DNA of 64,000 nt from Saccharomonospora viridis DSM 43017 (GTDB lineage Bacteria > Actinomycetota > Actinomycetes > Mycobacteriales > Pseudonocardiaceae), in NCBI RefSeq assembly GCF_000023865.1, contig NC_013159.1, positions 770,001-834,000 on the forward strand. The letters run 5' to 3'. A program made the translations under genes and the position numbers. The notes below the pieces were generated by a model, which saw only the letters and a program-made list of their open reading frames with translations, was not told where the DNA came from and ran no database searches. Positions 1-64,000 of this stretch are shown one piece after another; the first letter of the stretch is position 1, and every line of letters starts with the position of its first letter.

Positions 1-2023
<2,023 letters not shown>

Positions 2024-2099
2024 ACAAAGGTGCTACGCACCCACTCTGCAACTCTGAAACACCACACCCCCACAACACCGGGCTGGTTGTTTCACAGAG

Positions 2100-2217
2100 T
2101 TTCGGTGGTTATAGCGGCGGGGACACGCCCGGTCCCATTCCGAACCCGGAAGCTAAGCCCGCCAGCGCCGATGGTACTGCACCCCCACGGGTGTGGGAGA
2201 GTAGGACACCGCCGAAC
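2100..2217 (+). rRNA. 5S ribosomal RNA
   Basis: It follows the 23S gene after about 75 bases, as in a standard rrn operon. It begins ttcggtggttatagcggcgg and contains the universal ggtcccattccgaacccgga segment. The closing gtaggacaccgccgaac pairs with the 5' end. Ends are accurate to one or two bases. Confidence 0.96.
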
Positions 2218-2230
2218 ACAAACCACACAG

Positions 2231-2265
2231 AAAAGGGACCCGGTAACCGGGTCCCTTTTCTTTTT
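2231..2265 (+). terminator. rrn operon intrinsic terminator
   Basis: A perfect 14-bp inverted repeat (aaaagggacccggt and accgggtccctttt) separated by one base is followed by ctttttt-like sequence. It sits 14 bases after 5S rRNA and has a proper U-tract, which is rare among the hairpins in this window. Confidence 0.93.
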
Positions 2266-2312
2266 GCGCATGGCATTCTGTCGAAGCCGTGTCGAGCCGT
2301 AAGCTGAGATGC

Positions 2313-3074
2313 GTGAGCACATCTCGTCTCCTGGTTATCCAGCCGGATGCAGCCGATCCACCGGGACCGCTCGGTGAATGGTTCGTCGACGCCGGTGCTG
2401 AACTCGATGTTCGACTGATGCCGGACGCGGGGTTGCCCGACACCCTCGACGACTACGGCGGTGTCGTCTGCCTCGGCGGTGGGATGAACGCCGAAGAGGA
2501 CACCCGGCATCCGTGGTTGGCGGCTGTCCGGTCGCTACTCGGTAAGGCTGTCGCCGCTGACAAACCGACCCTGTGCGTATGTTTGGGCGCCCAGTTGCTG
2601 GCGGTCGCTGCAGGGGGACGTGTCACGCCGGGCCACGACGGCCCGGAGGTCGGTCCCGCGTTGGTGATGAAAAAGGACGCGGCGGCAGGGGATCCACTGT
2701 GGGCTGACCTTCCTTTACTGCCGGATGTGCTGCAATTCCACTCCGACGAAATCGCACAACTTCCGCCGGGAGCCGTGCTGCTGGCGTCATCGCCGCGTTA
2801 TCCGCATCAGGCATTTCGGATCGGACGCCGGGTTTATGGAATTCAATTCCACATCGAGACCACGCCGGAAGTGGTGTTGCGGTGGGCGGCGACGTCCAAG
2901 TCGAAAGCGGAGGCCATTCAGCGGAATGCATTCGACGAAGAGACTCTGATACGTCTTCACGCCGATATCGCAGAAGCCTGGCGTCCGTTCGCGCGTCGAT
3001 TCGTCGACCTCGTTGCCGGTCGAATCGAACCCGCGAAATCCACACCTTCGTCATTGCCGATCATCAATGGCTGA
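2313..3074 (+). CDS. type 1 glutamine amidotransferase
   Basis: A 253-residue class I glutamine amidotransferase domain of the GMP-synthase-like family, a cytosolic enzyme that hydrolyses glutamine or a related gamma-glutamyl amide. The nucleophile elbow is CVCLGAQ, near residue 90. The His-Glu pair is in GIQFHIETTP, near residue 187. No synthetase domain is fused to it, so the acceptor is unknown. GTG at 2313 is chosen because it gives MSTSRLLVIQPD, where the flavodoxin-like fold begins; an in-frame GTG at 2289 would add eight unconserved-looking residues. The stop overlaps the glnE start by eight bases, so the two are probably translationally coupled, which suggests a link to nitrogen metabolism (inference). 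Confidence 0.85.
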   Translation: MSTSRLLVIQPDAADPPGPLGEWFVDAGAELDVRLMPDAGLPDTLDDYGGVVCLGGGMNAEEDTRHPWLAAVRSLLGKAVAADKPTLCVCLGAQLLAVAAGGRVTPGHDGPEVGPALVMKKDAAAGDPLWADLPLLPDVLQFHSDEIAQLPPGAVLLASSPRYPHQAFRIGRRVYGIQFHIETTPEVVLRWAATSKSKAEAIQRNAFDEETLIRLHADIAEAWRPFARRFVDLVAGRIEPAKSTPSSLPIING

Positions 3075-6039
3075 ACGCGATCGACCCGCCGCGTCGGTTG
3101 CCCGCTACGGCTTCACAGACCGTCGGGCGCAGGACATGCTGCGCGCGGTGGGATGGTGGACCGACGATGGACCGTCGGACACCGCGGCCGACGTGTTGGG
3201 AGCACTCGCCCGCACACCCGATCCGGACCTGGCGTTGCATAGCGTGGATCGGCTGCGAACCGTCGACGAGGAGTCGTGGCAAGAGATCAACGACACGCTC
3301 CGCACGAACACAGCTTTCCGGGCCCGGCTATTGGGGGTACTCGGTTACTCCACCGTCCTCGGAGATCTGTTGGCGAGCAGGCCGGGGCAGTGGCGTCGCC
3401 TCGTACCGGCCTCTTTGACCGCGACGCGGGACTACGAATCACGCCTTGCGGAGGCAGTGTCGTCCGAAGGTGACGTGCTGACCGGCCCCACCGCGGTGCG
3501 CTCGTTGCGCATGGCATACCGAGAACTGCTGCTGGAAATCGCCGCCGAAGACCTCGCGCACGTGGTGGAGTCGGAACTCCCCCGACCGTCGCTGACCGAT
3601 GTCACCCGTGCGTTGACGGAACTGGCCGAGGCGGCCCTTCGGGCAGGACTGCTGATCGCACAACGCGAGGTGGGGCACAGTGCCGACGGGACGCTCGCGA
3701 TCATCGCCATGGGCAAATGCGGCGCCCGGGAACTCAACTACGTCAGTGACGTGGACGTCGTGTTCGTCGGAGGAGACGACATCCCCGTGGCCACGCGTCT
3801 TGCGACCGCGCTGATGCGAATAGTGGGGCAATCGTGCTTCGAACTCGACGCCGCATTGCGACCCGAGGGTAAAGCCGGCGCGTTGGTGCGGTCGTTGGAC
3901 AGCTACGAGTCGTACTACACCAGGTGGGCGCGTACCTGGGAATTCCAGGCACTGCTCAAAGCAAGACCGGTGGCGGGGGACGTCGAGCTCGGGCAACGTT
4001 ACGCCGAGCTCATCGCGCCCATGGTCTGGTCGGCGGCCGAGCGGGATGATTTCGTGGTCGACGTGCAGCGGATGCGCCGTCGAGTCGAACGACACGTGCC
4101 CGTGGAGATCGTCGACCGCGAGCTCAAACTCGGACGCGGAGGACTGCGTGACGTCGAATTCGCCGTGCAGCTGTTGCAGCTCGTACATGGGCGTGTCGAC
4201 ACCACTTTGCGTTCCCCATCCACTGTGGATGCCCTGGAAGCCTTGGGAGTGGGGGGATATGTGGGGCGAGTCGACGCCGCGGAGTTGCGCGAATCGTACG
4301 AATTCCTGCGCACCGTGGAACATCGGTTGCAATTGAGGGGATTGCGTCGCACCCACTTGTTCCCCGAACAGGACGATGTGGAACGACTGCGATGGCTCGC
4401 ACGCGCCTGCGCCATACGACCGGCGAAGGGGAAACCGGAAAACGAGATTCTGACCTCCGAGTTCCGCAGGCACGTACGGCGCATCCGCAGACTGCACGAA
4501 AAACTGTTCTACCGCCCCTTGTTGGAGGCGGTGTCGAAGGTCCCGACCGAGGCTTTGCGGCTTACGACCGAACAGGCGGCCAGCAGGCTCGCCGCGCTCG
4601 GATACCTCGCGCCGGACGGTGCGTTGCGGCATATCCAAGCGTTGACGTCGGGGGTGTCCCGGCGAGCGGCGATCCAGAAGACACTGCTACCCGTCCTACT
4701 GGATCTACTCGCTGACACACCCGATGCCGACGGAGGGTTGCTGGCGTATCGGCGCGTATCCGAAGCGCTGGCCGACACCCCCTGGTACCTGCGAGTGCTC
4801 AGAGACGAGGCCGCGGTCGTGGAACGCCTCGCCACGATACTCGGCATGTCGCGACTGGTGCCGGACCTTCTGGTGAGAGCACCGGAAGTGCTGCGACTGC
4901 TGGGGAATCGGGAGGAGTTGGCGGGGAAGTCCGTCGAGGAGGCGGCGCGATCGCTACGTATCGCCTCGGACAGACAATCAGGACTGAAAGCCGCGGTGGC
5001 TACGGCACGGTCGTTGCGGCGGCACGAACTGCTGCGGGTGGCGTGTGCGGACCTGCTGGGACTGATGGACGTGAACGCGGTCTGTGTGGCGTTGTCGTCG
5101 GTGTGGACCGCGGTACTGCAGGTTGCGCTGTCAGCGGCGATCAGACAGCGCACAACGGACACGGGCAGTGAGCACGCGCGGATCGCGGTGATCGGCATGG
5201 GGCGTCTCGGAGGTGAGGAACTCGGTTACGGGTCCGATGCGGACGTGCTGTTCGTGTGCGAACCCGTGAACGGCGCCACCAATGAAGAAGCCGTCAAGTT
5301 CGCCACCGCCGTGGCCGAGGCGGTACGGGGAACCCTCGGGGCCCCGAGCCAGGACCCGCCGTTGGTGGTGGACACCGATCTCCGACCGGAGGGACGCAGT
5401 GGACCTTTGGTGCGCACGCTTGATTCCTACCGCGCCTATTACGCGCGATGGGGGATGGCATGGGAGGCGCAGGCACTGCTGCGCGCCCGCGTGGTAGCGG
5501 GTGACGACGATCTCGGCGCCAGATTCATCGACATCGTGAACCCACTGCGTTATCCCGAGGGTGGACTGTCCACGGAGAAAACGCGGGAGATCAGGCGGAT
5601 CAAGGCACGGGTGGAGACCGAACGGCTGCCACGGAGCGCCGATCCCACGACACACACCAAATTCGGTAGGGGCGGCCTCGCCGACGTGGAATGGACAGTA
5701 CAGCTGTGGCAGCTGTGGCATGCCCATGAGATCGCCGAACTGCGGACCACCTCAACGCTCGCTGCGTTACGAGCTCTCGCGAACGCCGAGCTGGTGGACA
5801 GCGACGACGTCGACGCATTGGCGCGAGCCTGGGAACTGGCCACCCGTGCCCGCAACATCACGATGCTCGTCAAAGGCAAGCCATCGGACCAGCTTCCGAC
5901 GTCAGGCAGGGAACTGGCGGCGGTGGCGCGTGCGTTCGGCTATTCCGCCGACGACGACCCCGGCGAATTCCTCGACAATTACCGTCGCGTGACCCGTCGC
6001 GCTCACGCCGTGGCTCAACGGTTGTTCTACGAGTCATGA
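3067..6039 (+). CDS. glnE: bifunctional glutamine synthetase adenylyltransferase / adenylyl-removing enzyme
   Basis: A 990-residue protein of the usual GlnE size. It attaches AMP to a tyrosine of glutamine synthetase to inactivate it and removes it by phosphorolysis. Two nucleotidyltransferase domains are visible: the first with GKCGARELNYVSDVDVVFV near residues 215-235, the second with GMGRLGGEELGYGSDADVLF near 710-730. Each has the G(K/M)xGxxELxYxSDxD signature with paired metal-binding aspartates. GRGGLRDVEF and GRGGLADVEW repeat in the downstream helical parts. ATG at 3067 overlaps the amidotransferase stop. The target enzyme GlnA lies on the opposite strand about 680 bases downstream and keeps its modifiable tyrosine. 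Confidence 0.97.
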   Translation: MAERDRPAASVARYGFTDRRAQDMLRAVGWWTDDGPSDTAADVLGALARTPDPDLALHSVDRLRTVDEESWQEINDTLRTNTAFRARLLGVLGYSTVLGDLLASRPGQWRRLVPASLTATRDYESRLAEAVSSEGDVLTGPTAVRSLRMAYRELLLEIAAEDLAHVVESELPRPSLTDVTRALTELAEAALRAGLLIAQREVGHSADGTLAIIAMGKCGARELNYVSDVDVVFVGGDDIPVATRLATALMRIVGQSCFELDAALRPEGKAGALVRSLDSYESYYTRWARTWEFQALLKARPVAGDVELGQRYAELIAPMVWSAAERDDFVVDVQRMRRRVERHVPVEIVDRELKLGRGGLRDVEFAVQLLQLVHGRVDTTLRSPSTVDALEALGVGGYVGRVDAAELRESYEFLRTVEHRLQLRGLRRTHLFPEQDDVERLRWLARACAIRPAKGKPENEILTSEFRRHVRRIRRLHEKLFYRPLLEAVSKVPTEALRLTTEQAASRLAALGYLAPDGALRHIQALTSGVSRRAAIQKTLLPVLLDLLADTPDADGGLLAYRRVSEALADTPWYLRVLRDEAAVVERLATILGMSRLVPDLLVRAPEVLRLLGNREELAGKSVEEAARSLRIASDRQSGLKAAVATARSLRRHELLRVACADLLGLMDVNAVCVALSSVWTAVLQVALSAAIRQRTTDTGSEHARIAVIGMGRLGGEELGYGSDADVLFVCEPVNGATNEEAVKFATAVAEAVRGTLGAPSQDPPLVVDTDLRPEGRSGPLVRTLDSYRAYYARWGMAWEAQALLRARVVAGDDDLGARFIDIVNPLRYPEGGLSTEKTREIRRIKARVETERLPRSADPTTHTKFGRGGLADVEWTVQLWQLWHAHEIAELRTTSTLAALRALANAELVDSDDVDALARAWELATRARNITMLVKGKPSDQLPTSGRELAAVARAFGYSADDDPGEFLDNYRRVTRRAHAVAQRLFYES

Positions 6040-6088
6040 TCGTCACCGATCGGGGACGGTGAACCCGAGTTCGTCCTATGGTGGTGTG

Positions 6089-6553
6089 GTGAGTCAGCAG
6101 GAGCCGTTTCGAGTCCGTATCAAGGTCCGCCATTACGAGCTGGACAGCCTCGGTCATGTGAACCACGCCGTGTACCACCAATACGGTGAGGTCGCCCGAC
6201 TGGAATTATTCGAACAGGCCGGTGGCATGGAAAAAGGCTTGGTCGAAAGCGGGATATCCCCCGTCCTGCTGGAGTCTCACATCGTCTACCGACGTGAGCT
6301 GCGCGCGGGCGATGTGGTCGACGTCTCCTGTCGGGCCACATTCGGCGAGGGCAAGGTCTTCTGGATGCACAACGAGATCGTCAAGCTCGACGGCACACTC
6401 TCGGCCGAGATCAAGTGCACGCTCGGACTGATGGATCTGACCAAACGCAAACTGGTTCCGGAGCCCCGCAGGCTGATCGAGGAAGCGGGTCTCGACCTCG
6501 ACGTGCTCTGCGGCACGGCCGGTGTCCCACAGGACAGCCTTCCGACTCGGTGA
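6089..6553 (+). CDS. acyl-CoA thioesterase, 4HBT/FadM-like hotdog fold
   Basis: About 154 residues with a single hotdog domain. The N-terminal motif YELDSLGHVNHAVYHQYGE contains the conserved D-x-x-G-H-V-N-N-type signature of 4-hydroxybenzoyl-CoA thioesterase-like enzymes, with the aspartate near residue 19 as probable catalytic residue. It presumably hydrolyses acyl-CoA esters in the cytosol; the substrate cannot be read from sequence. GTG at 6089 (MSQQEPFRV) is preferred over an in-frame GTG at 6059. It lies 49 bases after glnE on the same strand and may be co-transcribed. Confidence 0.8.
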   Translation: MSQQEPFRVRIKVRHYELDSLGHVNHAVYHQYGEVARLELFEQAGGMEKGLVESGISPVLLESHIVYRRELRAGDVVDVSCRATFGEGKVFWMHNEIVKLDGTLSAEIKCTLGLMDLTKRKLVPEPRRLIEEAGLDLDVLCGTAGVPQDSLPTR

Positions 6554-6555
6554 AA

Positions 6556-6590
6556 GTCCGTATCACCGCATAGAGCAGGGTGATACGGAC
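6556..6590 (+). terminator. hairpin downstream of the thioesterase gene
   Basis: A perfect 12-bp stem (gtccgtatcacc and ggtgatacggac) with an 11-base loop starts two bases after the stop codon. There is no U-tract, as is common for actinobacterial terminators. It could also stop transcription arriving from glnA on the other strand. Confidence 0.65.
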
Positions 6591-6648
6591 AGAAGCCGGG
6601 ATCTTCCCGTCCCACTCGCCCACGCATCGTTTCTCGAGTGAGCGCCGC

Positions 6649-6680
6649 GCGGCCCACTCGGTCAGGGACCGGTGGGCCGC
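6649..6680 (-). terminator. hairpin downstream of glnA
   Basis: A 9-bp outer stem (gcggcccac and gtgggccgc), one bulged base and a 5-bp inner stem (cggtc and gaccg) around a three-base loop, ending about 38 bases beyond the glnA stop. No U-tract. Together with the hairpin at 6556-6590 it separates two convergent transcription units. Confidence 0.55.
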
Positions 6681-6717
6681 TGTCGGTGCCTGTTTGCCAC
6701 AGTGTCGGATCAGTCCG

Positions 6718-8142
6718 TCACACGTCGTAGTACAGGGCGAATTCGTAGGGGTGGGGGCGCAGTCGCAGCGCTTCGATCTCGTTCTCCCGCTTGTACGAGA
6801 TCCACGTCTCGATCACATCCGACGTGAACACGCCGCCTTCCAGCAGGAAGTCGTGGTTGGATTCCAGCGCGTCGAGCGCGGTACCCAGGTCGCCCGGCAC
6901 CAGCTTGACGTTCTTGGCCTCCTCGGGGGGCAACTCGTAGAGGTCCTTGTCGATGGGTTCCGGCGGCTCGATCTTGTTCTTGATGCCGTCGAGACCGGCC
7001 ATCACCATCGCCGCGAACGCCAGATACGGGTTCCCCGACGAATCAGGACAACGGAACTCGATGCGCTTGGCCTTCGCATTGCTGCCGGTGATCGGGATAC
7101 GAACACAGGCCGAGCGGTTCCGTTGTGAATACACCAGGCTCACCGGCGCCTCGTAGCCCGGCACCAACCGGCGATAGGAATTGATCGTCGGGTTGGTGAA
7201 CGCCAGCAGACTCGGCGCGTGCGTCAGAATGCCACCGATGTAGTACCGAGCCGTGTCCGACAAGCCCGCATAGCCGGACTCGTCGTAGAACAACGGTTCC
7301 CCGTCCTTCCACAGGGACTGATGGCAGTGCATACCGGAGCCGTTGTCCCCGAACAACGGTTTCGGCATGAAGGTCGCGGTTTTACCCGCGGCGAAAGCCG
7401 TGTTCTTGACGATGTACTTGAACAGTTGCAGATCGTCGGCCGCGTGCAACAGAGTGTTGAACTTGTAGTTGATCTCGGTTTGTCCTGCGGTGCCCACCTC
7501 GTGGTGAGCGCGTTCCAGGACGAACCCTGATTCGATCAGGGTTCGCGAGATGTCGTCGCGCAGATCGGCGTAGTGGTCCACCGGAGGCACCGGGAAATAG
7601 CCACCCTTGAATTTGGTCTTGTAGCCCTTGTTCCCGCCTTCCTCCTCCCGGCCGGTGTTCCACCAGCCTTCGATCGAGTCGATCTCGTGGAAGGCCGCGT
7701 GCTCGGAGTAGTCGAAGCGCACCGAGTCGAAGATGTAGAACTCCGCTTCGGCGCCGAAGAACGCCGTGTCGGCGATACCGGTCTCGGCGATGTACTGCTC
7801 GGCCTTACGCGCGATGTTCCGTGGGTCGCGGCTGTACGGCTCCCGGGTGAACGGGTCGTGCACGAAGAAGTTCAGCGACAGCGTCTTGTGTTTGCGGAAC
7901 GGATCGATACGGGCGGTGGCGGGGTCGGGAAGCAACAGCATGTCGGACTCGTGGATCAATTGGAAGCCACGGATCGACGACCCGTCGAACGCGAGTCCCT
8001 CCTCGAACACGTCCGCGTCAAGCGTCGACGCGGGGACGGTGAAGTGCTGCATGACGCCCGGCAGGTCACAAAACCTCACGTCGACAAACTGCACGCCCTC
8101 GTCCGTGATCAGACGGAGGACATCGTCTGGAGTGGTGGACAC
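6718..8142 (-). CDS. glnA: type I glutamine synthetase
   Basis: A 474-residue GSI enzyme that makes glutamine from glutamate, ammonia and ATP in the cytosol as a dodecamer. The beta-grasp N-terminal part has [14 protein letters not shown] and FDGSSIRGF. The catalytic domain has [21 protein letters not shown] and [10 protein letters not shown]. The adenylylation loop contains [12 protein letters not shown] with the modifiable tyrosine at about residue 402, marking it as the GlnE-regulated GSI-beta type. The GTG start at 8142 follows aaggag with eight-base spacing. A GlnR-type operator lies about 75 bases upstream. Control is therefore predicted at both transcription and enzyme modification. 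Confidence 0.98.
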
Positions 8143-8217
8143 CTGGGTGGCTCCTTCATAGTCGGTGCCGGCGGCAGTGTTTTCGTCGCTCTCGTCGGTT
8201 TACGGTAAAAGTGCGGT

Positions 8218-8255
8218 GTTGCCCGACCGTCACCCCGGTGTTTCACGCATGTTAA
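8218..8255 (-). promoter_or_regulatory. GlnR-type four-element operator upstream of glnA
   Basis: Read on the minus strand the site is ttaac-n6-gaaac-n6-gtgac-n6-gcaac. The published actinobacterial GlnR pattern is gTnAc-n6-GaAAc-n6-gTnAc-n6-GaAAc. Two elements match exactly, and the other two match at four of five positions each. All three six-base spacers are exact. It lies 76 bases upstream of the glnA start, and a TAnnnT hexamer (taccgt on the minus strand, 8202-8207) is well placed as a -10. Binding itself is inferred. Confidence 0.75.
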
Positions 8256-8337
8256 CTGGCCCGGGGCTTGCGAGGTCCTGACACCATTGAGTTGACCAGG
8301 GCGAACAGGACGAACGCACGACGAATACCCTGGACGA

Positions 8338-8820
8338 GTGGCACGATGGACCGGTGAATGGCTGTCAACACTCTCGTCCGGGGAGGCGACCACAGGCGAG
8401 CCGTCGCGCTGGCCGGGCGAACGTCTCGGACTGCCCGAACACGGGCCGAACGCCGTCGCGGGACAGGGACGGCGACTGCTGGCCTTGGTGGTCGACCTGG
8501 TCGTCGCATCGCTTTTGACGGCGATCTTCACACGCCCCGACTACTCCGACGTGGCCAGCATGCAAGGCCACAACCTCTGGTCGTTGGCGGGGTGGGCCGT
8601 CATCACGGTGGTGCCCGTGGCGTTCTCCGGATTCACCCCCGGGATGGCGTTGACGGGTATCCGCGTGGCGCGGCTCGACGGGCGCGCGGTCGTGGGACTG
8701 TGGCGGGCGGTGCTGCGGTGTGCGCTGACTTTCTTCATCATCCCCGCCGCTGTGCGCAACGCCGACGGACGTGGCTGGCACGACAGGCTCACCAACACCG
8801 TTGTCGTCACGATGCGGTGA
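8338..8820 (+). CDS. RDD family membrane protein
   Basis: 160 residues. The conserved signature is RRLLALVVDLVVASLL near residue 45, matching the R-x(4)-D-D-type first helix of RDD proteins. Two or three further hydrophobic segments follow (WAVITVVPVAF and RCALTFFIIPAAV), and PGMALTGIRVARLDG is typical between helices. It ends with the usual WHDRLTNTVVV motif. It is an inner-membrane protein of unknown role. The same neighbourhood (glnA, RDD protein, DUF4191 protein) is, as I recall, conserved in mycobacteria. Confidence 0.85.
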   Translation: MARWTGEWLSTLSSGEATTGEPSRWPGERLGLPEHGPNAVAGQGRRLLALVVDLVVASLLTAIFTRPDYSDVASMQGHNLWSLAGWAVITVVPVAFSGFTPGMALTGIRVARLDGRAVVGLWRAVLRCALTFFIIPAAVRNADGRGWHDRLTNTVVVTMR

Positions 8821-8859
8821 CAGTCGGTCATGCCGGCTGTACGTCGACGTTGACCGTCC

Positions 8860-9588
8860 TCAGCGACGCCGGATGGTGCGCTGCAGGTTCCGCATCTTGG
8901 CGCCCTGCGGTATCGGCCCCTTCGGCATGGCCGCGCCCCGGTTGCCCAACGCCGCGAGCTTGGTCTCGAGCGCGTCGACCTCCCGGCCCCTGAGGTTGCG
9001 GGGGAGCTTCATGAGGTAGCCCTGCAACTTCCGCAGCGGCACCTGGCCCTCACCCGTACCCACGATCACGTCGTAGATCGGGGTGTCACCCACGAGCCGT
9101 GCGATGCGCTTCTTCTCCTGCGCGAGCAGGTTCTTCACCCGGTGCGGCGCGCCCTCACCCACGAGGATGATGCCGGGCCCACCCAGCACACGGTGCACGG
9201 CGTCGAGCTGTGTCGTCGCGGCGACGGTCTGTGTCACGCGCCAGCGGCCACGCAGGTTGTCCAGCGCCCAGGCGGCCGCGCCGGGTTGTCCCTCGGCCTT
9301 CGTGTACACCGTCTTCTGCACCCGACGGCCGAACACGATCACGGCGGCGAGCAGGCCCAACATGATGCCGATGGGCAACAGCCACCACTGGATGCCCATG
9401 AGCCAACCCAGGCCGAAGACCGCGCCGGCCACGACGAGGAACCACCCCAGCATCCAGGGGATGAGAGCCTTGTCCTCCTTGCGTTGCATCGAGAACGCTT
9501 GGAAGATCTGCGCCCGCCTCGCCTTCTTGGCTGCGCGCTTCTCCTGCTTGGCCTGCTTGGCAGCTTCCTTGTCCTGCTTTCCCGCCAT
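8860..9588 (-). CDS. DUF4191 family membrane protein
   Basis: 242 residues, taking ATG at 9588 (MAGKQDKEAAKQ) rather than an upstream in-frame start at 9669 that would run into the divergent uvrD2 promoter. It begins with a highly charged Lys/Ala segment (residues 1-30). Two adjacent transmembrane helices follow (about 45-95), then a soluble C-terminal domain with GGPGIILVGEG and LRKLQGYLMKLPRNL. The family is actinobacterial and of unknown function. It is divergent from uvrD2, leaving about 66 bases for both promoters. Confidence 0.85.
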   Translation of the reverse strand: MAGKQDKEAAKQAKQEKRAAKKARRAQIFQAFSMQRKEDKALIPWMLGWFLVVAGAVFGLGWLMGIQWWLLPIGIMLGLLAAVIVFGRRVQKTVYTKAEGQPGAAAWALDNLRGRWRVTQTVAATTQLDAVHRVLGGPGIILVGEGAPHRVKNLLAQEKKRIARLVGDTPIYDVIVGTGEGQVPLRKLQGYLMKLPRNLRGREVDALETKLAALGNRGAAMPKGPIPQGAKMRNLQRTIRRR

Positions 9589-9654
9589 AATCACCCAGGA
9601 TACGGGCGTCCGGGTGGGCGTCGGTCCGTCGGTCCCCTCTGCGAGGATGCGGGA

Positions 9655-11739
9655 GTGGTCAGCACGCATCGCTTGAACCGGTTACGGGATCCTCTCGAAG
9701 GGCTCGACCCGGAACAGCGCGCGGCCGCGAGCGCTCCGCGTGGCCCGGTGTGCATCCTTGCGGGCGCGGGCACGGGGAAGACCCGAACGATCACACACCG
9801 TATCGCTTATCTGGTGCGACAAGGCCATGTCGCGGCCACACAGGTGCTCGCTGTGACGTTCACGGCCCGTGCCGCGGGGGAGCTTCGAACCAGACTTCGG
9901 CACCTGGGGGTCGACGGGGCACAGGCTCGGACGTTCCACGCCGCGGCGCTACGTCAATTGCGGTACTTCTGGCCACGGGTGGTGGGTGACTCCCCATGGG
10001 ATCTGATCGACGGGAACAAGCTCAGACTCGTGGGACACGCCGCGAACAAGGTGGGACTGCCCACCGAGACGGAGGTGCTACGGGACCTCGCCGGCGAGAT
10101 CGAATGGGCCAAGGCCTGCCTCGTCGCGCCCGATGACTATCCGGCCGTCGCCCGAGCCCGCCGCCGCGACGTCGGGCACCCCGTCGAACGAGTCGCCGAC
10201 GTGTACCGGACCTACGAACAGCTCAAAAACGATCGCCGGCTGCTCGACTTCGACGACCTGCTCCTGCACACGACGGCCGTCCTGGAGGAAAACCGCGGGA
10301 TCGCGGAGGAGTTCCGTAACCAGTACCGCTGCTTCGTCGTGGACGAGTACCAGGACATCACCCCGGCTCAGCAGCGACTGCTCGACGCGTGGTTGGGTGG
10401 GCGGGACGACGTGACCGTTGTCGGCGACGCCAACCAGACGATCTACTCCTTCGGAGGAGCGTCTCCACGTCCGCTGCTCGACTTCACCCGACGGTATCCC
10501 GATGCCACCGTGGTCCGCCTCGAACGGGACTACCGGTCCACGCCCCAGATCGTCGAGCTGGCCAACCGAGTCATCAGTGGGGCTCGAGGACGTCCGGCGG
10601 GTTCCGGATTGCGGCTCGTGGGCCAGCGACCGGACGGGCCGCAGCCGGTCTTCGCCGAGTACGACGACGAACCGGCCGAGGCCGCCGCCGTCGCGCAACG
10701 CATCCGCGATCTCGTGGGAAGTGGCATCCCGGTGAACGAGATCGCCGTGCTGTTCCGCGTCAACGCGCAGTCGGAGGTGTACGAGCGCGCTCTGTCCGAC
10801 GTCGGGGTTCCGTACCAAGTGCACGGCGGTGAGCGTTTCTTCGCCAGGTCGGAGGTACGGCAGGCGATGTCGGCTCTACGGGCCGCCGCGGCGGCGGAAT
10901 CGGAGGGGCCGGACGACCTGACGACCGCGGTGAAACGCGTACTCGCGCCACTGGGCCTGAGCGACCGGCAGCCTGCCGGTGGTGCGGCCCGGGAACGGTG
11001 GAGCGGGCTACACGCGCTGTACGAGTTGGCGGAGGACCTCGCGGCCACCGTGGAGAAACCGACGCTGATGCGTTACGTCGCCGAACTCGACCAGCGTGCC
11101 TCCGCTCAACACCCACCGACCGTGGACGGCGTGACATTGGCGTCCCTGCACGCGGCGAAGGGGCTCGAATGGGACGCTGTGTTCCTCGTCGGACTCGCCG
11201 AAGGGACGGTGCCGATCCAGCACGCCACCACCGAAGAGGCTGTCGAGGAAGAACGGAGGCTGTTCTACGTCGGCGTCACCAGGGCCAGGGAACACCTGTC
11301 GCTGACATGGTCGCTGTCCCGTACCCCGGGTGGGAGACCCCACCGTCGCCGCAGCCGATTCCTGCACGGACTCGTACCGGAGGACCAGCCGTCCGCTCGA
11401 CCACGTCGGCCTTCTCGCCGACGCGCCGGAACCAAGACGTCGTGCCGGGTGTGCGAACGCGGCCTGGGGTCGGCCTTGGAGATCAAGATCGGGCGTTGTG
11501 TGGACTGCCCCTCCGACATCGACGAAAAGCTTCTGGAACGTCTCAAACAGTGGCGTTCCGAACGGGCGAGGGAGCTGAATGTTCCGGCGTTCGTCGTGTT
11601 CACCGACGCCACGTTGCTGGCCATCGCGGAACAGCGTCCGCTGGACGCCCGAGGGCTCGCCGAGATCTCCGGCATCGGTGCCACGAAGTTGAAGCGGTTC
11701 GGTGACGACATCCTCGCCGTCGTCAACGAGGACGGCTGA
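9655..11739 (+). CDS. uvrD2: UvrD/PcrA-type DNA helicase with HRDC domain (UvrD2)
   Basis: 694 residues of a superfamily 1A 3'-5' DNA helicase. Walker A is AGAGTGKT near residues 37-44. Motif II DEYQD begins at about residue 230. NQTIYSFGGA, YRSTPQIVELAN and the late VGVTRAREHL motif are also present. After the motor comes a four-cysteine zinc-like module (SCRVCERG with GRCVDCPS, about 593-620) and an HRDC domain to the end. This architecture defines actinobacterial UvrD2, a repair helicase. GTG at 9655 has gagga upstream; the open frame extends much further 5' but there it is antisense to the DUF4191 gene and is not coding. Confidence 0.95.
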   Translation: MVSTHRLNRLRDPLEGLDPEQRAAASAPRGPVCILAGAGTGKTRTITHRIAYLVRQGHVAATQVLAVTFTARAAGELRTRLRHLGVDGAQARTFHAAALRQLRYFWPRVVGDSPWDLIDGNKLRLVGHAANKVGLPTETEVLRDLAGEIEWAKACLVAPDDYPAVARARRRDVGHPVERVADVYRTYEQLKNDRRLLDFDDLLLHTTAVLEENRGIAEEFRNQYRCFVVDEYQDITPAQQRLLDAWLGGRDDVTVVGDANQTIYSFGGASPRPLLDFTRRYPDATVVRLERDYRSTPQIVELANRVISGARGRPAGSGLRLVGQRPDGPQPVFAEYDDEPAEAAAVAQRIRDLVGSGIPVNEIAVLFRVNAQSEVYERALSDVGVPYQVHGGERFFARSEVRQAMSALRAAAAAESEGPDDLTTAVKRVLAPLGLSDRQPAGGAARERWSGLHALYELAEDLAATVEKPTLMRYVAELDQRASAQHPPTVDGVTLASLHAAKGLEWDAVFLVGLAEGTVPIQHATTEEAVEEERRLFYVGVTRAREHLSLTWSLSRTPGGRPHRRRSRFLHGLVPEDQPSARPRRPSRRRAGTKTSCRVCERGLGSALEIKIGRCVDCPSDIDEKLLERLKQWRSERARELNVPAFVVFTDATLLAIAEQRPLDARGLAEISGIGATKLKRFGDDILAVVNEDG

Positions 11740-11810
11740 GCCGGCGGGGTGTGCACGCGCACAGGGAATCCGCAGGTCAGAAGGCTTTACCGCGGAAGCG
11801 GAGAGTTTTC

Positions 11811-11850
11811 TGAAAAATAAGTTGCCGTGCCGGTGACAGGGCAATAACCT
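11811..11850 (+). promoter_or_regulatory. WhiB7-type autoregulated promoter of whiB7
   Basis: An AT-rich block (tgaaaaataag, 11811-11821) directly abuts a -35-like ttgccg at 11822-11827. After exactly 17 bases comes a -10-like taacct at 11845-11850. WhiB7 is known to bind sigma-A and to use its AT-hook on an AT-rich segment just upstream of -35, which matches this arrangement. Predicted transcription start is about 11857, giving a leader of some 460 bases. Confidence 0.75.
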
Positions 11851-11930
11851 GCAAGCACTGAGTGGAGATCTGCGACTTCTGCTGCTCTTTCGAGTGGTGG
11901 GTCGCCGGACAGCGAGAGGAGGTGCCGGAG

Positions 11931-12188
11931 ATGAAGCTCAACTGGGAGAACGACGTCGCTGGCACGCCGCTGTCCGAGGTCGGTGGGATCGTCCGTGAGT
12001 CTCGACCCCGTTCCGCGTGGCGGTATGTGCAGCAGCGTCAGGGGGCCCGTATGTCTTTCGACGGTCGGGTCGTCCCCTTCGCCGCTGTTAGCGACGTCGA
12101 GGCTGTCGACTCGACGTCTCGTCGTGTGACCGCCGACCTTCCGAAGCAGTTCCGGGTTCCGTTGTGCCCACAGGAGAGCGTCCCCTGA
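11931..12188 (+). CDS. small upstream ORF in the whiB7 leader
   Basis: An 85-residue frame starting ATG at 11931, behind an unusually strong ribosome binding site (agaggaggtg, about eight bases upstream). I recognise no domain. The product is hydrophilic with no membrane segment or cysteine cluster (MKLNWENDVAGTPL at the start). It lies wholly in the predicted untranslated leader, and its stop codon falls inside a small stem (12184-12201) just before the attenuator hairpin. Leader ORFs controlling whiB7 by translation-dependent attenuation are known in other actinobacteria, so this is probably a regulatory ORF rather than a stand-alone protein. Confidence 0.65.
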   Translation: MKLNWENDVAGTPLSEVGGIVRESRPRSAWRYVQQRQGARMSFDGRVVPFAAVSDVEAVDSTSRRVTADLPKQFRVPLCPQESVP

Positions 12189-12260
12189 CCTGAGAGTCAG
12201 GAGTGCAGGCTCACGAAGGCCGCGGAACCGTTCGTCGGATCCGCGGCCTTCGTGCTGTTT
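12184..12260 (+). promoter_or_regulatory. attenuator hairpins in the whiB7 leader
   Basis: Two stacked hairpins. The first (cctgac 12184-12189 with gtcagg 12196-12201) contains the small ORF's stop codon. The second is a perfect 15-bp stem (cacgaaggccgcgga 12212-12226 with tccgcggccttcgtg 12240-12254) followed by ctgttt. It ends about 60 bases before the whiB7 start, so it would stop transcription ahead of the gene. Ribosome slowing on the small ORF could change which hairpin forms. Confidence 0.75.
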
Positions 12261-12315
12261 CGGGCCGGATGTCGGCTGAACCAGGTAACGCACAACAACA
12301 TGAAGGAGAACACGA

Positions 12316-12708
12316 ATGCCATCGGCACCCGCCTTCACGTCAGGGAAGGCGCTCACCGGCGACCGGATCGACACCACCGGCGTAGCGGAGCTACTCGATT
12401 CGGTCGCCTCGCCGGAGGCCGCTCTACCGTGCCGTTCGGGTGATGCGGACCTGTGGTTCGCCGAAGCGCCCGCGGAGCTGGAGCGAGCGAAATATCTGTG
12501 CGGTGACTGCCCTGTGAGGGCGTCATGTCTTGCAGGAGCGCTCGCCCGACGCGAGCCGTGGGGTGTTTGGGGAGGCGAGATCTTCGAGAAAGGAGTGATC
12601 GTGGAGAGGAAGCGGCCGCGAGGCCGTCCGCGTAAACACCCTGTCGTTCCCACCACGGCGCGGACACCGTCGTCGCAGCAGTCGAGTGGACAGCGGAGCG
12701 CGGCATGA
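12316..12708 (+). CDS. whiB7: WhiB7 transcriptional regulator
   Basis: 130 residues. Four cluster-binding cysteines (C39, C62, C65, C71; the last three in CGDCPVRASC) hold an iron-sulfur cluster. The beta-turn EPWGVWGGEIF follows at about 80-90 and the AT-hook RPRGRPRK at about 101-107; the hook distinguishes WhiB7 from other WhiB proteins. WhiB7 partners the housekeeping sigma factor to switch on intrinsic antibiotic resistance when translation is inhibited. The leader carries a matching promoter and attenuator. aaggag lies upstream of the ATG, and the stop overlaps a possible downstream start by four bases. Confidence 0.95.
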   Translation: MPSAPAFTSGKALTGDRIDTTGVAELLDSVASPEAALPCRSGDADLWFAEAPAELERAKYLCGDCPVRASCLAGALARREPWGVWGGEIFEKGVIVERKRPRGRPRKHPVVPTTARTPSSQQSSGQRSAA

Positions 12709-12803
12709 CCATCGCACATGTCGACGCACGGGCCCTCGCCACGGCCCACAGCACCACGCTCCCGCCCTGGACCACCGAATCGAACATCAAGGAGCGCACC
12801 GCT

Positions 12804-12956
12804 ATGTTGATTCATGAAGAACTCGCCAGAGCGCGAATACGGGACATGCTGCGATCGGCTTGCCAACAGCGTCGCGCTCGGCATGCCAGGAGTGCCCACC
12901 GATGGGCGCGTGTGGCCGCCTGGGCCCAGCGTCGGGCGGACCGGTTCGAATCGTGA
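12804..12956 (+). CDS. small basic protein downstream of whiB7
   Basis: 50 residues beginning MLIHEELARARIRDM, rich in Arg and Ala and predicted helical. ATG at 12804 has aaggag nine bases upstream. An in-frame ATG at 12705 overlapping the whiB7 stop would give 83 residues. Similar short Arg-rich proteins starting MLIxEELARA occur in actinobacteria, but I know of no function. It may be co-transcribed with whiB7. Confidence 0.6.
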   Translation: MLIHEELARARIRDMLRSACQQRRARHARSAHRWARVAAWAQRRADRFES

Positions 12957-12959
12957 AAC

Positions 12960-13004
12960 GGAAACGGGGCAGCGAGGACAGTGTTTGCGCTGCCCCACGT
13001 TTCC
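12960..13004 (+). terminator. terminator of the whiB7 transcript
   Basis: ggaaacg plus gggcagcg (12960-12974) pair with cgctgccc plus cgtttcc (12988-13004), a 15-bp stem with a two-base bulge and a 13-base loop. It starts three bases after the small ORF's stop. No long U-tract. Confidence 0.75.
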
Positions 13005-13029
13005 GTCTCTCGGGAAGGAGCTCTGCCTC

Positions 13030-13902
13030 ATGGCCACCACACACGACGACATCGACTGGGCCGCTCGGCTGGAGATGATGCGCCGGTCCGACGCCTTGGA
13101 AAGCGATGCGTTGCGGCGTGTGGCGGTCAGGCTGGCGTCGGGTCTGGGCCCTGACGGGGTCGTGGTGGACGCAGGATGCGGCTCCGGCGGGATGAGCGCC
13201 GCGCTGGCCTCGGTGCTGCGGGACAACGGTGGAGGTCGGCTCATCCTCATCGACGCCACCGAGGAGCTGTTACGGGCGGCGCAGGAAGTGGCCTCCTCCG
13301 CCGGAGGTGAGACCGTCACGGTGACGCCGGTGGTCGCGGATCTCGGTGCCGTCTCATCGGTTTCCCAACTGCCGCCTGCCGACTTGGTATGGGCCTCGGG
13401 CGTGGTGCACCACTTGCCCGACCAACAAGCGGGTGTGACCACCCTCGCCTCCCTGCTCGCTCCTGGTGGAACACTGGCTCTTGCCGAGGGTGGCCTGGGG
13501 CAGAGGTCCCTCCCGTGGGACCTCGGTGTAGGACGTCCGGGGTTGGAGGAACGGCTTTACGCGGCCCGTAACGTGTGGTTCCACGAGCTGCGTTCCGCCA
13601 TGGACGGCGTCGTGGACATGCCCTACGGATGGACGACGGCTTTGGCTCGTGCCGGGCTTGAGGAACCCACATCATTCAGCTACCTCGTGGATCATCCGGC
13701 CCCTGCGCCCGAGGTCGTGCGTGAGCATGTGGTGGAACATCTGGCGCGAACGGCGGAGGTCCTGGCCGACTATCTGGCTCCGGACGACCGCGACACCCTT
13801 ACCGTGTTACTCGACCCCGAGAACTCGCATTACCTCGGTGCGCGTGACGACGTGTTCTTGCTCAGTGTCCGGTCCGTGCACACAGGACGGCGCCCTCGTT
13901 GA
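13030..13902 (+). CDS. class I SAM-dependent methyltransferase
   Basis: 290 residues with a Rossmann-like methyltransferase domain in the first half. Motif I is VVVDAGCGSGGMSAAL (about 45-60), the acidic ribose-binding loop is LILIDATEE, and motif IV-like DLVWASGVVHHLPD is followed by LLAPGGTLALAEGG. The second half is helical and probably recognises the substrate, which cannot be named. ATG at 13030 has aaggag nine bases upstream. It stands alone after the whiB7 terminator and is convergent with the next gene. Confidence 0.85.
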   Translation: MATTHDDIDWAARLEMMRRSDALESDALRRVAVRLASGLGPDGVVVDAGCGSGGMSAALASVLRDNGGGRLILIDATEELLRAAQEVASSAGGETVTVTPVVADLGAVSSVSQLPPADLVWASGVVHHLPDQQAGVTTLASLLAPGGTLALAEGGLGQRSLPWDLGVGRPGLEERLYAARNVWFHELRSAMDGVVDMPYGWTTALARAGLEEPTSFSYLVDHPAPAPEVVREHVVEHLARTAEVLADYLAPDDRDTLTVLLDPENSHYLGARDDVFLLSVRSVHTGRRPR

Positions 13903-13909
13903 GCTGCCG

Positions 13910-14920
13910 TCAGAGGGCGGCACAGCGTGCTTCGGACAGCACAGGGGGACGGGGCCGTGTCGCTGCCTGGCGGAAGGCGCGAACCAGTTCGGTGGCGACG
14001 ACGTCACCGTGGTGATGCAGCATCGAAGGTGCGGTGCGCACCAGCACCACGCCCTTCGCCGTCAGGGCGAGTTCGTCCCGTTGCTCCTCCGGGCCCTGTG
14101 ACCCGACCGACGGCGCGTTCAGCAACCACCCCATGCCGACGTCGTCCCACCATGCGTCGACCATGCCGAGACGTCGTCCCGTCGAATCGGTGATCGTCAC
14201 GTCCCAGCGTGGCGGTGGCAGCGGACAGCGACGCGCAAGGTATCGAGCCGCTCGGCGCAACCTGTCTTCGATCGTGTGCCTCAACGCTCTCAATTGGATG
14301 CGGACAGCCGCGGAGCCGCGTTGATTGCCCTGGTCGAGTTCGGTGATGAGTTCGTCGAGCGTACACAGACCCTCCTGCACCGGGACGGTCAGTAAAGACC
14401 GCAGGCGGTCAGGGTCGTTCTCGCGTCGAGCGGCGTCGAGCACCGCTCGTGCCGGTGGGGCGAACGGCAATTCGGACTGCACCAGTGGCGTCGGCATCCG
14501 CGCCGTACGTTCGAGGGCCACGAACGCAGGGGGTGTCAACCGACGTTGTGCAGACACGAGGGTGTGGACGAAGCGGGGAACGGGCAGCTGTACGCCGTGT
14601 ATCCGCAGCGCGTCCACACCTGTGATCACGCTGCCGCTCCCGAGATACGCGATGGCGGCTTGCAGTAGCTGATAGCGGGTCGGCTCTCCGGTGCCGAGCA
14701 TGACGACTCCCGTCGCGAGCCGACGCCACGGACCACCGGGACGGCAGCGCTTCGTGATCGTGCTCGGGTGGAAGCCCAGTGCCCGAAGCTGTGCGACTGA
14801 CAGCACGCGAACTCGAGGATCGCAAGGAGCGCTGGGAGCGGTGGCGGCGGAAAACATCGACGTCATCGTGCCGACGGAGCGGATGGTCGCGGGCCGTGCC
14901 GCGTGGGTCGTCGTTCTCAT
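13910..14920 (-). CDS. AbiEi-antitoxin-like DNA-binding protein
   Basis: About 336 residues using ATG at 14920; another at 14866 (MTSMFSAAT) is possible. The N-terminal part has a winged-helix-like segment (VLSVAQLRALGFHPSTITKR, then WRRLATGVVML) resembling AbiEi antitoxins of type IV toxin-antitoxin systems. The middle has APPARAVLDAARR and the C-terminal part a nuclease-fold-like segment, PRWDVTI through GMVDAWWDDVGMGW. No AbiEii-type toxin lies beside it. Such orphan proteins are numerous in actinobacteria and their role is unclear. Confidence 0.65.
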   Translation of the reverse strand: MRTTTHAARPATIRSVGTMTSMFSAATAPSAPCDPRVRVLSVAQLRALGFHPSTITKRCRPGGPWRRLATGVVMLGTGEPTRYQLLQAAIAYLGSGSVITGVDALRIHGVQLPVPRFVHTLVSAQRRLTPPAFVALERTARMPTPLVQSELPFAPPARAVLDAARRENDPDRLRSLLTVPVQEGLCTLDELITELDQGNQRGSAAVRIQLRALRHTIEDRLRRAARYLARRCPLPPPRWDVTITDSTGRRLGMVDAWWDDVGMGWLLNAPSVGSQGPEEQRDELALTAKGVVLVRTAPSMLHHHGDVVATELVRAFRQAATRPRPPVLSEARCAAL

Positions 14921-15059
14921 GCCCTGAGCCTGCACCGGTTGACGATGCCGGCACCGCTCGTCATTCAGGATGTGGATAACCCGCACCCACGAACGGAGTG
15001 TTCGAGGAACTACTCGACCACCCCTGTGGACAACTTAGTCCGGCGTTCCGGAAACCCCG

Positions 15060-16406
15060 TCAATCGGCGAAGCCGGGCTGCCATCGTTCGACGATGGCGC
15101 GCACGGGTATCTCCGCCTCCAACTGACAGAGGATGCCGATAGCCCCTGCCGTCACCCTGTGGATCAACAACCACTGCGGCGGCAGGTTCAGCGAACGGCC
15201 GGTATGGAAGTCCTGGCTGCGCAAGTCGCTCATTCGGATGGCCTGGCTCTGCGCCCAGCGGCGAGTGAAGTGGAACGTCTCAGCGGCAAGCGGAGCGACC
15301 AGTGGAGACAACCACGCGTAGACGTCGTCGGCGTCGAGGCCCACTTCGGGGCGCACGAACCCCTCGGCGCGCAACGACTCGAACAGCTCCTCGGAACGGC
15401 CCTCCAAGGCGAGTCGCATCATCACCCCGAGCGCGCGTGGCGCACCGTCGGGCAGGTTCGCGACGGCACCGAAGTCGATAACGCAGAGCCTTCCATCGTC
15501 GAGCAGCATGAAGTTGCCCGGATGTGGATCCGAGTGCAGCAGGCGCACCCTGGCCGGAGACGAGTAATGGAACTCGGCCAGCAATCGGCCCGCCTCATTG
15601 CGCTGTTCGGCGCCGCCGGAAGTGATGATCTTCGAGTAGGGAGTGCCGCTGACCCATTCGGAGACGATCACCTTCGGTGCGCTCGCCACGACTTTCGGCA
15701 CGAACACCTGGTCATCGCCGTGGAACGCCTTCGCGAACCGTCGCTGGTTGTCGGCCTCCGTCCGGTAGTCCAACTCCTCGTCCATCCGCTTGGCCAACTC
15801 GGCCAGCAGCGGTTTCACCTCAGTACCCGGCAGCAGGCTCTGGAAGAGTCTGCTGAAACGCTGCAATTGCCTCAGATCGCTACGGAGAGCCTCGTCAGCT
15901 CCCGGATACTGCACCTTGACCGCGACGTGCCGACCGTCATGCCAGATCGCCCGATGCACCTGGCCGATACTCGCCGCAGCAGCGGGCTCGTCGTCGAATT
16001 CGGCGAACCGTTGGGTCCACGACCTGCCGAGCTGTTCCGCGAGCACACGCCGTGTCTGACGGGATGACATCGGAGGCGCTGCGGACTGGAGCCGGGTCAA
16101 CGCGTCACGGTAGGGAGCGGCGAACTCCTCGGGCACCGCCGCCTCGAACACGCTCAAAGCCTGGCCGAATTTCATCGCGCCACCCTTGAGCGTGCCGAGT
16201 ACCTCGAACAGCTGCTCGGCCGCCTTCGCCGACAACGTGGCGTTGACGTCCTCAGCGCTTTGACCGGCGAGCCGTCGGCCCCAACCGCCCACGGCCCGGC
16301 CCGCAATCCCCAGCGGCAGGCTCGCCAGCTTCGCCGTCCGCGCCATCGTCCGGCGGGGGATTGAGGTGTCCGGTCGGTTGTCGGGGTAGTCGTGGGAGTC
16401 CGTCAC
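15060..16406 (-). CDS. ABC1/UbiB family atypical kinase
   Basis: 448 residues. Family marks are the K-x-G-Q motif (GGAMKFGQALS, near residue 80), the alanine-rich nucleotide loop AAASIGQVH (near 145) replacing the normal P-loop, a VAVKVQYPG lysine, the catalytic LLHSDPHPGNF (near 310) and metal-binding VIDFGAVANLP. UbiB-like proteins are atypical kinases or ATPases often linked to isoprenoid quinone metabolism. The gene follows uvrD2-whiB7 in mycobacteria as well, so order is conserved. It is probably co-transcribed with the upstream ThiF-like gene (60-base gap). Confidence 0.9.
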   Translation of the reverse strand: MTDSHDYPDNRPDTSIPRRTMARTAKLASLPLGIAGRAVGGWGRRLAGQSAEDVNATLSAKAAEQLFEVLGTLKGGAMKFGQALSVFEAAVPEEFAAPYRDALTRLQSAAPPMSSRQTRRVLAEQLGRSWTQRFAEFDDEPAAAASIGQVHRAIWHDGRHVAVKVQYPGADEALRSDLRQLQRFSRLFQSLLPGTEVKPLLAELAKRMDEELDYRTEADNQRRFAKAFHGDDQVFVPKVVASAPKVIVSEWVSGTPYSKIITSGGAEQRNEAGRLLAEFHYSSPARVRLLHSDPHPGNFMLLDDGRLCVIDFGAVANLPDGAPRALGVMMRLALEGRSEELFESLRAEGFVRPEVGLDADDVYAWLSPLVAPLAAETFHFTRRWAQSQAIRMSDLRSQDFHTGRSLNLPPQWLLIHRVTAGAIGILCQLEAEIPVRAIVERWQPGFAD

Positions 16407-16466
16407 GACAGCGATTCTGCCTGTTGGGGCGTCGCTTATGCATTGATTTTGGGATGCGAAAACAAA

Positions 16467-17534
16467 TCACAGGTGTGCGGGGTGGTGCTTGGCGCCGCAC
16501 GAGCAGCGAGGATGCGGCGGCCACTGTCTCCTCCGCACGACTCCTGTGACGCAGTTGAGTTCGAGTGTCGCGTTCCACGTCGGTGGAGGTGCCGCGTCGG
16601 GAGTGGAAGCCGACAGTGCCGTCAGCGTCGCCAGGACCTGTCCTGTGGTCAGAGCCGCGGTGCCGTGAACACTGGTGAGGTCGGCTTGGTGATAGCGACC
16701 GGCGAGTTGACTCGCGATCCGCGGCCAGCACGAGTCGAATCCGGTGCGGTGGAGATCCGCACATCGCGCGCAACTGCTTCGACCCGGCACGACGAGAGGG
16801 CCGACGATACCGATGCCTTCCCTGACCCGCGTGATCAGGTGCGGAGTACCCGCCGCGACCAATTCGGTGAGGACCTCCGGGGCGGGTACGACGGCGTCGG
16901 TGAGGATGACCAGGTCGACGGCTCGAGCTGAGGGGCGGAGACGGGCGGTCCGGATCTCGGGATTGACCCGTCGCGCGATCGCGCCGAGTGCGGTCCGGCG
17001 ATCGCATCCCACGTCATCGTCACGAAAACCCGATCCGAGATCGGATTCGGACACCACCCCCTCGGCGGCCAGGCTCAGCTGGCCCACACCGGATGCGGCG
17101 AGCAGTGTGGTCACGGCCGCCGCCAAGCGGCCACCTCCGTGAACGCCGATCGAGTACGACGCGAGGGAGCAGGGGGAGGACAGATCGGGTGAGGTCGGGT
17201 CGGATACCGTCGTTTTCCCTCCGCGGTCTCCGCGCCGTGGTTCCGCGTCCTCCACAAGGCCGCGCTCGGTGAGGCCGCGTAGTACGGCACGCAACCTGTC
17301 GGCGTGTTCGTCCCGCGCGAGAGCCAACAAGGTCGTCGTGCTCCGTTTCCCGTCCAGTCCGCGCAGGATGTCCATGAGGATGGGCGGGAGGTCGGTGGCG
17401 ACCACGGCATGGCGCGGGTCCAAGCCGATCTGTATCTCGTTGGCCCGGCGTTCCACCACGGGCAATCCGGGCCGAAGGCGCGGTCGCCGTGGTAATGCCA
17501 CACGCGAAGTCACCTGTGCTGGTGATCCGGTCAT
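16467..17534 (-). CDS. ThiF/TOMM leader-binding-like protein
   Basis: 355 residues. The first 95 resemble a winged-helix peptide-binding module (PPILMDILRGLDGKRSTTTL). The rest resembles the E1/ThiF fold used by cyclodehydratase partner proteins, with SIGVHGGGRLAAAVTTLLAA where a nucleotide-binding loop sits. Two cysteine pairs near the end (CARCADLH and CSCGA) suggest a structural zinc. Proteins of this kind are often annotated as TOMM precursor leader-binding proteins, but no precursor peptide, dehydratase or dehydrogenase gene is adjacent. A housekeeping role beside the ABC1 kinase is as likely as a peptide-modifying one. Confidence 0.65.
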   Translation of the reverse strand: MTGSPAQVTSRVALPRRPRLRPGLPVVERRANEIQIGLDPRHAVVATDLPPILMDILRGLDGKRSTTTLLALARDEHADRLRAVLRGLTERGLVEDAEPRRGDRGGKTTVSDPTSPDLSSPCSLASYSIGVHGGGRLAAAVTTLLAASGVGQLSLAAEGVVSESDLGSGFRDDDVGCDRRTALGAIARRVNPEIRTARLRPSARAVDLVILTDAVVPAPEVLTELVAAGTPHLITRVREGIGIVGPLVVPGRSSCARCADLHRTGFDSCWPRIASQLAGRYHQADLTSVHGTAALTTGQVLATLTALSASTPDAAPPPTWNATLELNCVTGVVRRRQWPPHPRCSCGAKHHPAHL

Positions 17535-17674
17535 GTGCCCACTGTGACGGCATGCCGCCCGAATCGCACGTCATGTAGTCGAGTTATCCACAGGCGGAAA
17601 CAATTGTGTACAACCCCGTGTGATCCGAATCCTTGATCGCTGCGAGGCCGCTTCTTGGCTCTACGGTTATCCCC

Positions 17675-18280
17675 GTGGCCGATGCACGGGTTCCCTCGCT
17701 CAGGAATCGGAACAGGACACAGCGGAACACTCGGAACTCTCGACACTCCGCTGAGAACGAGCAGAAGGTTGAGGTTCGGCGGAGCCCTCGCCGCCGCCGA
17801 ACGGTCACCGCGTACCGAGACGGTGACACGATGGTCGTGCTGATCCCCGCCACCATGACCAAGGCGGAGGAGAAGCATTGGGTTGCCGAGATGCAGCGCA
17901 AGCTCCAACGCGCGGAAAGTCGACGGACAAGCCCAGCACGAGCATCGGATGAAGCACTGCTGTTGCGCTGTACGCAACTATCGCAGCGCTATCTCGACGG
18001 CATAGCGCAGCCTACGAGTGTGCGGTGGGTACCGCCGATGCGTACCCGTTGGGCGTCCTGTACCCCGGCCGACCGAACCATCCGCGTGAGCGAACGGCTT
18101 CGTGACGTGCCGTCGTGGGTGCTCGACTACGTCCTCGTGCACGAGTTGGCGCATCTGCGGGTAGCCGAGCACAACCGTGAGTTCTGGAACCTGGTCAACA
18201 GGTACCCGAAAACCGAACGGGCTATCGGGTATCTCGAAGGTCTTTCCGCCGCCGAACGACTCGGAGTCTCATCCCTCTGA
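17675..18280 (+). CDS. YgjP-like zinc metallopeptidase
   Basis: 201 residues from GTG at 17675 (MADARVPSLRN). The zinc site is HELAH followed by HNREFW (overall HELAHLRVAEHNREFW), as in the YgjP/WLM group. The preceding MRTRWASCTPADRTIRVSE motif is typical of the family. The N-terminal 60 residues are basic and probably disordered. Substrate unknown, location cytosolic. It is convergent with the DUF2342 gene 21 bases away, with a short 6-bp stem (18284-18303) between them. Confidence 0.85.
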   Translation: MADARVPSLRNRNRTQRNTRNSRHSAENEQKVEVRRSPRRRRTVTAYRDGDTMVVLIPATMTKAEEKHWVAEMQRKLQRAESRRTSPARASDEALLLRCTQLSQRYLDGIAQPTSVRWVPPMRTRWASCTPADRTIRVSERLRDVPSWVLDYVLVHELAHLRVAEHNREFWNLVNRYPKTERAIGYLEGLSAAERLGVSSL

Positions 18281-18301
18281 CACGAGCGGATCCCAAGCCG
18301 C

Positions 18302-19714
18302 TCAGGCGTCGCCGGGTTCCCGCCCGGCGGCGCCTTCCCCACCGTCCTCGTCGGTCTCGCCTTCCTTGCCACCGTCGTCCTTGTCCTTGTCGACGGTGCC
18401 GCTGTCGCCCTCGGCCCGCTCGGTGCGTTCCAGCTCGGCGATCGGGTCGATTCCCTCCCCCAAAGCACCGGTGTCACCGAGCCGCTCGGCGAAGCCGATC
18501 GGATCGTCGAGGTCCTCGGCCGTCGGCATGAGGTCGGGGTGTGACCACAGCGTGTCCCGGGACTTCATGCCGTGTCGGTCACCCACGAGCTTCCACAGGG
18601 CGGAGGCGGAACGCATCCGACGAGGCCGCAGCTCGAGGCCGACGAGTGTCGCGAACGTCTGTTCGGCGGGGCCTCCGGTCGCCCGCCGTCGACGCAGCGT
18701 TTCCCGCAAGGCCTCCGCACCGGGCAGCCGATCGCCGGTGGCCTCGGCGACCACGACGTCCACCCAGCCCTCCACCAGCGCGAGCAACGTCTCGAGGCGA
18801 CCCAGCGCGGCCTTCTGCTCCGGCGTCGTCTGAGGCTCGAGCAGCCCTGACGACATGACCTGCTCGATGCTCGCCGGATTGGCCGGATCGATCTGACCGG
18901 CGAGCTGCTCCAAAGCCGAGGTGTCGACCGTGATCCCGGAGGCGAACTCCTCCACCGTCGCGAGCAGTCGCTGCCGCAACCACGGAACGTGGGCGAACAG
19001 GCGCTGGTGTGCGGCCTCACGTGCCGCCAGGAACACGAGCACCTCGCTGGCGGGTCGCTCCAGCCCCTCGGTGAACTTCTCGATGTTCTTGGGCAGTAGT
19101 GCCGAGGTGGACTCGGGGCCGAGCGGCAATCCGATGTCGGTCGAGGTCAACACCTCCGAGGCGAGGCCCGCCAGTGCGTTGCCGAGCTGGGAGCCGAACG
19201 CCATGCCGCCCATCTGGCCGACCATGGACAACAGTGGGCCCGCCGCCTGCTTGGCTTCCTCGGGAAGTGCTTGCATCCACGCGGAGGACACCTGCTTGGC
19301 GACCGGATCGCAGAGTCGCTGCCACGTGGGGAGGGTCTTCTCGATCCAATCGCGGGCCGTCCACGCCGCGGTGACGGAGGCGCCGGTAGGGAGGATGGTC
19401 GCTTCGTCCAGCCACAGCTCCGCGAGGCGCGCCGAATCCCGCACCGCTCCTTCGCCCGTTCGATCTCCGGCCGCGAACCCCAGCTGCCCCTCGGAGCCGA
19501 GACGTTGCAGGGCGATCTGCTTGGCCAGGTCGTAGTTCACCGGGCCCGAGGAGCTACCGGCTTGGCTGAGCATTTGCCCGAGTTGGCTGAGCATCTGCCC
19601 CAGCTGCTGGAAGGGGTCGGCACCCGAGCCCGACGGCCCGCCGGCGCCCGACGACTCGTCGTCGGGACGCTTGTCGGGGTCGGGGAATCCGAAGCCGAAC
19701 GGTGGGTTGCTCAT
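18302..19714 (-). CDS. zinc-dependent metalloprotease family protein (DUF2342)
   Basis: 470 residues from ATG at 19714 (MSNPPFGFGFPDP). The N-terminus is Gly/Ser/Pro-rich and disordered-looking and contains the tandem heptapeptide QLGQMLS. The body carries the family hallmark REAAHQRLFAHVPWLRQ, with NIEKFTEGL before it and a long helical region after. The C-terminal 70 residues are acidic. The family is actinobacterial; a canonical HExxH is not visible, so enzymatic activity is uncertain. The gene order with the PDZ protease and UPF0182 gene matches mycobacteria. Confidence 0.8.
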   Translation of the reverse strand: MSNPPFGFGFPDPDKRPDDESSGAGGPSGSGADPFQQLGQMLSQLGQMLSQAGSSSGPVNYDLAKQIALQRLGSEGQLGFAAGDRTGEGAVRDSARLAELWLDEATILPTGASVTAAWTARDWIEKTLPTWQRLCDPVAKQVSSAWMQALPEEAKQAAGPLLSMVGQMGGMAFGSQLGNALAGLASEVLTSTDIGLPLGPESTSALLPKNIEKFTEGLERPASEVLVFLAAREAAHQRLFAHVPWLRQRLLATVEEFASGITVDTSALEQLAGQIDPANPASIEQVMSSGLLEPQTTPEQKAALGRLETLLALVEGWVDVVVAEATGDRLPGAEALRETLRRRRATGGPAEQTFATLVGLELRPRRMRSASALWKLVGDRHGMKSRDTLWSHPDLMPTAEDLDDPIGFAERLGDTGALGEGIDPIAELERTERAEGDSGTVDKDKDDGGKEGETDEDGGEGAAGREPGDA

Positions 19715-19817
19715 ATACACCACCGTACGCGGACGGGGCGACAGGGGAAGCACGGACCGGCACCTGGTGACGGATGCCCGCGGACCCGCGGATCAGCGGG
19801 GTCCGTAGGCTTGTCGC

Positions 19818-20963
19818 GTGAGTGACTCCCCGGACAAGGCGGTACCTGCCGGAGAAACCACCGCACAGTCCACCGGCACCGTGCGTGACCGGCTGTCGAG
19901 TGACACGGATTCGCGCCGGGGTGGCCGCCCGCGATTGAGCAGACGTGGCTGGACCATGTTGGCCAGTGGTGTCCTGGTGCTCACGTTCGCCCTGCTGGGA
20001 GCGTTCGTGCGGGTGCCGTACGTGGCGTTGGGCCCCGGGCCGACGTACGACACGTTGGGAGCGGTGGACGGCACCGAGGTGATCAGCGTCGACGGCACGC
20101 GCACCTACGAGACCGACGGTGAATTGCGTATGACGACGGTCTCGCTGAACGACAACATGACCTTGTTCGGAGCTCTCGGTATGTGGCTCAGCGGTCGTTA
20201 CGCGCTCGCGCCGAGGGAGGAGTACTTCCTGCCGGGGCAGTCCGACGAGGAGGTGCGGCAGGAGAATCTCCGGCAGTTCCGTAGCTCGCAGAGCAACGCC
20301 GAGGTGGCGGCGCTGCGACGACTCGGTTATCCGGTGCAGGTCGTGGTCGAGCAGGTCGTCGACGACAGTCCCGCCGCGGAGGTCTTGCAGCCGGGCGACC
20401 GCATCGTTCGGATCGACGGCAAGGACGTCACCGACTCCGAGTCGGTGCGGAAGGTGCTCTCCGGAACCCGACCGGGGCAGACGGTGACGGTGGTGTTCCA
20501 GCGCGACGGCGGGTCGGAGCGTACGGAGTCGGTGACACTGGCCCGACACCCCGAGAGCCCCCACGGTTTCATCGGAATCCAGCCCGCGGACAGGGCCGAT
20601 GCGCCTTTCGAGGTGGACATCGCACTGGAGGACGTCGGTGGGCCTTCGGCGGGTCTCATGTTCGCGCTGGCGATCTTGGACGAGCTGACCCCGGGGGCCA
20701 TGACGGGTGGGCAGAGCATCGCGGGTACCGGGACCATCGACGCGGAGGGCAACGTCGGCGAGATCGGCGGTATCTCGTTCAAGCTGGTCGCCGCCCACGA
20801 GGCCGGAGCCGACGCGTTCCTGGTACCGGAGGGCAATTGCGGCGAGGCGGTCGCCGCCGCGCCGGAGGGGCTCACGTTGGTGCGGGTCGCCACGCTCGAC
20901 GACGCCGTGAGCGCGGTGGAGTCGTTGGCGGAAGGAAAGTCGGCGCCGTCCTGCACCGGGTGA
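19818..20963 (+). CDS. membrane-anchored Lon-like PDZ protease
   Basis: 381 residues. A basic cytosolic tail of about 40 residues is followed by one transmembrane helix (MLASGVLVLTFALLGAFV). A PDZ domain occupies about 175-260 (VVDDSPAAEVLQPGDRIVRI), then an S16 Lon-type protease domain. Catalytic Ser is in GGPSAGLMFAL (about 276) and Lys in GISFKLVAAHEAG (about 318). It probably cleaves or degrades exported or membrane proteins from the outer face of the membrane. Its stop codon is the loop of the following terminator. Confidence 0.9.
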   Translation: MSDSPDKAVPAGETTAQSTGTVRDRLSSDTDSRRGGRPRLSRRGWTMLASGVLVLTFALLGAFVRVPYVALGPGPTYDTLGAVDGTEVISVDGTRTYETDGELRMTTVSLNDNMTLFGALGMWLSGRYALAPREEYFLPGQSDEEVRQENLRQFRSSQSNAEVAALRRLGYPVQVVVEQVVDDSPAAEVLQPGDRIVRIDGKDVTDSESVRKVLSGTRPGQTVTVVFQRDGGSERTESVTLARHPESPHGFIGIQPADRADAPFEVDIALEDVGGPSAGLMFALAILDELTPGAMTGGQSIAGTGTIDAEGNVGEIGGISFKLVAAHEAGADAFLVPEGNCGEAVAAAPEGLTLVRVATLDDAVSAVESLAEGKSAPSCTG

Positions 20964-20979
20964 CCCGGTGCAGGGTCTT
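20950..20979 (+). terminator. terminator overlapping the PDZ protease stop
   Basis: A perfect 11-bp stem (cctgcaccggg 20950-20960 with cccggtgcagg 20964-20974) whose three-base loop is the TGA stop codon itself, followed by gtcttt. It separates this gene from the convergent PPA1309-family gene. Confidence 0.8.
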
Positions 20980-20995
20980 TCGGGCTCGCGACTTC

Positions 20996-21562
20996 TCAGG
21001 GTTGGAGTGTGGCGTGCAGGGCGGCGATGAGGTTGGGTGCCAGATCGGCGCTCTGCACGACCTCGTCGGTGTCCGAGGAGGGCTCCTCCGTTTGCGGCTT
21101 GCCCTTCAGCCGCAGCACGCAGGAGGCCGAGCCGTCCCGAAGGACGGCGGCCACGAGGCGGGCCTCGGTGCGACGCGGATGGGCGGCCGCCGCCTGGCGG
21201 AGGTGGTCCAGGTCGGCCTCGCCGGCCGCGTCGACGTCCGGTAGTTCCGATTCGGCGTCCGGGGGCAACACGATGATCTCCTGGGCCAGTGCACAGCCGT
21301 GGACGGTGTCCGGCCAGGCGATACGCCCCAGCGTCTCCGCGAGATCACCCTCCGGAAGGGGGTCCTGTGCCACCGGGGTGAACTCGCTGTCTTGGTCGAG
21401 TTGCCCGGCCAGGTTCGGTTGCTGGCGGAGGATGTCCGCGGTCGGCACCAGCGCGAACAACTGTGGTTGCTGGTCCCAGCCTCCGCTCGCGACGAACTCC
21501 TCGACCTCGCGCGCCAACGCGGCTACGCTTCCGGAGTCTGCTTGGTTCCCGCTCTGCGTCAT
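20996..21562 (-). CDS. PPA1309 family protein
   Basis: 188 residues, acidic, no signal or membrane segment. The recognised pattern is AREVEEFVASGGWDQQPQLFALVPT near the N-terminus with IAWPDTVHGCALAQEIIVLP in the middle and a helical C-terminus ending NLIAALHATLQP. This actinobacterial family has no established function. It lies divergent from the UPF0182 gene with about 150 bases between them, and such proteins are usually neighbours of the PDZ protease and UPF0182 genes. Confidence 0.8.
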   Translation of the reverse strand: MTQSGNQADSGSVAALAREVEEFVASGGWDQQPQLFALVPTADILRQQPNLAGQLDQDSEFTPVAQDPLPEGDLAETLGRIAWPDTVHGCALAQEIIVLPPDAESELPDVDAAGEADLDHLRQAAAAHPRRTEARLVAAVLRDGSASCVLRLKGKPQTEEPSSDTDEVVQSADLAPNLIAALHATLQP

Positions 21563-21716
21563 GGCGCCATCCTGGCAGGTGGACCGCGACCGTGACGTGG
21601 CGCCCGTTTTGGGGGGCTTCGGGAACTCACACGGCGGTCCGTACAGTTAGGGAATCAGGGACGCTCGCAGGTCAGCGCCCTGACAACGACAGCCTTGACC
21701 ACGGGGAGTGTGCGTA

Positions 21717-24683
21717 GTGGCCACCCGGCCCTCAGCCAGCCTGCCGAAACTGTCGCGGCGTGCCCGCGTACTGTTGATCATCGCGGCCGTCATCGTCCTT
21801 CTGCTTCTACTCGGTGCCCGGTTGCTGGATACGTACGTCGACTGGCTGTGGTACGGAGAGGTCGGCGCACGTGGCGTGTTCGGCACGATCCTGCTGACAC
21901 GCGTCGTGACGTTCTTCGCGACCGGCGCGTTGGTGGGTGGTCTGCTCGCGCTGAGTCTGTGGCTCGCGTATCGCACGCGGCCGGTGTTCGTTCCCGTGAC
22001 CTCCATGGAGGACCCCCTCGCGCGGTATCGGTCGACGGTGGTCGCGCGGCCCAAGCTGTTCGGCATCGGCATCCCGGTGGTGGCCGGGCTCATCGCGGGG
22101 GCCAGCGGGCAGAGTAACTGGGAAGTCGTGCAGATGTGGCTGCACGGCACGGAGTTCGGTCGCACCGACCCGGTGTTCGGCAAGGACGCCAGCTTCTTCA
22201 CGTTCGACCTGCCGTTCTACGGCTGGGTGCTCGGCTGGATCTTCGTGGCGCTGATCGTGTCGTTCATCGGCGCCGTGGCGACGCACTACCTCTTCGGGGG
22301 TATCCGCCTGGCCGGCCGCGGTGGGGAGATCTCCGGCCCCGCTCGGGTGCACCTGCTCGTGCTGGTCGGCGTGTTCGTGCTGTTCAAGGCGCTGGAGTTC
22401 TTCTTCGACCGTTACCAGCTGTTGCAGGCGGGCCGTAACGATCTGTTCACGGGTGCCGCCTACACCGATCTGCACGCGGGGATGCCGGCGAAGCTGATCC
22501 TGCTGTGCATCTGCGTGCTGTGCGCGATCGCTTTCTTCGTGGGGGCGTTCCTGCGGAACATCCAGCTGCCCGCCATCGCGTTGGTCCTGCTGCTGTTGTC
22601 GGGACTGATCCTCGGGTTGGCCTGGCCCGCCGTGCTGGAGCAGTTCTCGGTTCGTCCGAACGCCAACCAGAAGGAAGCGACGTCGATCGAGCACAACATG
22701 GAGGCGACCCAGTACGCCTACCAGCTCGATCCGGAGCACGTCGAGATCGATGAGGAGTACACGGGTAACACCGAGGCCTCACCGGAGGAGATCCGGGCGG
22801 ACGAGGGCACGATCCCGAACATCCGCATCCTCGACCCGAACGTGCTGAGTCCCACCTTCACCCAGCGTGTGGGGCGGGAGAACTTCTACGGCTTCCCGGA
22901 GAAGCTCGACGTCGACCGCTACACCGTGGACGGCGAGGAACAGGCGTACATCGTCGCCGCGAAGGAGATCAACACCAACGGTTTGGCGGAGAACCAGCAG
23001 ACCTGGATCAACCGTCACCTGGTGTACACGCACGGTAACGGATTCGTCGCGGCCCCGGCCAACACCGTCGACCGCGCGCTCGAGGACGCCGACAGCGACG
23101 GCGGTTACCCACTGGCGCGGACCAGTGACACTCAGAATCCGGAAGGTGCGGGTATCCGGGTCGACGAGCCGCGGATCTACTACGGCGAACTGGCGACCGA
23201 TTACGCGATCGTCGGTGGTACGCCGGGACAGGCGCCCGGGGAGTACGACACCGCCACCGACCGCAGCTACCTCTACCAGGGCAAGGGCGGGGTGCCCATC
23301 GACAACCTGTTCAACAGGTTGGTCTTCGCCGCGCAGTACGGGGAGCGGAACATCCTGTTCTCCGACCAGATCAGCGAGGGCGCGAAGATCATGTACAACC
23401 GGGACCCGCGGGAGCGGGTCGAGAAGGTGGCGCCCTGGTTGACCGTGGACAGCGATCCTTACCCGGCCGTGATCGACGGGCGGATCCAGTGGATCGTCGA
23501 CGGTTACACGACCCTGAACAACTACCCGTACTCGCAGCTCACCTCGCTGGGCGGGGCCACGGAGGACTCGCTGACCGGGGTGGCGCGTCAGCAGGACAAC
23601 CGGATCAACTACATCCGTAACTCCGTGAAGGCGACGGTCGACGCGTTCGACGGCACCGTCACGTTGTACGCGATGGACGAGAACGACCCGGTGCTGCAGA
23701 CGTGGATGAAGGCGTTCCCCGGGATGGTGCAGCCGCACGAGACGATCAGTGACGAACTGCGGGCGCACTTCCGGTACCCGGAGGACATGTTCAAGGTCCA
23801 GCGTGAGCTGCTGACGAAGTACCACGTGAAGAACGCTCAGGAGTTCTACTCGACCCAGACCTTCTGGAACGTGCCGCAGGACCCGACCATCGAGGGCGGG
23901 CTCGACCCGAACTCCGACACGGCGAACCAGCCGCCGTACTACGTCTACGCCCAGGCGCCGGGGCAGGACAAGCCGACGTTCCAGATCACGAGCGCGTTGA
24001 CGCCGCTGGCCCGGCAGTACCTGGCGGCGTGGATGACGGTGTCGTCGGACCCCGAGGACTACGGCAAGATGACGGTGCTGAAGCTGCCCACCGGCGGCGG
24101 TCAGCAACTTGAGGGACCCGTTCAGGTTCAGAACGCTTTCCAGAGCAACCCGAAGTTCACCCAGGACCGTACGCTGCTCGGGAACCAGAGCGTCGACATC
24201 ATCTACGGCAACCTGCTGACACTGCCGGTCGCGGGCGGATTCCTCTACGTGGAACCCGTGTACATCCAGCAGCGCAACGCCCAGAGCTATCCGCAGCTCG
24301 CCCGGGTGCTGGTGTCGTTCGGTGGCCGGATCGGAGTCGCCTCGACCCTCAACGAGGCCCTGGACGAGGTGTTCGGTGAGGGAACCGGTGAGGCGGCCAC
24401 CGGACCCGCGCAGGAAGAAGCCGGTGGTGACGGCAGCGGTGATGACGAGCAACAGCAGGCACCGCCTCCGAAGGACGAGCAGCGCGAGCCCGACCAACAG
24501 AAGACGCCGCCGCAGGACAGCGGGGACAGCGACATGGACCAAGCGGTGGCCGATATCCGGGCCGCGTTGCGGAAGTTGAAGAACGCGCAGCAGTCCGGTG
24601 ACTTCGCCGCGCAGGGCGAGGCGCTGGAGGAACTGGATGCGGCTACCCGGCGGTACGAGGAGGCCGCAGGGTCGGGGAACTAG
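21717..24683 (+). CDS. UPF0182 family large membrane protein
   Basis: 988 residues. About seven transmembrane helices occupy the first 320 residues (beginning VLLIIAAVIVLLLLLGARLL). A very large extracytoplasmic region follows with the family marks NQKEATSIEHNMEATQYAY, YGEL and KGGVPIDNLFNRLVFA. The last 110 residues are acidic, Gln-rich and low in complexity, ending in a helical segment. GTG at 21717 has ggggag eight bases upstream. Function is unknown; the family is widespread in actinobacteria. Confidence 0.93.
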   Translation: MATRPSASLPKLSRRARVLLIIAAVIVLLLLLGARLLDTYVDWLWYGEVGARGVFGTILLTRVVTFFATGALVGGLLALSLWLAYRTRPVFVPVTSMEDPLARYRSTVVARPKLFGIGIPVVAGLIAGASGQSNWEVVQMWLHGTEFGRTDPVFGKDASFFTFDLPFYGWVLGWIFVALIVSFIGAVATHYLFGGIRLAGRGGEISGPARVHLLVLVGVFVLFKALEFFFDRYQLLQAGRNDLFTGAAYTDLHAGMPAKLILLCICVLCAIAFFVGAFLRNIQLPAIALVLLLLSGLILGLAWPAVLEQFSVRPNANQKEATSIEHNMEATQYAYQLDPEHVEIDEEYTGNTEASPEEIRADEGTIPNIRILDPNVLSPTFTQRVGRENFYGFPEKLDVDRYTVDGEEQAYIVAAKEINTNGLAENQQTWINRHLVYTHGNGFVAAPANTVDRALEDADSDGGYPLARTSDTQNPEGAGIRVDEPRIYYGELATDYAIVGGTPGQAPGEYDTATDRSYLYQGKGGVPIDNLFNRLVFAAQYGERNILFSDQISEGAKIMYNRDPRERVEKVAPWLTVDSDPYPAVIDGRIQWIVDGYTTLNNYPYSQLTSLGGATEDSLTGVARQQDNRINYIRNSVKATVDAFDGTVTLYAMDENDPVLQTWMKAFPGMVQPHETISDELRAHFRYPEDMFKVQRELLTKYHVKNAQEFYSTQTFWNVPQDPTIEGGLDPNSDTANQPPYYVYAQAPGQDKPTFQITSALTPLARQYLAAWMTVSSDPEDYGKMTVLKLPTGGGQQLEGPVQVQNAFQSNPKFTQDRTLLGNQSVDIIYGNLLTLPVAGGFLYVEPVYIQQRNAQSYPQLARVLVSFGGRIGVASTLNEALDEVFGEGTGEAATGPAQEEAGGDGSGDDEQQQAPPPKDEQREPDQQKTPPQDSGDSDMDQAVADIRAALRKLKNAQQSGDFAAQGEALEELDAATRRYEEAAGSGN

Positions 24684-24886
24684 CGTCTTCGACCTGGTCG
24701 GCCACATGGTCGACAGGGATCGGCCGAAAGGCGTGTGATCTGGCGTACACCCACTTTGCGCTGAGGGGAAACCTTGGCGTAAGGTGGGTGTTGCCGTAGT
24801 CGCGAAGGCTGTATCGGCTACGGTGATCCCCACCGACCCCCCTGGAAACAGGGGAACGGGGATGTGTTAGAGTAGAGGTACAACGA

Positions 24887-24960
24887 CGCGGGGTGGAGCA
24901 GTTCGGTAGCTCGCTGGGCTCATAACCCAGAGGTCGCAGGTTCGAATCCTGTCCCCGCTA
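24887..24960 (+). tRNA. initiator tRNA-fMet (CAT)
   Basis: A 74-base cloverleaf. The acceptor stem starts with C1 that does not pair with U72, and the anticodon stem has three consecutive G-C pairs (gggctcataaccc); both mark an initiator tRNA. The T-loop is ggttcgaatcc and the CCA end is not encoded. A -10-like tagagt lies at 24868-24873, giving a start about 8 bases before the mature 5' end. A small ccctg-gaaa-caggg hairpin at 24839-24854 may belong to the preceding transcript. Confidence 0.97.
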
Positions 24961-24966
24961 CTGATG

Positions 24967-25002
24967 AGCAAAGGCCCGGACTTCATGGTCCGGGCCTTTG
25001 CT
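24967..25002 (+). terminator. terminator of initiator tRNA
   Basis: A perfect 15-bp stem (agcaaaggcccggac with gtccgggcctttgct) and a six-base loop, six bases after the tRNA. Confidence 0.9.
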
Positions 25003-25041
25003 GTGTGTCACCATCGCGATGCACAGAGTGAACCAAGGGTT

Positions 25042-25073
25042 CCACTGTGGACGACATCTTGACCACTGTGGAC
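25042..25073 (+). promoter_or_regulatory. paired repeats upstream of the PadR gene, possible operator
   Basis: The sequence ccactgtggac occurs at 25042-25052 and again at 25063-25073, exactly 21 bases (two helical turns) apart. Each copy holds the small palindrome ccac-t-gtgg. A -35-like ttgacc overlaps the second copy. The gene start is 31 bases on. Autorepression by PadR proteins is common, but this site is an inference. Confidence 0.4.
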
Positions 25074-25103
25074 AGATGGCGATTTTCGTGGCACGGTAGA
25101 GAC

Positions 25104-25604
25104 GTGTCCGATTTGAACGCAACTGCCGCAGCATTACTAGGTTTGCTCCACGATGGTCCCGCGACCGGTGGTCAGCTCGTCGCGGCGGCTGAGGAACGAT
25201 TCGGCACGTTCTTCAGCGTCACGAGGAGCCAGGTCTACCGGGAGCTCCCAGCGCTGCACAAGGAAGGGTATGTGCGGCTCGGGAAGCAGGGGCCCCGATC
25301 CAGCCAGCAATATGTCCTCACAGCAGCGGGGAAGAAGGCCTTCAAGGCCTGGCTGATGAGCCCGTCCTCGCCTGACCACCTGCGGAGTCCGCTGATTCTC
25401 AGGATCGTGAACTCCGGTGTGCTCACGCCGAAGCAGCGCGCCAACCTGTTCGCCACCGCCAGGGAGACCTACAAGGCGGAATTGGACGAGGCGCGGGCCG
25501 CGGTGAAGGCCGCGACCGATCCGGTGGAGAAGGCGGTCGCCGAGTTCGGTCAAGCACATGCCAGGGCCGCGCTGAAGCTGCTGGACACCGTGTCGTCGGA
25601 CTGA
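25104..25604 (+). CDS. PadR family transcriptional regulator
   Basis: 166 residues from GTG at 25104 (MSDLNATAAALLGLL). The winged helix covers about 1-85 with LHDGPATGGQLVAAAEERFG, then VTRSQVYRELPALHKEGYVRL (recognition helix and following strand) and the wing QYVLTAAGKKAF. A C-terminal helical dimerisation region of the Vir/PadR C-terminal type follows. It is probably a repressor responding to a small molecule; no obvious target is adjacent, as the next gene is prfB. Its own upstream repeats suggest autoregulation. Confidence 0.85.
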   Translation: MSDLNATAAALLGLLHDGPATGGQLVAAAEERFGTFFSVTRSQVYRELPALHKEGYVRLGKQGPRSSQQYVLTAAGKKAFKAWLMSPSSPDHLRSPLILRIVNSGVLTPKQRANLFATARETYKAELDEARAAVKAATDPVEKAVAEFGQAHARAALKLLDTVSSD

Positions 25605-25700
25605 CGATCCACGGCGAGACGGCTCACGACAACGATGCAAACGGCGAGTCCGAGCGACCGCCGGGAAGCGGTCGCTCGATTTGCCGTAACCTTGTGTTTC

Positions 25701-26807
25701 GTGAGTGCCGACTTCGAAGCAGCCCTGAAAGATCTCGGCGGCAAGCTGGCCCAGGTCGAGGCCGTGATGGACCTGGACGCGCTCCGCAGGGAGGTCGCCG
25801 AGCTGGAGGAAGAAGCCGCGCGTCCCGACCTTTGGAACGATCCTGAGGTGGCGCAGCGGGTGACCAGCCAGCTCTCGCACAAACAGGCATCGCTACGCAA
25901 GGTGAGTGAACTGCGTCAGCGTGTCGATGACCTGGGGGTGTTGCACGAACTGGCTGAAGCCGAGGGCGACAAGGCGAGTCTTGCCGAGGCGGAGGCGGAG
26001 CTTGCGCAGCTGACCAAGGACGTCAACGCCCTCGAGGTGCGCACCCTGCTGTCCGGTGAGTACGACGAGCGCAACGCCGTCGTGACCATCCGGTCGGAAG
26101 CCGGTGGTGTGGACGCGGCCGACTGGGCCGAGATGCTGCTGCGCATGTATCTGCGGTGGGCGGAACGGCATAACTACCCGACCGAGATCTACGACATCTC
26201 CTACGCCGAGGAAGCGGGCATCAGGTCGGCGACTTTCAAGATCAGCGGTCCCTATCTCTACGGCACGCTTTCCGTCGAACAAGGCACCCACCGCCTGGTG
26301 CGCATCTCGCCGTTCGACAACCAGAACCGGCGTCAGACGTCCTTCGCTCACGTCGAGGTGCTCCCCGAGGTCGAGGAGATCGACCACGTCGAGATCCCGG
26401 AGAAGGACATCCGGGTGGACGTCTACCGTTCGTCGGGGCCCGGTGGGCAGAGCGTGAACACCACCGACTCCGCCGTGCGGATCACCCACCTGCCCACGGG
26501 CATCGTGGTGTCCTGCCAGAACGAGAAGTCACAGCTGCAGAACAAGGCGTCGGCGATGAAGGTGCTGCAGGCGAAGCTGTTGCAGCGCAAGAAGGAGGAG
26601 GAACGCGCGGAGCTGGATGCCCTGCGTGACAGCGGGTCGAGCTGGGGTAACCAGATGCGTTCCTATGTCCTGCACCCGTATCAGCTGGTCAAGGACCTGC
26701 GCACCGACTACGAGGTGGGTAACCCGTCGGCCGTTCTCGACGGTGAGCTGGACGGTTTTCTCGAGGCCGGCATCCGGTGGCGTAAGCAGCAAGCCGAGGC
26801 CGCCTGA
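25701..26807 (+). CDS. prfB: peptide chain release factor 2
   Basis: 368 residues. It terminates translation at UGA and UAA. Domain order is a helical N-terminal domain (1-110), the stop-recognition domain with the RF2-specific SPF tripeptide ([11 protein letters not shown], near 203), and the catalytic GGQ loop ([14 protein letters not shown], near 247). GTG at 25701 is the start. The frame is continuous with no internal UGA, so the programmed frameshift used in many other bacteria is absent. It is the first gene of the classical prfB-ftsE-ftsX-smpB block. Confidence 0.97.
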
Positions 26808-26870
26808 GCCCAGTCGGGGACTCGGTGGGTAACCGTGGCCTAACCGTCCCCGACTGTAGGATGATCGACC

Positions 26871-27560
26871 GTGATCCGGCTCGATAGTGTCTCCAAGGTC
26901 TACAAGACCTCCTCACGCCCCGCGCTCGAGAACGTCTCGGTCGAGGTGGACAAGGGAGAGTTCGTCTTCCTCATCGGCCCGTCGGGTTCTGGTAAGTCGA
27001 CGTTCCTGCGGTTGTTGCTGCGCGAGGAAGTGCCCAGCAAGGGCCGGGTGATGGTGTCGAACTTCGACGTGGCCAAACTCCCCCGGCGTAAGGTCCCTCG
27101 GCTGCGGCAGACCATCGGGTGTGTGTTCCAGGACTTCCGGCTGCTGACCAACAAGACCGTCGCGGAGAACGTCGCCTTCGCCCTCGAGGTGATCGGCAAG
27201 CCGAAGCGAACCATCACCAAGGTTGTCCCCGAGGTGTTGGAATTGGTGGGCCTCGACGGTAAGGCCGATCGCATGCCGCACGAGCTTTCCGGTGGTGAGC
27301 AGCAGAGGGTGGCCATCGCGCGGGCCTTCGTCAACAGGCCACTGGTGCTGTTGGCCGATGAGCCCACCGGGAACCTGGACCCCGACACCAGTCAGGACAT
27401 CATGCTGCTGTTGGAGCGCATCAACCGCACCGGGACGACGGTGCTCATGGCCACTCACGACCACTCGATCGTCGACTCGATGCGTCGTCGGGTCGTCGAA
27501 CTCGATCACGGGCGCGTGATCCGAGACGACCGGCGTGGAGTGTACGGAGTCGGTCGCTGA
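26871..27560 (+). CDS. ftsE: cell division ATP-binding protein FtsE
   Basis: 229 residues, a complete ABC ATPase. Walker A is GPSGSGKST (about 36-44), the signature is [14 protein letters not shown], Walker B is [13 protein letters not shown] and the switch histidine is in MATHDHSIV. With FtsX it forms an ABC-type complex at the division septum that controls cell-wall hydrolases. A GTG start follows prfB by 63 bases. It is co-transcribed with ftsX. Confidence 0.97.
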
Positions 27561-27623
27561 TCTAGGCCAGCTCCGCCCCGCCCTACCCACCCACTTCCCC
27601 CAACCCAAGGAAACGCCCTACCG

Positions 27624-28523
27624 ATGCGTGCCAGCTTCGTCTTCAGCGAGGTCATCACCGGCTTGCGCCGGAACGTCACGATGACCATCGCGATGATCCT
27701 CACCACCGCGATCTCGCTCGGAATGTTCGGCGGCGGCCTGCTGTTCGTCCGCACCATCGACAAGATGCAGGCGAACTTCCTCGACGACGTCGAGGTCACG
27801 GTCTATCTCGACGACGAGGTGAGTTCGACCGACTCGTCGTGTTCATCGCAGACCTGTGCCGCGTTGCGGCAGTCGTTGGAGACCAACCCGGCGGTCGAGT
27901 CGGTGGTCTACGAGAACCGGGAGCAGGCCTACAAGCGGTTCCAGGACATCTTCGAAGGACAGCCCGACCTGCTGGAACTCGCGCGCCCGGAGTCCTTGCC
28001 CGCGTCGTTGCACGTGAAGTTGTTCAACCCCGAGCGCAGCGACGTGATCGTGCAGGAATATTCGGGCAAGGAAGGCGTTGACCATGTCAACGACCAGAAC
28101 AAGTTCCTGGAACGGTTCCTGGAAGTGCTCAACGCCGGACGCAACGGCACGTTCATCGTGGCGTTGATCGCCGCACTCGCCGCCGTGCTGTTGATCGCGA
28201 ACACGATCCAGGTTTCAGCGTTCACCCGCCGTACCGAGGTCGGGATCATGCGTTTGGTCGGCGCCACCCGCTGGTACACGCAGCTGCCGTTCCTCCTGGA
28301 GGCCGTGGTCGCCGGTGTGCTGGGTGCGATCGTCGGTACCGCCGGGCTGGTCGTACTGAAGTACACGGTGCTCGATTCGATCCTGGAACGGACCGGCGAA
28401 GTGGTCCCCAAGATCGAGTTGTTGGAGATCTTCTTCCCGGTCGCGCCCATCCTGCTCGGTGTGTCGGTACTGATCTCGGCCATCACCGGGTACGTGACAC
28501 TGCGTTTGTACGTGCGGCATTAA
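27624..28523 (+). CDS. ftsX: cell division membrane protein FtsX
   Basis: 299 residues, the membrane partner of FtsE. Its first transmembrane helix is near 20-42 (NVTMTIAMILTTAISLGMF). A large extracytoplasmic loop follows (about 45-170) with two cysteines (CSSQTC) that could form a disulfide. Three C-terminal helices include FIVALIAALAAVLLIANTI and VSAFTRRTEVGIMRLVGAT, the FtsX-domain signature. Length and layout are normal. Confidence 0.96.
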   Translation: MRASFVFSEVITGLRRNVTMTIAMILTTAISLGMFGGGLLFVRTIDKMQANFLDDVEVTVYLDDEVSSTDSSCSSQTCAALRQSLETNPAVESVVYENREQAYKRFQDIFEGQPDLLELARPESLPASLHVKLFNPERSDVIVQEYSGKEGVDHVNDQNKFLERFLEVLNAGRNGTFIVALIAALAAVLLIANTIQVSAFTRRTEVGIMRLVGATRWYTQLPFLLEAVVAGVLGAIVGTAGLVVLKYTVLDSILERTGEVVPKIELLEIFFPVAPILLGVSVLISAITGYVTLRLYVRH

Positions 28524-28562
28524 ACGATTCGGATCGCGAGTTCGAGAAGATACAGTCGAGAT

Positions 28563-29045
28563 ATGGCGAAGGAAAACGGTCGCAAGGTGATCGTGTCGAA
28601 CCGTCGTGCCCGGCACGACTACACGATCGTGGACACCTACGAGGCCGGGGTGGCGCTCGTGGGTACCGAGGTGAAGAGCCTGCGCGCGGGCAAGGCGTCG
28701 TTGGCCGACTCGTTTGCGACCGTGGACGACGGCGAGGTCTTCCTGCGGGGCCTGCACATCCCCGAGTACTCCCACGGCACGTGGACCAACCACGAACCCC
28801 GGAGGACTCGCAAACTGCTGCTGCACCGCAGGGAGATCGAAAAGCTCATCGGCAAGACCAAGGAGAGCGGATACAGCCTCATCCCCTTGTCCCTGTACTT
28901 CAAGGACGGCAAGGTCAAGGTCGAGTTGGCGTTGGGTAAGGGCCGCAAGGCCTACGACAAACGCCAGGCCATCGCCAAACGGGACGCACAGCGGGAGATG
29001 GCGCGCGCCATGGGTCGTGCAGCGAAGGGTAAGTATCGCCGTTGA
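28563..29045 (+). CDS. smpB: SsrA-binding protein SmpB
   Basis: 160 residues. It binds tmRNA and brings it to stalled ribosomes for trans-translation. The start has [20 protein letters not shown], followed by [14 protein letters not shown] and the oligonucleotide-binding barrel. The basic C-terminal tail ([19 protein letters not shown]) enters the mRNA channel. The partner RNA gene ssrA lies about 1.1 kb downstream. The stop overlaps the next gene's TTG start. Confidence 0.97.
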
Positions 29046-29989
29046 GCAGGCCAGCCGGTGACGAAAGCCCCGGACCGCGCTCTGACGACGAAGTCGCGGT
29101 CTGGGCGCGCCGTCTCGGTTTGGACGGGCTGGTGGATCTCCACGTGCATTTCCTGCCCGAACGCGTCCTGCGCAAGGTGTGGGCGTATTTCGACGACGCC
29201 GAGACGCATTACGGTTTGCGCTGGCCGGTGCGCTACCGGTTGTCCGAGTCCGAACGGGTCGCGGTGCTACGGAAACTGGGGGTGCGAGCCTTCGCCCCGC
29301 TGGTGTATCCGCACAAACCGGATATGGCCGCGTGGCTGAACCAGTGGATGCGGGAGTTCGTCGCCGAGGTGCCGGAGGCGGTGCTGACGGCGACGTTGTA
29401 TCCGGAGCCGTCCGTCGATGCCTACGTGGCCGAAGCGCTGACCGCGGGGGCGCGGTGCTTCAAAGCCCACGTGCAGGTGGGTGCGTACGACCCGCGCGAC
29501 GAGGTGCTCCACCGAGCGTGGGGATTGCTCGCCGAGGCGCAGGTCCCCGTCGTCATTCACTGCGGGCACGGGCCGTTACGGGGGGAGTACACCGGTGTCG
29601 GTGTTTTCGAACAGGTGCTGCGACGGCACCCGCGGCTCGTGGCCGTGCTCGCTCACGCGGGCATGCCGGAGTACGACGAGGCGATAGCGCTGGTCGAGCG
29701 GTACCCCAATGTCTACCTGGACACCACGATGGTCGGGGTTCCGTTCACGGAAGGGTTCATGCCGACCCCGCCGGATTGGCCCAGCCGTCTTGCCGGGATC
29801 GCCGACCGCGTGGTGCTCGGTACCGACTTCCCGAACATCCCCTACCCCTACGCCGCCCAGCTCCAGGCCGTGGCCCGTTGGGCCGAGGCCGACCAGGGGT
29901 TGGGCGACCCCTTCCTGCGCGCGGTGCTGCAGGACACACCGTCCCGGTTACTGAGGTTGGTGCCGGAAGCGACCGGCGTGGGCGGATGA
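29042..29989 (+). CDS. amidohydrolase family metal-dependent hydrolase
   Basis: 315 residues with a TIM-barrel amidohydrolase-2 fold. Metal ligands are expected in DLHVHFLPE (near 38-42), VVIHCGHG (near 170), [12 protein letters not shown] (near 203) and [11 protein letters not shown] (near 260). This is the layout of decarboxylase/hydrolase members such as ACMSD-like proteins; the substrate is unknown. The TTG start overlaps the smpB stop (TTGA), implying translational coupling; smpB-amidohydrolase-ssrA is a recurring actinobacterial order as far as I recall. Confidence 0.85.
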
Positions 29990-30123
29990 CGTGGGAAGTC
30001 GGCCTGGTCAGCGGCCTCGACGGAACAGGGGCGTCCCTGTCCCGACACGAGGGGACGGTGGGAATTATCGACTTGCCCGCCGCGTTATCCTGGATGCAGA
30101 CGATCGGGAGATCGAGTGATCAA

Positions 30124-30494
30124 GGGGGTGAACGGTTTCGACTCTGGACGTTGATCCAGGGGAAGCGTGCCGGTGCAGGCAACGACCACCGCAAGCGTCG
30201 TTCGCATTAAATATAAGCGCCAAGACGAATAGTCAGCGCGACTTCGCCCTCGCCGCCTGAGCGAGCGCGGAGTCTGTCGGCCCGGGAGCGCCTCCGTCCC
30301 GGTTCGCCGGCATCAGCTAGGAGGCTCACCGCCGGTTCCGGCCACGGGAACCGGTTGGGAAACAAACAGTGGCTGGGCCCGTCACACCGGCTTGTTCGCG
30401 TGACCGGTGGGGCCGAGTAGAGGCACAGCGAACTGCGCACGGAGAAGCCCTGGAAAGGCGACAGAGGACCCGGGTTCGATTCCCGGCACCTCCA
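30124..30494 (+). ncRNA. ssrA: transfer-messenger RNA
   Basis: 371 bases. The 5' end (gggggtgaacggtttcgac) and 3' end (gggttcgattcccggcacct plus cca-less tail) form the tRNA-like domain, with a G3-U70 pair for alanyl-tRNA synthetase. The tag reading frame runs 30219-30260 and encodes AKTNSQRDFALAA followed by TGA. The hydrophobic ALAA end is the protease-recognition signal. Pseudoknot-forming repeats fill the rest. A -10-like tatcct lies at 30086-30091. ORFs across this RNA are not genes. Confidence 0.97.
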
Positions 30495-30509
30495 CGGAAC
30501 CTTTCCACA

Positions 30510-30551
30510 CCGCAAGGCCGTTCCCGCAACCATGCGGGGGCGGCCTTGCGG
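30510..30551 (+). terminator. terminator of tmRNA
   Basis: An 11-bp perfect outer stem (ccgcaaggccg with cggccttgcgg) encloses a second small stem (cccgca with tgcggg). It begins 16 bases after the mature tmRNA end. No U-tract. Confidence 0.85.
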
Positions 30552-30804
30552 CGTATCAGGGGGTATCAGGGGACGTCCCGTCGGCTCTCGAACGCCACAC
30601 GCGAATGCGTGCCCGAAGACCGCCACGACTGTTTGGACCCTCGTGAACCCGGCAAGTCTGTGAGCGCGGCGGAAAGAACGAGGACCGCGCGACCGCGAAG
30701 CCCGGTCAAGGACGAAAGACCTCACCAGCTTTTTCACAGCCAGCAACGAAGAAACGGGGCCGAAGCAGACGCTGTCGGCTGCCCAGCTGGAGAAGGGCCG
30801 GATC
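30552..30804. other. gap after ssrA without recognisable gene
   Basis: About 250 bases with no convincing coding frame. The first bases hold a short direct repeat (ggtatcaggg twice). The 3' flank of tmRNA genes is a common integration site, but I see no integrase or flanking duplication here. Confidence 0.5.
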
Positions 30805-31215
30805 ATGGACCACGATCACTTCATCGGTCAGGTACAGGCACGCGCGCAACTGCCCAGCCGCGGCGATGCGGAAGGCCTCACCCGCGCCACGCTCGAAACA
30901 CTGGGTGAGCGTATTCCGGAGCAAGTGGCCATACACCTCGCGGACCAGCTCCCCCTGGAGATCGGCGAGCACCTCCGTAGGACCGTCACGATGGGTGGCG
31001 TCGGCACGGGGGAACGGTTCGGCATGGACGAGTTCGTGCGCAGGGTGTCCGATCGCGGGCATCTGGCCGAACCCAACGCGGTGTACGGGGCTCGCGTGGT
31101 GTTCGAAGTGACCGGCGAGGCGACCCAGGGCGTCCTCGACAAGGTCCGCGACACGCTCCCGGCCGAACTGCGTCCGCTCATCGACGCCGGGAGCAAGGGC
31201 GAGATGCGAACCTGA
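30805..31215 (+). CDS. DUF2267 domain protein
   Basis: 136 residues, one all-helical DUF2267 domain. The pattern IGQVQARAQL..GDAEGLTRATLETLGERIPEQVA near the start and the second helical repeat VTGEATQGVLDKVRDTLPAELRPLI at the end are typical. The first half pairs with LADQLPLEIGEHLR. The family forms soluble helical proteins of unknown function, often near stress genes. It is probably transcribed with the next gene, 18 bases away. Confidence 0.8.
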   Translation: MDHDHFIGQVQARAQLPSRGDAEGLTRATLETLGERIPEQVAIHLADQLPLEIGEHLRRTVTMGGVGTGERFGMDEFVRRVSDRGHLAEPNAVYGARVVFEVTGEATQGVLDKVRDTLPAELRPLIDAGSKGEMRT

Positions 31216-31233
31216 ACCTTTTAGGGTGCTGGT

Positions 31234-31956
31234 ATGGCACCCGATATCACCTCGTCTTTCACGAAAGTCGACGACCTACGCGCCTATCTGTCCCAGCCGA
31301 AGGACGGCGGATCCGGCGGCATGCTCCTGCTGCCGATGATCACGGGGATAGGCGCGCAGCTACGTGAGTTCGCCGACGACATCGCCCGGGCCGGTGTGAC
31401 GGCTCTGAGCTGGGATCCGTGGCACGGGGTGAGCAGTGACGACACGCCTCGTGAACGACTGCGTGAGTTGCTCCGGAAGCTCGACGACGAGACCTGCCTT
31501 TCCGAGATGAGCCGCCTGCTCGACCACATGACAGGCGAGCTCGGACTGGAGAAGGTCGGCGTCATCGGATGGTGCATGGGCGGACGGTTCGCGCTGCTTT
31601 TGGCCGGACGCGACCAGCGGGTGTGCAATGTCGTCGCCTACCACCCGACCGTGCCGATCCCGCCCGCTCCGAACCACACCCTGGACACCGCCGAATACGC
31701 CGCGCGCATCACAGCGCCCGTGATGATGCTCTATCCGGAACAGGACTCGATCGTGCCGTGGGAGAGCTTCACCCGGCTGCAGACGGCGTTGCAGTCCAGG
31801 TCGACCGGAGCCAGCATCGTGCACGTCTATCCCGGCGCCGAGCACGGATTCTCCGAACGCAGCCGGCACGACAACAAGGTCAACGCCGACGCCTACGCCC
31901 TGTCGTGGCCGCAGGTGCTTCAGTTCATCCGTACCACGACGAACTCCGCCTCGTAG
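31234..31956 (+). CDS. dienelactone hydrolase family protein
   Basis: 240-residue alpha/beta hydrolase. The nucleophile is cysteine at about 114 in GWCMGGRFAL, as in dienelactone hydrolase, with the acid in YPEQDSIVPWE and the histidine in GAEHGFSER. This Cys-Asp-His triad separates it from serine esterases. It is cytosolic. The physiological ester is unknown; no aromatic degradation genes are nearby. Confidence 0.88.
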   Translation: MAPDITSSFTKVDDLRAYLSQPKDGGSGGMLLLPMITGIGAQLREFADDIARAGVTALSWDPWHGVSSDDTPRERLRELLRKLDDETCLSEMSRLLDHMTGELGLEKVGVIGWCMGGRFALLLAGRDQRVCNVVAYHPTVPIPPAPNHTLDTAEYAARITAPVMMLYPEQDSIVPWESFTRLQTALQSRSTGASIVHVYPGAEHGFSERSRHDNKVNADAYALSWPQVLQFIRTTTNSAS

Positions 31957-32054
31957 GGGAAGCGACCGGACCCGTAGGGAAGCCTTGAGGGCCAGGCGCA
32001 TCCGGGAGCACCGCGGGACACGCTGATCGGGGTCGATTCGGCAGAATACCGCGC

Positions 32055-32822
32055 ATGAGGACCCGCAGCGCCGGCAATCCGGTCGTGGACATCGTGATGC
32101 TCGTGCTCGCGGTGCTCTCGGTCGCCCTGCTCACCTACGTGCTTCTCGGCGACGTTCCCGCCGGGACGGCACGCGTCGTGTTCGCTGCGGACACGGCCAT
32201 CTGCGGCGTCTTCCTGGTGGAGTTCCTCTGGCGCTGGCGGACGGCACGTTGGGACAGACGGTTTCCGCTGCGGCACTGGTACGAAGTGCTGGGCATGATC
32301 CCCATCGCTCATCCCGCGTTGAGAGGGTTGCGCTTGTTGCGGGTCGTGGCGCTACTGTTCCGGCTCGCCCGCGCCACCGACCGGGTGTTCGGGGAGAAGG
32401 CCACACAGCGGTTCGTGGAACGTTTCTCCCGGCCGATCGTCACGGCCATCAAACAGCCGATCACGATCGCGGTGCTCGACGAGGTGGCCAAAGTGCTCGA
32501 AACGGGACGCTATCCACGCAACATCGCGCATTCGGTGGACGAGCACAGGGAACTGTTGCGGGACATCGTCACGGAGAAAGTGAAGAACGACCCGCAGCTG
32601 GGCGTTTTGTCGCGGTTACCGTTCCACGACGAGATCATCCGTTCGCTTGTGGACACCACCATCCGGGTCCTGCTGGAGGTACTCGCCGACCCTCGGATGG
32701 ACGTCTTCTTCGCACATGCCGTGCGGGAGAACCAAGCTCAGATCCGCGCGGCTGTGGAACAAGGACTGCATGAGACACGAGGTGAACCCACGGCAACGAG
32801 CAACACCGTGTCCGCAGGGTAG
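32055..32822 (+). CDS. voltage-sensor-like membrane protein
   Basis: 255 residues. Hydrophobic helices occur at about 10-32 (VVDIVMLVLAVLSVALLTYVL) and 40-60 (VVFAADTAICGVFLVEFLWRW). An Arg-rich amphipathic segment follows (GLRLLRVVALLFRLARATDR, about 90-110) spaced like the S4 helix of voltage sensors. No pore selectivity filter is visible, so it may be a sensor-only protein rather than a channel. The C-terminal half is soluble and helical. The last codons lie in the first unit of the 21-bp repeat array. Confidence 0.6.
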   Translation: MRTRSAGNPVVDIVMLVLAVLSVALLTYVLLGDVPAGTARVVFAADTAICGVFLVEFLWRWRTARWDRRFPLRHWYEVLGMIPIAHPALRGLRLLRVVALLFRLARATDRVFGEKATQRFVERFSRPIVTAIKQPITIAVLDEVAKVLETGRYPRNIAHSVDEHRELLRDIVTEKVKNDPQLGVLSRLPFHDEIIRSLVDTTIRVLLEVLADPRMDVFFAHAVRENQAQIRAAVEQGLHETRGEPTATSNTVSAG

Positions 32823-33028
32823 GGCGTCGTGTCCGCAGGTTGGGTAGTCGTGTCCGCAGGTTGGGGCGTGGTGTTGGCAGTTCTCGTCGCCGTGTCCGCG
32901 CCTCAGGCTGCGGACACGGCATCGCAGGCTGCGGACACGGCATCGCAGGCTGCGGACACGGCATCGCAGGCTGCGGACACGGCATCGCAGGCTGCGGACA
33001 CGGCATCGCAGGCTGCGGACACGGCATG
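32808..33028. repeat. 21-bp tandem repeat array with internal orientation switch
   Basis: The decamer gtgtccgcag starts at 32808, 32829 and 32850, with degenerate copies at 32871 and 32892. Its reverse complement ctgcggacac starts at 32908, 32929, 32950, 32971, 32992 and 33013. Spacing is 21 bases within each half. The six reverse units are identical over 21 bases (gctgcggacacggcatcgca plus g). The array fills the whole gap between the convergent channel-like gene and hrpB, and RNA from either strand could fold left half on right half. A frame through it would encode AADTASQ six times; I regard that as non-coding. Confidence 0.9.
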
Positions 33029-33031
33029 TGG

Positions 33032-35524
33032 TCAGCGGCGTCGGTTGGTGCCCTTCGTCGGTTCGGCCGTGAGGGGGTCGGAGGGCCAGGGGTGTTTCGG
33101 ATACCGGCCGCGGAGTTCGGCGCGCACCGCCGCATAGCCGGTGCGCCAGAACGATTCCAGATCCGACGTCACCGCTGCGGGCCTGCCCGCCGGCGACAAC
33201 AGGTGCAACACCACGGGTACCCTGCCGTCTGAGATGCGCGGCGTGGTCCGCCAACCGAACGTCTCCTGCAACTTCACCGCGAGCACCGGTTCGTCGCCGG
33301 AGTAGTCCACGCGTACCCGGGAGCCCGACGGGACCTCCAGCCGGTCGGGGGCGAGTTCGTCGAACCGGGAGGCCTCAGGCCAGGGCAACAGTCTGCGCAA
33401 CGCGGCGGCCGTGTCGATGTCCGCGAAGTCGGAGCGACGGCGTATACGCCCCAACTCCGGGGCCAGCCATGCGTCCGGATGAGACACGAGGGCCTCGTCG
33501 GAGACGTCGGGCCACGGGGCACCCACGTGCCGGTGCAGGAACGCCAGGCGTTGCCGCAGCCGCGTCGCTTCGGTGGGCCAGGGCAGCAGGCGCAGTCCTT
33601 CCTGCCGTAACCCGGCCACCACGGCTTGGCGGACGGCGGCCGGATCGGGGTCCGGTATCGGACGTTCGGTCAGTGTGATGGCGCCCAGTCGCCGTACGCG
33701 TCGGGAGACGACGTCGCCGTCGAGCCACGCGATCTCGTCGCGCTCGCTCAGCAGCGCAGCGCCGGCACGCACCGCCAGTTCCTCGTCCGCTGTCGCGGCG
33801 AGCCGGACGACGCCGTGTGCCCGCCCCGGTTCCCGGGTCGCCTCGGCCACCGCCAGCCACTCGCTGTCGCCGAGTCCGCTGCCGGGCGGAGTCTCCACCG
33901 CCGTACCGTTGGCCAACAGATACACCGGTGAAGCGGTGCTTCGTCGACGGCGTGCGAGTCGTTCGGGATAGGCCAGGGCCACCACGGTGGCGGAGTCCGG
34001 TGGGGGGTGTCCGCTTTCGGCTTCGCCGTCCTCGACGGTGGTGTCCTGGGCGGCCTTGCCGTCCCGGTCGCGGGACACGAGCGCCGTGAGCCTGTCGACC
34101 TCCCGCCGCCACCGCTGCGCGGCCGTGTCGTCCGCTCTACGCAGGCGGGACAGCTCGGTGTCGAGATCGGTGTGGGTCGCTCCGGCGTCGAGAACCGCCA
34201 CCACTTCGGCGGCCGGGCGCGCGCCGAGCTCGGCCGCCCCGTCGAGCAGCGCGCGAGCCAGCCGAGGGTGCAGGCCCAGGGCCGCCATCCTCAGACCGCG
34301 GTCGGTCGGACGTCCGGCATCGTCCACGGCCCCCAACGTGCGCAGCAGATTCCGACCCGCGGTCAACGCCCCCTCGGGCGGTGGATCCCACCAGGCCAGT
34401 CCCGAACCGTCCGGAGTGGACCAACATGCCAATTCCAATGCCAGTCGGGAGAGTTCGGCGGTGCGGATCTCCGGTTCGGGGTAGGCGGGCAGACTCGCGT
34501 GTTCGGAGTGCGGCCAGCACCGGTAGACGGTGCCGGGGGCCTCCCGTCCCGCCCGGCCCGCACGCTGATCAGCCACGGCCCGCGACACTCGCACGGTGGT
34601 CAGTCCCGGCAGGCCACGGCGATGATCCACCCTGGGCACCCGGGCCAGCCCGGAGTCCACCACCACGCGCACGCCGGGCACCGTCAGACTCGACTCGGCC
34701 ACCGCCGTGGCCAACACGACCCGTCGCCGTGGCCCCGGTCTCAGCGCGGCGTCCTGACGTTGTGGGGACAGTCGACCGTGCAGGGACACGACGTCGGCGT
34801 CGACTCCGTCGAGTAACGCGGCCACACGGGCGATCTCGGCGACGCCGGGCAGGAAGACGAGGATGTTCCCCTCACGCTCGGACAGTGCCGTTCGGACGGT
34901 CCTCGCGACGCACGCCTCGATGCGCTCGCCCCGGTCGGGTGGCCGGTGCACGACGTCGACGGGATGCACTGCGGCGTGCGCCGTGATGACCGGTGCGTCG
35001 CCGAGCAGTGCGGCCAGCCGCTCGGAAGCCACGGTGGCCGACGTGGCGAGCAGCCGTAGATCGTCCCGCAGCCCCGCTCTGGCGTCGAGCAGCAGGGCCA
35101 GTAGGAGGTCGGCGTCGAGATGGCGTTCGTGGCATTCGTCGAGCAGCACCACCGAGGTGCGGTGCAGTTCGGGATCGTGCTGCAGGCGTCGTACGAGCAG
35201 TCCCGAGGTGACGACCTCCACCCGGGTGCGGTCCGAGACCCTGCGGTCGCCTCGTATCGAGTAGCCGACGGTTTCGCCGACCGGTTCGCCCAGCAGCGCC
35301 GCCATGCGCGCGGCGGCCGCCCGCGCGGCGAGTCTGCGAGGCTCGGCGACCACGACGGTGCCCTCGGTTTCGCGGGCCAGGGCGAGTGGGACGAGAGTCG
35401 TCTTCCCCGTACCCGGGGGTGCCACTAAAACGGCGGTGCCCCGTGCCCGTAGCGCGGTGGTCACGTCGTCGAGTACGGCGCGCACCGGAAGGTCGGGCAA
35501 CACCAGAGTGTCCAGCCCGCTCAC
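33032..35524 (-). CDS. hrpB: ATP-dependent helicase HrpB
   Basis: 830 residues of the DEAH/RHA helicase family, HrpB subgroup. Walker A is APPGTGKTT (about 35-43) and motif II is LLDECHERHLDADL. Motif VI-like QRAGRAGREAPG follows, then the helicase-associated domain. The HrpB-specific C-terminal domain includes FGWRTTPRISDGRVPVVLHL. GTG at 35524 overlaps the upstream binding-protein stop by four bases; the longer open frame to 35899 is antisense-like reading of that gene. Its cellular role is poorly defined. Confidence 0.93.
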   Translation of the reverse strand: MSGLDTLVLPDLPVRAVLDDVTTALRARGTAVLVAPPGTGKTTLVPLALARETEGTVVVAEPRRLAARAAAARMAALLGEPVGETVGYSIRGDRRVSDRTRVEVVTSGLLVRRLQHDPELHRTSVVLLDECHERHLDADLLLALLLDARAGLRDDLRLLATSATVASERLAALLGDAPVITAHAAVHPVDVVHRPPDRGERIEACVARTVRTALSEREGNILVFLPGVAEIARVAALLDGVDADVVSLHGRLSPQRQDAALRPGPRRRVVLATAVAESSLTVPGVRVVVDSGLARVPRVDHRRGLPGLTTVRVSRAVADQRAGRAGREAPGTVYRCWPHSEHASLPAYPEPEIRTAELSRLALELACWSTPDGSGLAWWDPPPEGALTAGRNLLRTLGAVDDAGRPTDRGLRMAALGLHPRLARALLDGAAELGARPAAEVVAVLDAGATHTDLDTELSRLRRADDTAAQRWRREVDRLTALVSRDRDGKAAQDTTVEDGEAESGHPPPDSATVVALAYPERLARRRRSTASPVYLLANGTAVETPPGSGLGDSEWLAVAEATREPGRAHGVVRLAATADEELAVRAGAALLSERDEIAWLDGDVVSRRVRRLGAITLTERPIPDPDPAAVRQAVVAGLRQEGLRLLPWPTEATRLRQRLAFLHRHVGAPWPDVSDEALVSHPDAWLAPELGRIRRRSDFADIDTAAALRRLLPWPEASRFDELAPDRLEVPSGSRVRVDYSGDEPVLAVKLQETFGWRTTPRISDGRVPVVLHLLSPAGRPAAVTSDLESFWRTGYAAVRAELRGRYPKHPWPSDPLTAEPTKGTNRRR

Positions 35525-36357
35525 AGCTTGCCGACCTCCGGCGGGTCGTACACCTCGATCCCGGACGGGGCCAGGTGTCGTTCCAGCGACGCCCTCCACG
35601 AACCGGAGTCGATCATCGTTCGGATGGCGTCGTTGACGGCGGCCTGCCCGTCGCGGTCGTTCTTCGGCAGTCCGATGCCGTAATTCTCGACAGCCCACCG
35701 GTGTCCGGCGAGCCGCAACAGTTCGGGGTTCTCGGCGACGTATCCGGCGAGGATCGCGTCGTCGGTGGCCACTGCGTCGACCCGTTGCGCGAGCAGCGCG
35801 GTGACGCATTCGGACACGCGGGGATACTCCACCAACCTCACCGCGTCCCCGAACCGCTTCCTGACGTGTGCCGCCGACGTCGAACCCGTGGGTGAACACA
35901 CCGTGTGTCCGGCCAACGCCGCCGGGTCGGTGAGGTGAGTGGAGTTGCGGTGTATGAGCAGGTCCTGCCCGACCTCGAGATACGGTCCCGCGAACGACAC
36001 CTCGCGCTGTCGCCGTTCGGTCACGGAGTAGGCGGCCACCACCAGGTCGACCTCACCGGAGGCCAGTGCCTTCTCACGTTCGGAGGCCAGGGTCTCCTTC
36101 CACGTGATGTTCCCCTCGGGCACGCCGAGTTCGGCCGCGACGAACCGTGCGACGTCGGCGTCGAACCCGACGACGTTCCCGTCCATCGTGCGTTCGGCCA
36201 GTCCCGGTTGGTCGACTCCGATACCGATCGTCAGTGATCCGGTGTCACTAGCTCGGGTGACAATGGAGTCGGGCGCGGCCTCCGTGGCCGAGCACGCGGC
36301 GAGCAGAGCGCTCACCACAACCACGTTGACCAGGCATCTCAGCCGTCGCATCGCCAT
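35521..36357 (-). CDS. glutamate-type ABC transporter substrate-binding lipoprotein
   Basis: 278 residues. A signal peptide ends in the lipobox LLAAC with lipidated cysteine at about 22. The mature part is a family 3 solute-binding fold: SLTIGIGVDQPGLAERTMDGNVVGFDADVARF, then EVDLVVAAYSVTERRQREVSFAGPY, and a C-terminal SGSWRASLERHL. These are signatures of glutamate/glutamine-binding proteins. No permease or ATPase gene is adjacent, so it must serve a system encoded elsewhere or act as a sensor. It is coupled to hrpB downstream. Confidence 0.85.
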   Translation of the reverse strand: MAMRRLRCLVNVVVVSALLAACSATEAAPDSIVTRASDTGSLTIGIGVDQPGLAERTMDGNVVGFDADVARFVAAELGVPEGNITWKETLASEREKALASGEVDLVVAAYSVTERRQREVSFAGPYLEVGQDLLIHRNSTHLTDPAALAGHTVCSPTGSTSAAHVRKRFGDAVRLVEYPRVSECVTALLAQRVDAVATDDAILAGYVAENPELLRLAGHRWAVENYGIGLPKNDRDGQAAVNDAIRTMIDSGSWRASLERHLAPSGIEVYDPPEVGKL

Positions 36358-36401
36358 TGCCCCTCATGGTTTTCACAGCTGCGCTGGCTAGCCTAGAGGT
36401 T

Positions 36402-36983
36402 GTGCTCCCCTCACGTGGACGGTTACTCGACGGCATCGGACTGGTGGCCAGGCTCGGGCTGGCCGCTGTCTGGTTGATCTCGGGCGGCATCAAGTTCGCC
36501 GATCCGGGCCAGACCTACTTGGCGGTGCAAGCCTACGAGATCCTGCCCGAAGGCCTGGTCGGCATCGTGGCCACCGCGTTGCCGTTGGTCGAGATCGTGT
36601 TGGGGCTGCTGGTGCTGCTGGGCGCGGCCACGCGGATCACGGCCGTGGTGTCGGCGGTGGTGCTGGTGGGGTTCATCGCCGCGGTGGCGCAGTCGTGGGC
36701 GCGGGGCCTGACGATCGACTGCGGCTGTTTCGGCGGCGGAGGACAGGTGGAGCCGGGCCAGACGGCGTATCCGCAGGAGATCGCGACGGACGTCGGCTTC
36801 CTGGCGTTGGCGGCGTGGCTGATCATCAGGCCGAGCACACCGTTTTCGGCGGATGGGTGGCTGCGACGCGGTCGCACGACCGAGGCCACCGAGGAGAACG
36901 ACAACACGAGAAAGGACGCCAGTGGGCGGAGCGGAACGGACGGCGAAGAAACGACGCCGGCAACAGTTGGCGGCGAAGAGTGA
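36402..36983 (+). CDS. MauE/DoxX-like redox membrane protein
   Basis: 193 residues with four transmembrane helices (for example LVARLGLAAVWLISGGIKF and VATALPLVEIVLGLLVLL). A conserved LTIDCGCFGGGGQVEPG cysteine pair lies in the last loop, as in MauE proteins that pass electrons for disulfide formation. The tail is acidic. GTG at 36402 leaves 44 bases to the divergent neighbour; earlier in-frame starts at 36366 and 36357 are possible. The end overlaps the DsbA-like gene by 62 bases, so the two likely form one extracytoplasmic thiol-redox unit. Confidence 0.75.
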   Translation: MLPSRGRLLDGIGLVARLGLAAVWLISGGIKFADPGQTYLAVQAYEILPEGLVGIVATALPLVEIVLGLLVLLGAATRITAVVSAVVLVGFIAAVAQSWARGLTIDCGCFGGGGQVEPGQTAYPQEIATDVGFLALAAWLIIRPSTPFSADGWLRRGRTTEATEENDNTRKDASGRSGTDGEETTPATVGGEE

Positions 36984-37728
36984 GGGGGCCAAGGCGGTCG
37001 CCAAAGCTCGGGGAGGCGGCGACACCAAGCGCATCGCCGTGATCGTCGGTGTGGTGGTGTTGGTGCTGGCGGTCGTGACCGGCGGTCTCATTTGGACCAA
37101 CGCGTCCAAGAACGCCACCGAGGGGCAGACGATCCCCACCGAGTCGGTGCAGGCCGACTTCCCCGAGCGTCGGGACGGGGCCGTCGTGGTGCTCGGGGAG
37201 GAGGACGCTCCCGCCACGATCGACGTCTACGCCGACTTCCTGTGCCCCGCGTGCGCGATGTTCGAGCAACAGTACGGGGAGCAGATCAAAAAGAAGGTCG
37301 AGCAGGGCCAGCTGACGGTGCGGCAGCACATGCTGCCGATGTTGACGAAGCAGTCCGACCCGCCCGGCTACTCGCTGGACGCGGCCAACGCGGCGCTGCT
37401 CGCGGCCGACGAGGGCAAGTTCATCGAGTTCCACGACAGTCTGTTCGCCCACCAGCCCGAGGAGGGCAAGCGCGGCTACGACAAGGAACAGCTCATCCAA
37501 CTCGGCCGTGACCTGGGCATCACCAGTGACGCCTTCGCGGACGGGGTGCGCCAAGGCAAGTACGACGACCTGTTGCAGCAGGAGATGGACCGGGTCACCA
37601 AGGACACCAGCCTGCACCGGGATTTCGGCGGGGGACAGCGGGGCTTCGGCACACCCACGGTGGTCGCGAACGGTGAGCTCGTGGACCTGAGTGACCCCGC
37701 CTGGCTCGACAAGGTCGTGTCGTCGTAG
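36922..37728 (+). CDS. DsbA-like thiol-disulfide oxidoreductase, membrane-anchored
   Basis: 268 residues. A very basic cytosolic segment (1-36) precedes one transmembrane helix (about 38-58, IAVIVGVVVLVLAVVTGGLI). An extracytoplasmic thioredoxin fold of the DsbA/DSBA-thioredoxin_4 type follows with redox motif CPAC (C108, C111) and the cis-proline region GFGTPTVVANGELV. It probably introduces or isomerises disulfides in exported proteins, with the overlapping MauE-like protein as re-oxidising partner (inference). GTG at 36922 has aaagga upstream. Confidence 0.88.
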   Translation: MGGAERTAKKRRRQQLAAKSEGAKAVAKARGGGDTKRIAVIVGVVVLVLAVVTGGLIWTNASKNATEGQTIPTESVQADFPERRDGAVVVLGEEDAPATIDVYADFLCPACAMFEQQYGEQIKKKVEQGQLTVRQHMLPMLTKQSDPPGYSLDAANAALLAADEGKFIEFHDSLFAHQPEEGKRGYDKEQLIQLGRDLGITSDAFADGVRQGKYDDLLQQEMDRVTKDTSLHRDFGGGQRGFGTPTVVANGELVDLSDPAWLDKVVSS

Positions 37729-37834
37729 CGCGAAGGCGCGCAAGGACGTGTGAGGACACGGACAGGACGGGTGAGGCGTCCGAAGCGGTCGATTCCGAGA
37801 CCGTCGAGCCGAATCGACGATCTTCCCCTCGCGT

Positions 37835-37869
37835 GCACTCTGGGTGTTCTAGTTTTATACCCGGAGTGC
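37835..37869. promoter_or_regulatory. inverted repeat upstream of the secretion-like operon
   Basis: gcactctgggt (37835-37845) and acccggagtgc (37859-37869) form an 11-bp inverted repeat with one mismatch around an AT-richer 13-base centre (gttctagttttat). It lies 63 bases before the operon's first start, where an operator over a -10 element would be expected. The rest of 37729-37931 shows no gene. Confidence 0.4.
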
Positions 37870-37931
37870 GCGCGGGTGGGGGGAACCGTACCGGGGCCGA
37901 TCGCGTCGCACTCCAAGCGAAGGAGGGTGAC

Positions 37932-38273
37932 GTGGACGGCACACCACATGCGGGTTTCTGGGTCGAGGAAGGCGCCTACGACCATTACGCGCGGAGTATC
38001 GATCCGACGGGGGACGACGTCCGGCAAGCGGCCGATCGGCACGTGACACCGAATGTCGAACTGTCGGGTGACGGCTTGTCGATGCTGGGGGCCGAATCGG
38101 GACTGTCCGGCGCGTACACCGCTCGCATGCGAAACATCCAGGAGCGGTTGAGCAGGCTGGGTGGCAATTGGCAGCGCATGGCTGACGCCGCGCGTCGCAC
38201 CAGCGCGAACTACGAGGTCGTCGAAGCGGAACAGCAGGCCACCATCGAACGCCTGGGCAAGGAATTGAGATGA
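37932..38273 (+). CDS. small WXG100-like helical protein
   Basis: 113 residues from GTG at 37932 with aaggagg seven bases upstream. The C-terminal two thirds is a helical hairpin candidate (RMRNIQERLSRLGGNWQRM followed by ADAARRTSANYEVVEAEQQATIERL). A Trp lies near the turn, which recalls WXG100/ESX substrates, though a strict W-x-G is absent. No signal peptide. It overlaps the NlpC/P60 gene by four bases. I infer a substrate or partner in type VII-like secretion; family membership is unproven. Confidence 0.6.
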   Translation: MDGTPHAGFWVEEGAYDHYARSIDPTGDDVRQAADRHVTPNVELSGDGLSMLGAESGLSGAYTARMRNIQERLSRLGGNWQRMADAARRTSANYEVVEAEQQATIERLGKELR

Positions 38274-39388
38274 CGGAGACGGCGGAAGTCACGAGAGCGG
38301 CACTGGATCTGCCCAACCAGTTCGCGCGTCGCATGCGCACCGATGACGCGGCGATCGGCGCCGCGATGAGCGGACAGGCCGCGTTGCGCACCTCGCTGGA
38401 CGGTGTTCGCAGCACGGCGGAGGCGCAGCGTGTGCTGTTGGCGGAGCGGTCGGCGGGGCATGCCACGGACAACGCCGTCGGTACTGCGCAGGCGCTGGAG
38501 CAGGAAGTACAGGCGTTACTCGACGAGAGCGTCGAGATCGAGAACGCGGTGGCCGAGGCCGCGGAGGCGCTCAAGGTGGGCCAGGTCGAGAACGACCGGG
38601 TCCGCGAGGAGATCATCCGCGAGATCAGCAGGACCATGAAGGCCGTCGCGGCGGTCCGGCAGACCCCACCCGTGCCCACGGGCGGTCAGATCGCGGTGCG
38701 GGAACTCATGGTGGCGCTGCAACAGAAGATCGCCGAACTGACCGGGGAATCCGCCGACATCAGTGAGCGCACGCTGGCCACGCTCACCGACATCGCGAGC
38801 AGGCTCGGTTCCGACAGCGGGGCCACCAGCCTCAGCAGTGCGAGTACCGAGGTCGCGTCGTCGTTCAACTCGCAGGGAGCCGGCGGGGGCGGCGGCGGAG
38901 GTGGCGGCACCGGTGGCGGCGGGGGCGGCGGTGGCGGTGGCGTGGTGATGAAACCGCGTCTGCCCGTGGCGATCCCGCCGCAGCCCGGCACCGGGGTCAA
39001 GATCAACCTGCCGAACGGTTCGACGGTGGAGGCCCCCAACGAGACGGCGGCGAAGGCGGTGCGCGCCGCGCTGTCGCAGCTCGGCGTTCCGTACGTCTGG
39101 GGCGGCACCGCGCGCGGTGTGGGCCTGGACTGCAGTGGGCTCACCATGACGTCGTACCTCGAGGCGGGACTGGAGATCCCCCGGTTGGCGCGGGATCAGG
39201 CCGTGGGGGCGGAGGTTCCGTCACAGGATCAGTTGTTGCCCGGGGACCTCGTGGTGTGGTCGGGGCATGTCGCGATGGTGATCGGGGACGGCCTCATGAT
39301 CGAGGCGGGGGACCCGGTGAGTATCAACCCGATCCGCACGACGAACGCGGGACAGCAGTTCATCGGGTTCTTCCGGCCGACCGGATGA
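38270..39388 (+). CDS. NlpC/P60 peptidoglycan hydrolase with coiled-coil N-terminal region
   Basis: 372 residues. The first 200 are helical and coiled-coil-like with no signal peptide. A glycine-rich linker follows (about 204-224). A NlpC/P60 domain (about 260-372) has catalytic C288 in GLDCSGLTMTSY and H333 in GHVAMVIGDG. It would cleave stem peptides of the cell wall, yet carries no Sec or Tat signal. With the small helical protein upstream this suggests export through a type VII-like route. ATG overlaps the preceding stop. Confidence 0.82.
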   Translation: MTETAEVTRAALDLPNQFARRMRTDDAAIGAAMSGQAALRTSLDGVRSTAEAQRVLLAERSAGHATDNAVGTAQALEQEVQALLDESVEIENAVAEAAEALKVGQVENDRVREEIIREISRTMKAVAAVRQTPPVPTGGQIAVRELMVALQQKIAELTGESADISERTLATLTDIASRLGSDSGATSLSSASTEVASSFNSQGAGGGGGGGGGTGGGGGGGGGGVVMKPRLPVAIPPQPGTGVKINLPNGSTVEAPNETAAKAVRAALSQLGVPYVWGGTARGVGLDCSGLTMTSYLEAGLEIPRLARDQAVGAEVPSQDQLLPGDLVVWSGHVAMVIGDGLMIEAGDPVSINPIRTTNAGQQFIGFFRPTG

Positions 39389-39452
39389 AGCCGGCCGGGC
39401 CGGGTATGAGTGCCGGCGGGAAGCCGCGGGCGATTCACGATAGGGGTTCTCG

Positions 39453-39845
39453 GTGGAGATCGACGTCGAACGGGAAGCGGAGCGGATCGACGAACAGGTG
39501 CGGCGCACCTCGAAGCGGGCGGCGGAGCAGTTCTCCCGGGTGGGCAGCGTCGGTGGGCGGGCGGAATCGGGTGACGGCGCGATCCAGGTCGAGGTCGCGC
39601 CCGGGGGCCTGCTCACGGAGGTCCGGTTGACGCATGCGGCACTCCGGTCGGGGACCGACGCGCTCGCCCAGCAGATCCTGACGTTGGCGCACACGGCGAC
39701 ACGACGGGCGGGTGACCGGATGTATCGGGCGTTGTCGCCGGTGCTGGGACCGGAGGGTGACGCCACGTTGGCCTCGCTGGGGTACGAGCCGTTGCCCGAC
39801 GACGAGGACGACGAGATGGGTTCGTCGGTGTTCGGCAGACGGTGA
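39453..39845 (+). CDS. YbaB/EbfC-like protein (first copy)
   Basis: 130 residues. The fold marks are a long N-terminal helix (EAERIDEQVRRTSKRAAEQF), the strand IQVEVAPGGLLTEVRLTHAAL and a second helix, as in YbaB/EbfC nucleoid-associated proteins. The C-terminal tail is acidic. Related EspL-type proteins belong to ESX secretion clusters, which fits the neighbours. GTG start at 39453. Confidence 0.7.
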   Translation: MEIDVEREAERIDEQVRRTSKRAAEQFSRVGSVGGRAESGDGAIQVEVAPGGLLTEVRLTHAALRSGTDALAQQILTLAHTATRRAGDRMYRALSPVLGPEGDATLASLGYEPLPDDEDDEMGSSVFGRR

Positions 39846-39854
39846 GGAGCAACG

Positions 39855-40430
39855 GTGATCGAGCAGGTGCCGGTGGGTGGGGGAAGCACCAAGGAGCTGA
39901 TCGAACAGGCGCGGACGAGGCGGGACGCGCTGTCGTCCGTGGACGCGCTCATGGCCAAGGCCACGGGCACGGCCCACGACGTCGACAACACCGTCGAGGT
40001 GACGGTGGACGCGCGGGGCAAGTTGCTTCGGCTGTGGCTCGCGCCCGCGGCGGCGAACTGGGGGCCTGAGCGACTCGGTTCGCTCATCGTGGAAGTGGCG
40101 CACGTGGCCATGCAGGAGGCCGTTCAGGCGAGCTACAACATGGTGGCGTTGCAGCTCGGCGAGGACATGACGTACCTCATCGAGCGGTTGTCCGGCATGC
40201 CCGCGCCCGCCCGCGATCCGAATGCCGATCCGGGCATCACGGTGGAGGAGTTCCAACGGCGGCGGGAGGAGCGGCTGCGGGAGGCCGAACGGCGCGCGGG
40301 CGGTACCGCGCAGCCGGGTCGCGACGGCGTGACCGGCGGTTCGAGGAGCAGGGCCGACGACCACGGCGGCTACGACGACGACTACGACCTCGACACGTTC
40401 GACCCGGCGACGCTGCGTTCGGACCGGTAG
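39855..40430 (+). CDS. YbaB/EbfC-like protein (second copy)
   Basis: 191 residues. The core again shows helix-strand-strand-helix with NTVEVTVDARGKLLRLWLAP, then a helix to SGMPAPARDPNADPG. A charged, disordered-looking tail of about 60 residues follows. It is nine bases after the first copy and the two may form a heteromer. It ends the operon just before tRNA-Ala. Confidence 0.7.
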   Translation: MIEQVPVGGGSTKELIEQARTRRDALSSVDALMAKATGTAHDVDNTVEVTVDARGKLLRLWLAPAAANWGPERLGSLIVEVAHVAMQEAVQASYNMVALQLGEDMTYLIERLSGMPAPARDPNADPGITVEEFQRRREERLREAERRAGGTAQPGRDGVTGGSRSRADDHGGYDDDYDLDTFDPATLRSDR

Positions 40431-40488
40431 GTGACCCCCCTGTGCAACCGGCGTTTTCGGCCCTGTATAGTTGTACCCGCAACAGCAC

Positions 40489-40561
40489 GGGGCTATGGCG
40501 CAGCTGGTAGCGCACCTCACTGGCAGTGAGGGGGTCAGGGGTTCGAGTCCCCTTAGCTCCA
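40489..40561 (+). tRNA. tRNA-Ala (GGC)
   Basis: A 73-base cloverleaf with anticodon GGC in the loop ctggcag and stem cctca/tgagg. The acceptor stem ggggcta/tagctcc carries the G3-U70 alanine identity pair. CCA is not encoded. A -10-like tatagt is at 40466-40471. The adjacent decayed region starts directly behind its terminator. Confidence 0.97.
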
Positions 40562-40578
40562 CCCAATCGAAAACGTTC

Positions 40579-40612
40579 GAACCTTGCCCCGTGTGATCGC
40601 GGGGCAAGGTTC
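40579..40612 (+). terminator. terminator of tRNA-Ala
   Basis: A perfect 13-bp stem (gaaccttgccccg with cggggcaaggttc) and an eight-base loop, followed by tttcgttg. Confidence 0.88.
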
Positions 40613-40654
40613 TTTCGTTGTGTGCGCTGGTCTTGGCCGTGAGGATCGTGGCGA

Positions 40655-40830
40655 TCGTTTGTTCGGTTCGAGGGTCGCCTGCTCGTCATCGTCGATGGTG
40701 ATGCGGTCGGACAGGGCGCGGTTGAGCATGCGGCGTCCGGCGGGTTCGGCTTTCGCGTGGCTGTTGTGGAGGTCGATGAGGAGCCCGAGGATGTCGTCGA
40801 GTCCGACCTTCGCGTTCTCGTAGTCGTGGA
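40655..40830 (-). pseudogene. remnant of a serine recombinase C-terminus
   Basis: Read leftward, a stretch around ILGLLIDLHNSHAK followed by EPAGRRMLNRALSDRITIDDD resembles the C-terminal end of large serine recombinases, where a leucine-rich helix is followed by (R)xLLNQAFFxxIxVD-type sequence. There is no catalytic domain and the flanks do not continue the fold. It points at the tRNA-Ala gene, suggesting a former integrated element. Moderate to low certainty. Confidence 0.4.
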
Positions 40831-41173
40831 GAGGTTCCCAAGCCGATTCGTGACGTGGTGAGGGTCGGCACGGATGCGATGCTCGATCTCGAGTGGCTCG
40901 AGCGGGCCAGCAACCGGCGGGATGACCCTTGCGGCCATGAGGTGCGCCGGGAAGATCAGCAGGGGACGAGACGGACAACGGGCAGAAGGTGTGACCGTCA
41001 GGCTCCACGATGAACCCGACGTGTCTGTCCTTCCCATCCCCGCAGGAGGTGTCGGCGGGAGGGCACAGCAGGGAACGTGGTTTTCGTGCCGCACAACAGG
41101 GGGCTTCTGGCGAGTACCCCACCCGATCGCAGGCCCGGCGGGGCCGTGGCGGGGCCGGGGGTGTTCTCGACGT
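40831..41173. other. no gene recognised
   Basis: About 340 bases with no frame that resembles a protein family I know. Composition is still high-GC, so several frames stay open by chance. Confidence 0.5.
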
Positions 41174-41840
41174 TCATGTGCGGGCGGACCGATACTGCGA
41201 CGTGGTGATACCGAACCGTTGCCGGAGCCACTCAGCAGCTACCCGAGGATCACCCCATCCCACGCTTCGTACCGCGCATGCCTCGGACATGTCGGTCTCC
41301 TCGATCGGACGAGCAAACTCCGTCACGCGAATCTCCGTGAGGTACCGCATCGGCCGCGTACCGGCGTGACGAACGAACAAGCGGGTCAGATGCGTGCAGG
41401 ACGCGCGACCTCCCGCGCCGAAGAAGCCACCGGCCACGGCCCGCTCGGATGCGCACGTAGCACCCGCTACCGCTTTCCCGATATGACCCACGGCCGCGGG
41501 ATGAGCGAGGTGTTCCGATCTCCGCTCCTCCATGAAACCCTCCGTGCGGGCATCCGGGGCGAGGAGGACAGGTAGCACCGCGCCGACCCACTGGGCGAGC
41601 AGTTCGCTGGTGTGGGTCGTGACCAGCTCCGACGGCAACTGGCCATCGTTAGCGGCTCATCCGTCGCCATCTCCGACGAGTTCAGCCGCGCTTTCCCGGC
41701 ATGAGGCACCAAGGGCGCGCCATTCCGGTCATCAGGATGCGTGCCCGGGTGCACGCGCCGTTTCACCGGCAGGAACCAGGCCATCTGCGTCCGCCCCAGC
41801 GCCTCGTCCGCGTAGATCGTCCACACGCGAACCTCCGGCT
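41174..41840 (-). pseudogene. frameshifted AraC-family regulator
   Basis: The C-terminal helix-turn-helix domain is readable in one frame (41174-41500): HLTRLFVRHAGTRPMRYLTE, then a second helix-turn-helix containing SVGWGDPRVAAEWLRQRFG. The N-terminal sensor part is in another frame (about 41640-41826): VWTIYADEALGRTQMAWFLP then VKRRVHPGTHPDD. A frameshift near 41560-41640 separates them. The DNA-binding half remains intact but probably is not translated with its sensor. Confidence 0.6.
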
Positions 41841-42258
41841 CGGGGATGAGCCGGCATCACCGTCCGGCACCGACGGCCATCGCCGAACCGGCCCGCAGGG
41901 ACGTGTTGCCCTGGGCGGTATGGCTCTCACAGGCACCGTCGACGATATCCGGAATTTTGGCCTGTGAACATACCGCACGTGTCGTCGGGAGCCGCCGCAC
42001 CATCTCGATCGCCGTGACCTGCACAGGCGAGCTCGACACAGGGTGGGAGCCCTGGGATTTCAGTACAGGTAAATAGATTCCGCGAACTATGTCCGTCCTT
42101 TTTGTATTCCTGACACGGTGATTAGCCGTTGTCGTTGTATTCCGATCTCTCTTTGGTGATCCAGCGCTGTTTCCTGTGCGCGTTCGACCGAAAACCCTCG
42201 GGTGGGTCACCGGGACAGGGGCCGCGCCCTGGCGCCACGCACCTTCTCCACGTACAAG
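41841..42258. other. region upstream of the MFS gene, no intact gene
   Basis: About 420 bases. A leftward frame with PDIVDGACESHTAQGNTSLR looks as if it was once coding, but I cannot place it in a family and it has no credible start. The last part is the promoter region of the MFS gene. Confidence 0.45.
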
Positions 42259-42291
42259 TTGAACCATGGTACAACTTGTACTATGGTTCAA
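42259..42291 (+). promoter_or_regulatory. two tandem TetR operators before the MFS gene
   Basis: Two 16-bp near-palindromes, ttgaaccatggtacaa (42259-42274) and ttgtactatggttcaa (42276-42291), lie 17 bases apart, directly before the MFS start. Common pattern ttgWacYatggtWcaa. A third copy precedes the tetR gene. The divergent spacing and AT-rich character against GC-rich surroundings support operator function. Confidence 0.75.
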
Positions 42292-42293
42292 GA

Positions 42294-43841
42294 ATGACTG
42301 AATCCCGGGGGGAAATGTCGATGCACCAGCGTTCCGCGGCACCTGCCGGTGCTCGGGCGGGGATGGCGCTGTTGGCGCTTCCCACGTTTCTGCTGGGGCT
42401 GGACGTGACGGTGCTGTACCTGGTGTTGCCCGCTATGGCGGCCGATTTGGCTCCGTCGGCGACACAGGTGCTGTGGATCATGGACGCCTACGGATTCCTG
42501 CTCGCGGGCTTTCTTGTCACGATGGGAACGTTGGGCGATCGGGTGGGGCGGCGCCGCCTTCTGATGATCGGGATCGCGGCTTTCGCTGCCGTGTCGGTAT
42601 TCGCCGCGTTCGTCCCGACTGCGGAGCTGTTGATCGCTGCGCGTGCGCTGCTGGGTGTCGCGGGTGCGACCTTGATGCCCTCGACCCTGGCGCTGATCTC
42701 GAACATGTTCCCTGATCCCCGGCAGCGTGCCGTGGCGATCGGCGTGTGGGCCACGATGTTCGCCGGCGGTATGGCCGCCGGGCCGATCCTGGGCGGTGTG
42801 CTGGTGGAGACCTTCTGGTGGGGAGCGGCGTTCTTGGTGGCCGTGCCGATCGCCGTTGTCGTACTGCTGCTCGGTCCAGCGGTACTGCCCGAGTACCGCG
42901 ATGGGTGCGGCGAGCGGGTCGATCTGGTCAGCGTGGCACTGTCTTTGGCGGCGGTCCTGCCGATCGTCTACGCCGTCAAGCGGGTAGCGGACTACGGGTT
43001 GAGCGTCAGCGTCATCGTCGGTGCCGTCATGGGAACGCTCGCGGGGTGGGGATTCTGGCGTCGACAGCGCCGCTCGGATAACCCTCTGCTGGACGTCGCA
43101 CTGTTCCGCAATACGGCGTTCAGCGTGGCGCTGACGGTCCTGCTCGTCGGCCTCGTTGGCGTGGGCGGCAGCATGTATCTGGTCACCCAGTATCTGCAAC
43201 TGGTCGAGGGTCTGAGCCCGTTTGTCGCAGGCCTGTGGATGGGACCTCCCGCGCTCGCGATGTTCATCGCCGCCATCGGGGCACCACTGCTGGCGCGGCA
43301 CATCCGGCCCGGTTACATCATGGGCGGCATCCTGTCCGTCTCTTGCGTCGGCTACCTACTCCTGGCCAGCGCTGGTCTGGACGATGAACTTCCTGTTGCG
43401 GTCGGGTTCGCCTTCGTCTACCTCGGCCTCGGTGCGATCGCAGCCTTGGGAACCGACATCGTGGTTGGAACGGCACCGGCCTCGAAGTCCGGATCGGCGG
43501 CCTCCCTATCTGAGACCGTGCAAGAACTGGGGATCACGATCGGCGTGGCAGTCCTTGGCAGTCTCACCACCGCCGTCTACCGATCTCAACTGACCACTCC
43601 CGATGGCCTCGCCCGTGACGAGGTCGCTGCTTTCACCGACAGCCTCAGCGCCGCCACCGCCATCGCCGATCAGCTCCCGGCCGGCGCGCTCGTCGAAGCG
43701 CAGCAAGCCTTCACCATGGGCCTGAACATCGCCTCCGGCGTCGCCGGAGGCGCGATCGTGGTTGTCGCCGTTCTCTGCATGCGTATGCTGCGTCACGTGC
43801 CAAGACTCGGTCAGCCGAAACAACCGAATCCCAAAGTTTGA
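42294..43841 (+). CDS. MFS drug efflux transporter, DHA2 family
   Basis: 515 residues with 14 hydrophobic segments. Motif A is MGTLGDRVGRRRLL (between helices 2 and 3), antiporter motif C-like GGMAAGPILGGVLVE follows, and LDVTVLYLVLPAM in helix 1 is typical of the QacA/SmvA-like DHA2 group. It exports hydrophobic or cationic drugs in exchange for protons; the substrate is unknown. ATG at 42294 or 42315/42321 may be used (ggggga precedes the last). It is probably repressed by the TetR protein encoded just downstream. Confidence 0.9.
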   Translation: MTESRGEMSMHQRSAAPAGARAGMALLALPTFLLGLDVTVLYLVLPAMAADLAPSATQVLWIMDAYGFLLAGFLVTMGTLGDRVGRRRLLMIGIAAFAAVSVFAAFVPTAELLIAARALLGVAGATLMPSTLALISNMFPDPRQRAVAIGVWATMFAGGMAAGPILGGVLVETFWWGAAFLVAVPIAVVVLLLGPAVLPEYRDGCGERVDLVSVALSLAAVLPIVYAVKRVADYGLSVSVIVGAVMGTLAGWGFWRRQRRSDNPLLDVALFRNTAFSVALTVLLVGLVGVGGSMYLVTQYLQLVEGLSPFVAGLWMGPPALAMFIAAIGAPLLARHIRPGYIMGGILSVSCVGYLLLASAGLDDELPVAVGFAFVYLGLGAIAALGTDIVVGTAPASKSGSAASLSETVQELGITIGVAVLGSLTTAVYRSQLTTPDGLARDEVAAFTDSLSAATAIADQLPAGALVEAQQAFTMGLNIASGVAGGAIVVVAVLCMRMLRHVPRLGQPKQPNPKV

Positions 43842-43853
43842 ACGATGGTTCGA
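43838..43853 (+). promoter_or_regulatory. third TetR operator copy, before tetR
   Basis: ttgaacgatggttcga matches the two operators upstream of the MFS gene at 14 of 16 positions or better. It overlaps the MFS stop codon and lies 27 bases before the tetR start, so the repressor likely controls itself as well. Confidence 0.65.
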
Positions 43854-43879
43854 CTACCCTGGCAATCAGGGAGGGTGAC

Positions 43880-44440
43880 ATGGCCGACGAAGACGGACAC
43901 GTTGACGGGCGTTTCGCGCGGGGCGCGAAACGCCGAGCCGAGATCATCGAGGCCACCCTCGCCGTCGTCACCCGCGACGGTGCAGCGGGTGTCACTCATC
44001 GCACGGTCGCGAAGCAGGCGGGCATCACCACCAGTCTGAGCACCTACTACTTCGCCACCCTCGACGATTTGCTCGTCGCCGCCCTCACCAGTGTCGCCGA
44101 CACCTATTCGGCGAAAATCAGGGCGATCATCGACGCACCCGGCGACAAGCTCACCGGCCTGGCCGAGCTCATCGCCGAGACCGCTGGCCCCGGACGCGAA
44201 CGCGCACTCGCAGAACGTGAACTCGCCACCCTCGCCGCCCGCAGACCTGCACTTCGTCCCGTTGCCCGCCGTTGGCGAGAGGACATCGCCGAACTCGCCG
44301 CCACCCTCACCGACGACCCCACCGCCATCGATGCCCTTGTCGCGGCCTCTGACGGACTCTGCACTGCCATCCTCCTGGACAACGCACCCGCTGACCCCGA
44401 CCGAATCCGTCTTGTACTGCAAAAAGCACTAGCTAACTGA
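43880..44440 (+). CDS. TetR family repressor of the MFS pump
   Basis: 186 residues from ATG at 43880 with agggaggg upstream. The helix-turn-helix is AAGVTHRTVAKQAGITTSLS followed by TYYFATLDDLLVAAL (about 25-75). The C-terminal ligand-binding helical domain is normal in length (LTGLAELIAETAGPGRERAL). Three near-identical palindromes flank the MFS and tetR starts, which argues for a ligand-released repressor of both genes. Confidence 0.9.
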   Translation: MADEDGHVDGRFARGAKRRAEIIEATLAVVTRDGAAGVTHRTVAKQAGITTSLSTYYFATLDDLLVAALTSVADTYSAKIRAIIDAPGDKLTGLAELIAETAGPGRERALAERELATLAARRPALRPVARRWREDIAELAATLTDDPTAIDALVAASDGLCTAILLDNAPADPDRIRLVLQKALAN

Positions 44441-44447
44441 TTCACCC

Positions 44448-44464
44448 CGGTCCCGTTGGGACCG
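44448..44464 (+). terminator. small hairpin after tetR
   Basis: A perfect 7-bp stem (cggtccc with gggaccg) around a gtt loop, seven bases after the stop. Weak evidence for termination. Confidence 0.4.
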
Positions 44465-44490
44465 ATCGTCGAACGGGGAAGGGCACGAAC

Positions 44491-44770
44491 GTGCGCTCGA
44501 TGCCGGGGAAGTTGGCATTGCGTAGTGAGTCGAGCGGGTCGCGGTCAACCTGTTCGTCAAGGGTCTGGACCACCGGCGGGATCTCTGCTCATTTCGCCGA
44601 GGTGTACGGTGCCTCGATCAGCGCACGGTCCTTCGGACCACCGACAGAGTGCTCGAGGGGTCGACCACCCGGGCCGGTCGGCCGCTGCAACCGGTATACG
44701 TGACGATCTTCATCGACGCGGTCTACGTCAGGGTCCGCGACGGTAGGTCGGCGACCAGTCGTTCCACGCC
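44491..44770 (+). pseudogene. IS256-family transposase remnant
   Basis: One frame (from 44491) reads TTGGISAHFAEVYGASIS, matching the conserved TxGEIxAHFAEVYGAxVS region of IS256-type transposases. A second frame (about 44650-44750) continues with VYVTIFIDAVYVRVRDG, which contains the first catalytic aspartate motif. Both ends are missing and a frameshift lies between the pieces. It sits between the intact tetR gene and the truncated pair, so it may have driven that rearrangement. Confidence 0.65.
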
Positions 44771-44824
44771 GTCATCGCGTTCTTCCGCCCTTCTTCGAGT
44801 GCAGGGATCGTGTTCGCTTCCTTT

Positions 44825-45415
44825 TCACGGAGCGGGCTGGTCTTGCGTGCCCTGGTTCGGCTGCTTTGCGGCGGTGTCATTGGAGTCTCCGGTTCGGGGG
44901 TGGCGTAGCCAGAGTGTGGTCATGAGTGCGAGCGCGAGTGCGAGTGTTGCGCAGACGAGGGCGACGGTGTTGAAGGAGGAGGAGAAGGCGTCGCGTGCGG
45001 CGGCCAGGAGGGCGTCGGCGAGGTTGGGTGGTAAGGCCTCGGCTGCATGTTGTGCAGCCGGGAGTCCGTCCAGCGCGCTGTCTCGTACGGCGGTATCGAG
45101 TCTGCCGGGCATGGTGTCTGTGAGCGTGGAGCGATAGAGAGCGGTGAGGATGGTGCCCATGACGGCGATGCCGAGTGCGACCCCCAGTTCACCGCTGGTT
45201 TCGGAGAGGGCGGCAGCGGAGCCGGCGCGTTCCTCCGGGGCGGACCCGACGACGAGGTCGACGGTGAGGACGGTCGTTGGGCTCAGGCCCAGTACTGCGA
45301 ATGCGCCGCCGACGACGACGATCCAATGGGGGCGGTCGGGTGCGGCTTGGGTCAATGTGAGGTAGCCGGCTATCGAGATGGCTGCTCCGGCCGTGATGAC
45401 GACGGCCGGGCTCGC
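44825..45415 (-). pseudogene. truncated DHA2 MFS transporter (C-terminal part)
   Basis: The frame holds only the last third of an MFS protein: DRASPAVVITAGAAISIAGY, then GLSPTTVLTVDLVVGSAP, SETSGELGVALGIAVMG and a final helix VALVCATLALALALMTTLW, ending in a hydrophilic tail. Helices 1 to about 9 are absent. Homology stops abruptly near 45415, where a TetR fragment begins on the other strand. It is related to but not a copy of the intact pump upstream. Confidence 0.75.
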
Positions 45416-45418
45416 GCG

Positions 45419-45649
45419 GTCGAGCGAGGAGACCTCCGCTCGGATGCCGACCTAACGCTCGTGGTCGACTCGCTGGCATCCCTCGTCCTCTACCGCCTCC
45501 TGTTCGGTCACGCGCCTGTCACCACCGAGACCATCGAACAGGCTGTCAACACGCTCCTCGCCGGTATCGCAAACGACTTCGACGCACTGCAATCCCGCGC
45601 CGACGCGGAGGCTGACCACCAAAACGTGCATCGCGCTGCGGTTCGCTGA
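45419..45649 (+). pseudogene. truncated TetR regulator (C-terminal part)
   Basis: The frame VERGDLRSDADLTLVVDSL followed by ASLVLYRLLFGHAPVTTETI resembles the TetR_C_11-type ligand domain end. The helix-turn-helix part is missing. It is head to head with the truncated MFS gene, as though a deletion removed the shared promoter and the 5' parts of a divergent tetR-MFS pair. Confidence 0.6.
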
Positions 45650-46703
45650 GGCGACCGGTCTCGGTCACCTCTTCGACCCGAACGGAAGTGCATCGCCGCT
45701 CCCCAAACTTCGTACGACAAGCCTCGCCTGGCACGTCCGACACCACGACATTGCCCGGCATGAACGGCTTCACGGCCACGTCGTCGCATACGGGGGACGG
45801 TCGATCCTTCGTCGCGGATGCTCAGACGCAACCCGGCGGGTCGCGTCTGATTGCGTGTATCCCCGAGGCGTCCGCGGTTGCACCTGATGAGCGCGGCAAC
45901 GGATATGAGCACCTGCTGCGCACCGTTGCCGCGGGCGACGGCGATCGTTCGCTGTCGACGCCGTTGACGAGGTACCACACGGAGGGGAGCACCCCGTAGG
46001 GCTTCCGGGGGCAGAGCGAGGACGCCGCCGAGCCGACCTCCAAGGTGCACCCCGGATCAACGGTGGACTTTTCGCAGTCTACTGAGGACTGACAACACCG
46101 AGGGCCTCGTGGGTTCGGCCCCGCTCGGTCCGCATGTCCGGCCGTACCGGACGATGCGTGCGGCGGTCCTGGCCGCCCGCACCTCCTTGCGCCAACTCGA
46201 CCAGAACCACCACGCGGCCCACAACAGGAACGTCGCCAGTGGTGCCGGTGCGAGCCATGTCCAGTCGTTCACCGCACATCACGTCGACGCCGGAGGCGAG
46301 CACGTCACATTCCGTGCGTCGACCGGACCCCGGCGGGCTGGGGACGGTGTGGTGGGGCGGCGTTCCTCGCCGGTCTCGGCTTCGCGAATCCGTGACGTTT
46401 CCCGGCCTTCGGTCTCGACGCCGGTGTAAGTGGAGTCGTCATGTCCTGCCGTCCAATCCCGTCGCGCGGTCGTGGACGGCACCTGGGGCCGGGGGCGAGG
46501 GGCCACCAGTGATACGCGGGCACGACCGCGTCCGACGGTCTCGTCGGGAACCGGGTGTTTTCCGGCACCAGGTGCCATGACATCAGAGAACCGGAGAGGA
46601 CCGGGTGTGCGTCACGGTGTGTGTGAAACTGCCACACGGAAAGTCACCGAGCCGCTATGCTGACCTGGCCGCGCAACGGGACACTCAGAGAAGAGTGGTG
46701 GAT
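45650..46703. other. gene-poor stretch before the HTH/TPR regulator
   Basis: About 1.05 kb without a recognisable gene family. The only plausible frame is a short membrane protein listed separately (46057-46272, minus). No repeats, RNA genes or clear IS ends were seen. Confidence 0.5.
46057..46272 (-). CDS. possible small membrane protein
   Basis: 71 residues with one hydrophobic segment near the start (LAPAPLATFLLWAAWWFW) followed by a basic stretch (RKEVRAARTAARIVRYGR), a sensible inside-positive topology. The GTG start lacks an obvious Shine-Dalgarno sequence. No family recognised; it could be a chance frame. Confidence 0.35.
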   Translation of the reverse strand: MNDWTWLAPAPLATFLLWAAWWFWSSWRKEVRAARTAARIVRYGRTCGPSGAEPTRPSVLSVLSRLRKVHR

Positions 46704-48038
46704 ATGGCCCGGGAACCCGAACCGATCCTCCGACAGCGTCAGGCCCTGGGGGCCCAGCTGGCCGCATTCCGTCAGGCCGCGGATCTCACCCAGGGGCGGT
46801 TGGCCAAGGCCGCGCTCTGCGATCGCACGACACTGGCCCACATCGAGAAGGGGCGTGCCCGTGCCGACGAGCGGTTCTGGCGCGCGTGTGACGAGGCCGT
46901 CGGCGCACACGGCGTGCTGTTGAGCGCGTTCCACGACCTGGTGGCCGCGAAGCAGGACTACGAACAGCGGGAGAACCAACGACGGCTCGCCCAGGCCCGG
47001 GTCCGCGCGCAACGGTTGAGTACGAACGGACCTCCCGGCCCCGCCTCCGCGTCGTCGTTGTGCGACGACGGGGAGGTGATCGAGTCCCCGGGCCCGCCCG
47101 TCCGGCTCGACGGTTCCTATGTCGAGACACTCCACAGTCGTATCCGGGAGCTCGTCGAGCTCGACATCCAGTTCGGCGGTGATCAATCCTCCGGTGTCGC
47201 GTTCCGGCTCTTCCGTTCCGTCCACAGGAAATTGGGGACCGCTCAGTGCGATCCCCGGGTCGAACGTGACCTGTATGCGGCGACCGGGGAGCTCGGTGAG
47301 GTCGCCGGCTGGTTGCTCTACGACGCGGGCCGACACGGTCTGGTGCGTCGGGTCAACCACGAGGCGTTGCATCTGTCCCGTTTGGCCGGTGATCGCAGCA
47401 TGGAACTGTTGACGCTGCAGAACATGTCCATGCACGCCGGTCACCTCGGCCGTCCCGTGGAGGCCCTGCGCATCGCGCGTATGGTGTTGGAGACCAACAG
47501 GCTCTCACCCCGGCTGCAGGCGCTTTTCCGCACCCGTGAGGCCCGTGCCCTGGCGTTGGCGGGTGACGAGACCGCGGCCAAACGGACCTTCCGTCGGGCT
47601 CGTTCGTTGTATTTGGATGGTGTGCGGGACGACGACCCGGCATGGGCCTGGTGGATCAACGACCAGGAACTGGCCTGGCACGAGGCCATGATCCACGCCG
47701 ACTCCGACGAATGGGAACGTGCCGCCGACCTCTTCGAGACCTCGATCGAGGTCACTCCCGGCCGTGAGGTCCGACGGCGCTACAACCATCTCGCCTCCCT
47801 GTTCGACGCGCAGGTCCACGCACAAGCCTGGTGCGATGCGGGCCGGACCATCGAACGCATCATGCCGTTCGTCGACGAGGTCGGTTCGACCCGAACCGCG
47901 ACCACGTTGTGGGGCGCGCTCGACAAACTCGACGCCACCCGTCCCACCTCGACACTGCGCGAAGCCGCCCACCAGTTGCGGAGTGTGCTGACCGACGCCG
48001 GATACGGCCCCCTGGACACAGACCACGGTGTGAGCTGA
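46704..48038 (+). CDS. XRE-type helix-turn-helix regulator with TPR-like domain
   Basis: 444 residues from ATG at 46704. The N-terminal helix-turn-helix (about 8-65) reads LGAQLAAFRQAADLTQGRLA then LCDRTTLAHIEKGRARADE. A linker follows, then a long helical repeat region of TPR type (about 130-440; for example WERAADLFETSIEVTPGREV and ARALALAGDETAAKRTFRRA). This architecture is common in streptomycete and pseudonocardial regulators, often linked to DUF397 partners or peptide signalling, but no partner is adjacent. Confidence 0.8.
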   Translation: MAREPEPILRQRQALGAQLAAFRQAADLTQGRLAKAALCDRTTLAHIEKGRARADERFWRACDEAVGAHGVLLSAFHDLVAAKQDYEQRENQRRLAQARVRAQRLSTNGPPGPASASSLCDDGEVIESPGPPVRLDGSYVETLHSRIRELVELDIQFGGDQSSGVAFRLFRSVHRKLGTAQCDPRVERDLYAATGELGEVAGWLLYDAGRHGLVRRVNHEALHLSRLAGDRSMELLTLQNMSMHAGHLGRPVEALRIARMVLETNRLSPRLQALFRTREARALALAGDETAAKRTFRRARSLYLDGVRDDDPAWAWWINDQELAWHEAMIHADSDEWERAADLFETSIEVTPGREVRRRYNHLASLFDAQVHAQAWCDAGRTIERIMPFVDEVGSTRTATTLWGALDKLDATRPTSTLREAAHQLRSVLTDAGYGPLDTDHGVS

Positions 48039-48064
48039 TGGGCCGAGCCAATGCCGGGGCACCG

Positions 48065-48841
48065 TTACGGGGTGTCGGCGAGGAAGGACACGATCAGCTT
48101 CGCGAAGTCCGGGTCGCGTACCACGCTGAGGTGGTCCCCGGGCAGGACCCGCAAAGTCGCATCGGGTAGGGCGTCGGCGAGCTTGTCGGGTCGGCCCGCG
48201 AACGGGTCGTCATCGCCCGCCAGAACCAGGCAGGAAGCGGTGATGTCGTCCAGCGCGATGGGCTTTTGGTGCAGCGTGCGCACCTGTGCCGCCAGAGCCA
48301 ACCGGTCGGCACCGGTCATCTCGGCGAACATCCGGAAGGCCGCCGCGTTCGGGTCGGTGATCGACGACGGGTCGTCGGTGTGCAGGGCTTGGATGACCCC
48401 GCTGCCCACGACACGCGTGTCCACGCCGCCGAGCTCGACCACGGAGGCCCCGACACCGCCGATGACCAGCCGCCGGATGCGGGGTTCCTGTGAGGCCACG
48501 AGCGCGGAGACGATCGCGCCCATCGAGTAGCCGACGAGGTCGTACGACGGCTCGCCCAGAAGATCCAGGAGCGTGCGGACGTCGGCTGCCATCTTCTCCT
48601 CGCCGTAGAACAGCGGGTCATGCGGTTTGCTCGACGCCCCGTGCCCGCGGGCGTCGATCGTGACCACTCGCCGGCCCGCCGCGGTGAGCGCATCGACGAT
48701 CCCCGGTGCGACCCAGTTGGTGTTGCCGTCCGCCGCGAAGCCGTGGTGCAACACCACCGTCGGGAGCTTCGAATCGCGTTCCCACACCTCGTAAGCGATG
48801 TCGAGACCATCGGGAGTCCGAAAGACCGCCCTCTGCGCCAT
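48065..48841 (-). CDS. alpha/beta hydrolase
   Basis: 258 residues from ATG at 48841 (MAQRAVFRTPDGLDIAYEVW). The oxyanion region is VVLHHGFAADGNTNWV, the nucleophile serine is in LVGYSMGAIVSAL (about 99), the acid is in LVLAGDDDPFAGRP and the histidine in VLPGDHLSVVRD. A cytosolic esterase/lipase-type enzyme with unknown substrate. It is convergent with the HTH/TPR gene and divergent from the TspO gene. Confidence 0.88.
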   Translation of the reverse strand: MAQRAVFRTPDGLDIAYEVWERDSKLPTVVLHHGFAADGNTNWVAPGIVDALTAAGRRVVTIDARGHGASSKPHDPLFYGEEKMAADVRTLLDLLGEPSYDLVGYSMGAIVSALVASQEPRIRRLVIGGVGASVVELGGVDTRVVGSGVIQALHTDDPSSITDPNAAAFRMFAEMTGADRLALAAQVRTLHQKPIALDDITASCLVLAGDDDPFAGRPDKLADALPDATLRVLPGDHLSVVRDPDFAKLIVSFLADTP

Positions 48842-48968
48842 CTGCACTACCCTTCCTGTCCTGGGACCGCCGGGCGAGGCTAGTCGTCGTGACGTCGCCG
48901 CCGCATCGGTGATTTCACCCGTTTCCCGTGGCCCTGCGGGTCCGTCGTGCCGAGGCGAGAATGGGGGG

Positions 48969-49433
48969 ATGCGTGGGAATGCTCTCGCTCGGACCTCCGC
49001 CGCGGTCGCCGTGACGGCCGCTCTCGGCGGCGTGGCCGTCGATCCGCGTAGCCGTTGGTATCGACGGCTGACCAAGCCACGGTGGCAGCCACCCGCTTCG
49101 GTGTTCGGCATCGTGTGGACGGTGCTGTACGCCGATCTGGCGGTGACCTCGGCGACGGCGTTGTCCGAGGCGACCACCCCACGCGAGCGCGCCGACTACT
49201 GGCGCGGACTCGTCGTGAACCTGGCGCTCAACGCCGGGTGGAACTGGCTGTTCTGGCGCGTGCGCAAGCCGTGGCCGGCCACCGTCGAGGCCGCCGCTCT
49301 CACGATCAGTTCGGCGGATCTGGTGCGCCGCACCGCACGGAGTCATCGTGGTGCGGGCGCGGCTTTGGTCCCGTACGCGGCGTGGTGTGCCTTCGCGACC
49401 GTGCTGACGGCCGCGATCGCCCGGCGCAACTGA
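48969..49433 (+). CDS. TspO/MBR family protein
   Basis: 154 residues, five transmembrane helices. Family marks are WYRRLTKPRWQPPASVFGIVW (the WYxxLxKPxWxPP motif) near residue 33, VNLALNAGWNWLFW and a final VPYAAWCAFATVL. TspO proteins bind tetrapyrroles and sterol-like ligands in the membrane and often act in oxidative stress. ATG at 48969 has gggggg upstream. Confidence 0.9.
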   Translation: MRGNALARTSAAVAVTAALGGVAVDPRSRWYRRLTKPRWQPPASVFGIVWTVLYADLAVTSATALSEATTPRERADYWRGLVVNLALNAGWNWLFWRVRKPWPATVEAAALTISSADLVRRTARSHRGAGAALVPYAAWCAFATVLTAAIARRN

Positions 49434-49627
49434 CGTCCGAGCAGCTTCTCGGTCCCGATCCCATCGCTGGGCATGCGGTGCTGAGTCGGGGCGACTCGTG
49501 AGGCCGAGAAGGACGGTCGGTGGTCTCGTCCGTTTCCCGTCCATCACGTGTTTCGCCCGGTGGTCGAGCGGGTACCGACAGTGCGTGCTGTCGAGAATGC
49601 CGATCATGGCGGGCGACCGCCGGTGCC

Positions 49628-51916
49628 GTGGAGTCGGGTGAGGGCGTCGTCGGCCCGGTCCGGCGTGTCGAGATCCGGGTCGAGGGCGTGGTGCAGGGTG
49701 TCGGGTTCCGCCCGTTCGTGTACGGCTTGGCGGAGCGGTTCGGACTGAACGGGCGGGTCGGCAACGACACCGGTGGTGTGGTCATCGACGTCGAGGGCCC
49801 GCGCGAGGCGGTGGCCGGATTCCTGAAGTCCCTGGAGGTCGACGCCCCCGTCCTGGCGGACATCGAACGCGTCACCGTCGTGACGCGGCCACCGAGGGGG
49901 AGCATCGGGTTCCGCATCGTCGACAGTGACCACGGTGGTCCGCGACGGACACCGGTCCCCGCCGACTCCGCCACGTGCAAGAAGTGCCTGGCGGAGCTGT
50001 TCGACCCCTGTGACCGCCGGTACCGGTACCCGTTCCTCAACTGCACCGACTGCGGTCCCCGGTTCACCATCGTGCGGGACGTGCCCTACGACCGCGGGAA
50101 CACGACCATGGCCGAGTTCCCGATGTGTCCGGCGTGTGCCCGGGAGTACCACGACCCCACCGACCGTCGCTTCCACGCCCAACCCGTGTGCTGTCCCGAC
50201 TGCGGGCCCCGACTGCGCATCGTGGACGCCCACGGCAGACCGTTGGGTGACGACCCCGTGGGGCGGGCCGTGGAGCTCCTGCGTGCGGGGATGGTCGTCG
50301 CCGTCAAGGGGCTCGGTGGTTATCACGTGGCCGTCGACGCCACCAATCCCCATGCGGTCGAGACCTTGCGAGCCCGCAAACGGCGCGCGGACAAACCGTT
50401 CGCCGTCATGGTGGCCACGGTGGACGAGGCCCGGAGACTGTGCGTCGTGGACGAGGCCGCCGAGCGGGCCTTGACGGATCGGCGCCGTCCCATCGTGTTG
50501 CTCGACCGCCGGGGGAAGGAGCTCGCCGAGGCCGTCGCCCCCGGCAATCGACAGCTGGGCGTGTTCCTGCCCTACACCCCGTTGCACCACCTGTTGTCGG
50601 TCGAGTTCGGCGCACCGATGGTGCTCACCAGCGGTAACGCCTCCGACGAGCCCATCGCGTTCACCGACGCCGACGCACTGTCGCGGTTGTCCGGCATCGC
50701 CGACGCGTTCCTCGTCCACGATCGCCCCATCCACGCGTGGGCGGACGATTCCGTGGTGCGTCCGTGGCGGGACACGGTGGTGCCGGTGCGTCGTTCCCGG
50801 GGGTACACGCCCGAACCCATCCGGTGCGCCTGGGAGTTCCCCCGTCCGGTCCTGGCGGTCGGCGCGGAACTGAAGAACACGGTGTGTCTGGCGTCCGGAT
50901 GTAGGGCGGTGCTGTCCCAGCACATCGGCGATCTCCGCAACCTCGAGACGTTCCGGGCGTTCACCGACGCGATCGGACACCTGTCGCGGCTGTCCGACAT
51001 CGTTCCGGCCGTGGTGGCCCACGACCTGCACCCCGATTACGTCTCCACCAACTATGCCCTCGACTCGACCGGGGTGGACCTGGTCGGGGTGCAGCACCAC
51101 CATGCCCACGTGGCCGCGTGCCTCGCCGAGAACGGGGTGGCCGGGCCGGCCATCGGGGTCGCGTTCGACGGCACCGGCTACGGATCCGACGGAACGGTGT
51201 GGGGTGGGGAGTTCCTGCTCGCGACGTTGTCCGGATTCCAGCGGGTCGGTCATCTCGAAGTGGTGCCGATGCCGGGCGGTGAGGCGGCGGTACGGCAACC
51301 GTGGCGTATGGCGGCCGCGTATCTGCGCGACGATCCGGACGCGTCCTCTCTCGCCGTGGCGCGACGGCAGGGGCGGCGTTGGGAATGGCTGCGACGCCTG
51401 GTCGACTCCGGGTTGGGCACACCTGTCACGTCGAGCGTGGGAAGGCTGTTCGACGCGGTCGCCGCGATCCTCGACATCCGGGACACCGTCACCTACGAGG
51501 GGCAGGCCGCGATCGAGTTGGAACAACGCGCCGACCCAGGGTGCGTGGACGGCTATCCCGTGGGGGTCTTCGAGGACGCGGGCACGTTCGTCGTGGACGG
51601 TCCCGGCCTGGTGCGCGCCGTCGTCGACGACCATCGGTGCGGTGTCGACGTCGCGCTGGTGTCCGCGCGGTTCCACAACGGCCTCGCCGCGGCGGTGCAC
51701 CGGACCTGCCTGAGCATCGCCGAACGCACGGACGTGTGGACGGTGGCGTTGTCCGGAGGCGTGTTCGCCAACCGGCTCCTGCTCGAACGCACGGTGGAGG
51801 CACTGGAGGGGTCCGGGTTCACCGTGCTCACCCATTCCCGGGTCCCCTGCAACGACGGCGGGATCAGTTTCGGCCAGGCGGTGGTGGCGGCGGCCCGTGA
51901 CCGGTCCTCCGACTGA
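49628..51916 (+). CDS. hypF: carbamoyltransferase HypF
   Basis: 762 residues of normal HypF size. An acylphosphatase domain lies at the start (VEGVVQGVGFRPFVYGLAER). Two zinc-finger-like repeats follow: CKKCLAELFDPCDRR with CTDCGPRFTI, and CPACAREYHDPTDRRF with CCPDCGPRL. Then a YrdC-like domain (VKGLGGYHVAVDATNP) and a Kae1-like domain with HHHAHVAACLAENG. It makes the carbamoyl group that becomes cyanide ligands of the [NiFe] centre, delivering it to HypE. The start is uncertain: GTG 49628 is preferred, an in-frame alternative is 49520. The next gene begins 11 bases on. Confidence 0.94.
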   Translation: MESGEGVVGPVRRVEIRVEGVVQGVGFRPFVYGLAERFGLNGRVGNDTGGVVIDVEGPREAVAGFLKSLEVDAPVLADIERVTVVTRPPRGSIGFRIVDSDHGGPRRTPVPADSATCKKCLAELFDPCDRRYRYPFLNCTDCGPRFTIVRDVPYDRGNTTMAEFPMCPACAREYHDPTDRRFHAQPVCCPDCGPRLRIVDAHGRPLGDDPVGRAVELLRAGMVVAVKGLGGYHVAVDATNPHAVETLRARKRRADKPFAVMVATVDEARRLCVVDEAAERALTDRRRPIVLLDRRGKELAEAVAPGNRQLGVFLPYTPLHHLLSVEFGAPMVLTSGNASDEPIAFTDADALSRLSGIADAFLVHDRPIHAWADDSVVRPWRDTVVPVRRSRGYTPEPIRCAWEFPRPVLAVGAELKNTVCLASGCRAVLSQHIGDLRNLETFRAFTDAIGHLSRLSDIVPAVVAHDLHPDYVSTNYALDSTGVDLVGVQHHHAHVAACLAENGVAGPAIGVAFDGTGYGSDGTVWGGEFLLATLSGFQRVGHLEVVPMPGGEAAVRQPWRMAAAYLRDDPDASSLAVARRQGRRWEWLRRLVDSGLGTPVTSSVGRLFDAVAAILDIRDTVTYEGQAAIELEQRADPGCVDGYPVGVFEDAGTFVVDGPGLVRAVVDDHRCGVDVALVSARFHNGLAAAVHRTCLSIAERTDVWTVALSGGVFANRLLLERTVEALEGSGFTVLTHSRVPCNDGGISFGQAVVAAARDRSSD

Positions 51917-51927
51917 GGACGGTCGTC

Positions 51928-52935
51928 GTGGCCCTGACCGTGCTGTTCGCGGTACTCGCCGCTTTCTGCAACGCGCTCGGTTCGGTGCTGCAACGGAAGG
52001 GGACCCGAAGCCAACCCTTCGAGGAGGCGATGTCGGTCCGCTTGTTGTGGAGGTTGGTGCACCAGCTGCCGTGGTTGGGCGGCATCGTCTTCATGCTCGG
52101 CGGTTTCGGTCTCCAGGTGGCGGCGCTGTCCACGGGACCCATCTCGCTCGTGCAACCGGTGTTGGTGGCCGAGATGGGGCTCACGCTCGTGTTGTCGGCC
52201 ATGCTGCTCGGTTCCAGCATGCACACTCGCGAGTGGACGGCCGTGTTCGGCATGAACACGGGGATCGCGTTGTTGTTGGTGGCCCTGCGTCCGACCGGGG
52301 GCGACACCCGCGGAGTGACCGGGCCGACGTGGGCACTGGGGTGCCTCGTGACCCTGGCGGTCATCGTCGGGACCGTGGTCCTGGCACACCGGTACCGCTA
52401 CGCTCACCGCGCCGCCTACCTGGGCATCGCGGCGGGCATGTTCTTCGGCTTCATCGCCGTACTCGTGTCCGGCGTCACGGGGGCCTTCGCGGGCGGACCG
52501 AAAGCCGTGTTGTCGGCCTGGCAGACCTACGCGCTCATCGTGGCGGGACCGACCGGCTTCTTCCTGCTCCAGGTGACGTTGCGCGCGGGCACTTTAGTCG
52601 CCTCCCAGCCCGGGCTGACGTTGGCCAACCCGTTGGTCGGCATCGGCTGGGGTGTCGCGGTGTTCGGCGAGGACGTGCGCGGTGGCGGTTGGATCGCCCT
52701 CGAGGTCCTGGGCTTTTCCCTCATCGCGGCGTGCACCCTCCTGCTGGCGCGGTCCGCGTCACTGCGCGGTTCCGCGGGCGCTTACGAGGAGACCGAGGGC
52801 AGGGCCGACGGAGAGGACGCGGGCAACACCGGGGAATCCGGGTTCTTGGAGGTGGCCGAGGACGCCGAGGACACGGCGGTCGAGTCCGGTGTCGACACCG
52901 ACGCGAGTTCGGACCGTAACCAGGAGAACCACTGA
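51928..52935 (+). CDS. DMT-superfamily (NIPA-like) membrane transporter
   Basis: 335 residues with about nine transmembrane helices (for example LTVLFAVLAAFCNALGSVL and LGIAAGMFFGFIAVLVSGVT) in the EamA/DMT arrangement, closest in pattern to NIPA-like magnesium transporter relatives. The acidic last 60 residues are hydrophilic. It follows hypF closely and may be co-transcribed; a metal role for the hydrogenase is possible but unproven. Its last 154 bases overlap hypB on the other strand. Confidence 0.7.
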   Translation: MALTVLFAVLAAFCNALGSVLQRKGTRSQPFEEAMSVRLLWRLVHQLPWLGGIVFMLGGFGLQVAALSTGPISLVQPVLVAEMGLTLVLSAMLLGSSMHTREWTAVFGMNTGIALLLVALRPTGGDTRGVTGPTWALGCLVTLAVIVGTVVLAHRYRYAHRAAYLGIAAGMFFGFIAVLVSGVTGAFAGGPKAVLSAWQTYALIVAGPTGFFLLQVTLRAGTLVASQPGLTLANPLVGIGWGVAVFGEDVRGGGWIALEVLGFSLIAACTLLLARSASLRGSAGAYEETEGRADGEDAGNTGESGFLEVAEDAEDTAVESGVDTDASSDRNQENH

Positions 52936-53603
52936 TCCAGCCCCTCACCCGAGACGCAACTCGTCACGAGCAGCTCCGCCGCGGGATTGACGCGCAGCAG
53001 GTGCCGGGCGAAGTGGTCGACGTCGAACGTCAGATGCGGTATCAGATCCGCCTTCGTCAGCACCACGAGGTCGGCGGCCCGGAACATGTGCGGATACTTG
53101 AGCGGTTTGTCCTCGCCCTCGGTGACCGACACCAGCACCACCCGACGTCGCTCGCCGAGGTCGAACAGGGCCGGGCACACGAGGTTGCCGACGTTCTCCA
53201 CCACCGCCACGGACCCGCGTGGCGGGTCGAGCTCCCGCAACGCCCGCGCCACCATGTCGGCGTCGAGATGGCAGCCCGATCCGGTGTTGACCTGCACGGT
53301 GCGGCAGTCGACCGCCCGGAGTCGATCGGCGTCGAGGGAACCGGCCTGGTCGCCTTCCACCACACCGATGAAGACGTCACCGGCGAGCGCGCGCACGGTG
53401 GTCTCCAGCAGCGTGGTCTTGCCCGAGCCGGGCGCGCTCATCAGGTTCACCGCGAACACCGCGTGCTCGGCCAGCCAGGCGCGGTTGTCCTCGGCGAGCC
53501 GGTCGTTCTTGGCGAGGACGTCCTGCTCGACCAGCACCGAGTCACCTTCGGTGCGCTGCTCTCGTACGGGCACCTGGCCGTCACATCCGCATGTTCCGCA
53601 CAT
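52782..53603 (-). CDS. hypB: hydrogenase nickel incorporation GTPase HypB
   Basis: 273 residues. A short CGTCGCDG motif at the start is a metal site without the His-rich stretch of some HypBs. The P-loop is SAPGSGKTTL (about 55), the dimer metal site includes GSGCHLDADM, then VVENVGNLVCPALFDLG, LTKADLIPHL and VTSCVSGEGLDQW. With HypA it delivers nickel. The last 40 residues are Ser/Pro-rich and lie entirely in the region overlapping the convergent transporter gene; homologues usually end near WLRSEL. The start overlaps hypA by 23 bases. Confidence 0.95.
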   Translation of the reverse strand: MCGTCGCDGQVPVREQRTEGDSVLVEQDVLAKNDRLAEDNRAWLAEHAVFAVNLMSAPGSGKTTLLETTVRALAGDVFIGVVEGDQAGSLDADRLRAVDCRTVQVNTGSGCHLDADMVARALRELDPPRGSVAVVENVGNLVCPALFDLGERRRVVLVSVTEGEDKPLKYPHMFRAADLVVLTKADLIPHLTFDVDHFARHLLRVNPAAELLVTSCVSGEGLDQWFSWLRSELASVSTPDSTAVSSASSATSKNPDSPVLPASSPSALPSVSS

Positions 53604-53934
53604 CGCGTACCACCTCCACGTCACGAATCCGTAGTTGTTGTCCAGACGTCACTTCCACGTCCGTCGAGCCGCACGCGCACACGTCGAGGAACGACGTCAG
53701 CCGCACGTCGGCCCCGCAGCTGCCGCAGCGTCCTTCGCCGGGTACGTGTTCGATCACCAATTCGGCGCCGTCCACCGGGGTGCCGCGGGTCACCGCGTCG
53801 AAACAGAACCGCACCGCGTCGGCCTCGACCCCCGACAGCGCCCCGATCTCCAGCCGCACGGACAGCACGCGAGCGCCCGCGGTGTGCTCCACGACGGCGT
53901 CCACGACGCTCTGCGTGATCGACAGCTCGTGCAT
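53581..53934 (-). CDS. hypA: hydrogenase nickel chaperone HypA
   Basis: 117 residues. The N-terminal MHELSITQSVVDAV has the nickel-binding His2. The zinc site is CGSCGADVRLTSFLDVCACG (C-x2-C and C-x-C). Length is typical. It hands nickel to the large subunit precursor with HypB, whose gene overlaps its end. It starts three bases after hypE's stop. Confidence 0.95.
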   Translation of the reverse strand: MHELSITQSVVDAVVEHTAGARVLSVRLEIGALSGVEADAVRFCFDAVTRGTPVDGAELVIEHVPGEGRCGSCGADVRLTSFLDVCACGSTDVEVTSGQQLRIRDVEVVRDVRNMRM

Positions 53935-53936
53935 GG

Positions 53937-55004
53937 TCAGCAGATGCGGGGGAGCGGGTCACCGACGAGCAGATCGGCGATCCGGGTGCCGCCGAACGCG
54001 GTGTTGAGCAGTACCGTGCCCGCCGGATCGGACCCGACCCGGCCGATCACGGTGGCCTTGGCGCCCACCGGATGTTCACGCAGCACGGACACGGCCTGTT
54101 CGGCGTGGGCTCCGTCGACGACGGCGACGAACCGGCCCTCGCAGGCGACGTAGAGCGGATCGATGCCCAGCAGCTCACACGCGCCGCGCACCTCGTCGCG
54201 CACCGGTACGGCCCCTTCGTCCACAACGACGGACACCTCGGCGGCACGCGCGATCTCGTTCAACACCGTGGCGACACCGCCGCGGGTGGCGTCGCGCATG
54301 GCCCGCACGCCCGGCACGGTGAGCAGCCGCGCGCACGGCTCGGCCAGACACGCGGTGTCGGACACCAGATCCGCCTCGATGTCGAGTTCACCGCGGGCGA
54401 GCATCACGGTGACGCCGTGGTCGCCCACGGGACCGGACACGATCACCGCGTCGCCGGGACGTGCGGTGTGGATACCCAAGGACCGGTCCGGGGGCAACAG
54501 TCCCACCCCGGTGGTGTTGATGTAGCAGCCGTCGCCGCTGCCCTTGCCGACGACCTTCGTGTCGCCCGCCACGAGTGACACGCCCGCCGCCTCGGCCGCC
54601 TCGCCCATGGAACGCACGATGCGGCGCAGGTCGTCGATCGGGAAACCCTCTTCCAGGATGAAACCGCACGACAGGTAGGCCGGTGTCGCACCCGCGACGG
54701 CGAGGTCGTTCACGGTGCCGTTGACGGCGAGGTCGCCGATGTTCCCGCCGGGGAAGAACAGTGGCGACACGACGAACGAGTCGGTGGTCATGGCCAGCCG
54801 GGTGTCGCCGAGCAGCAGTTCGGCGGAATCCCCGAGCGGTTCCAGCAGTGGATTGCGGAAGGACTCCACGAACACGGCCTCGACCAACGTCTGCGTCGCC
54901 TTGCCGCCGGCGCCGTGGGCGGAGGTGACGCGTTGTTCCCGCACCCTCGGTTTGCGGCGGCGCGCCCGCTCGATGCGCTCGAGAACGTCGTCCTCGGTCC
55001 TCAT
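53937..55004 (-). CDS. hypE: hydrogenase maturation protein HypE
   Basis: 355 residues, a PurM-like dehydratase. It begins with a basic segment, then SAHGAGGKATQTLVEAVF, LAMTTDSFVVSPLFFPGG and VAGDTKVVGKGSGDG (nucleotide binding). It ends with the PRIC motif whose terminal cysteine carries the thiocarbamate that becomes thiocyanate. ATG at 55004 overlaps the hypD stop by four bases; a longer open frame upstream is not this gene. Confidence 0.96.
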   Translation of the reverse strand: MRTEDDVLERIERARRRKPRVREQRVTSAHGAGGKATQTLVEAVFVESFRNPLLEPLGDSAELLLGDTRLAMTTDSFVVSPLFFPGGNIGDLAVNGTVNDLAVAGATPAYLSCGFILEEGFPIDDLRRIVRSMGEAAEAAGVSLVAGDTKVVGKGSGDGCYINTTGVGLLPPDRSLGIHTARPGDAVIVSGPVGDHGVTVMLARGELDIEADLVSDTACLAEPCARLLTVPGVRAMRDATRGGVATVLNEIARAAEVSVVVDEGAVPVRDEVRGACELLGIDPLYVACEGRFVAVVDGAHAEQAVSVLREHPVGAKATVIGRVGSDPAGTVLLNTAFGGTRIADLLVGDPLPRIC

Positions 55005-56143
55005 ACCGTGCTCGCCTCCTTGAGCCGCTGCCGGGTGAACCGGCCGAAGTTGTAGTAGGCGGCGCACGCGCCCTCGGGGGAGACCATGCAGGTGCCGATC
55101 GGTGTCTCCGGTGTGCACGCGGTGCCGAACACCTTGCACTCCCACGGCTTCAACACGCCTTTGAGCACCTCCCCGCATTGGCACGACTTCGGATCGGCCA
55201 CCCGTACCCCGGGCAGGGAGAACCGCCGTTCCGCGTCGAAGTGCGCGTACTCGTCGCGCAACCGCAGCGCCGAATGCGAGATGAACCCGAGTCCACGCCA
55301 TTCGAAGTACGGGCGCAGCTGCATCGTGCGGGCGATGGCGTCCAACGCCACCGGGTTGCCCTGCCACGGCACCACCCGTGCGTACTGGTTCTCCACCTCG
55401 CACCGGCCCTCGCGCAGCTGTCGCAGCAGCCAGTACACCGACTGGAGGATGTCCAGGGGTTCGAAACCCGCCACCACGAGCGGTTTGCCGTACTCGCGGG
55501 GCACGAACTCGTACGGTCGGCACCCGATCACCGTGGACACGTGCCCCGGGCCGAGGAAGCCGTCGAGCCGCAGGTCGGGGGAGTCGAGGATGGCCTTGAT
55601 GCCGGGGATGATCGTGACGTGGTTGCAGAACACCGAGAAGTTCTCGATGCCCTCCCGTTCGGCCCGCAGCAGGGTCATCGCCGTGGACGGGGCGGTGGTC
55701 TCGAACCCGATCGCCATGAACACCACGTGTTTGTCGGGGTTCTGTTTCGCGATGCGCAGCGAGTCCAGCGGCGAGTACACCATGCGGATGTCGGTGCCCT
55801 CGGCGTTGGAGTCGAAGAACGTGCCGTTCGAGCCGGGTACCCGCATCATGTCGCCGAACGACGTCATGATCACGTCCGGCAGGCTCGCGAGGTGGATGGC
55901 GTCGTCGACCCGGCCCATGGGGATGACGCACACCGGACAGCCCGGGCCGTGCACGAGTGAGACCTGCTCGGGGAGGTGGTCGGCGATCCCGTGCTTGTAG
56001 ATGGTGTGGGTGTGCCCGCCGCACACCTCCATGAACTTGTACTCCCTGCCGGGTTCGCAGAGTTCGGCGATCCGAGTCGCCAGTGTCCGTGCCGTGTCCG
56101 CGTCGCGGTACTCGTCGACAAACCGCATCGTCGCCGCCTTCAT
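55001..56143 (-). CDS. hypD: hydrogenase maturation protein HypD
   Basis: 380 residues. Conserved cysteine motifs are FMEVCGGHTHTI (near 41), HGPGCPVCVIP (near 69-72) and the [4Fe-4S] ligands in CQCGEVLKGVLKPWECKVFG with TPIGTCMVSPEGACAAYY. HypD with HypC assembles the Fe(CN)2CO unit. Normal length. It overlaps hypC by four bases and hypE by four. Confidence 0.97.
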   Translation of the reverse strand: MKAATMRFVDEYRDADTARTLATRIAELCEPGREYKFMEVCGGHTHTIYKHGIADHLPEQVSLVHGPGCPVCVIPMGRVDDAIHLASLPDVIMTSFGDMMRVPGSNGTFFDSNAEGTDIRMVYSPLDSLRIAKQNPDKHVVFMAIGFETTAPSTAMTLLRAEREGIENFSVFCNHVTIIPGIKAILDSPDLRLDGFLGPGHVSTVIGCRPYEFVPREYGKPLVVAGFEPLDILQSVYWLLRQLREGRCEVENQYARVVPWQGNPVALDAIARTMQLRPYFEWRGLGFISHSALRLRDEYAHFDAERRFSLPGVRVADPKSCQCGEVLKGVLKPWECKVFGTACTPETPIGTCMVSPEGACAAYYNFGRFTRQRLKEASTV

Positions 56144-56412
56144 TCGATCATCGATTGGCTCAGTGCGTCCATCTCGTCGGTGTAGGCGCTGCCCAACTCC
56201 TCGAGGTAGCGCAGTACCGCAGCCGCCTCTTCTTCGTCTATCTTGGACAAAGCGAATCCGACGTGGATCAAAACCCAGTCACCCGGTTCCGGGGGATCGT
56301 TCTCCAACAGGCCGATGTTGATCGCCCTGCGGACCCCACTGACATTCACCCGCGCAAGGTCCGGACGGTCGGGCAAAAGCTCGACCACTTCACCGGGAAT
56401 TCCAAGACACAT
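56140..56412 (-). CDS. hypC: hydrogenase assembly chaperone HypC
   Basis: 90 residues from ATG at 56412. It starts MCLGIPGEVVELLPDRPDLA; Cys2 is the iron-binding residue and binds the large subunit precursor. The C-terminal DWVLIHVGFALSKIDEEEA is typical of HypC/HupF. It overlaps the protease gene upstream by 23 bases and hypD by four. A second HypC-like gene lies at 58832-59065. Confidence 0.95.
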   Translation of the reverse strand: MCLGIPGEVVELLPDRPDLARVNVSGVRRAINIGLLENDPPEPGDWVLIHVGFALSKIDEEEAAAVLRYLEELGSAYTDEMDALSQSMIE

Positions 56413-56914
56413 CGGTGCCACCTCTTTCCAACATGTCGGAGACGAGGACACGCACCTGTCGGGCCGCCTCGTCCACAGCGGCGGACACCGGGTCGCTCAA
56501 CCCCATGCCCTCGGCCACGGTCAACGGCTCGCAGCCCACCACGAACACGCGTCCGGGCGTGCCGCCGAGCCTGCGCAGCAGCGCGAGCACGGCCGCGGGG
56601 TGCATGCCGTGACCGTCGAGCACCGGTCCCTCGTCGGTGTGCTCGTCCCCACCGACCTCCGCGGCCGGATCGGCGTCGAGCACGTACACCGTCCCCGGCT
56701 CGCCTCCCCGCTGGATGGTGTCGACGAAGATCGTGAACTCGTACCCGCCGTCCAGCAGTTCGTAGGCCAGGTGCATGCCCCGGATGCCGTAATCGGCCAC
56801 CACCGCCTCCGGTGGTAGGTCGCGAGTGGACAGTCGGGAGATCACCTCGACACCGAAACCGTCGTCGCTGTGGAACACGTTGCCGATCCCGGCGATGAGC
56901 ACTCGACTCGTCAC
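56390..56914 (-). CDS. hydrogenase maturation protease (HyaD/HybD family)
   Basis: 174 residues. It starts TSRVLIAGIGNVFHSDDGFG, where the GxGN and D-D-G-F-G motifs include nickel ligands; others are expected from FVDTIQRGG and DGHGMHPAAVL. It cleaves the C-terminal extension of the large subunit after nickel insertion; the large subunit here has such an extension of about 24 residues. GTG at 56914 overlaps the 417-residue gene by four bases. Confidence 0.93.
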   Translation of the reverse strand: MTSRVLIAGIGNVFHSDDGFGVEVISRLSTRDLPPEAVVADYGIRGMHLAYELLDGGYEFTIFVDTIQRGGEPGTVYVLDADPAAEVGGDEHTDEGPVLDGHGMHPAAVLALLRRLGGTPGRVFVVGCEPLTVAEGMGLSDPVSAAVDEAARQVRVLVSDMLERGGTDVSWNSR

Positions 56915-58164
56915 GGCCACACCTCCCCGGGGTACGGCTCGACCTCGGCGGTGGTGAAGTACCGGAATCGACCCTGGGCCAGTTGCCATTCCTCGGCCGG
57001 ATCGCCGTCCACCGTGACGGCGAGGAAACAGGTGCCGTCGACGTCCTCCAGCACGCTGCGCACCGTGGCGACCCGACCGTCGACGAACATGTCCTGGGCG
57101 TCCCCGTTGCCCCGGGGGCGCAGCACCACCTTGCTCCCGGTGCCGATCTCGGTCTGCCCGACCCGCACGACACGCACCCTGCCGTGCATGGCCTGCCGGG
57201 GTTGCTGGGGCAGGTCCTCGACCCGGTCGATGATGCGCCGGGCGCGTTCGTCGGTGGCGCGGGCCTCCCGTTTCTCCTCGTCGGTCAACGTCAGCGTGTG
57301 CAGGGTCAACATCTCGTCGATCTCGCACGCGTCGAAGAAGTCGCCCTGACTGCTCGGGTCCACCTTGGGGTGGTCGTAGAGGATGATCGGCGACGACAAC
57401 ATCGTGTCGGCGCTGCCGGGCGGACCGACCAGCACCGGCCAGGTGTGTTCGTTGACGCAGGCCCTCGCGTGCTCGGCCGCCCACTCGGGCGGGTCGAGCA
57501 GGGACAGGAACCGTCCGCCGGTGAGGGTGAGGACACTGTGGGCGGCGATGAGGGAATGCCGCACCGCCTCGTCACGGGTGTACCCGGAACAGTCGACGGA
57601 CGCCGTGTTGGCCACCGTCACGTGCAGGCGCACCAGGCCGGGGAGACGTTCGGCACGACACCGCAGTTCGGCCGTCAACGGCTGTTTGCGCCGCACCACT
57701 CGGCCGCCCTCCACGACCGTGGTCAGTTCGCCACCTCGGACGAGGACCGGGACCCACTGTTCGGACTCCAACAGCCGTCGCACGGGCAACACCACGTCAT
57801 GCTCCCGTTCGATCGCCTCGTCCCACGGCAGCAGCTCGTCCTCACCGACGATCAGCGCGTTCACCTCGCGGTAGCGTCCGGGGGCATCGGGCTGTTCGGC
57901 CTCCACGGTGCGCCGTTGCGCCTGGAGGAACCGCAGTCGTATGTGCAGTTCGGCGTCCGGTCCCACCTCGGCGAGGCATTCGGTGCGGCAGGACGAGTGT
58001 TCGCCGGTGCCCGTCGCCGCGTAGGACGGAGGCACCAGGACACCGAACTGCCAGCGGGCCTGGTTCTTCGTCGCCGAAGCGCGGTAGGGGTAGAGCACGT
58101 AGCCCTCGTAGAGCACGGCGTCCGCGACGGCCTTGACATGGTCGAGTGTTGTTCCGTCGGTCAT
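56911..58164 (-). CDS. unrecognised 417-residue protein in hydrogenase operon
   Basis: 417 residues, soluble, no signal. Its start (LDHVKAVADAVLYEGYVLYP) and the segment WQFGVLVPPSYAA are distinctive, with CRTECLAEVGPDAELHI following. The middle has LHVTVANTASVDCSGYTRDEAV and the C-terminal third looks like a separate small beta domain (RGNGDAQDMFVDGRVATVRS). I know no function. It overlaps its neighbours on both sides by four bases, so it belongs firmly to the maturation operon; similar proteins accompany group 1h hydrogenases as I recall. Confidence 0.8.
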   Translation of the reverse strand: MTDGTTLDHVKAVADAVLYEGYVLYPYRASATKNQARWQFGVLVPPSYAATGTGEHSSCRTECLAEVGPDAELHIRLRFLQAQRRTVEAEQPDAPGRYREVNALIVGEDELLPWDEAIEREHDVVLPVRRLLESEQWVPVLVRGGELTTVVEGGRVVRRKQPLTAELRCRAERLPGLVRLHVTVANTASVDCSGYTRDEAVRHSLIAAHSVLTLTGGRFLSLLDPPEWAAEHARACVNEHTWPVLVGPPGSADTMLSSPIILYDHPKVDPSSQGDFFDACEIDEMLTLHTLTLTDEEKREARATDERARRIIDRVEDLPQQPRQAMHGRVRVVRVGQTEIGTGSKVVLRPRGNGDAQDMFVDGRVATVRSVLEDVDGTCFLAVTVDGDPAEEWQLAQGRFRYFTTAEVEPYPGEVWP

Positions 58165-58835
58165 CGCACACCCTCCACGGAGAGTTCGGCGAGCACGTGG
58201 TAGATCGTCGTCTGGGCCTCTTGGACCCGGTGCACCGACGCCGAGGGCACCGCGAACAGGAAGTCGATCGAGTCCAGTTCGGCCATCCGGCCCCCGTCGC
58301 CGCCGGTGATGCCCACGGTGAGCATCCCGATGCGTTTGGCCTCGTCGAACGCCGCCAGCAGGTTGGTCGAGTTCCCGCTGGTGGACAGGCCGACCGCGAT
58401 GTCACTTTCCCGGCCGAGCGCCGCGAGTTGCCGGGAGAACACCAGGTCGAAGCCCACGTCGTTGCTCAACGCCGTCACCACCGCGGCATCGGCCGTGAGC
58501 GCGAACGCGGGTAGCGGCGGCGACCCCGGGGGCGGGTCGAGGAACTGAGTGGCCAGATCGGCGGCGTCGGTGGAACTCCCACCGTTGCCGAAGGCGAACA
58601 ACCTGCCGCCCCGGGCGAACCGTTCGGCCATGGCGGTGCCGCAGGCGGCGAGCAGGTGTCGTTGTTCGCGGTGCACGTGCCGCCGTAATTCCATGATCTC
58701 GCGCGCTTTGTCCGTCGTGGACCGGCGAACCTCGGCGAGCACGGCGTCGACCGAGCGCCTCGACTCCGCGCTCGGCTCACCGGGGGAGTCGTCGAATCGG
58801 AGGAACGGGTACAACGAGCTCATCGCGTCGGTCAT
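58161..58835 (-). CDS. SIS-domain protein, phosphoheptose-isomerase-like (first)
   Basis: 224 residues from ATG at 58835. A SIS domain of GmhA type: LFAFGNGGSSTDAADLATQFL (about 90-110), then ALTADAAVVTALSNDVGFD and VGLSTSGNSTNLLAAFDEAK. The last motif binds phosphosugars in this fold. No heptose pathway genes are near. It sits inside the hydrogenase operon with four-base overlaps at both ends and has a paralogue two genes upstream. Confidence 0.88.
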   Translation of the reverse strand: MTDAMSSLYPFLRFDDSPGEPSAESRRSVDAVLAEVRRSTTDKAREIMELRRHVHREQRHLLAACGTAMAERFARGGRLFAFGNGGSSTDAADLATQFLDPPPGSPPLPAFALTADAAVVTALSNDVGFDLVFSRQLAALGRESDIAVGLSTSGNSTNLLAAFDEAKRIGMLTVGITGGDGGRMAELDSIDFLFAVPSASVHRVQEAQTTIYHVLAELSVEGVR

Positions 58836-59065
58836 CGCGGCACCCCGATCGCTTCCTTGGCGTGGACGAGCAGTTCCGCCCCCGGCCGCAGACACGCCGG
58901 GTCGACCAGGGCCACGCTGATCTCCTCGTGACCGGATCCGGTGTCCACCAGGGCCAGGTCATCCCCGAGCAGCCGCACCAGCCGGACGATGACGGCGGTG
59001 TCGGAGCAGGTCACGCACACGTCGTCGAGGCACTGGGGCGGGGAATCGGGTCGGGGACCGGTCAT
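58832..59065 (-). CDS. HypC/HupF-like protein (second copy)
   Basis: 77 residues from ATG at 59065. A HypC-like small barrel is suggested by CSDTAVIVRLVRLLGDDLAL and PACLRPGAELLVHAKEAIGV. It lacks the initial MC found in HypC; its cysteines are instead internal (CLDDVCVTC, about residues 12-20). It may chaperone the same large subunit or a different step. Overlaps both SIS genes by four bases. Confidence 0.7.
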   Translation of the reverse strand: MTGPRPDSPPQCLDDVCVTCSDTAVIVRLVRLLGDDLALVDTGSGHEEISVALVDPACLRPGAELLVHAKEAIGVPR

Positions 59066-59682
59066 GACACCGGCTCCGGCGTGAGCGCCCCCGGGTGTTC
59101 GAAGAACACGTGCACCAGTTCCCACAGGACGTGGTACATCGTCACGTGCACCTCCTTGATCAGACGCGGGTCGGTGGAGTCGGCGCGCAGCACGTGGTCG
59201 ACGGCGGGACTGGTGGCCACGGCGCCACCGTCGCCGCCCGTGAGGGCGACGGTGAGCATCCCGAGCTCGCGGGCCTGTTCGAAGCCGCGCAGCACGTTGG
59301 CGCAGTTGCCGTCCATCGACAGTCCGAGCGCGATGTCGTCGGCACCCGCCAGGTGCCGTAGCTGGTGGGCGAACACCTCGGCGAACCCCACCCGCGCGGC
59401 GATCCCCGTCATGGTGGCGACGTCGGAGGTGAGGGACAGGGCGGGCAGTGCACGTTTGCCCACGATCACCGGGTGGACGAATTCCACGGAGATGTGTGCG
59501 GCGTCGGTGGAACCGCCTCCGTTGCCGAACACGACGAGCGTGCCGCCCCGATGGAACCGCTCCGCCATCGCGTGGCAGGCGCGGGCCACCCGGTCCGCCT
59601 CGTCGAGCAGCGCTTCCAGCGGCTGGTGACGGCGGGCGAACGCGGCGTCGACGTGGTCGTCGAAAACATGACGGTCAAACAA
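59062..59682 (-). CDS. SIS-domain protein, phosphoheptose-isomerase-like (second)
   Basis: About 206 residues using TTG at 59682 (MFDRHVFDDHVDAAF); no clear Shine-Dalgarno is visible, so the start is uncertain and may lie upstream. The SIS motifs parallel the first copy: LVVFGNGGGSTDAAHISVEF, ALSLTSDVATMTGIAARVGF and LGLSMDGNCANVLRGFEQAR. In the last, the T-S-G of the phosphosugar site is M-D-G here. It is the first gene of the ten-gene leftward operon, divergent from the small-subunit gene. Confidence 0.82.
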   Translation of the reverse strand: MFDRHVFDDHVDAAFARRHQPLEALLDEADRVARACHAMAERFHRGGTLVVFGNGGGSTDAAHISVEFVHPVIVGKRALPALSLTSDVATMTGIAARVGFAEVFAHQLRHLAGADDIALGLSMDGNCANVLRGFEQARELGMLTVALTGGDGGAVATSPAVDHVLRADSTDPRLIKEVHVTMYHVLWELVHVFFEHPGALTPEPVS

Positions 59683-59720
59683 TGGTTGTCCGGATCTTGT
59701 CGGTGACTGAAGACTGTGGA

Positions 59721-59739
59721 CGGTCCACGGAATGGACCG
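59721..59739. promoter_or_regulatory. palindrome in the divergent hydrogenase promoter region
   Basis: cggtcca-cggaa-tggaccg, a 7-bp perfect inverted repeat with a five-base centre, lies between the start of the leftward maturation operon (59682) and that of the structural genes (59856). It is placed to control both. A -35-like ttgagg is at 59804-59809 for the rightward genes. Regulator unknown. Confidence 0.4.
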
Positions 59740-59855
59740 GCGATGACCCCACGCTACGAGTCGGACACAGTGCGCACAACTCGATGTGTTCCGCCCGATT
59801 CGGTTGAGGGGACAGGGAAAGCTTCGGGGAATACCCGCCGGGAGATGTTCCAAAC

Positions 59856-60971
59856 GTGTCCACTCCGGACGTGTACGAAGCTCTGCATGCGGCCCCCGGA
59901 GGCCACATGCTTGGCGGCATGAGCACACAGATCGGCGAGACCGCGATCGACGAGGTCCACATCCTGTGGACCTCCGAGGGAATGAGCTGTGACGGCGACA
60001 CCGTGTCGGTCACCGCCGCGTCACTGCCGAGCATCGAGGACGTGCTGTTGCAGGCCGTTCCGGGCATTCCCAAGGTCCACCTGCACAACAAGGTGCTCTC
60101 CTACGAAACCGGCGAAGACTTCCTCAAGCCGTTCTTCCAGGCCGCGAACGACGAACTCGACGCGCCGTTCATCTTCGTCGTCGAGGGATCCATCCCGAAC
60201 GAGAACGTCCACACCGACGGCGGGTACTGGAGCGCGATGGGCAACGACCCGGAGACGGGCCAGCCCAAGACGCTCAACCGCTGGATCGACGAACTGGCCC
60301 CGAAAGCGTGGGCCGTCGTGGCCATCGGGACCTGCGCCACCTACGGCGGGATTCACGCGATGGCGGGAAACCCCACCGGGTGCATGGGTCTCGTCGACTA
60401 CCTGGGTGAGGACTTCCGGTCGGCGGGCGGCCTTCCCGTCATCAACGTCCCGGGCTGCCCGGTACAACCGGACAACTTCATGGAGACGTTGCTGTGGGTG
60501 CTGCACCAGGCGGCCGGGCTCGCTCCGACCATCCCCCTCGACGAGCAGCTACGTCCCCAGTGGTTGTTCGGCAAGACCGTGCACGAGGGGTGCGACCGTG
60601 CGGCCTACTACGAACAGGCGGACTTCGCACACGACTACAACTCGCCGAAGTGCCAGGTGAAGATCGGCTGCTGGGGTCCGGTGGTGAACTGCAACGTCAC
60701 CAAACGCGGCTGGATGGACGGTATCGGCGGTTGCCCCAACGTCGGTGGCATCTGCATCGGCTGCACCATGCCCGGATTCCCGGACAAGTTCATGCCGTTC
60801 ATGGACGCACCACCGGGTGGTGCTCTGTCCTCGGCGATGTTGCGCGTGTACGGGCCGTTGGTCCGCACGCTGCGCGGCATCACCAACCGCAACGTCAACA
60901 CAGAACCCAAGTGGCGGCACCCCGGCGAGAAACTCACCACCGGTTACCAGCCGCGATACCCCCGAGCCTGA
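59856..60971 (+). CDS. hhyS: [NiFe]-hydrogenase small subunit, group 1h type
   Basis: 371 residues from GTG at 59856; ATG at 59907 or 59919 would shorten it. It carries three Fe-S clusters. The proximal-cluster motif is EGMSCDGDTVS (C45, D48), with Asp where most small subunits have Cys; the other ligands are in AIGTCATYGG and NVPGCPVQPDN. Distal and medial ligands are in HEGCDRAAYY, KIGCWGPVVNCN and GGICIGCTMPGFPD. No twin-arginine signal is present. These are features of group 1h (formerly group 5) enzymes, which oxidise trace H2 in air. Confidence 0.94.
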   Translation: MSTPDVYEALHAAPGGHMLGGMSTQIGETAIDEVHILWTSEGMSCDGDTVSVTAASLPSIEDVLLQAVPGIPKVHLHNKVLSYETGEDFLKPFFQAANDELDAPFIFVVEGSIPNENVHTDGGYWSAMGNDPETGQPKTLNRWIDELAPKAWAVVAIGTCATYGGIHAMAGNPTGCMGLVDYLGEDFRSAGGLPVINVPGCPVQPDNFMETLLWVLHQAAGLAPTIPLDEQLRPQWLFGKTVHEGCDRAAYYEQADFAHDYNSPKCQVKIGCWGPVVNCNVTKRGWMDGIGGCPNVGGICIGCTMPGFPDKFMPFMDAPPGGALSSAMLRVYGPLVRTLRGITNRNVNTEPKWRHPGEKLTTGYQPRYPRA

Positions 60972-60990
60972 CGCACAGGAGCGACCATCC

Positions 60991-62796
60991 ATGTCCCAGA
61001 CCCAGAGCAGCGCGGTGCAAGCTCAAGCGCAGCGAGAGCTGGTCGAAGTCAACTTCGACCCGATCACCCGCATCATCGGCAACCTCGGCATCTACACCAA
61101 AGTGGACTTCGCTAACAACGAGGTCGTCGAGTGTCGCAGCACCTCGTCGCTGTTCCGTGGCTACAGCGTGTTCATGAAGGGCAAGGACCCTCGTGACTCC
61201 CACTTCATCACCAGCCGCATCTGCGGTATCTGCGGTGACAACCACGCGGTGTGCTCGATCTACGCGCAGAACATGGCCTACGGCGTCAAACCGCCACCGC
61301 TGGCCGACATGATCATGAATCTCGGCGAGGCGGCCGAGTTCATGTTCGATCACACGATCTTCCAGGACAACATGGTCTTCGTCGACTTCTGCGAACGCAT
61401 GGTCGCCGAGACCAACCCCAGCCTGCTCAAACAGGCCGAGACGACCGAGGCCCCGCGCGGTGACCTCCACGGCTACCGCACCATCGCCGACATCATGCGC
61501 GCGTTCAACCCCTTCGAGGGGGAGGTCTACAAACGTGCCCTGGAGATCAGCCGGATCACCCGGGAGATGTGCTGCCTCATGGAGGGCAGGCACGTACACC
61601 CGTCCACGCTGTACCCCGGTGGGGTGGGCACCGTCGCGACCCCGCAGGTGTTCACCGACTACCTGTCGCGTCTGTTGCGCTGCCTGGACTTCATCAAACA
61701 GGCCGTGGCCATGAACGACGACGTGTTCGACTTCTTCTACGACGCCCTGCCCGGCTACGAGGAGGTCGGGCGCCGGCGCATCATGTTGGGCTGCTGGGGG
61801 TGCTTCCAGAACCCGTACACGGTGGACTATCGCTACGAGAACATGGCCAGCTGGGGACGCGACATGTTCGTCACCCCCGGCATCGTCGTGGACGGGGAGC
61901 TGTTGACCAACAACCTGGTCGACATCAACCTCGGCATGCGCATCCTGCTCGGCAGCTCCTACTACGACGACTGGGTGAACGAGCAGACGTTCGTGGAGCG
62001 TGATCCGCTCGGCAACCCGGTGGACCAGCGTCATCCGTGGAACCAGACGACGTTGCCCGCGCCGCAGGCCCGGGACCTGGAGGGCGGCAACTACAGCTGG
62101 GTCATGAGCCCGCGGTGGTTCGACCCGAACAGCCAGGAACACCTCGCCCTCGACACCGGCGGCGGCCCCTTGGCGCGGCTGTGGTCCACCGCGCTGAACG
62201 GTCTTGTCGACACGCCGTACGTCAAGGCCACCGGAGGCGCCGTGCGGATCGACCTGCCGGCCACCCCACAGAGCCGGGAGGTTCGGTTGGAATGGCGACC
62301 CCCACGCTACGCCAACACGCTCGAACGGAACCGGGCGCGCATGTACTTCGTCGCCTACGCGGCGGGCATGGCCCTGCACTTCGTCGAGGAGGCACTGGCC
62401 GAGGTGCGTTCGGGCAACACCAAGGTGTTCGAGAACTTCGACGTGCCGGACGAGGCCATCGGAGTCGGGTTCCACGAGGCCGTGCGGGGAGTGCTCTCGC
62501 ACCATCTGGTGATCCGGGACGGCAAGATCGCCAACTACCACCCGTACCCACCCACGCCGTGGAACGCCAGTCCCCGGGACGTCTACGGCACACCGGGGCC
62601 CTACGAGGACGCGGTCCAGGGCACGCCCATCTTCGAGGAGAACGGCAAGGACGACTTCAAGGGCATCGACATCATGCGCACGGTCCGCAGCTTCGACCCG
62701 TGCCTGCCGTGCGGTGTCCACATGTACCTCGGTGACGGCCAGGTGCTGAAGAAGATCGCCTCGCCGACGTTCGGCGCGGTCCACCCAGGGCAGTGA
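60991..62796 (+). CDS. hhyL: [NiFe]-hydrogenase large subunit, group 1h type
   Basis: 601 residues holding the Ni-Fe centre. L1 is RICGICGDNH (C78, C81) and L2 is DPCLPCGVH (C571, C574, H577). A 24-residue extension follows His577 (MYLGDGQVLKKIASPTFGAV and four more), which the maturation protease in the divergent operon should remove. ATG at 60991 has caggagcg upstream. It follows the small-subunit gene by 19 bases. Confidence 0.97.
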   Translation: MSQTQSSAVQAQAQRELVEVNFDPITRIIGNLGIYTKVDFANNEVVECRSTSSLFRGYSVFMKGKDPRDSHFITSRICGICGDNHAVCSIYAQNMAYGVKPPPLADMIMNLGEAAEFMFDHTIFQDNMVFVDFCERMVAETNPSLLKQAETTEAPRGDLHGYRTIADIMRAFNPFEGEVYKRALEISRITREMCCLMEGRHVHPSTLYPGGVGTVATPQVFTDYLSRLLRCLDFIKQAVAMNDDVFDFFYDALPGYEEVGRRRIMLGCWGCFQNPYTVDYRYENMASWGRDMFVTPGIVVDGELLTNNLVDINLGMRILLGSSYYDDWVNEQTFVERDPLGNPVDQRHPWNQTTLPAPQARDLEGGNYSWVMSPRWFDPNSQEHLALDTGGGPLARLWSTALNGLVDTPYVKATGGAVRIDLPATPQSREVRLEWRPPRYANTLERNRARMYFVAYAAGMALHFVEEALAEVRSGNTKVFENFDVPDEAIGVGFHEAVRGVLSHHLVIRDGKIANYHPYPPTPWNASPRDVYGTPGPYEDAVQGTPIFEENGKDDFKGIDIMRTVRSFDPCLPCGVHMYLGDGQVLKKIASPTFGAVHPGQ

Positions 62797-62802
62797 CCGG
62801 TG

Positions 62803-63321
62803 ATGACCACAGTGACCGAGACACCGAAGACGCCGGAAGCGGCCGGGCGTTGGGACGAGGACCGGATACGCGCAAAGCTCACCGAACTCGACGCCGTACT
62901 CGCCGAACTCATGGAGCGGGCGGATGCGGAGTCGTCGACGGCGTTCGAAGCCGTGCGGGCGCTCGTCGACGTCTACGGCGAGGCACTGGCCCGCATCCTC
63001 GACCGTGCCGACAGCGCGCTGATGGAAACGCTCGTCGCCGACGAGCTCGTCTCCCACCTGCTGTTGGTGCACGACCTGCACCCCGACGATCCGGCCACGC
63101 GCATCCGACGTGTCCTGGCTGAGCTCGCCCCCCACGTCGAGGCCGAGCTCGCAGAGTACGCCGACGGGGTGGCCACGGTGGTCGTCGACGGCGCGGCACG
63201 CACCGGGACCGTCCCCGTCGAGGACGCCGTGCGGGCCGTCGCCCCCGAGGTCGACGAGGTCAGGGTGGAGCGCCGGTCGACACCCGCGTTCGTCCCCCTC
63301 ACGGCGGTGCGTGCCCGATGA
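62803..63321 (+). CDS. NifU-like C-terminal domain protein
   Basis: About 172 residues; ATG at 62803 or the adjacent in-frame codon at 62800. Helical at first (RIRAKLTELDAVLAELMERA). The end resembles the NifU C-terminal scaffold fold (AELAPHVEAELAEYADGVAT and EDAVRAVAPEVDEVRVERRS), but the usual C-x2-C is absent. It may help build or dock the small subunit without binding a cluster itself. It directly follows the large-subunit gene. Confidence 0.6.
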   Translation: MTTVTETPKTPEAAGRWDEDRIRAKLTELDAVLAELMERADAESSTAFEAVRALVDVYGEALARILDRADSALMETLVADELVSHLLLVHDLHPDDPATRIRRVLAELAPHVEAELAEYADGVATVVVDGAARTGTVPVEDAVRAVAPEVDEVRVERRSTPAFVPLTAVRAR

Positions 63322-63968
63322 ACGTCCCGGCGGCACCGCCGACGAACCAGCTGCGCAGGCTCGTCCGCGTCGAAGCGCCGCAGCGGTACGCCGAGCCGCG
63401 GCGGAACACCCACCGGTGCGAGCTGTGCGGGGAGGCGTTACCCGACGAGCATCGTCACCTGCTGGAGACCGACGACCGGCAGTTGCGCTGCGCGTGTCGT
63501 GCGTGCGCGCTGCTGTTCGACCGCGACGCCACGGACACGGGGCGGTACCGCGCGGTGCCACGCCTTCGCAGGAGACTCACCGAACCCCCGGTCGACGACG
63601 TGGTGTGGGCCGCGTTGGAAGTGCCCGTGCGGCTGGCGTTCTTCGTCCGCCACCTCGTGGCGACCGGGTCGGACGACGTGGGGGCCGGGACCGTCACGGC
63701 GTACTACCCGAGCCCGCTCGGCGTGGTGGGCACGGACGTGGACCCCGAGGCGTGGGCGAGGGTGAAGCATCCCCCGTTGGAACCCGAGGTGACGGCGTTG
63801 CTCGTGTACCGGGACGCCGACGAGAACTGGTTGGTCGGCATCGACGAGTGCTATCGGCTCACCGCGCGGGTACGTCACACGTGGATCGGTATGACAGGAG
63901 GTGACAAGGTATGGCGCGAGATCGATCGCTTCTTCACCGAGTTACGCGACGGCGTCGCTCCCACCTGA
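63318..63968 (+). CDS. DUF5947 family hydrogenase-associated protein
   Basis: 216 residues; ATG overlaps the preceding stop by four bases. An N-terminal zinc-like site is HRCELCGEALPDEHRH with LRCACRACALLF (C-x2-C and C-x-C-x2-C). The body has TAYYPSPLGVVGTDVD and LLVYRDADENWLVGIDECYR. The family occurs in actinobacterial hydrogenase clusters; function not established. Confidence 0.8.
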   Translation: MNVPAAPPTNQLRRLVRVEAPQRYAEPRRNTHRCELCGEALPDEHRHLLETDDRQLRCACRACALLFDRDATDTGRYRAVPRLRRRLTEPPVDDVVWAALEVPVRLAFFVRHLVATGSDDVGAGTVTAYYPSPLGVVGTDVDPEAWARVKHPPLEPEVTALLVYRDADENWLVGIDECYRLTARVRHTWIGMTGGDKVWREIDRFFTELRDGVAPT

Positions 63969-64000
63969 GGCTCGGCAGGCCCGACGTGCGGGTCGACCTG
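63911..64000 (+). CDS. start of the next hydrogenase-cluster gene (partial)
   Basis: ATG at 63911 is preceded by a strong aggaggtgac ribosome site inside the DUF5947 gene. The frame MARDRSLLHRVTRRRRSHLR stays open to the window end (30 codons), overlapping DUF5947 by 58 bases. Product not identifiable from this piece. Confidence 0.45.
   Translation, partial: MARDRSLLHRVTRRRRSHLRLGRPDVRVDL

Follow-up and report, generated by a model that had tools for sequence, protein, structure and literature searches.

The zinc site of the phosphoheptose isomerase GmhA is described as lying across a subunit interface: one monomer contributes H61, E65 and H183, and the adjacent one Q175 (PMC5387315). The same residues are numbered H64, E68, Q175 and H183 in B. 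pseudomallei, where the protein is presented as a half-site enzyme (PMC5705639), and in a model-based study the Glu sits on a different monomer from the Gln, which shares its chain with the phosphate loop (PMC7705670). A gene of this kind has already been marked beside hydrogenases: acidobacterial group 1h/5 loci contain a “putative phosphoheptose isomerase (gmhA)” (PMC5900883), and a “SIS domain” cluster has been recorded close to [NiFe]-hydrogenases (PMC12727194). Both papers publish the linkage as annotation; however, the excerpts of them that bear on it give no function, pair, split site or HypC-like partner. The literature matches listed, which leave subscription journals mostly outside coverage, contain no role for a hyp-operon SIS gene as far as their accessible text goes. 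In [NiFe] cofactor assembly, HypX is named as the one extra enzyme for aerobic CO supply, and where CO comes from when HypX is absent is singled out as the field's most urgent question, raised there for anaerobes (PMC12134894). Oxygen-exposed organisms that lack HypX face the same problem, and work on S. avermitilis indicated that hypX is not always found in high-affinity H2 oxidisers (PMC4767420).

The window analysed here, a stretch of 64,000 nucleotides, corresponds to positions 770001-834000 of a single contig of 4,308,349 bases. It carries a minus-strand operon in the order SIS2, HypC-like, SIS1, 417-aa protein, protease, HypC, HypD, HypE, HypA and HypB, which faces the hydrogenase structural genes, the small-subunit gene being divergent from it (Table 1). 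The original prediction had placed two SIS genes on either side of a HypC-like gene, with four-base overlaps, at the head of the operon, and this was confirmed when the coordinates were re-read: both SIS proteins exceed the Pfam SIS_2 cut-off, and all three junctions between SIS2, the HypC-like gene, SIS1 and the gene of the 417-aa protein are ATGA overlaps. SIS1 does not adjoin hypD, which comes four genes later. The reported absence of a heptose pathway nearby held for the 10 further window ORFs compared with Pfam, none of which proved to be a heptose pathway gene. The 417-aa protein is conserved in 1h operons, four others of which encode hypothetical proteins 39-44% identical to it. The large subunit is 66% identical to that of the C. 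necator plasmid pHG1, which we take to be a group 1h enzyme.

Table 1. Genes of the SIS/hyp operon and of the adjacent hydrogenase, with positions in the window
Feature	Position	Strand	Remarks
SIS2	59062..59682	-	TTG start, 206 aa; Pfam SIS_2 E=1.1e-15; predicted metal-ligand half
HypC-like protein, CxTCSD subfamily	58832..59065	-	ATG, 77 aa; Pfam HupF_HypC E=0.0021, below cut-off
SIS1	58161..58835	-	ATG, 224 aa; Pfam SIS_2 E=2.1e-18; predicted phosphate-loop half
417-aa protein, family unassigned	56911..58164	-	no Pfam or NCBIfam match
Hydrogenase maturation protease, HycI/HupD type	56390..56929	-	Pfam HycI 1e-12; NCBIfam hydrog_prot 1.2e-31
Canonical HypC	56140..56451	-	Pfam HupF_HypC 8.7e-25
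HypD	55001..56143	-	Pfam HypD 8.8e-155
HypE	53937..55004	-	named by ORF reading; start inferred from ATGA overlap with hypD
HypA	53581..53934	-	named by ORF reading
HypB	52782..53624	-	named by ORF reading
HypF	49520..51916	+	named by ORF reading
Group 1h hydrogenase small subunit	59856..60971	+	NCBIfam NiFeSe small subunit 1.6e-54, below its cut-off
Group 1h hydrogenase large subunit	60991..62796	+	NCBIfam 3.1e-72, below its cut-off

The motifs previously read in the two SIS proteins were found as claimed (FGNGGSSTDA and TSGNS in SIS1, FGNGGGSTDA and MDGNC in SIS2). The best NCBIfam family by E-value is gmhA (3.2e-38 and 4.4e-33), with scores of 131.2 and 114.5 bits that miss the curated cut-off of 209.45. 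The PDB structures nearest in sequence are those of GmhA, both for SIS1 (best E 6.8e-37, against 1.3e-19 for DiaA) and for SIS2 (2.2e-26 against 1.3e-18), and the predicted fold of both proteins is GmhA-like. A quick tree, calculated without bootstrap from rows thinned at >75% identity (230 to 87), labelled by the scored residues and omitting SIS matches <140 aa and those outside all residue classes, resolved four groups, namely GmhA-type paralogs, single-copy SIS, SIS1 and SIS2, with support of 97-100. The hydrogenase SIS clade stands apart from the GmhA-type paralogs at an SH-aLRT of 100, and within it SIS1 has 97, SIS2 99 and the single form 99. A recent local duplication of SIS1/SIS2 was ruled out, since SIS1, SIS2 and the single forms are separate clades. 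No relative was found in the viral contigs searched.

Nine positions were scored in each SIS domain with a profile seeded with 12 aligned sequences. In the window, SIS2 reads DHESMDCKH at these positions: H64, E68 and H183 are kept, Q175 is replaced by Lys and the loop is SMDGNC. SIS1 reads DDQSTSSQH, with the STSGNS loop and Q175 kept, H64 changed to Asp and E68 to Gln, so that neither protein holds all four GmhA zinc ligands. The same division was seen in 53 distinct SIS2/SIS1 pairs, many of which come from related genomes and are hence not all independent. In SIS2, H64, E68 and H183 are each kept in 52/53 pairs and Q175 is lost in 30, and an intact phosphate loop occurs in none (the loop being unalignable in a few). 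In SIS1, Q175 is kept in all 53 and the loop in 52, and both H64 and E68 are missing from every pair. The sole exception to the pattern is a second, degenerate copy in one genome (L173 in G358). SIS1 has also lost H183, replaced by Tyr, in 8/53 pairs, mostly in mycobacterium-like loci; a composite site would need neither H183 from SIS1 nor Q175 from SIS2. Complementary loss was absent from 14 GmhA-type paralogs taken as controls from other loci, which keep E68, the loop, Q175 and H183 in 14/14 cases and H64 in 12/14. The single-copy SIS reads DHESTSSQH, with all nine positions kept in 80/80 loci (the best 80 of at least 581 relatives), and among further single copies one, on a Methylocystis plasmid (L021), has Ala at S124.

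Each protein of the pair therefore retains the catalytic parts that belong to one side of the GmhA interface but lacks the opposite set, and the simplest reading is that SIS2 and SIS1 complement each other into a single composite active site. We infer this site from GmhA structures; the residue split, the gene fusions and the linkage are read in the sequences themselves. The differing phosphosugar loop of the original prediction is real, but it is one half of a two-sided pattern, as SIS1 lacks the metal ligands that SIS2 keeps. Of the heterodimer with one active and one regulatory half, the heteromer is favoured by SIS2 and SIS1 being encoded in one ORF in 27/53 distinct pairs, whereas the division into an active and a regulatory half is rejected in view of the complementary losses in the 53 pairs. 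Given that GmhA is a half-site enzyme, evolution might naturally end in dimers with a single working site, the second being defunct. Taken together, SIS1 and SIS2 resemble GmhA in sequence family, in the FGNGGS motif and in having four zinc ligands and a phosphate loop; they differ from it in that the predicted site is split over two specialised proteins of hyp operons, which form a separate clade and score below the gmhA cut-off. The pair would offer a clear-cut example from nature of duplicated proteins sharing out one interface active site.

A scan of genome contigs returned at least 581 SIS relatives, of which the best 80 are the named loci; these are mostly from Pseudomonadota, with Nitrospira, Acidobacteriota, Planctomycetota and Myxococcota in addition. 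In 79 of these best 80 of at least 581, a single-copy SIS gene is followed by hypD, and the remaining locus is truncated where its contig stops; the gap has a median of 3 bp, is <=200 bp in 77/79 and reaches 634 bp at the longest. On plasmid pHG1 of the laboratory strain Cupriavidus necator H16, the single SIS gene of the group 1h operon (H16_RS31885) is flanked by hypC and hypD. This bears out the suggestion that the fold has been reused in hydrogenase maturation. Genes similar to the window HypF, used as a tblastn query, were found in most of the same loci (best 80 of at least 581). Their large subunits, with reference group names that are our own presumed assignments, were nearest to 2a in 27 loci of the best 80 of at least 581, close to 1h in 22, weakly 1h in 2, and 2b, 1d and 3d in 5, 1 and 1; none was found in 22/80, many loci being short. 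Linkage to group 1h hydrogenases was seen in the 22 close loci, but the linkage is wider, as the 27 2a-like and the few 1d, 2b and 3d enzymes indicate. The SIS pair recurs in related genomes and across Actinomycetota, so its arrangement is not due to chance. Among 396 Actinomycetota genomes, 189 have HypD and 44 of these 189 a hydrogenase-type SIS; in Thermus thermophilus SG0.5JP17-16, a fused SIS2-SIS1 was found.

The protein encoded between the two SIS genes resembles HypC, HybG and HupF in its alignment core and in a weak match to Pfam HupF_HypC (18.6 bits, missing the cut-off of 28.5). However, it begins with MTGPRPDSPPQC, without an N-terminal Met-Cys, and has an internal CVTCSD motif, which in the subfamily takes the form C-x-[TV]-C-[SG]-D; in many relatives it is also fused to SIS2. 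The N-terminal Met-Cys is essential in HypC. The protein was therefore rightly called HypC-like, but it belongs to a distinct CxTC[SG]D subfamily and is not a second ordinary HypC. A CxxC-type match was found in 28/38 SIS loci other than the best 80 of at least 581 relatives, in 0/77 single-copy SIS loci with a HypD row (drawn from those best 80), in 0/26 HypX loci and in 9/86 loci with neither SIS nor HypX. Of the last nine, four are probably chance, with unlike motifs and low scores, and in two the SIS of the genome lies on a different contig. Counted by distinct genomes, 13 distinct ORFs join the HypC-like domain to SIS, 10 of them as SIS2-HypC-like and 3 (L172, L177 and L173, one degenerate) as SIS2-HypC-like-SIS1. 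The domain order of the latter matches the gene order of the window, which argues that SIS2, the HypC-like protein and SIS1 act as one functional unit.

We propose a single maturation complex made up of SIS2, SIS1 and the HypC-like protein of the CxTCSD type, which the sequences make very probable. The SIS2-SIS1 interface would host a single GmhA-like site, in which SIS2 binds a metal ion through H/E/H and SIS1 adds the Gln as a further ligand together with the loop for phosphate; the mirror-image site would be inactive, with residues lost from each partner. Docking onto the HypC/HypD scaffold, the place of Fe(CN)2CO assembly, would fall to the HypC-like subunit; there the enzyme may process a phosphorylated sugar-like metabolite by enediolate chemistry, and would thereby supply the CO ligand or an aldehyde from which it derives, in hyp operons without HypX. 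In a speculative version, a ketose phosphate would be isomerised to an aldehyde, which the scaffold iron would decarbonylate. Catalysis is argued from the conserved composite site, and action on the scaffold from the HypC-like fusion and the hypD linkage; the contact with HypD, the kind of substrate and the provision of CO are inferences. As the best overall explanation, a composite SIS/HypC-like maturation complex working on the HypC/HypD scaffold, with CO supply as the likeliest role, is given a probability of roughly 0.4. CO supply in place of HypX, taken by itself, is the most likely candidate role and is put forward tentatively; to our knowledge, no isomerase releases CO, which counts against it, as does the distance of four genes between SIS1 and hypD in the window. 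With an SIS gene just upstream of hypD in many operons and a complete predicted active site, the question of CO becomes directly testable in a laboratory strain. A missing maturase could also explain failures in the heterologous production of Huc/Hhy-type hydrogenases.

The same complex might serve another step on HypCD, either iron loading, by way of the metal site and CxxC, or protection from O2, as has been proposed for HupF-HupK and HoxL-HoxV. The conserved CxTC[SG]D motif of the HypC-like partner fits such a role, the O2-protection proposal for HupF-HupK likewise has a member of the HypC family acting with another protein (PMC12134894), and the iron source of HypCD is described as unresolved (PMC10847431). 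However, neither function needs a phosphate loop, and the loop is kept in SIS1 (52/53) and in the single copies (80/80 of the best 80 of at least 581), which leaves this reading rather unlikely. The complex might also be a sensor, in which sugar-phosphate binding ties hydrogenase maturation to carbon status and turnover is dispensable; SIS enzymes in general are said to bind sugar phosphates (PMC5705639), and the huc operon is reported to respond to carbon starvation (PMC13098282). A sensor would not need the four metal ligands, though, all of which are kept at the places of the catalytic site, and we regard it as improbable.

The GmhA relative DiaA binds DnaA. A non-catalytic, protein-binding adaptor of this type thus has a precedent in the same fold, with DiaA structures among the matches, and the fused HypC-like domain also suggests a binding role; against it, the catalytic residues are retained in a complementary fashion and GmhA structures are nearer than DiaA to both SIS1 and SIS2, so an adaptor appears quite improbable. 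The chance that a heptose-pathway enzyme is merely located in the hydrogenase operon, already disfavoured, is next to negligible even though gmhA is the best NCBIfam family by E-value, below its cut-off. A third SIS of the genome (G000:C1:1160010) sits beside a PfkB plus cytidylyltransferase gene of HldE type, and this heptose-type copy, together with the separate clade of the hydrogenase SIS (support 100), leads us to reject a role in heptose synthesis; the hypD linkage in 79/80 loci (best 80 of at least 581) speaks against it as well.

To return to the composite complex as a supplier of CO, it may be compared with HypX, the formyl-THF decarbonylase that gives the CO ligand aerobically. Both are extra hyp-operon genes in O2-exposed H2 oxidisers; however, the proteins are unrelated, and they never shared an operon in 227 HypD loci, a non-random sample with 115 SIS, 26 HypX and 86 neither (0/26 HypX loci had SIS). 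The 60 Actinomycetota HypD regions were picked partly for SIS and are non-random, so tests drawing on them are descriptive only; the Proteobacterial list of 82 HypD places was used without a weak G570 match and without the second place of G487. HypX was found in 0/80 SIS loci (best 80 of at least 581 relatives; 3.8 to 20.7 kb long) versus 10/75 HypD loci without SIS in the Proteobacterial set (p=0.0005), and in 2/29 whole genomes searched among those bearing the best 80 of at least 581. In unselected sets, exclusion was not significant, either in Actinomycetota (44 SIS, 11 HypX and 1 both of 189 HypD-positive; p=0.46) or in Proteobacterial loci (4 SIS, 10 HypX and 0 both of 79; p=1). In a HypD tree thinned at >85% identity (227 to 143 rows), every retained SIS operon falls into one clade of 76 rows (55 SIS, 21 neither, zero HypX; support 99), and a search for repeated SIS/HypX swaps gave a single split instead. 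The exclusion is therefore real in the sample but amounts to about one event; it characterises two lineages of operons and does not reflect repeated swaps. With the C. necator query, HypX was found in 13/396 Actinomycetota genomes, among them 10 of the 11 HypD-positive members of family f18. In 9 of these 10, the large subunit encoded in the HypD region is group 1h-like. SIS operons elsewhere have such a subunit too, so the choice between SIS and HypX is not dictated by the client enzyme.

That the SIS complex is a second, HypX-independent CO route, used by atmospheric-H2 and other O2-exposed oxidisers and turning a phosphosugar into a carbonyl donor on HypC/HypD, is less likely than not. In a sample of 80 Actinomycetota genomes, COX1 was found in 13/21 pair-bearing versus 15/59 other genomes (p=0.004, kinship ignored) and was missing from 8/21 with the pair; in family f33, a full-length cytochrome bd oxidase occurs in 8/11 SIS-positive members searched. 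An oxidase is a weak marker of aerobes. Of the 28 COX1-positive, HypD-positive genomes of this sample, 13 have neither the SIS pair nor HypX, so other routes exist. One genome scored among these 13 (G237) has a partial SIS match at a contig edge. COX1 gives no contrast in the Proteobacterial set, since it is present in 76/79 HypD-positive genomes. Two plasmids each carry one SIS operon and one HypX operon, which counts in favour of the proposal; in the sole Actinomycetota genome positive for both (G141) they lie on different contigs. Also in its favour, SIS is present and HypX gave no match in Nitrospira moscoviensis, for which consumption of atmospheric H2 is reported and whose group 2a hydrogenase was detected in such cells (PMC9381531).

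Within the hyp operon, scans against Pfam and NCBIfam returned no match for the 417-aa protein. Cupriavidus, Methylocystis, Kitasatospora, and Mycobacterium each encode, in a 1h operon, a hypothetical protein with 39-44% identity to it, so that it is a putative conserved accessory. The 335-aa protein had no Pfam match at 1e-5; it contains repeated hydrophobic stretches and, on reading, looks like a DMT-kind membrane transporter. The 173-aa protein had no Pfam match at 0.01, and the position held here by its gene is occupied in other 1h operons by a gene annotated as NifU family.

The third SIS gene of the S. viridis genome lies in a heptose-type locus, since it is adjoined by a PfkB plus cytidylyltransferase gene and a UDP-glucose/GDP-mannose dehydrogenase gene is found approximately 3 kb away.

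Features of the S. viridis window and of loci L292 (own genome) and L146 (genome G306)
Feature	Position	Strand	Remark
417-aa protein	56911-58164	(-)	relatives in other 1h operons
335-aa protein	51928-52935	(+)	between hypF and hypB
173-aa protein	62800-63321	(+)	directly 3' of hydrogenase large subunit gene
Third SIS gene	L292 5478-6074 (C1:1160010)		heptose-type locus
Eroded SIS2-like stretch fused to CxTC HypC-like domain	L146 7344-8015 (G306)		reading of ORF

HypX homologues were also observed on Acaryochloris and Mycetohabitans plasmids (L285 and L289), where no hyp genes are annotated nearby, and in genomes G056 and G271, which gave no HypD match. Such HypX-like proteins may have another role.

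In L146, the fusion partner of the CxTC HypC-like domain was read from the ORF as a probable SIS2-like stretch, much eroded; a group 2a-like large subunit is encoded in the same region. A second SIS2-HypC-like-SIS1 triple fusion was noted in G358 (L173, contig C102), with both halves altered at catalytic positions (DRA-THVQQ / ADDSVNSQH in the nine-position scoring), and the same genome also carries a normal fused copy (L174).
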